DNA from: a virus
Reading direction: 5' to 3' (one strand)
Virus record (IMG/VR): IMGVR_UViG_3300020180_000654
Coordinates: 1 to 20,712 of that record
DNA length: 20,712 nt
Below, in pieces: positions 1 through 20,712 of the stretch (its first letter is position 1; the number at the start of each line of letters is the position of its first letter). The position numbers and the translations under genes are program-made. The notes beneath the pieces were generated by a model, which saw only the letters and a program-made list of their open reading frames with translations, searched no databases and had not been told where the DNA came from.

Positions 1-818
1 GCAGTTTCAGGGGCAGCAGGATCAGGAACCCGCTGAAATCCAGCCTCCACAGTGGCCGGATCAGCCACGGGCGCAGCCTCACCCGCCACCACCTGCGGCG
101 CAGGTTCGGGCGCCGCTGGCGCCGCCGCATCAGGCGCACCCTGCACGGGCGGCGCCTCTTCGCGTGCGGCCACGGCGGGCGCGTCAAACTGATCGAAGGG
201 GTTGGCGGCAGATGGCGCGGCGGCAGCTGGTACAGCCTCCGGCGCGGCGGCAGCTGGCGCAGCCTCTGCACCAGCCCCACGGGCACGCTCAACCAGCCCG
301 CCTGCACCACCAAAAGCACCACCGGCAACAGCGCCCGCACCAGTGGACAGCGCCCACTGATACGGGTCAAAGCCCTCACGGAAACCGGCCGTGTTTTCGA
401 TGCCCTGAATACCGGCATCCACCACCGCATTCACCGCCGCCGCGTCCACAGCCCCGGCGAACACACGGGCCCAGATCCCGGAAATGGCGCCCTTGCTGGC
501 CACCACCAGCCTGGAGCCCAGCCCAACCGGCACCACGTTTTCCACGCTGGCCGCAGAGCCAGCCAACTGCCCGCCAAGTGCTGCCGCGCCTTCAAGGAAG
601 CCGCTCCACTCGGGAAAGGACTGATAGCGCTCGTCAAAGCGCAGCCGGTCCTGCTGGCGGCTCTCCGTGCTGGCATCGCGCAGGGAACCCAGCAGCGTGC
701 CCTGCCGCTGACCTGCCTCCATGTTGATCTGGAAGCGCTCGCCAAGCGTCGGGTCCGGCCCCGGCGTCAGCGTGTCCACCCGCAGGCCGTCGAACTGGTC
801 GAAGATGTTATCGGCCAT
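1..818 (-). CDS. Internal virion / DNA-ejection protein, N-terminal part (partial)
   Basis: An open frame starts at ATG 818 and runs without a stop to the left edge, giving 272 codons with the C-terminus outside the window. The start overlaps the end of the transglycosylase gene by 11 nt, and GGAG lies about 9 nt upstream. Residues 6-10 read FDQFD, and the motif returns as NPFDQFDAP at about 206-214. Residues 75-175 are rich in Ala, Gly and Val with glycine-zipper-like stretches (AGAVAGGAFGGAGG), which fits a membrane-active segment. Residues 180-270 are a low-complexity Ala/Pro/Glu linker containing a 9-residue repeat (EA[A/V]PAAAAP). Its place after the gp14-like and transglycosylase genes matches the last internal core/ejection protein of T7-like phages. 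The functional call rests on position and composition, and no catalytic motif is visible in this part. Confidence 0.7.
   Translation of the reverse strand, partial: MADNIFDQFDGLRVDTLTPGPDPTLGERFQINMEAGQRQGTLLGSLRDASTESRQQDRLRFDERYQSFPEWSGFLEGAAALGGQLAGSAASVENVVPVGLGSRLVVASKGAISGIWARVFAGAVDAAAVNAVVDAGIQGIENTAGFREGFDPYQWALSTGAGAVAGGAFGGAGGLVERARGAGAEAAPAAAAPEAVPAAAAPSAANPFDQFDAPAVAAREEAPPVQGAPDAAAPAAPEPAPQVVAGEAAPVADPATVEAGFQRVPDPAAPET
214..267. repeat. Two-copy 27-bp tandem repeat in the linker of the ejection protein
   Basis: Two adjacent 27-bp units (214-240 and 241-267) are identical at 24 of 27 positions. On the minus strand they encode the Ala/Pro linker repeat EA[A/V]PAAAAP. The repeat sits between the glycine-zipper region and the second FDQFD motif and probably arose by slippage duplication. 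Confidence 0.85.
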
Positions 819-3405
819 TGATCACTTCTCCATCGGGGATGAACCCCTCTCCGGTTTCATCCACGAACTCAATGCCGCCCTCGACGCGCCGCATCGACGG
901 GTCTTCCCGCCGGTCCGCCAGAATACGCGCTGCACTGCCGGGCCCGTATTTCCGGTCAAAGTCTGCCGCCAGCCCCGGCTGGCTGATCAGCAGCTGGATG
1001 GCCTGATAAGGCGGCTCCGGCATCGGCGGGCGGCTCGCGCCCGCCATCGCCCCAAGCTGCGCCGCAACATTGGGGCGTCCCGGCGCTGTCAAGGCAGGCG
1101 GCTCCATGGCCCGCGCCGCCGCGCCGGTCTCATTCAGAACCGCACCTTGCCGCTGCTCCACGCCGGTTGGCCGCTGTCCTGCATTCAGTTTCGTCAGCAG
1201 ATTTGCGCCATAAGACGCAAGATCCCTGTCAACGCCGCGCGTTTCCAGCACCTGCCGCAACACATCCGGTGCGCTGTTGCCGAAGCGGGCCTGCACATCA
1301 GCCACAAGCTGCTGCATTGCAGTCACTTGCGCCACCGGGTCAGAGACACCCGAGACGGGACCAGCCAGAGCCTTGGCCTCCTCCCGCGTCAGCGGCTGCC
1401 TCGCATGTTCCGGGATATCCAGTGCATCCTGCGCCTGCAGCCGGGCGGTGATCACACCTTGCGCCGATGCCGGATCCAGCATGTCCGCCGCCTCGCGCTG
1501 CGCCCGGATTTCCGGGAAGGCGTCTTCCACCGCCGCCGCCGGATCACTTGCCCGCTGGCGCAGCAGCAGGCGCGCCTTGCGCTCAGCTTTTGCCTGCACC
1601 CTCTCCTGCTCAGCATACCCGGCAGACCCCGCCTGCGGCTGGATTTCCAGAAGCCGCGCCTCGATTTCATCGGCAGGCATTACCTCCATACCTGCCGTTG
1701 CCTCGTATACCTGCCCCGCCTCTTCCCGCTTCAGCCGCCAATCCTGCAGCTCTTCCGGCGTCATCAGGGTTTCCAGCGTGGCGGGGTCAAAGCCATTGGC
1801 GGCCAGGTCCACCGGACGCCCGGTGGTTTCAATGCTGGCAATGTCATCCCCGATCAGGCGCTTGGCCTGCGCTTTCAGCACCCGGCCTTCCGCCGTCAGC
1901 TTCGTGGCCTGCTCCTTCAACTGCCGCTGGCGCACGGCCAGTGCCTGATCCAGCGCATCGAAGCCCGCCGCGTCCAGGCCGTCGATTTCACCGGCAGCGT
2001 AATCCCTGCGGATCTCCGCACGCATGGCGGCCACTTCATCCGCCGTCTTGCCTTCGGCCTGCCGCTCGTAAAAGCCGGTCAGAGTCACCCGGCGGGAGCG
2101 GGATTTTGCCTCTTCCGCCTGAACCGGCGTCATCAGTCCCTGCGCAACACGGGCATCAATCTGGCCGTCAATCGCCGCCTGCGCCTGATACAGCCTGTCA
2201 GCAGCATCGGGCGCCGCCGGATCAATCCGCGCCAGCAGGCGCGAGCGGGTTTCTTCCAGCTGCCGCAGCTCCAGCAGGCTGGACTGATCCATGTCTTCCC
2301 GGGCGCGCGTTTCCGCCGCCCGCCGGGCATCGCGCACCAGCCCCTGCGCCTGCCGGTCATAGGCAACTGCATAATCGGCTGCAATTTCCGGGAAAACCTG
2401 CTCGCGCAGATGCGCCTGCTTCAGCTCGCCAAGCGCCGCCTCCAGGCGCACAGGATCATCCTTGTACGCATGATACACGGCCTCCTGATCGGCCAGCATG
2501 ACACCCTGAAGCTGCTGCAGATAGACCCGCGCACCAGCTGCATCCCCGGCACGGCCACGGATCGTGTCAGCGCCGGAAGGCCGCCACCCGGCAGCCTGTC
2601 CCGGCGCGGCACCCGGTTCGGCAATCGTCACGGTCTGCGCCGAGGCAATGCTGGACGCGCCGCCAGCGCGCGCCATCCAGCGGTTGGCAAACTCACCCGC
2701 CGTCATGTCTTCCGTGCCGCCGTTGAGCAGTACTTCATCCCGCCCAACCACATCCACCGCCCGCGCATTCGGACGCGCCAACAGCTTCGAGGCCCCGCCC
2801 GCGCCTTGCTGGTGGGCAAGGTACAATTCCCCGATGGTCGGGTCCCGGCCCAGCACCTTGCGCAGCGTTGCCGCATTGTTTCGCGCCAGCCGCGCCGCCG
2901 CATCGCTGGCCTGTACCGGATCGAACCTGTCGGTCAAATTGTAATCACGTGCCGTCTGATCGGTGAACTGAAACAACCCGCCAGCTGAAGACCGGTCATT
3001 CTGCGCTCGCGGGTTGAACGTGCTTTCCAACTCGGCAATCTTCAGCATCGCCGCCGGGTCAACCCCGTTGCGCTGCGCCGCTTGCACAATCACATCGCGG
3101 ATCTGCGCCGGGGCCGCCACCTGCGCGCGGGAGGCGCCAGCCGGAGCCTGCGGTGCGGCGGTTCCGGCTTGCGCCAGGCGCTGCGGCGGGGCGGCCAGCG
3201 CCGCCCGCTCCTGCGCCCGCGCGCCTTCTGCCGCCGCCTGCCGGTCTGCTCGCTGGCCAAGCCGGTCTGCCGCTCCAGCCAGCACCTGCGAAAGACGCCG
3301 CTCCAGATCACCGCCTTCACGGCTTACAGGCAGCAGGCCTTCGGCAATCAGCGGATCAGCCCGGAAGGGCCGGTAGGAAACTGGTGTGCGCTTGCTGTTT
3401 GCCAT
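808..3405 (-). CDS. Internal virion protein with lytic transglycosylase (SLT) domain
   Basis: The protein has 865 residues. I chose ATG 3405, two codons inside a TTG-initiated extension, because it follows the upstream stop by 2 nt. Residues 1-100 are an Ala/Arg/Gln-rich leader. Residues 101-215 form a soluble lytic transglycosylase-like domain: the catalytic Glu is E127 in AELESTFNP, followed by GGLFQF near 142-147 and YLAHQQG at 195-201, the usual SLT blocks. Such domains cleave the peptidoglycan glycan strand and open a path for DNA ejection. The rest is mostly charged helix with predicted coiled coil and no recognised domain. In T7 the transglycosylase sits at the N-terminus of gp16; here it sits on the penultimate core protein of the visible order. 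The gene is preceded by the gp14-like gene and overlaps the next gene by 11 nt. The SLT assignment is strong; the role as an ejected core protein is inferred from position. Confidence 0.88.
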   Translation of the reverse strand: MANSKRTPVSYRPFRADPLIAEGLLPVSREGGDLERRLSQVLAGAADRLGQRADRQAAAEGARAQERAALAAPPQRLAQAGTAAPQAPAGASRAQVAAPAQIRDVIVQAAQRNGVDPAAMLKIAELESTFNPRAQNDRSSAGGLFQFTDQTARDYNLTDRFDPVQASDAAARLARNNAATLRKVLGRDPTIGELYLAHQQGAGGASKLLARPNARAVDVVGRDEVLLNGGTEDMTAGEFANRWMARAGGASSIASAQTVTIAEPGAAPGQAAGWRPSGADTIRGRAGDAAGARVYLQQLQGVMLADQEAVYHAYKDDPVRLEAALGELKQAHLREQVFPEIAADYAVAYDRQAQGLVRDARRAAETRAREDMDQSSLLELRQLEETRSRLLARIDPAAPDAADRLYQAQAAIDGQIDARVAQGLMTPVQAEEAKSRSRRVTLTGFYERQAEGKTADEVAAMRAEIRRDYAAGEIDGLDAAGFDALDQALAVRQRQLKEQATKLTAEGRVLKAQAKRLIGDDIASIETTGRPVDLAANGFDPATLETLMTPEELQDWRLKREEAGQVYEATAGMEVMPADEIEARLLEIQPQAGSAGYAEQERVQAKAERKARLLLRQRASDPAAAVEDAFPEIRAQREAADMLDPASAQGVITARLQAQDALDIPEHARQPLTREEAKALAGPVSGVSDPVAQVTAMQQLVADVQARFGNSAPDVLRQVLETRGVDRDLASYGANLLTKLNAGQRPTGVEQRQGAVLNETGAAARAMEPPALTAPGRPNVAAQLGAMAGASRPPMPEPPYQAIQLLISQPGLAADFDRKYGPGSAARILADRREDPSMRRVEGGIEFVDETGEGFIPDGEVINGR

Positions 3406-3407
3406 GC

Positions 3408-3992
3408 TCAACCCCGCCCAACCACATCACCCAGATAACCAAGGCCCAGCCCTGCCGCATCGGTCCACCCGCGAGAGCGCGCCCGCCGCGCTTGCCGCCG
3501 GAAGGTGCTGGCCTGCAGGTTCAGCCGGTTGACGCGGGTTTCCTGCGTTGCATTGTCGGCTGCGGTGGCATAGTCAGCTTCCAGCCACGCTTCGCGCCGC
3601 GCCTCGTTCGGCGTGCCGAAGCTCAGGTCCCCACCGGAGGCCGCATAGGCCACATTCAGGTCTCCCTGCGCCTCTGCCATGGCCCGGCGGATCGATGCCC
3701 GGCGCTGGATGCCCTGCAGGTTTTCCAGCGGCTGCTGCGCTTCTGCATCGATAGCCTGCGCATTCAGCATGTCCGCATCCTGATTTCCGGCACTCACCGC
3801 AGCCGAAGCTGAAAGCAGCGTGGCGCCACCCTGAAGCAGTGTGGAGAGAAAGCTGCCGCCTGTTGCCGCACCAGATGCGGCTGTGCCCGCTGCGGCGGCG
3901 CCAGCCGTTCCGGCAGCAGCCCCGCCACCGCCGAAGATCGACGAAACGGCGCTTCCAACCGCCGAAAAAAGTCCAGTCGCCAGAGCAACCAT
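3408..3992 (-). CDS. gp14-like internal virion protein
   Basis: The protein has 194 residues, close to the size of T7 gp14. ATG 3992 is chosen over the TTG one codon earlier because AGGAGG lies 7 nt before it. Residues 1-70 are almost entirely Ala, Gly, Ser, Thr and hydrophobic residues (GLFSAVGSAVSSIFGGGG and onward) and could insert in a membrane. The remainder is helical and charged, with QRRASIRRAMAEAQGDLN and a basic FRRQARRARSRGW patch near the C-terminus. The order tail nozzle, gp14-like, transglycosylase core protein matches the T7-like ejection cluster, whose small member forms the outer-membrane channel. The stop is 2 nt before the next start. The call rests on size, composition and synteny rather than a recognised motif. 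Confidence 0.75.
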   Translation of the reverse strand: MVALATGLFSAVGSAVSSIFGGGGAAAGTAGAAAAGTAASGAATGGSFLSTLLQGGATLLSASAAVSAGNQDADMLNAQAIDAEAQQPLENLQGIQRRASIRRAMAEAQGDLNVAYAASGGDLSFGTPNEARREAWLEADYATAADNATQETRVNRLNLQASTFRRQARRARSRGWTDAAGLGLGYLGDVVGRG

Positions 3993-4001
3993 CAAAACCT
4001 C

Positions 4002-6104
4002 CTACAGCGAAGCCTCAGGCACGTAATCGCGCACCTGCAGCATTCCGGGCCGCGTTTGCGTGATGACAACCGTAGTCCCGTCCGCCACCCCCTTAAGTCC
4101 GGACACCCGGATTTTTTTGGTCTTGGCAGACAGAGGCGCATTGCCCGGGTCCTGCCGGTCAGCCAGAGGCACAGCCTTTGGCTCACGGCCATTGGCGCCG
4201 ATGGCGATGGCTTCCGTTTCAATGATGTTGGCCGTGACGCCATGCACGCGGCCAGGCCGCATCAGGACCTGATCATTCGGCAACACCCGGTAATAGGGCA
4301 GGCTCTCGAACAGCGGCGGCTGCCAAAGCCCGCATTTGACCGAAGACGCAGCCTGATCAAGATTGATTGCGCCGCCAGAAACAGTAAAAGGCCCGAGAAT
4401 GAACCCGTCCGCACGCGCCCAGACCTGCCGCCCGTTCCACAGATCCAGCCCGGTGAAGCGTCCGGCCAGATCAGTTGCCCCGCTGACCGCACCCTGAAAG
4501 AGGTTCGTCTCCTGTTCCTCCATGATTTCCAGCGTGACGACAGACCCGCGCTGCACCGTCAGCCACACCTGATTTTGCCCATCCACGGATACGGCCTTCA
4601 CCTGACCGCCATCCGCTGCAATCCACTCGACAAAAGCCGTGATTTCCTGATTGCGGATCACCAGCGCACAGATCAGCCGGCCGGACCGGTCCACCATCCA
4701 CCAGCGTGCCGCACTGTTCTTGGAAACCTTGGCCTGCAGTGCACCGCCAGAAATGCCATCGACAAGATGCGCCGCCAGCAAGCTTTCTGGCTCACTGACA
4801 AAGCGGGAGGCAACATCATCATAGGTGGCGGAATAGACCGTCTGGCCAAGCTGTTCTTGGGCAGAAGATTTGCCAGAGCAGAAGTAAACCCGTCCGTCGA
4901 TTTCGACAGGCGGCACGTTGGCTGTAATGCCATTGGTGCTGGCCCTGACAAAGTTCACCGGCTCATCCCGGCTGATTGTCCTGTTTGATATGAACCACTC
5001 CGCACTATCTGTAAAAATAAGCAGATAGTTCGCCTCCATCAGATGAAGAATGCGCTCACTTGTCTGCGTCCTCAGCGCATCAAGCCGCGCTGCACTTGGG
5101 CTTGAAACCTTGATATCCAGATCAAAGTACTCGCCCACAGCGCTCATTGCTAAAGCGCCGTTCCGCGCCTTTGGCGCATGATAAATGGCCCTGTCCTGAA
5201 AGAGAGAAACACCAGAGAACCACCCACGGCTTGCCGAAACAATGGGTTCAAGGTCCCTTTTTCCAATCACAACATGATAGGAAAGAGCCGATGCCTCTGA
5301 TGTATTGACTATCGAAGAAACGACTTCAAATTCCTTGCCTTGATTTACTCCACCAAAAGTAATACGGAACGGCCTTGCATTTGCCCAAACGCCAGTATTC
5401 GTAACGGTCACGCCTGAACCGATGCCAGGTAGATCGTTTATGGCAGTTTGCATTGCGGAAACAAAGTCACTCCAGTTTCCTGCGCTGGCCGAAGCTGGAG
5501 GATATTCAAGACTAATGGCAGGCGTCGCCTGACCATCAATGGACAGCTGCAACACAAACGCAGGCGAGGCGTCCGACCATCGAACCACCATGTCCCATGT
5601 ATCCGCTACGCTGGTATAGGTCCCGCCAAGATCGGCAACCGGCAGCGCCTCATAGGGCCAGAGGTCAAGCGTCCAGTCCGTGTCATCACTCACATTCCGG
5701 TAAAGCCGCAGGCTCTGCAGATCCTGATGAAACACACCGACAGTGTTGGCCTCGCCATAAAAGCGCAGATCTGGCAGAAGAGCAGAGGTGATGGCCGGGG
5801 CCGCCACACTCGCCACCTTCACCCGGTCATTCCGGTAAATATCCACCCACCCGGCAGTGAAGATTAGCGTGTAGCTCAGATCCTGACTGACCTTCAGGAC
5901 GCAGTGGCGGACTGTGGCAGACCGCCCCTGATCGACGAGCGCCGTGCCCGGCATCAACCGGAAACCGGCCTGCGGCACCGGCTCCAGGTTCTTCACCTGC
6001 TTCCCCGCGCTGTAATACTGTTTAAGCCCAAGCTTTCCATAAAGCTCGGGCGAAAACTCACCGGCATTAAGGGAGGACTTCAGGTCTCCGGGACGCGGCG
6101 CCAT
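4002..6104 (-). CDS. Tail nozzle protein (tail tubular protein B-like)
   Basis: The protein has 700 residues, starting at ATG 6104 with GGAAGGTGG upstream and 3 nt after the preceding stop. The N-terminus (LKSSLNAGEFSPELYGKLGL, then KNLEPVPQAGFRLMPGT) carries the signature of large podovirus tail tube/nozzle proteins, in which a short 'N-G-E-[FV]-[SD]-P-x-[LM]-x-[GR]' block is followed by a 'N..P.P.G...RPGT'-type block. The rest is predicted beta-rich with many aromatic residues, as expected for a propeller and nozzle fold. It directly follows tail tubular protein A, which supports the job: closing the tail tube and holding the tail fibres or spikes. Roughly residues 200-375 (bases about 4980-5500) have a distinctly lower GC content than the flanks, suggesting a swapped internal segment. 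The identification is good at family level; the exact subfamily is unknown. Confidence 0.82.
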   Translation of the reverse strand: MAPRPGDLKSSLNAGEFSPELYGKLGLKQYYSAGKQVKNLEPVPQAGFRLMPGTALVDQGRSATVRHCVLKVSQDLSYTLIFTAGWVDIYRNDRVKVASVAAPAITSALLPDLRFYGEANTVGVFHQDLQSLRLYRNVSDDTDWTLDLWPYEALPVADLGGTYTSVADTWDMVVRWSDASPAFVLQLSIDGQATPAISLEYPPASASAGNWSDFVSAMQTAINDLPGIGSGVTVTNTGVWANARPFRITFGGVNQGKEFEVVSSIVNTSEASALSYHVVIGKRDLEPIVSASRGWFSGVSLFQDRAIYHAPKARNGALAMSAVGEYFDLDIKVSSPSAARLDALRTQTSERILHLMEANYLLIFTDSAEWFISNRTISRDEPVNFVRASTNGITANVPPVEIDGRVYFCSGKSSAQEQLGQTVYSATYDDVASRFVSEPESLLAAHLVDGISGGALQAKVSKNSAARWWMVDRSGRLICALVIRNQEITAFVEWIAADGGQVKAVSVDGQNQVWLTVQRGSVVTLEIMEEQETNLFQGAVSGATDLAGRFTGLDLWNGRQVWARADGFILGPFTVSGGAINLDQAASSVKCGLWQPPLFESLPYYRVLPNDQVLMRPGRVHGVTANIIETEAIAIGANGREPKAVPLADRQDPGNAPLSAKTKKIRVSGLKGVADGTTVVITQTRPGMLQVRDYVPEASL
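4980..5480. other. Low-GC patch inside the tail nozzle gene
   Basis: Lines I counted by hand in this stretch (4981-5040, 5221-5400) have 42-48% GC, while nearby virion-gene lines look far higher (the line at 2281 is roughly 70%). The reading frame stays open through the patch, so it is in-frame sequence rather than an inserted non-coding element. It maps to about residues 200-375 of the nozzle protein. Confidence 0.6.
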
Positions 6105-6107
6105 GTC

Positions 6108-6764
6108 TTACCACCTTCCGTGCCAGGGATAATTGTTGCCGATAGCCGTATGCGCCGATGTCAGAGGATCATTGTCCAGCACCGGAGAACCAAGCGGCGC
6201 GCCCGCCCTGTCCTGCGCAATCAGCCGCCCGAACATGCCACCCGCTTCGCCCTCTGACGGGTTGCCGAATGCCTCCCGTAGTAGCTCGACGCGCAGATCC
6301 TGATCATTCATCACGGGCACGGCCAGATGCGCGGCCAGCGCAATGACAAAGGCCGCCCGCCAGCCTTCGTCCCATGTCTCCGGGTCACGGTAGACGCGCA
6401 CACACGCCCACACATTTTCTGCATTGGTCAGGACAAGACTGGATTCCCGGTAATAATTGCGCAGCAGCTGCCCGCACTCGCCCACAGCCTGCAGCAGCTT
6501 CAAGGGTTCGCCGATACGCTCGCCAGGCAGCTCGAAGGCGTACTTCCATCCTGTTTCAGGCGCCTCGGCCAGCCGGGTCAGGCGATAGGTCTTGCGGAAA
6601 TCTGCCCAGGGGTGCAGCGCAAGGCAGCGGTCAATGACACGCTGCCAGGTCATGTCCACAGTCTGGGAAAGCTCATCCTCGCCGCCCACCACATAGGCAG
6701 GCTCTTCGCCGATTTCATTCAGCGCCCAATTGCAGATCGTCGCCTTGTCAATCAGCGTGGCCAT
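6108..6764 (-). CDS. Tail tubular protein A (head-tail adaptor, T7 gp11-like)
   Basis: The protein has 218 residues. Two ATGs lie in tandem (6767 and 6764) behind AGGAGG; the second has the better 5-nt spacing and is chosen. The N-terminal half has the tail tubular A pattern: ICNWALNEIGEEP, a run to the W in TWQRVIDRCLALHPW, then ADFRKTYRLTRL and WKYAFELPGE. This family forms the dodecameric adaptor between portal and nozzle in short-tailed phages. The C-terminal half holds the conserved AAFVIALAAHLAVPVMND helix. The gene is followed 3 nt later by the nozzle gene, as in T7-like genomes. The family call is confident. Confidence 0.88.
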   Translation of the reverse strand: MATLIDKATICNWALNEIGEEPAYVVGGEDELSQTVDMTWQRVIDRCLALHPWADFRKTYRLTRLAEAPETGWKYAFELPGERIGEPLKLLQAVGECGQLLRNYYRESSLVLTNAENVWACVRVYRDPETWDEGWRAAFVIALAAHLAVPVMNDQDLRVELLREAFGNPSEGEAGGMFGRLIAQDRAGAPLGSPVLDNDPLTSAHTAIGNNYPWHGRW

Positions 6765-6791
6765 CATCACCTCCTGAAGCTGGCAGAATGA

Positions 6792-6818
6792 GGCTGGCCG
6801 CATCGCCTGCGGCCAGCC
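6792..6818 (-). other. Perfect 10-bp hairpin between capsid-associated gene and tail tubular A
   Basis: GGCTGGCCGC (6792-6801) and GCGGCCAGCC (6809-6818) are perfect complements around a 7-nt loop. It lies in the short gap between the stop at 6836 and the tail tubular A start. No U-run follows on the minus strand, so an attenuator or mRNA-end stabilising hairpin is more likely than a classical terminator. Confidence 0.6.
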
Positions 6819-6835
6819 ATGTCAGCGCATCAGCC

Positions 6836-7219
6836 TCAGCTGCTGGCCAGAATGTTGCTCGTGCGCAGCATGGCGAGGATCGCGTTCACCTTGGTCACGG
6901 TGGTGGCCAGATCAGCGCCGCCGGCCAGATCCGCAATCGCACCCTGCCGCACGGACACGCTGTCCAGGGCAACGGTCACATTGCCGCTGTCCGGCACTGT
7001 GGCCACGCGCACGGTCGCATGGGACTGCGTGCCATCCTTGCCCGCCAGCACGAAGATCACATCTCCGGGCTTGATCGAGGTGCGCACATCGTTGAAATAT
7101 CCGGCCGTCACGATGGCCGAGAGAAGATCGTTGGAAGAGTAGCAGAACCAGCTGGTCTGGTTGGTGCCGCCCATGTCCGAAACGTGGAAGCGCGTCAGCG
7201 CCTTGACGAAAAGTGCCAT
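6836..7219 (-). CDS. Small capsid-associated protein (possible head decoration)
   Basis: The protein has 127 residues. ATG 7219 is preferred over ATG 7225 because GAGG is 8 nt before the former and only 2 nt before the latter. The C-terminal half is beta-rich: IKPGDVIFVLAGKDGT, then THATVRVATV-like strands and GNVTVALDSVSVRQG. The last 30 residues are a helix (DLATTVTKVNAILAMLRTSNIL). I do not recognise a named family. Genes of this size directly after the major capsid gene often encode decoration or head-fibre proteins, and the compact beta fold fits. That role is inferred from position only. It is flanked by hairpins on both sides, which could set its expression separately from capsid and tail genes. 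Confidence 0.55.
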   Translation of the reverse strand: MALFVKALTRFHVSDMGGTNQTSWFCYSSNDLLSAIVTAGYFNDVRTSIKPGDVIFVLAGKDGTQSHATVRVATVPDSGNVTVALDSVSVRQGAIADLAGGADLATTVTKVNAILAMLRTSNILASS

Positions 7220-7248
7220 TGTCATGTCCTCATTCAGGAAAGGTCAGA

Positions 7249-7280
7249 GCCGGGCAGCACAGGCCGCCCGGCGGGGCGGC
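7249..7280 (-). terminator. Overlapping hairpins after the capsid gene (attenuator candidate)
   Basis: Immediately after the capsid stop, two overlapping structures share bases: GCCGCCC/GGGCGGC (7263-7269 with 7274-7280, 4-nt loop) and GCCGGGC/GCCCGGC (7249-7255 with 7266-7272). They cannot form together. No clear U-run follows, so partial termination or 3'-end protection of an abundant capsid transcript is the likely role. Confidence 0.5.
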
Positions 7281-7281
7281 A

Positions 7282-8226
7282 TCACGCCGGGCGGGTCGGG
7301 CGGTTGATGGCGCGGAAGCGCATGCGCTTCACGCCTTCCGGAAGCAGTCCAACCGCATTGCCGGAGAGACCCACCTTGCCGAGCATCGGGGAACCCTCGC
7401 GGTCGGCGTGGGTGGTGAGGCTCATGTTCTCCTCGTTCCACTCCATTTCGGCGCCAACGGCCTCCACGGTCCAGGCATAGGTATCGACATAGCCAGCTTC
7501 ATCGAAAGCCAGGCCATTGGAGCCGGTGCCATACTTGCCGGTGCCGCGCACGAAGTAGCTGTCCGGCAGCGTGAAGATATGCACGCCATGAACCGTCTTC
7601 TTGCTCACAGCCGCCTTTGCCGCCAGCGGCAGATCCGTGGGGCCGCGCCATTCAGCATTGGCATACTCCTTGATCAGGCTCAGCTGATCATGCCAGCCGT
7701 GCGGGATGGCCCACCACACCGCCTCTTCCGTACCGGTGCCGAAGATCGCGGTCTTCATCTGCAGGAAGTCCAGGAAGTCGATGCGCGTGGTGCCGTCACC
7801 GATGGTCTGCACAACCTTCGGATTGTCGGTCAGCGGCGAGGTGGCCTCGCAGAAGGCGTGGAGCGCATCGATCTTCAGCATGTCGCGCTTGATGCGGATG
7901 GCCTTGGACAGCTCTTTCGCCACAGCTGCCTGTTCGGACGGCCCCTGCTTGCGGAAGTCCTGCATACGCATCCACACGGCCGCTTCGAAATCGCGGACGC
8001 TGACCTGCAGCATGTTCAGGGTGGGGTTGCTGGGCCGGACGTTCTGGATAGACCCGGTCAGCTCGTACACGTCGATGTTGCCCGAGATCACCGGAAACTT
8101 GATGACACCCGCCCCGCCATCGCCGGGGGTGAACATGCCGTCAAGATAGCCGCCCATCACCTTGTTGCGGGCGCGCACTTGGGCGCGGATCGTTTCCTTG
8201 TACCAGTTCGGTGCTTCGATAGTCAT
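7282..8226 (-). CDS. Major capsid protein
   Basis: The protein has 314 residues from ATG 8226, preceded by AAAGGAC; the longer open frame to 8358 has no supporting start. The order portal, scaffold, this gene, tail adaptor is the standard place of the major capsid protein. The length and the mixed alpha/beta sequence fit an HK97-type shell subunit. The N-terminus NWYKETIRAQVRARNKVMGGYLDG is helical, followed by a Gly-rich loop (FTPGDGGAGVIKFP) that could be the E-loop. The C-terminal region includes AFDEAGYVDTYAWTVEAVGA. It ends in a basic stretch with overlapping hairpins behind it, as expected for a highly expressed gene. Assignment is by context and size; I do not place it in a named capsid family. 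Confidence 0.83.
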   Translation of the reverse strand: MTIEAPNWYKETIRAQVRARNKVMGGYLDGMFTPGDGGAGVIKFPVISGNIDVYELTGSIQNVRPSNPTLNMLQVSVRDFEAAVWMRMQDFRKQGPSEQAAVAKELSKAIRIKRDMLKIDALHAFCEATSPLTDNPKVVQTIGDGTTRIDFLDFLQMKTAIFGTGTEEAVWWAIPHGWHDQLSLIKEYANAEWRGPTDLPLAAKAAVSKKTVHGVHIFTLPDSYFVRGTGKYGTGSNGLAFDEAGYVDTYAWTVEAVGAEMEWNEENMSLTTHADREGSPMLGKVGLSGNAVGLLPEGVKRMRFRAINRPTRPA

Positions 8227-8378
8227 GGCATCGGTCCTTTGATGATTTCTCTGATCACCTGGGGGCCGATTAGCCAGGCAGCGCCTCGGGTCCTGTGAAG
8301 GATAGCCTGCGCGGCCCGGGTCGCTCCGCCCGGTCCAGTAAAGACTGACACCGGGCAAAGCCTGTTAAGTGCTGCGGC
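8227..8378 (-). other. Capsid 5' leader / scaffold-capsid intergenic gap
   Basis: This 152-nt gap holds no gene. It contains an imperfect hairpin, GGCCCGGG (8313-8320) against CCCGGTCC (8329-8336) with one mismatch. The capsid ribosome-binding site is at its left end. It is the longest gap within the virion operon left of TerL, so a separate capsid promoter is possible, but I see no convincing -35/-10 pair. Confidence 0.45.
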
Positions 8379-9284
8379 TCACGCGCCGTGCAGCGTCTGC
8401 ATCTTCTGCATCAGCGCGTCATAGGTAGCCTTGTTGAACTTCGGATTGCCCGGCATGTTTTCGGGCTTTTCAAAATCAGCTTTGATGGCCTCTTTCGGGT
8501 CACCGCCGCCCGGCGCTCCGGTCGAGCCAACATAAGGCCCGTCACCACCGCTCATCCGCTGCCGCAGATACTCGATGAACTGATGACCCTTGGCACTGTC
8601 GCCAAGCTCTTCGGAAACAAACTTGGCAACAGCCGGATCGAGCGGCGCCGCCTGATCCTGCGCCAGCCGCTCCATCCAGGTGAAATTGTCCTGCATCCGC
8701 CGCTCACGCGCCGCCTTCTGTTCGGCCTCTGGCAGATGCCGCGCATTTTCCGGCGTCAGCGCGGCCTGTTCCGCCTTCACATCCAGCAGCGGTTCCAGAA
8801 CGCCCATCTCGGCGGCAACGCCATAAAACTCAGCCGTCAGACCCTGCAGTGCTGCCACAGGCACACCCAGCTCCTGCGCCTTCTTCGCCACCCGCTCGAA
8901 GGCCTGGTCCTTCGCCAGCTCGCTCATATGCGGGCGCACGATTTCCGGCAGAGACTCCATATCGAAGGCGGCATAGGCCGCTGCATCTTCGGGAATCTCC
9001 GCCTGCTGCTGACTGTCGCGCTTGCGGTATCCCTCAAGCGCCTTGGCCATCTTGGCCATCGTTTCCTGATCATTGGCGCCGCGCAGATGTTCCGGGATGA
9101 CAAGCCCGCCCTGCCCTGCATCAGCAGATGCAGCCGGTTGGCCGTCACCTGCACCAGCACCTTCACCCGCCGCAGCCCCGGCGCCAGCTTCATCATCAGC
9201 ACCTGCCCCAGAACCGGAACCAGCATCACCGCCGCCAGATCCACCACCTTCCGCATTACGCAGCATCAACTCGTAAATGTTCAT
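8379..9284 (-). CDS. Capsid scaffolding / assembly protein
   Basis: The protein has 301 residues from ATG 9284. The first 60 residues are dominated by Gly, Ala, Ser and acidic residues (GGGSGGGDAGSGSGAGADDE and onward). The middle is highly helical and charged (MAKMAKALEGYRKRDSQQQAE, then the region with MSELAKDQAFERVAKKAQEL). The C-terminal tail includes a Gly/Pro loop and then KFNKATYDALMQKMQTL, a likely capsid-binding helix. An acidic, helical protein just upstream of the capsid gene is the typical phage scaffold, which templates procapsid assembly and then leaves the shell. No catalytic motif is seen. It is 3 nt downstream of the 118-aa gene. Confidence is high for the role, based on composition and synteny. 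Confidence 0.82.
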   Translation of the reverse strand: MNIYELMLRNAEGGGSGGGDAGSGSGAGADDEAGAGAAAGEGAGAGDGQPAASADAGQGGLVIPEHLRGANDQETMAKMAKALEGYRKRDSQQQAEIPEDAAAYAAFDMESLPEIVRPHMSELAKDQAFERVAKKAQELGVPVAALQGLTAEFYGVAAEMGVLEPLLDVKAEQAALTPENARHLPEAEQKAARERRMQDNFTWMERLAQDQAAPLDPAVAKFVSEELGDSAKGHQFIEYLRQRMSGGDGPYVGSTGAPGGGDPKEAIKADFEKPENMPGNPKFNKATYDALMQKMQTLHGA

Positions 9285-9287
9285 GGG

Positions 9288-9644
9288 TCAGCCTCTTTCC
9301 GTCAGTTTTTGTCCGTGCGCGATGGCCGCAAGCACGGCCTCGGCAACGCCATTGATCCCCTGCCGCTGTGCAGCTCGCAGGGCCGTTTCCTCCAGGCTGG
9401 CGCCGGTCACGCGCAGCGGCAGGCGCAGCGTGATATCCATCAGCCATTCGATGATTTCTCTTCCGCCCTTTGTGGCGGCCAGATTGGCAAGGCTCCGCGC
9501 CACCGCATCCGATGGCTGCATCGGCTGGCTGGCCACATGAGGGCGGAACAGATCTTCCAGCCCGGTCCATCCCTCACCACCGGCACGCGCCAGCATGGCA
9601 TCAAGGGGCTGCGCCTGACGCGGCGCAAAGGCTGGCCCGCTCAT
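9288..9644 (-). CDS. Hypothetical virion-operon protein between portal and scaffold
   Basis: The protein has 118 residues. Its ATG (9644) overlaps the portal stop by 4 nt (ATGA), so translation is coupled. It is mostly helical; the central GGREIIEWLMDITLRLPLR is the most distinctive block, followed by a helical C-terminus (NGVAEAVLAAIAHGQKL). I do not recognise the family. Small proteins in this slot are common in short-tailed phages and are usually uncharacterised. A role in head assembly is suggested only by its neighbours. Confidence 0.7.
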   Translation of the reverse strand: MSGPAFAPRQAQPLDAMLARAGGEGWTGLEDLFRPHVASQPMQPSDAVARSLANLAATKGGREIIEWLMDITLRLPLRVTGASLEETALRAAQRQGINGVAEAVLAAIAHGQKLTERG

Positions 9645-11251
9645 GCCGCCGCCTGCATTTCACCGGCAATCAGGCCGGGCGCCTGTTTCGCGCTCTCCTG
9701 CGCAAACAGTTCAGCCAGCTGCTGTACCCGCGCAGCCTGCATGTCCGCCATCGTTTGCTCCCGTTCGTCTTCGGACGGCACAAGATCCTTGTCGATCTGC
9801 AGCCCGTCCGCCACTTGGCCAAGCACCTTGTCGATGTTGGCATAGAGCGGCACCTTGTCCGGCCCGGCCACGGCGCCAATGAATTCGATATAGTTGGCGA
9901 TGCCAGCCAGCCGCTGCGCATTCAGGGCGGCCTGCATCGGCGACTGCACTTCAAGGGAAACCAGCAGGTGATCGATCGGCATCTGCATTTGCGGCATCAG
10001 CTGGAAACCGTAGAGGATTTCCGCCACGCGTGGCACGATCACCGGCATGATTTCCCGCACCAGGCGGCCAAAGGCACCGATATGCACATTGGCCCGCTCC
10101 TGCAGGCGCCCGGCGATTTCCGAGGCTGACCGCGGCGTGCCCTGATAGTCTGGCAGACGCTCGTCAAACATGGCTTCGCGGATCTGCTCCTGCAGGTTGC
10201 CGATCAGCATGCGCGCCACTTCCATGCGGCCCGCCGCCGGATCGATGCGCTGCACATCCGGTCCCAGCACGCCACCGGTCGATTGCATGGCCCACATCTC
10301 GCCCGGCCCGATCCGCACAGTGTCCGGGTTGAAAGTGCCGCCCGAACGGTAACCCCAGATGCCCAGCATCTGGATAGCCGCAGCCTTCAGCGCAATTTCC
10401 TGCGCTTTGTTCACGGTCTTGATGGATGGCAGCGCCGTCAGAACGACGCCGCGTCCGTAAGCCTCTCCCGGCACACGGTAGTAGCGCGGAACCGCAATCG
10501 GCTGCGTCCGGTAACGCTCGCGGGTGATGAATTCACCGCCCGCGTCAACCCGCGCCGCGAAGTTCCAGCCCGCACCGCGCCCGCCCTTGTTCGCCCAGAA
10601 ATCCTGATACAGGGTGATTTCAGTGTTCGGGTGGCTCTTGGCCTTCTGCCGGAACTCATCCGAGAACCGGCCACGGGGAAAAGCGTCAATCACCTGTTCA
10701 TAGGTGAAGGGCTGGCGCCAGCTGATGAAATGCACCCGGCCAATCGCATCCACCAGAATGGCAATCTGATCGCAGGGGATGCAGGCGAACTGCACCGGAT
10801 CATTCGGCGTGCCCTTCACAGGCAGCAACGCGCCCGTGCCAACAGCCAGATCCAGGCAGCATTCATGCACCGCCGTATCCCAGTCACCCGACTGGAAAAA
10901 CGGATGGATCATCTGGGCCTGCTTTTCCAGATGACGGTCAAACCGCTCGATCTGCCGTTCATCGCTGTTCAGCCCCAGCCGCGCTACCGGGCCGGTGCGC
11001 AGGCTGAAGGTGCTCTGGCCTGCCGGGAACAGGTCCCGCTGCAAGTTACCGGCAAAGTGCATGCAGCTGGCCACACTGGTCATGTCGAACAGGTGATCCG
11101 GCTCGGACAGCGCCTTGTTTTTGCCAGGGCGGCGCATCGGCATGCAGTAGCGGTAGGCCTCTTCATAGAGAGAATCCCAGCCGCTGCGGCCGTTCCAGGC
11201 GTCATCAGCGCGCCGCTTGACCCACTGGAATTCAATCTGCTCGTCAGCCAT
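9641..11251 (-). CDS. Portal (head-tail connector) protein
   Basis: The protein has 536 residues. ATG 11251 is preferred over the in-frame GTG at 11260 because a GGGGGGTGG stretch lies at ribosome-binding distance before the ATG. Hallmarks of the T7-type connector family are present: W.SL.EEAYRYCMP near the N-terminus, FDMTSVASCMHFAGNLQRDLFP, a DLAVGTGALLP block, YYRVPGEAYGRGVVLTALPSIKTVN, and a C-terminal segment SEIAGRLQERANVHIGAFGRLVREI ending in a Gln/Ala-rich tail. The portal forms the dodecameric ring at the packaging vertex and docks TerL and later the tail adaptor. Length agrees with T7 gp8 (about 536). The gene is coupled by a 4-nt overlap to the next. Confidence 0.93.
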   Translation of the reverse strand: MADEQIEFQWVKRRADDAWNGRSGWDSLYEEAYRYCMPMRRPGKNKALSEPDHLFDMTSVASCMHFAGNLQRDLFPAGQSTFSLRTGPVARLGLNSDERQIERFDRHLEKQAQMIHPFFQSGDWDTAVHECCLDLAVGTGALLPVKGTPNDPVQFACIPCDQIAILVDAIGRVHFISWRQPFTYEQVIDAFPRGRFSDEFRQKAKSHPNTEITLYQDFWANKGGRGAGWNFAARVDAGGEFITRERYRTQPIAVPRYYRVPGEAYGRGVVLTALPSIKTVNKAQEIALKAAAIQMLGIWGYRSGGTFNPDTVRIGPGEMWAMQSTGGVLGPDVQRIDPAAGRMEVARMLIGNLQEQIREAMFDERLPDYQGTPRSASEIAGRLQERANVHIGAFGRLVREIMPVIVPRVAEILYGFQLMPQMQMPIDHLLVSLEVQSPMQAALNAQRLAGIANYIEFIGAVAGPDKVPLYANIDKVLGQVADGLQIDKDLVPSEDEREQTMADMQAARVQQLAELFAQESAKQAPGLIAGEMQAAA

Positions 11252-11269
11252 GCCAACCACCCCCCAACC

Positions 11270-11485
11270 TCAGCCCAGCGTCGTCGGAAGCGTGGCTGCG
11301 CCATCCTCGAAGAGCCTGCGCCCGCGCGGCTGGCGCCGGGAAACTCTGGTTTTTTCGTCCGCAGCCTGCTGTGCAGCCAACTGACGATCTTGCGCGACGC
11401 GGTTTTCTTGCCGCACGCGCTCAGCATCCTGAGCGGCTGACTTATTGCCGCCGCCGCCGAACAGGCCACCGATGACATTGGACAT
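11270..11485 (-). CDS. Small Gly/Gln-rich virion-operon protein
   Basis: The protein has 71 residues from ATG 11485, 1 nt after the upstream stop, with GGAGG upstream; the longer frame to 11539 would run into the preceding gene. The N-terminus (MSNVIGGLFGGGGNKSAAQ) is Gly-rich and resembles the start of tail-needle or virion-associated small proteins. The middle is a charged Gln/Arg/Ala helix, and the end is RRQPRGRRLFEDGAATLPTTLG. Comparable small proteins precede the portal in many short-tailed phages, but I cannot name the family. No catalytic residues are evident. Confidence 0.65.
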   Translation of the reverse strand: MSNVIGGLFGGGGNKSAAQDAERVRQENRVAQDRQLAAQQAADEKTRVSRRQPRGRRLFEDGAATLPTTLG

Positions 11486-11486
11486 T

Positions 11487-11891
11487 TTACAGCCTCCAGA
11501 CGTAGACCCATGTGCCGCTCTTGTAGGGATGCGGCTCAAAACCCGTCAGCCAGGCCATGCGCTCACCCGGCAGATGGCCAGGCGCGACACAGGCCGTCAC
11601 CACCACACCATCCTGAGCCAGACCGCGCAGCGTTAACTGCGCCGTACGCACCAGCGCCCGCATGAACCGCCGCGCTTGAGGCCCAAGCGTCAGCGCAAAT
11701 TCCCGGCTCCCGTCCTCAAACCGCCAGAGATAGACAACGGCCAGCAGTTCACCGGCAGGACTGCGCACCGCATAACTGTCCGACGCGTTGCGCATCTTCA
11801 GCACAGCCTTGCGCCCCCAACGTGTTGGCGGCGCCAGCGTCAGGCAATCATCGACAGGCGCAGGAGATTCGACGGGAAGAGCGGGCAGCAT
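11487..11891 (-). CDS. Hypothetical protein with acetyltransferase-like pattern
   Basis: The protein has 134 residues; its ATG overlaps the TerL stop by one base (TGATG). The sequence alternates strands and helices: SYAVRSPAGELLAVVYLWRF, then RFMRALVRTAQLTLRGL, VVVTACVAPGHLPGERMAWLTGFEPHPY and a final GTWVYVWRL. The order 'strand, helix, strand with V-A-x-x-H/P, helix, W-x-x-x-G-F' is reminiscent of the C-terminal half of GNAT-fold proteins that are common near phage TerL/portal genes. The canonical acetyl-CoA loop (R/Q-x-x-G-x-G/A) is not visible, so activity is doubtful. Alternatives are a structural protein with the same fold or an unrelated family. Confidence 0.55.
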   Translation of the reverse strand: MLPALPVESPAPVDDCLTLAPPTRWGRKAVLKMRNASDSYAVRSPAGELLAVVYLWRFEDGSREFALTLGPQARRFMRALVRTAQLTLRGLAQDGVVVTACVAPGHLPGERMAWLTGFEPHPYKSGTWVYVWRL

Positions 11892-13468
11892 CAGAAAAGC
11901 TTGATGTCGGCCATGCGGTCACGCGGGCGCGCCTTGGCTCCCTGCCGGATGCCAACCACATTGCCCGGGCGGCCAAGCCGCGCCGCGTCCTCGATCACAC
12001 CGAAACGCCCGCGATGGCCCAGCGTGATGTACTGCAGGGCATCATGCGGGTGCGAATAGGCGTTTTTCGCCACGGCCAGCACATCCGTTGCGCCCGCCGA
12101 AGCCTGTTTCGTCAGCTTGTAGTGGGCCGCGAAGCCGCCGATCAGGATTTCACAGCTGGGGCAGATCAGCAGCCGTTCCGTGTTGCCGTCAATCGGGTGG
12201 CCCAGATACCACCGCACCGATTCCTGCCGGATGGCCGGTTCATTCGACGGCGCGGGCAGGATAGACAGGTTAAGCCCTCGCGCCACCGTTTCCATGAAGG
12301 CCAGTTCCCCGGCCTGCCGGTCAGCACCCCAGAAGGCGGAAGGATCGCCAAAGCTCTCGCTGACAGCGCAGCCGGCAAAGCGTGACAGCAGCACTTCCAG
12401 CACCATCTGCGAGAACCGCGCCGGGCCGGTTCCGGGCTCCGCACAGATCTCACTCAGGATGCGCAACTGACCGGTGGGCATGAATTGCACGATTGCCGCC
12501 GCCGGACTGCCGCCCGCATCGAGGCCGATTCCCAGCGGAATGCCCGGCGCAGGCGCCAGCACCTGATCAGCCACATGCCGCTGCATCGAGAATTCCGGAT
12601 AGACCGGCTTTCCGTCCAGCGCATAGCCGAATTCGCCATGCACCATGCGCCGCACGATATGATCCGGCTGCGTTGCGGCCTCAAGCTCGTAGCTTGAGCG
12701 CGGCTTTCCAACGCGGTTTTCTGCATTTGCAGACAGGCCGGACGGCTGACGGAACAGGTTGAAGCCCGGCACCTTCTCCTTGACGCAGAAGCGGTAAACC
12801 CAGTTGTCGAGGCCCGGCGGGTTCATATCCCCCCAGACCATGCGCGGCAGGATGATTTCATTCGGGTCCGCCGTCAGGCCCATCAGCCTGAAGGCCTCAC
12901 GCCCATCACGTGACACGCGGTCCAGCTCCTGCGGGGCAATGTCTTCCACCCGGGGATAGCGCCCCGTGCGCTGGAACATCAGGCCCGGCACCCGTTCATC
13001 CAGCATGTCGCATTCATTCAGCCAGGCCGCCGAAACCTGATAACCCTTGATGAACTGCTCAATGTTGTGATCACCAAGCGCCCCCGTTTCCATGATCAGC
13101 TCAATGTTGACCAACCCGACCCCGGGCCGCCTCGCCTGCCACCGCAGCACGTGCTTCACAGGCCTGTCCTGCCCGCCCGAATGTTCCACGGTCCATGGAT
13201 GGTTCACCGGGAAAGCTTCATACCAGCTGGCCAGCGCGGTTCTGGCAAAGTCACGGTATGTGTCGCGGATGCAAGCCACCTTCACCCGCACCCAGCCATC
13301 TTTGCACACGGGGAAATACGTTGAGGCCATCAGCGGCCCCTTCATCACGCTTGCCACCGTCTTGCCGGACCCCGCCGGGCCCATGATCAGGTCAATCGGC
13401 CCCCGTGACCAGAGGAACTTTTCCCCCACAGGCCCAGGCGGCTGGTAGTGCGTGACGTCGATTCCCAA
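11891..13468 (-). CDS. Terminase large subunit (packaging ATPase and nuclease)
   Basis: The protein has 525 residues from a TTG start at 13468. No ATG or GTG exists in frame before the ATPase domain, and AAAGGG lies 8 nt before the TTG; the open frame further upstream is low-complexity read-through of a non-coding gap. Walker A is GPAGSGKT (30-37) preceded by YQPPGPVGEKFLWSRGP, and Walker B with catalytic Glu is AAWLNE (E152). The RNase H-like nuclease begins with GIGLDAGGSPAA (D317), has a middle acidic site near D375 (GDPS), and ends with HPHDALQY (D476). The protein pumps DNA into the prohead through the portal and cuts the concatemer. The gene is coupled downstream by TGATG. The start codon is the only uncertain part. 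Confidence 0.93.
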   Translation of the reverse strand: MGIDVTHYQPPGPVGEKFLWSRGPIDLIMGPAGSGKTVASVMKGPLMASTYFPVCKDGWVRVKVACIRDTYRDFARTALASWYEAFPVNHPWTVEHSGGQDRPVKHVLRWQARRPGVGLVNIELIMETGALGDHNIEQFIKGYQVSAAWLNECDMLDERVPGLMFQRTGRYPRVEDIAPQELDRVSRDGREAFRLMGLTADPNEIILPRMVWGDMNPPGLDNWVYRFCVKEKVPGFNLFRQPSGLSANAENRVGKPRSSYELEAATQPDHIVRRMVHGEFGYALDGKPVYPEFSMQRHVADQVLAPAPGIPLGIGLDAGGSPAAAIVQFMPTGQLRILSEICAEPGTGPARFSQMVLEVLLSRFAGCAVSESFGDPSAFWGADRQAGELAFMETVARGLNLSILPAPSNEPAIRQESVRWYLGHPIDGNTERLLICPSCEILIGGFAAHYKLTKQASAGATDVLAVAKNAYSHPHDALQYITLGHRGRFGVIEDAARLGRPGNVVGIRQGAKARPRDRMADIKLF

Positions 13469-13617
13469 ACCCGATGCCCTTTCCCGAGCGCAGGCGGGCG
13501 CCCCGCACCCTTTCCCGGCCCCCTCATCATGAACCGGCGGGTTCCGCGCCAAGTGCGCGCAGGCAGGATCAACGGGCGAAGCCGGTGTGTGTGAGGCAGC
13601 ACACCCCTGGGGAGGGG

Positions 13618-13676
13618 CCGGCCTGCGGTTTTGAAGGCGCGGCGCGGCCAGGCCGCGCCCGCCGGGCGCAGGCCGG
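13618..13676. repeat. Nested inverted repeats (10-bp outer stem, inner GC hairpin)
   Basis: The outer arms CCGGCCTGCG (13618-13627) and CGCAGGCCGG (13667-13676) are perfect. Inside lies GGCGCGGCC-A-GGCCGCGCC (13641-13659), also perfect; in RNA it would form about 7 bp with a 5-nt loop. The double structure fits a cruciform or a strong RNA fold. Confidence 0.75.
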
Positions 13677-13769
13677 AGGCGCCAGCCATCCGGCCAGGGG
13701 CGCCACCCCGCCAGCCGCACCCGGCCCGGATCGAGGGGCTTGCGGCGCTTCCCGGCGCTGACTGGAGCC

Positions 13770-13798
13770 GGAACGTCTGATCCTCAATCAGACGCTCC
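13770..13798. repeat. Inverted repeat between TerS and TerL
   Basis: GGAACGTCTGAT (13770-13781) faces ATCAGACGCTCC (13787-13798) across a 5-nt loop, with one internal mismatch in the 12-bp stem. No U-run follows on the minus strand. It could be a protein-binding site such as a TerS recognition element, or an attenuator. Confidence 0.65.
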
Positions 13799-13896
13799 GT
13801 CCCGGATTGATCCTGCAATATCAACAGCTTGCGCTATCATCATATCATCCGCCTGAAATGGTCGGACGGATGGCGCCAGCTAACCCATTGAAATCA

Positions 13897-14517
13897 TTAG
13901 ATGCCGTCATCATCCCCGGCATCGGCCACACCGCCGGTGATATCGATGGTCTTGCGCCCATCCTCCTGCCGCGCTGGCCCCTGCTGGATGACGAGGACCC
14001 CCATCGACTGGCTGGACACGTTGACCTCCTGCGGTCTGCGGCTCTCGAAATACGGCATCAGCTCCGCATTGGCCCGCATCACCAGCTGCGCCGCCTCATG
14101 CGCCTTGCAGCTCAACTCTGCCGCCAGCGCCTTCGGGTCCGCATTGGCCATATCCGCCAGATTGAGCCCCGGATGCCGGTAGCCCTTGGCCAGGAGGTAA
14201 TCCCGGAACAGCTGATTGGCCTTGTTTTTTGAGCCCTTAGGCCTCCCCGCCCCGCGCCCTTTGGCCGCCGCGAATGTATCCGCGACATGGCGCACCGGCC
14301 CGGCGAAGAGGCATTCCGGCTCATCCGCATCATCGAGCAGGGACAACTGACCGCCGCCCTCGTCCTGCCCGGCGATCAGCCCGGCCAGATCCGCCAGCGC
14401 ATCTCCGGCCAGCGCCTTGCCAGCCCCAATCTTGGCCTCCCGCTCCGCCGCCGCCCCCGCGTGTGCGCCCCTCCCCACGTCAAAATCGGCTGCATTATCA
14501 TCGTCTTGGCCTGCCAT
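13897..14517 (-). CDS. Putative terminase small subunit
   Basis: The protein has 206 residues from ATG 14517, the first gene of the leftward packaging/virion operon. Residues 1-70 are acidic and Ala-rich. A basic GRGAGRPKGSKNKANQLF segment at about 88-104 is an AT-hook-like DNA-binding patch (G-R-P-K-G). It is followed by a helical core with DPKALAAELSCKAHEAAQLVMRANAELMPYFESRRPQEVNV; the closing 'LMPY...RRP..V' pattern is typical of small terminase-like proteins. The small subunit recognises the packaging site and hands DNA to TerL. It lies next to TerL, separated by a structured 428-nt gap that may be its target. The family link is moderate: position plus the GRPKGS and MPY motifs. Confidence 0.68.
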   Translation of the reverse strand: MAGQDDDNAADFDVGRGAHAGAAAEREAKIGAGKALAGDALADLAGLIAGQDEGGGQLSLLDDADEPECLFAGPVRHVADTFAAAKGRGAGRPKGSKNKANQLFRDYLLAKGYRHPGLNLADMANADPKALAAELSCKAHEAAQLVMRANAELMPYFESRRPQEVNVSSQSMGVLVIQQGPARQEDGRKTIDITGGVADAGDDDGI

Positions 14518-14543
14518 GATCCAGATCCCCGATTGTTTATTCC

Positions 14544-14789
14544 GGTTAGGAAATCTGCTCCGGCACCGCCGTTCCTAACCGCAACCTAACCGCGAAAACT
14601 CAATGAAATCAGATATATATATCTCCCGGTTAGGAGTTAGGTGGTTAGGAAGGTTCGCGTATGCACGCGCGCGCGTGTACGAAACAACTCTATAACGGGC
14701 CTAACCACCTAACCGCCTCGCCATCTCATTGATTTTTCAGGAAAAACACGGTTAGGAGCAACCTAACCGAACCTAACCGGAGCTAACCG
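14544..14789. repeat. GGTTAGG/CCTAACC repeat array, candidate replication origin
   Basis: Nine exact 7-mers occur: GGTTAGG at 14544, 14628, 14643 and 14750, and CCTAACC at 14574, 14585, 14700, 14708, 14762 and 14772 (ten counting all listed starts), plus one-mismatch copies at 14635 and 14782. Copies sit in clusters 7-11 bp apart and in both orientations. GTTAGGTGGTTAGG (14636-14649) and CCTAACCACCTAAC (14700-14713) form a perfect 14-bp inverted repeat around a 50-bp centre. That centre holds a 26-bp uninterrupted alternating pyrimidine-purine tract (14656-14681). A 14-bp AT palindrome, AGATATATATATCT, lies at 14611-14624. Short TCAATGA/TCATTGA elements (14600, 14726) are also mirrored. No gene lies here. 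Clustered iterons, an AT-rich element and a large dyad next to the replication genes are what an origin or a partition/packaging site would look like. Confidence 0.7.
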
Positions 14790-14883
14790 CCCCCGCGCCC
14801 TCGGCGCCAGAAACACATTCGCACAGCCGCCACCCTGATCAGTGCCCGCGCCGTCCCGGCGATTGCCACACGGGCAAGCTGCA

Positions 14884-14915
14884 GCCGGGCAAAAGCCCGG
14901 CGGAAGCTGGGCTTT
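14884..14915. terminator. Mutually exclusive hairpins, possible terminator/antiterminator
   Basis: GCCGGGC-AAAA-GCCCGGC (14884-14901) overlaps AAAGCCC/GGGCTTT (14892-14898 with 14909-14915, 10-nt loop). Only one can form. On the minus strand the second stem ends in CTTTT, weakly terminator-like. Between 14790 and 14883 I see nothing else. Confidence 0.45.
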
Positions 14916-14946
14916 CATCAGGCGCGGGCTCCGCTTAAAATCCTCA

Positions 14947-15016
14947 GGGCGGGGGACGGGAGAGGGTGTTAAGTGCGGTGGCGGAAATGGCTGGAAACGA
15001 GGGGCGGGGGACGGGA
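14947..15016 (+). repeat. Direct repeat of a 15-bp ribosome-binding block
   Basis: GGGCGGGGGACGGGA is repeated exactly at 14947-14961 and 15002-15016. The second copy supplies the purine-rich start region of the 81-aa gene and ends on the A of its ATG. The 55-bp spacing suggests a local duplication of a translation-initiation region. Confidence 0.7.
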
Positions 15017-15019
15017 TGA
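14966..15019 (+). CDS. Possible 17-codon leader ORF
   Basis: GTG 14966 opens a 17-residue frame (VLSAVAEMAGNEGRGTG) whose TGA overlaps the next gene's ATG (ATGA). GACGGGAGAG precedes it. The 15-bp block GGGCGGGGGACGGGA occurs before this start (14947-14961) and again before the next one (15002-15016), so both would use the same ribosome-binding context. It may be a translational-coupling leader or simply chance in GC-rich DNA. Confidence 0.25.
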   Translation: MLSAVAEMAGNEGRGTG

Positions 15020-15261
15020 CACGGCGCGAATTTGCGTCTCCCTATCTGTCAGACAGGGCAGGCACCATCATCGGCATCACGTGTGCGGCCTGCGGCCTGA
15101 GCAGGCAATATGAGGCTGACGGCCTGCTGCAGCGCCTGGGCGATATCTGCCTTCCGGACCTGCCGCAGCGCATCGCGAGGGCCGAGGGCTGCACCCGGCC
15201 GCCACGGCTCTCAGATTGGGAGAACGGTTGTCAGGCCCGGTTGAACCAGCCAGCGGAATAA
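15016..15261 (+). CDS. Small zinc-ribbon-like hypothetical protein
   Basis: The protein has 81 residues. ATG 15016 is taken over the longer frame from 14842 because it is directly preceded by GGGGGACGGG and the extension is low complexity. ITCAACGLSRQYEADGLLQRLGDICLPDLPQRIARAEGC carries a CxxC, then two spaced Cys. This pattern recurs in small alphaproteobacterial and phage proteins of unknown function that look like half zinc ribbons. The last residues, QARLNQPAE, are nearly identical to the end of the Xre-type protein 800 bp downstream, encoded by a 29-bp direct repeat. The gene points opposite to both flanking operons and lies just before the regulated promoter. Function is unknown; DNA binding is possible but not shown. 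Confidence 0.65.
   Translation: MTRREFASPYLSDRAGTIIGITCAACGLSRQYEADGLLQRLGDICLPDLPQRIARAEGCTRPPRLSDWENGCQARLNQPAE
15233..15261 (+). repeat. 29-bp direct repeat, left copy
   Basis: This copy matches 16033-16061 at 26 of 29 positions, exactly 800 bp apart. Both copies encode ARLNQPA[E/K] plus the TAA stop in frame. The left copy ends 2 bp before the first operator. Confidence 0.9.
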
Positions 15262-15263
15262 GA

Positions 15264-15316
15264 ATGCACTCAAACGTGCATTTTATGTTGACGCCATGCA
15301 CTGAAACGTGCATATT
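15264..15316 (+). promoter_or_regulatory. Promoter with two palindromic operators
   Basis: Two 18-bp sites, ATGCACTCAAACGTGCAT (15264-15281) and ATGCACTGAAACGTGCAT (15296-15313), differ at one base. Each has 6-bp inverted arms (ATGCAC/GTGCAT) around a 6-nt spacer. Their starts are 32 bp apart, about three helical turns, so a bound regulator would sit on the same face. A -35-like TTGACG (15288-15293) lies between them, and a -10-like CATATT (15311-15316) is 17 bp downstream. The second operator therefore fills the promoter spacer, a repressor position. An extra half-site-like TGCATTC follows at 15316. The most likely ligand is the Xre-type protein at the end of the same operon. Confidence 0.85.
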
Positions 15317-15363
15317 GCATTCATGAGGTTGAGACAACGCCTCGCAGACAAGGAGTAAAGACC

Positions 15364-15618
15364 ATGAACCGCAATTACGAAAACCCCGCCGTTGCTGCTG
15401 ACTGGGCGCAGAGCCGCGAAACCGACATGGCCGTTGCAACTGCAATCCACGCCATAGCCGACAGCAAGCGCACCGCCGAAGCCATCTGGGAGGCCCCGAC
15501 GCAGGCAGAATGGCAGCATGTGGAAATGGCAGTGGCCGAGTACGTGGCAAATGGCGACTTCGCTTTCGATCCCGCAGGTTACTGCTGGGGCGCCGAAACC
15601 ATCCACATTGAACAGTAA
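15364..15618 (+). CDS. Small acidic protein, candidate anti-defence (Acr-like) gene 1
   Basis: The protein has 84 residues from ATG 15364, with AAGGAG 8 nt upstream; it is the first gene behind the twin-operator promoter. The sequence is acidic (about 14 Asp/Glu against 4 Lys/Arg) and largely helical: AQSRETDMAVATAIHAIADSK, then PTQAEWQHVEMAVAEYVANG, ending in an aromatic stretch (GDFAFDPAGYCWGAETIHIEQ). I recognise no family. Together with the next small acidic gene and a terminal HTH gene it has the layout of anti-CRISPR operons, whose first genes are usually unrelated small acidic proteins. That is inference from context. A host-takeover or immunity protein is equally possible. Confidence 0.75.
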   Translation: MNRNYENPAVAADWAQSRETDMAVATAIHAIADSKRTAEAIWEAPTQAEWQHVEMAVAEYVANGDFAFDPAGYCWGAETIHIEQ

Positions 15619-15625
15619 GGCAACA

Positions 15626-15645
15626 GGCGGCGCACCAGCGCCGCC
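15626..15645 (+). other. Intercistronic hairpin in the plus-strand cassette
   Basis: GGCGGCGC (15626-15633) and GCGCCGCC (15638-15645) form a perfect 8-bp stem with an ACCA loop, between the first and second cassette genes. There is no U-run after it. It may partly attenuate read-through or protect the first transcript end, so that gene 1 is made in excess. Confidence 0.65.
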
Positions 15646-15670
15646 CCACCACCAAACAGGAGAAACGAAA

Positions 15671-15889
15671 ATGACCTACAGCCTTTTTCACCTGTGCAAT
15701 GGCAACAAGACATTGGTTCGCGCATTTGAAGAATTCGAGGCAGCCAAAAATCATGCCAACTCACTGTTCGGCGATTTTGTGGCATGTGAAGAAGACGAGG
15801 ACAACGCAGGCTCCTTCGATATTCTGACGCTCAATGGCGAGGTGCTCGCAATCGAGCCAAACTGGTATGGCGCTAATGACCCCCGCTGA
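15671..15889 (+). CDS. Small acidic protein, candidate anti-defence gene 2
   Basis: The protein has 72 residues from ATG 15671 with CAGGAGA 7-8 nt upstream; the longer frame from 15518 overlaps gene 1 and lacks support. It is strongly acidic (about 13 Asp/Glu to 4 Lys/Arg), with the cluster CEEDED near residue 39-44. The predicted fold is one helix (VRAFEEFEAAKNHANSLFG) followed by strands (FDILTLNGEVLAIEPNW). Small 'helix plus hairpin' acidic proteins of this kind are common among uncharacterised phage genes. I recognise no named family. Its end overlaps the start of the Xre-type gene by 14 nt, so the two are co-translated. Confidence 0.75.
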   Translation: MTYSLFHLCNGNKTLVRAFEEFEAAKNHANSLFGDFVACEEDEDNAGSFDILTLNGEVLAIEPNWYGANDPR

Positions 15890-16061
15890 CCTCACCGCAT
15901 GGCGCCAGCGCACCGGCCTCAACCGCCTGCAGGCCGCAGAAGCGCTAGGCATCAGCCGCAACACAATCACGCGGATGGAGGCCGGAACGTCAGAGATACC
16001 GGCCTACATCGAGCTGGCAACCGAAGCGCTTGAGGCCCGGCTGAACCAGCCAGCCAAATAA
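15876..16061 (+). CDS. Small Xre-type HTH regulator (Aca-like)
   Basis: The protein has 61 residues from ATG 15876; an ATG three codons earlier (15867) is an alternative, and neither has a strong ribosome-binding site, which fits coupling to the overlapping upstream gene. Residues 3-50 form a Cro/CI-type helix-turn-helix: LTAWRQRTGLNRLQAAEALGI, then the recognition helix SRNTITRMEAG. Such single-domain proteins dimerise and bind palindromes of the kind found at the operon's promoter (15264-15313), so autorepression is likely. This position and size match Aca proteins, which repress anti-CRISPR operons. The C-terminus ARLNQPAK repeats the end of the 81-aa protein upstream. The HTH is clear; the Aca comparison is inference from layout. 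Confidence 0.82.
   Translation: MTPADLTAWRQRTGLNRLQAAEALGISRNTITRMEAGTSEIPAYIELATEALEARLNQPAK
16033..16061 (+). repeat. 29-bp direct repeat, right copy
   Basis: This is the partner of 15233-15261 (3 mismatches). It forms the 3' end of the Xre-type gene, including the stop, and the terminator begins 3 bp after it. The two copies therefore bracket the whole promoter-plus-genes unit. Confidence 0.9.
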
Positions 16062-16063
16062 CA

Positions 16064-16099
16064 AAAAGCCCCGCTCACCGGCGGGGCTTTTCTGTTTTT
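16064..16099. terminator. Bidirectional rho-independent terminator
   Basis: AAAAGCCCCGC (16064-16074) pairs perfectly with GCGGGGCTTTT (16081-16091) around a 6-nt loop and is followed by CTGTTTTT. The A-run on the left gives a U-run on the minus strand as well. It separates the plus-strand cassette from the convergent helicase gene ending at 16120. Confidence 0.92.
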
Positions 16100-16119
16100 C
16101 CGCCATCCTGCGGCCTAGA

Positions 16120-17967
16120 TCACTCCACCCCTTCCGGGCTCGCCCGGTCATAGGCGCCCAGGTCGATCAGCAGGCAGAACTTCGCCACCTTGTCGATCTT
16201 CACCGTGTGGTGCCGCTGCTCCAGGCCGCGCAGCACAATGGACTCGGGCGCCTGTTTCAGCGCGTTCCACCAGCCGCCCTCATAAAAATCCGTCTCCTGA
16301 AAGATCTTCACCAGCGCCGGGTGCTGCGCCGGCACACACAGATAGGGCCCCGTTCCGGGCGCTCCTGCCTTCTTGAGGCCCAGCCCGGCCATGGCCAGAT
16401 CCTCCCGCGCATAAACCAGATCCAGATCCCCGCGCTGGAACTCAACGAGGATGCGCCCCACGCTCAGCCGCTTGCCGCCCCGGTGGCTGTCGATCGGCGC
16501 AGACAGCAGGTGCTCCAGGCACTCCAGCCACTTCTCGGTCTGCTCCGCCCGCTCCGCCTTGAAAGCGCTGGCCAGCGTTTCCGCCAGGCGCTGCTGGTCC
16601 GCCACGTCCAGCCCCATCTGCTCCAGCGCATCCGGCCCCAGCAACAGCTCAGCCGCTGCCAGCAGCGTGCCATAGGTGTCCATGGCGCGCGCATCAAAAC
16701 CCGCCAGATGCAACGTGCGCTTCCAGTCCGGCAGGATACGGGCGCGGAAATCGCTCCACCCGTCCATGATCTGCCGCAGCAGCATGCGGCCATCCGTGTC
16801 CCGCACCACCGGCTCCCGGCTGTGCCGTTTGTCCAGCCGCTTGAGGTTCAAGAGCGCCATGCGCGTCTTGTCCTGCACCCCCATGGGCGGGGGGATGATG
16901 GCCGAGAACATGAAGGCACTGCGCGCCTGAAACGTGGTGCCCTCGTGGTTCGCGCCGCCACGCGCCATGCGCCCGCCGGAAGAGGCAAGCCGCGCCAGCT
17001 CGATCACGCTGGTGGCTTTGCTGCTGCCCTTCTTGGCCTCCAGCTCATCCACCGTCACCGGCAGGCTGTCATGGCCCACGTGCTGATAGATGCCTGCAGC
17101 TGTCGTATCCACCAGCGCAATCAGCGAATCCCCCAGGAGCGCTTGCGTGATCCTGTGCAGCGTCGATTTGCCGACGCCCGCTCCACCCGTGGTGAAAACG
17201 ATAGGCCGCCAGTCCAGCGCACCGCCCATGAAGGCGCAGGCCACCCAGCCCAGAAACAGCACAGGATCCAGCCACGGCCGTTCCCAGTTCCAGGTCTTCA
17301 GGTCTTCAAGGATCGACTGCGCCGGGCTGTCTTCAATGCTCACAGGCGTGGCCCATGGCCGGTCAACATCCGGCGCACGCGTGTACAGCGCCCGGTCCAT
17401 TTCGCCCGGTGCCGCCCGGCCCAGCTCGCCCTTGGCCGAGGCGCACCACAGCCATTCCCCCGAATGCCAGATGAAATCTCCATTCGCCGCCATCCAGCCG
17501 CCGCGACCGCGCACGCGCTTTTCCGGGTCGAACAGGCCCCGCCGCTTGCCTTCGGCAATCAGCGCGAAGGCGCATTTGTCGCGCTCCAGCCGCTTCACCT
17601 TCGGCGGCAGAGGGTTGCCGTCGCTGTCCTTTCCGCCCGCACCAAAGCCCGGCCAGGCCCAGAAGGCATAATTCAGCTGCGGCGCGAACAGGTTGGCCAG
17701 CGTCGAGGCGTCCCACTTCTCCACCGCGTGCAGCTGGCCCGTGGCCGAAACGCAATAGGTCACATTGCCATTGTGCCCCAGCACACGCACCGGGCAGTCC
17801 GGCGGCAGGCAATCCCAGGGCGCGCCATCCCATTCGCCGGGCTTCACCCCATCACGCGGCAAGTTCGGGTCCGGGTCCAGAATGCCCGCCCGGTCTTCCT
17901 CAGCCGTCGCCTCCAGAAAATGCGCCCGGATTGCCTGAATGCCTTTTTGTGTTGTCCGCCGCGCCAC
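16120..17967 (-). CDS. Replicative helicase-like P-loop ATPase
   Basis: The protein has 615 residues from a GTG start at 17967; an in-frame TGA lies four codons upstream, so no longer start is available, and GGGAGCAGG precedes it. Residues 30-105 form an N-terminal domain (ILDPDPNLPRDGVKPGEWDG...CPVRVLGHNGNVTYCV). The ATPase core has Walker A GGAGVGKST (261-269), a Walker B-like LPVTVDELE (D307, E308) and a sensor strand AFMFSAIIPPP (351-361) followed by R369. The layout resembles the phage D5/SF3-type helicases that pair with a separate primase. The Toprim primase is two genes upstream in the same operon. A tandem hairpin repeat lies just ahead of the start, and transcription ends at the bidirectional terminator. 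The ATPase is certain; the helicase subclass is not. Confidence 0.82.
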   Translation of the reverse strand: MARRTTQKGIQAIRAHFLEATAEEDRAGILDPDPNLPRDGVKPGEWDGAPWDCLPPDCPVRVLGHNGNVTYCVSATGQLHAVEKWDASTLANLFAPQLNYAFWAWPGFGAGGKDSDGNPLPPKVKRLERDKCAFALIAEGKRRGLFDPEKRVRGRGGWMAANGDFIWHSGEWLWCASAKGELGRAAPGEMDRALYTRAPDVDRPWATPVSIEDSPAQSILEDLKTWNWERPWLDPVLFLGWVACAFMGGALDWRPIVFTTGGAGVGKSTLHRITQALLGDSLIALVDTTAAGIYQHVGHDSLPVTVDELEAKKGSSKATSVIELARLASSGGRMARGGANHEGTTFQARSAFMFSAIIPPPMGVQDKTRMALLNLKRLDKRHSREPVVRDTDGRMLLRQIMDGWSDFRARILPDWKRTLHLAGFDARAMDTYGTLLAAAELLLGPDALEQMGLDVADQQRLAETLASAFKAERAEQTEKWLECLEHLLSAPIDSHRGGKRLSVGRILVEFQRGDLDLVYAREDLAMAGLGLKKAGAPGTGPYLCVPAQHPALVKIFQETDFYEGGWWNALKQAPESIVLRGLEQRHHTVKIDKVAKFCLLIDLGAYDRASPEGVE

Positions 17968-17987
17968 GGCCTGCTCCCGTCAATGAT

Positions 17988-18043
17988 GCCCCGCTGGCGG
18001 GGCGGTCTGCCGCCCCGCCAGCGGGGCGGTCTGCCGCCCCGCC
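17988..18043. repeat. 24-bp GC-rich tandem palindromic repeat before the helicase
   Basis: Two full 24-bp units (17988-18011, 18012-18035) and 8 bp of a third are present. They differ only at the central dinucleotide (TG or CA) of a GCCCCGC-NN-GCGGGGC palindrome and share the spacer GGTCTGCC. Because the centres are complementary, the two palindromes can also pair with each other. The array lies 20 bp upstream of the helicase start codon. Confidence 0.85.
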
Positions 18044-18061
18044 GCTTCTTGCAGCCTCGCC

Positions 18062-18694
18062 TCAGGCCCAGCTGACCTTGTCGCCCGGCGCATCAGCTGG
18101 CAGCAGCATGTCCGAGGGCTCGCCAATCCAGCGCGGACGCTCCGGCGTCACATCGGCAATCGCCTGATCCACCTCCAGCGCATTGACAGCTGTCAGCACT
18201 GCCCAGGCGATGCCCGCCAGCGCCACGTTGCGGCTGGTGCCCTCCAGCGGCAGTCCGCTCATGCGCAGCTGCATCACCACGGCGGCAATGCCCATGCCGC
18301 CGTCCCGGCCAATCAGGCACGACATGGCCGCCACCTGCTCCAGGCTCAGGCACGCTGCGTCCGCGTCATTCGCCAGCGCCCGCGCCACCGCGCGCTGCGC
18401 CCGGAAGGCTGCCCAGACGGATGGCAGATAAGTCACAACCACTCCGCCAGCGTCGTCATCCTGTTGAGCTGCGTCATCAGCTTCCGGCGCCGGATCCGCC
18501 CGCTCACAATCCGCCAACCCAGCGCCGTTGTGTTCAGCGTCCGGCGCCACGCCGCCTGCATCTTCGGCAGGTGCAACCGACAGATCTGCCGCCCCTTCAG
18601 GTTCTCCGGCTCCAGCCACAGCCGCTGTTTCTTCCCCTGCAGCCGCCGCTTTGGCCTGTTCGTCTGCATCATCGCTTTTCCCTTTCCGGCTCAT
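18062..18694 (-). CDS. Hypothetical replication-operon protein
   Basis: The protein has 210 residues; its ATG overlaps the primase stop by one base (TGATG). Residues 1-85 are low-complexity Ala/Asp/Glu. Residues 86-210 look folded: VVVTYLPSVWAAFRAQRAVARALANDADAACLSLEQVAAMSCLIGRDGGMGIAAVVMQLRM, followed by LAGIAWAVLTAVNALEVDQAIADVTPERPRWIG. I do not recognise the family. Lying between primase and helicase with coupled translation suggests a replication accessory (loader or single-strand binding partner), but no motif supports a specific one. The disordered acidic head could be a protein-interaction tail. Confidence 0.65.
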   Translation of the reverse strand: MSRKGKSDDADEQAKAAAAGEETAAVAGAGEPEGAADLSVAPAEDAGGVAPDAEHNGAGLADCERADPAPEADDAAQQDDDAGGVVVTYLPSVWAAFRAQRAVARALANDADAACLSLEQVAAMSCLIGRDGGMGIAAVVMQLRMSGLPLEGTSRNVALAGIAWAVLTAVNALEVDQAIADVTPERPRWIGEPSDMLLPADAPGDKVSWA

Positions 18695-19830
18695 CAGAAG
18701 TCACCTTTCAGAAGATCGTTGAAATCACTGCCCGCGTGCGGCCGCATCAGGTCGAGCGGCGGCCCGCAGGCCTCAAGCGCGGCCAGCGCCGCCTCAAGCT
18801 GTCGTTGCGCCTGCGGGTTGTCCCAGTCATTTTCCCCGGCCACCAGCGTGCGGGAAACGAAGGGGAACCCCACCGGGCAAGCGCCAATTCCGTTGATCGA
18901 GCCGCAGGCCCACACGCGCGCCTCGGGGATGGCCAGCGCCAGCGCGTCCCCGGTCTCGCGACCTTCGGAGAGGATCAGCGGGTGCCCGGCCTGCGCCTGC
19001 GGCGGCGCCGCGCCTTCCGGGCCATGGGTCAGCCACATGGCCGCCCCGCCCGCCATGCCGAACATCAGACGCGGGCTGCGGCCCGCGCCGGGGTCCGCCT
19101 TCGCCGGGCGCACCGGGTCCAGAAACGTCACATGCACCGCGCGGAAAATGCCGGTTGCCGTGCGCATGGCAGAGCAGATGGCCGGAAAGCGCGGCCCGTC
19201 CGCCACCGTCACCCGCCGCTGCCGCCCGTCCGGCCCGGCCTCGATCCGCCATTGCGCCAGCGGCCAGTATTCCACCGCCGCGCCATAGCGCGCGGTGCTG
19301 CGGTCCCGGTTGACGATGCGGTCAATGTCGATGCCACGCGCCTGCCGGTAATAGGCCCGCGCATGCACCTCCGCCGCGCTGCCCGCGCCTTCGGGCGCAC
19401 CGGACAGGTAGATCTGTTCGGCCATGCGGATGGCCCAGGCCTCGCGCTGGCGGGCGCGCTCGTCGCTCAGCCGCCGTTCCTTGGCCGCCATCTGCGCAAA
19501 GCGCTCCCGCTCTTCCCGGCTCATGCGCTTCAGGCCCAGAAAGTCCCGCGCCAGATCCATCGCCGCCCGGAAATCGTAGCCCTTCACATACTCGGCCAGG
19601 CCGATCACGTCGCCCTTGTCGCCACTGCGCCAGCACTTCCAGGCGCCAATGTCACCCGTCAGCGCCACCTTCAGTTCGGGGCTGGACCGGTCATAATCGC
19701 CGGTCACCGGGTTATAGCTCACCCACAGCCGCCCCTGCCGCCGCCCGTCCGGCAGCAGCAACCGGCACCAGTCCTCAATGCGCAGCTTCAGGCCCTCTTT
19801 CACGTCCTGCACATCACTGCGGCTGGTCAT
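18694..19830 (-). CDS. Toprim-domain DNA primase
   Basis: The protein has 378 residues from ATG 19830, which overlaps the GcrA-like stop by 4 nt (ATGA). Residues 1-100 resemble a primase zinc-finger module: KVALTGDIGAWKCWRSGDKGDVIGLAEY corresponds to the 'F.CF.C...GD.I.' block, but only one Cys remains, so zinc binding is probably lost. The central part is helical linker. The Toprim domain occupies about 284-345: ILSEGRETGDALALA with the catalytic Glu (E289), then VWACGSINGIGA and LVAGENDWDN (the D-x-D-like acidic pair at 333-338). A typical SDFNDLL tail closes the protein. It makes RNA primers for phage DNA synthesis and likely works with the helicase two genes downstream. Family confidence is high. 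Confidence 0.88.
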   Translation of the reverse strand: MTSRSDVQDVKEGLKLRIEDWCRLLLPDGRRQGRLWVSYNPVTGDYDRSSPELKVALTGDIGAWKCWRSGDKGDVIGLAEYVKGYDFRAAMDLARDFLGLKRMSREERERFAQMAAKERRLSDERARQREAWAIRMAEQIYLSGAPEGAGSAAEVHARAYYRQARGIDIDRIVNRDRSTARYGAAVEYWPLAQWRIEAGPDGRQRRVTVADGPRFPAICSAMRTATGIFRAVHVTFLDPVRPAKADPGAGRSPRLMFGMAGGAAMWLTHGPEGAAPPQAQAGHPLILSEGRETGDALALAIPEARVWACGSINGIGACPVGFPFVSRTLVAGENDWDNPQAQRQLEAALAALEACGPPLDLMRPHAGSDFNDLLKGDF

Positions 19831-20042
19831 GCCGCCTCCTCCGCCCGTGCCAAAAACCGCGCATTGCGGATGGCCGCCTGTTCGGACGGGGTTCCGGGGC
19901 CGAACATTACCCGCCGGTGGCAGGCGCAATAGGGCTGGCGCAGGCACGTCACAGGGGCACCGCAGACGAAACGCGGCTCATCCGCCGTCTGCCAAAGCGG
20001 GAAGGCGCACTGGTCTGCCCTCCGGTCCAGAAATCCAACCAT
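19827..20042 (-). CDS. GcrA-like C-terminal zinc-motif protein
   Basis: The protein has 71 residues from ATG 20042, with GGAGG 5 nt upstream; the GTG at 20054 would overlap the ribosome-binding site. It carries C12-A-F-P, C27-G-A-P, and P-Y-C39-x-C41-H42 (QCAFPLWQ...FVCGAPV...QPYCACH). That spacing matches the C-terminal Cys/His motif of GcrA, the alphaproteobacterial transcription factor that acts with sigma-70 at methylated promoters. The N-terminal GcrA DNA-binding helices are absent, so this is a stand-alone motif. It may interfere with or mimic host GcrA, or simply be a small zinc fold. Its end is coupled by ATGA to the primase. Confidence 0.7.
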   Translation of the reverse strand: MVGFLDRRADQCAFPLWQTADEPRFVCGAPVTCLRQPYCACHRRVMFGPGTPSEQAAIRNARFLARAEEAA

Positions 20043-20044
20043 GC

Positions 20045-20488
20045 TCACCTCCACCGCTCGTCATCGCAGCCCAGCTCATCCAGCCAGACCTGAGAAACCC
20101 GGATGCCGCCCACCCGCCGCCGCCTTTGCGGCTTGCGCCCGGCCTTGGAGTGCCCGGCCTTGGGGCGCAGCGCGTCTTGACGGGGGATAACCGTCACCAC
20201 CTGCCGCCCGTGCGGGCCCTCGTTGATGATGCAGATCCAGCTGGCCACCGGCAGGGTCTCTTCGGACAGCAGGTGCAGCCGGTCATCCGGCAAAATGGCG
20301 CGGCACACGGCCTCGATGCTCCACCCGGCCTGCAGCAGCCGCCGCCCGGCCTCAGCCGCCACCAGCGCCGCCTCATAAAGCCTGCGCCGCGCCCCCTTGG
20401 CATCCATGCGCATGATCCGTTCCAGCCAGCGCATGACCGCATGGTCCGTCACCGGCCAGTTGCGGCCTGCGGCAATCCCGTCAGTCAT
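20045..20488 (-). CDS. Conserved-looking hypothetical phage protein
   Basis: The protein has 147 residues. ATG 20488 is chosen because it overlaps the upstream stop by 8 nt; the longer frame starts inside the upstream gene. The opening VTDHAVMRWLERIMRMDAKGARRRLYEAA matches a block ('TDHA..R[WY]LER') seen in many unnamed phage early proteins. A beta-rich middle (DRLHLLSEETLPVASWICIINEGPHGRQVVTVIPR) ends with a basic linker, KAGRKPQRRRRVGG, and an acidic C-terminus. The basic patch suggests nucleic-acid binding. Function is unknown. It sits between the HTH gene and the GcrA-like gene, with 2 nt to the latter. Confidence 0.7.
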   Translation of the reverse strand: MTDGIAAGRNWPVTDHAVMRWLERIMRMDAKGARRRLYEAALVAAEAGRRLLQAGWSIEAVCRAILPDDRLHLLSEETLPVASWICIINEGPHGRQVVTVIPRQDALRPKAGHSKAGRKPQRRRRVGGIRVSQVWLDELGCDDERWR

Positions 20489-20712
20489 AGGATTCCCTCC
20501 CCAGCGCGGCCTCCACCTGCCGCAGCAGCCGGTCATCCGCGTCATCGCCCCGCGCCTCTTCGGCGCGCTGGATGGCCTGCGAAACAGCGGCAGGCGTCAC
20601 ACCTGCCGCCTTGGCCAGTGCCCGCATGCTGATGCCGCAGCCCACATTTGCGATGTACAGCGCCCGCTCGCGCAGGCGGCTCGCCCGCAGCCACTCCGGG
20701 TCACTGGTAGCC
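20481..20712 (-). CDS. HTH DNA-binding protein (partial, N-terminus outside)
   Basis: This is an open frame of 76 residues entering from the right edge and ending at TGA 20481-20483. The readable part is ATSDPEWLRASRLRERAL, then CGISMRALAKAAGVTPAAVSQAIQRAE, a clear helix-turn-helix whose recognition helix is TPAAVSQAIQR. The tail is acidic. It overlaps the next gene by 8 nt. The HTH resembles replication-initiator or Xre/sigma-like modules used by phage early regulators; which one cannot be told without the N-terminus. As the most upstream gene visible in the early operon, it could be its regulator. Confidence 0.7.
   Translation of the reverse strand, partial: ATSDPEWLRASRLRERALYIANVGCGISMRALAKAAGVTPAAVSQAIQRAEEARGDDADDRLLRQVEAALGRESYD

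Follow-up and report, generated by a model that had tools for sequence, protein, structure and literature searches.

A putative self-repressing phage accessory cassette with the architecture of acr-aca operons, paired operators and exchangeable cargo

Within a 20,712-base stretch of virus DNA, which we read as a phage fragment and refer to as the window, the plus strand of positions 15264-16092 carries what is probably an accessory cassette organised like an acr-aca operon and repressing its own promoter, with exchangeable cargo that would act early against the host and with counter-defence as the leading option for that action. Three things can be read from the DNA, namely the architecture of the cassette, an operator type that matches the recognition helix of the encoded regulator, and the exchange of cargo between relatives; from these we infer the repression itself, the burst kinetics and the function of the cargo.

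The cassette (Table 1) sits between minus-strand primase and small-terminase genes, and its G+C content is locally 0.55-0.60 versus about 0.66 in the flanks. A first-pass annotation of this DNA had put the cassette on the strand opposite to its neighbours, which is borne out by the minus orientation of both the terminase and the primase genes; that the cassette is alone on the plus strand locally is true of these flanking genes and not of the 81-aa open frame just upstream, which is also plus. This frame has no match in phages and none that is convincing in Pfam, PHROGs, NCBIfam or PADLOC, and Rfam and tRNA scans of the whole 20.7-kb record gave no match. The folding of the final stem agrees with the terminator that had been proposed to close the cassette, and the gene said to encode a 61-aa Xre-type helix-turn-helix (HTH) protein does overlap the second small gene, its product scoring above the Pfam cut-offs for both HTH_31 and HTH_3. 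The hairpin between the first and second genes is strong and may set the ratio of the first gene to the HTH protein. Hairpins of similar shape occur in the gap after the first gene at L008 (L numbers denote the loci compared with the window) and in phage RcapNL (L028); the L008 hairpin folds no better than shuffles.

Table 1. Positions of the cassette features and of the neighbouring genes in the window
Feature	Position	Strand	Remarks
Terminase large subunit	11891-13720	minus	
206-aa gene	13897-14517	minus	usual small-terminase position
81-aa open frame upstream of cassette	15016-15261	plus	
32-nt direct repeat, left copy	15233-15264	plus	within 3' end of 81-aa frame
Operator 1, 18-bp palindrome ATGCACTCAAACGTGCAT	15264-15281		GCAC-N6-GTGC type, as before SRN-helix relatives
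Promoter, TTGACG (15288-15293), 17-nt spacer, CATATT (15311-15316)	15288-15316	plus	sigma-70-like
Operator 2, 18-bp palindrome ATGCACTGAAACGTGCAT	15296-15313		32 bp from operator 1
84-aa protein gene	15364-15618	plus	
Hairpin GGCGGCGC-ACCA-GCGCCGCC between genes 1 and 2	15626-15645	plus	folding z -3.7
72-aa acidic protein gene	15671-15889	plus	
61-aa Xre/HTH_31 protein gene, proposed autorepressor	15876-16061	plus	14-nt overlap with 72-aa gene
32-nt direct repeat, right copy	16033-16064	plus	3' end of HTH gene
Terminator stem-loop, then CTGTTTTT	16064-16091	plus	RNA folding z -6.2
Primase-like genes	16120-17967 and 18694-19947	minus	

The promoter had been described as carrying two near-identical 18-bp palindromes, and this is what we find: ATGCACTCAAACGTGCAT and ATGCACTGAAACGTGCAT are the only ATGCAC-N6-GTGCAT sites (at most 1 mismatch) in the 20.7-kb record, as against a mean of 0.10 in shuffles, of which 1 in 100 reached 2, and the second palindrome fills the 17-nt spacer between the -35 and -10 elements. 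TTGACG-17-CATATT is the sole promoter-like site detected within 14900-16200. These observations bear on a reading that casts the HTH protein as a Cro/CI-like life-cycle regulator, governing lysogeny or an early-late switch, and treats the small genes as incidental: paired operators with small Xre proteins are typical of Cro/CI, and the profile of the HTH family matches the 434 repressor, but both operators stand only at the cassette promoter in the record, the scan of 14900-16200 found no divergent promoter, the HTH gene closes its operon, and related phages have other genes at this site. We regard such a switch as very improbable, and autorepression of an accessory cassette remains our preferred account.

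Relatives of the HTH protein were taken from viral contigs, and their recognition helices were compared with the upstream palindromes. All six loci with an SRN helix (the window, L005, L035, L036, L037 and L066) have two GCAY-N6-GTGC sites, and all seven with an APN or AKN helix (L003, L021, L062, L056, L067, L040 and L044) have one or two TCGCA-N4-TGCG sites, with zero crossover among the 13 loci; in shuffled upstream DNA, the frequency of a single site is about 3% for the first type and 0.3% for the second. This sorting of operator by helix gives a Fisher p of 6e-4 without correction for relatedness, a value that overstates independence, since the loci are related by descent and L035/L036 and L021/L062 are close pairs. 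The site falls within the promoter spacer in the window and at L003, L008, L022, L028, L035, L037, L044, L062 and L066; a simple promoter scan did not place it between -35 and -10 at L005, L021, L036, L040, L056, L067 or L068.

The operator can also be used to find the protein. A search of all viral contigs that was blind to protein sequence, for TTGAC, 2-4 bases, TGCAC-N6-GTGCA and TA, returned 21 stretches, 6 of which (L077, L084, L085, L087, L092 and L097) have a family HTH gene 150-830 bp downstream on the same strand; five of these loci are new, since L097 shares a contig with L037, which had been found earlier. Elsewhere among the 1640 ORFs of the 21 stretches there are three matches to the HTH family, all weaker and in two of the same six loci. 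The remaining stretches include near-identical pairs and probable chance hits. The HTH genes of the family often share 4 nt with the small gene before them. Taken at the level of sequence, the helix covariation, the protein-blind search and the recurring architecture strongly support the earlier proposal that the HTH protein is an autorepressor acting on the promoter inverted repeats, i.e. that it would repress the promoter of its own cassette.

We propose that the promoter would fire on entry of the phage DNA, so that the 84-aa and 72-aa cargo and the 61-aa HTH protein would be made; the HTH protein, presumably a dimer, would bind both GCAC-N6-GTGC palindromes as it accumulates, and occupation of the operator in the -35/-10 spacer would block RNA polymerase and confine the cargo to a short burst. 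The cargo would act at this early stage, most likely in counter-defence. The regulator itself looks like a generic shut-off device to which different cargo can be attached, since relatives share the HTH family and carry different cargo.

The arrangement resembles that of the acr-aca operons acrIC7-acrIC6-aca10 (PMC9410881) and acrIF1-aca1 of phage JBD30, in which, likewise, small cargo genes (one or two) are followed at the end of the operon by an HTH gene of about 60 aa, the core promoter holds a single inverted repeat or a pair, and the whole is set in a mobile element. In published Aca families the HTH protein has about 60-65 aa and the core promoter carries one inverted repeat or two (PMC9410906); the window has a late HTH gene of 61 aa that overlaps the preceding gene, and one of its two repeats lies within the core promoter. 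It differs from these operons in that its cargo is without a known anti-CRISPR relative, its HTH protein as a single phmmer query matches no solved Aca, and its operator is ATGCAC-N6-GTGCAT. PADLOC, NCBIfam and Pfam scans of the HTH protein gave generic HTH matches only. The family profile does match Aca10 (7XI5, named in the Aca10 paper, PMC9410881) at E 4e-7, Aca3 at 4e-7, Aca2 at 7e-5 and Aca1 at 3e-3, with the 434 repressor at E 1e-5, in the range of the Aca matches. The comparison supports a protein that works like an Aca, and neither membership of a numbered Aca family nor an anti-CRISPR role for the cargo: the window HTH protein appears to be Aca-like and to join none of the compared Aca1, Aca2, Aca3 and Aca10 families. 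Operon RcapNL_00033-00031 of the Rhodobacter phage RcapNL is alike in having twin promoter palindromes (GTGCGsAAAsCGCAC) before a small acidic protein and then an Xre protein, the latter 51% identical to the window HTH protein over 52 residues; it differs in its cargo and in the third gene that follows the HTH gene.

A strict reading would make the cassette a genuine anti-CRISPR operon: the 84-aa protein, the 72-aa protein or both would inhibit CRISPR-Cas, with the HTH protein as a new Aca. The architecture, size classes and promoter repeats are as in published acr-aca operons (PMC9410906), and at L008, where the operon has a homologue of the 84-aa protein, the promoter palindrome AGGCACAATGTGCCT (positions 321-335 of that locus) is identical over 15 bp to an inverted repeat of the Aca1 operator (PMC9410881), although the HTH protein there is nearer to Aca10, which it matches at E 2e-6. 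However, no cargo matches an Acr model (0 of the 22 cargo proteins scanned against the known anti-CRISPR models of NCBIfam), the same architecture regulates DUF932 and RMF-like cargo, and known acr genes adjoin only 15% of the 2599 Aca-like homologues in one survey (PMC9410906). We consider the strict reading unlikely, and favour the broader one of a self-repressed cassette whose cargo may counter defence in some form. The window palindrome (at most 2 mismatches) is absent from the cassettes of L006, L007 and L008, as would be expected of repressors that each recognise an operator of their own.

Type II toxin-antitoxin systems that have a downstream HTH antitoxin (HigBA, MqsRA) also resemble the cassette in gene order and in the use of palindromes for autoregulation; the small protein would then be a toxin and the HTH protein its autoregulating antitoxin, in the toxin-first order of HigBA. 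In its overlapping genes and its palindromic operator the cassette is like higBA and mqsRA, and its HTH protein is weakly similar to MqsA and other antitoxins. An antitoxin fits its own toxin, whereas the HTH protein here is a bare, lone domain whose family is partnered with many unrelated small proteins across loci; two small genes precede it in the window, and the cargo can be exchanged and does not appear to resemble toxins. Pfam, PHROGs, NCBIfam and PADLOC scans of the upstream cargo genes gave no match to a toxin family. A toxin-antitoxin pair has little to recommend it next to an autorepressor with interchangeable partners.

The cargo can be followed through its own relatives. Those of the 84-aa protein have 54-74% identity at L006, L007, L008, L021-L024 and L068/L069 and 40-43% identity in Methylocystis chromosomes; searches of phages or plasmids gave no match for the protein, and its profile, run across 385 genomes of the Methylocystis class, matched only the centre genome itself. 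Judged by these relatives, the 84-aa protein is a rare, conserved phage family. With an HTH profile built without the 84-aa loci, an HTH gene was found within 260 bp of the homologue at L008, L021, L022 and L068/L069, the 84-aa homologue coming first in each, and L068 was reached from the HTH side alone; the profile found no family HTH gene near the homologue at L006, L007, L023, L024 or the Methylocystis loci. The Methylocystis chromosomes (L014-L020) carry a standalone relative of 90-91 aa, and M. rosea has in addition a second, more distant copy (L032).

Both small genes had been described as having no recognised family, which needs a correction for the 84-aa protein, as 12 of 12 family members match Pfam YccJ (PF13993) weakly, at E up to 1 and at best 1e-5; the window protein itself scores 17.0 bits versus a gathering cut-off of 27 bits. 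Comparison of the family profile with a YccJ protein by hhalign gives E 6e-5. The weak match to this family (E. coli yccJ, near wrbA) covers mainly the N-terminal half of the 84-aa protein, with the shared pattern W..xR.T..AxAI...EaIW; the 84-aa protein differs in falling below the Pfam cut-off, in being phage-borne, and in having an HTH partner in some phages. It is possible, and we keep it as a minority view, that the cassette is self-repressed and that its cargo serves host physiology, with a stress-related function of the YccJ kind, and not counter-defence. The YccJ matches and the standalone chromosomal copies in Methylocystis point this way; the match is nevertheless below the cut-off and mainly confined to the first half of the protein, and the papers listed for YccJ give it no established function. 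The AlphaFold2 model of the 84-aa protein (pLDDT 93.5) has four helices and a beta hairpin; Foldseek searches of PDB and BFVD gave nothing below E 1, which does not by itself make the fold new, and VIA Z is at most 2.6, with no convincing structural match. A bolder proposal, which we put forward tentatively and hold to be doubtful, is that the 84-aa proteins form a new class of counter-defence proteins in phages, related to host YccJ and with a fold not yet on record, and that the HTH family, through its two operator codes, can serve as bait for many phage counter-defence genes.

For the 72-aa protein the description as lacking a recognised family stands, as no relatives were found in viral contigs, phages or PDB; its model is a low-confidence beta-beta-alpha-beta-beta arrangement with no structure match, and we take the gene to be real on account of its reading frame, ribosome-binding site and overlap with the HTH gene. 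Neither window cargo protein matches a PDB fold, though the lack of such matches and of matches to Acr models does not disprove CRISPR-Cas inhibition; the cargo at other loci is unrelated in sequence, and no known counter-defence relative was found for any cargo gene. Counter-defence by the cargo is plausible; anti-CRISPR activity is possible, but no homology supports it.

If the cassette works in this way, the two readable operator codes and the HTH family that goes with them offer a route, from sequence alone, to self-repressed phage accessory cassettes, and the search for an operator within a promoter spacer has already yielded cassettes without protein similarity. Self-repressed accessory cassettes are a common location of anti-CRISPR and other counter-defence genes. 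The related cassettes look like a source of new counter-defence genes, since they carry different small genes under a repressor of this kind, with DNA sites to match. The 84-aa family, which recurs in several phages and has a confident predicted structure with no known fold match, is one concrete candidate. The most useful outcome would be an operator code usable as bait.

The interval that holds the cassette is a variable accessory site, since primase-related phages have other genes there, on the opposite strand and including Bro-N at L025. At the same site in L026 (8683-10224), three genes on the minus strand of that locus encode a DUF932 protein, an RMF/CrpP-like protein of 82 aa and an HTH protein. 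A 32-nt direct repeat brackets the window cassette, its copies 28/32 identical and exactly 800 nt apart, and through its left copy the 81-aa frame ends in RLNQPA, just as the HTH protein does. No comparable bracketing repeat was found at twenty other HTH loci, and the cassette may have arrived or been duplicated through its own tail; since this repeat was seen in the window alone, we discarded the idea that HTH tails serve generally as sites of recombination.

Beside the 206-aa gene in the small-terminase position, ten GGTTAGG motifs in both orientations lie within 235 bp (14544-14778), compared with 0.64 expected in the whole record. This cluster is possibly a replication origin or a packaging site, and GGTTACC/GGTAACC motifs occupy the corresponding place in L027.
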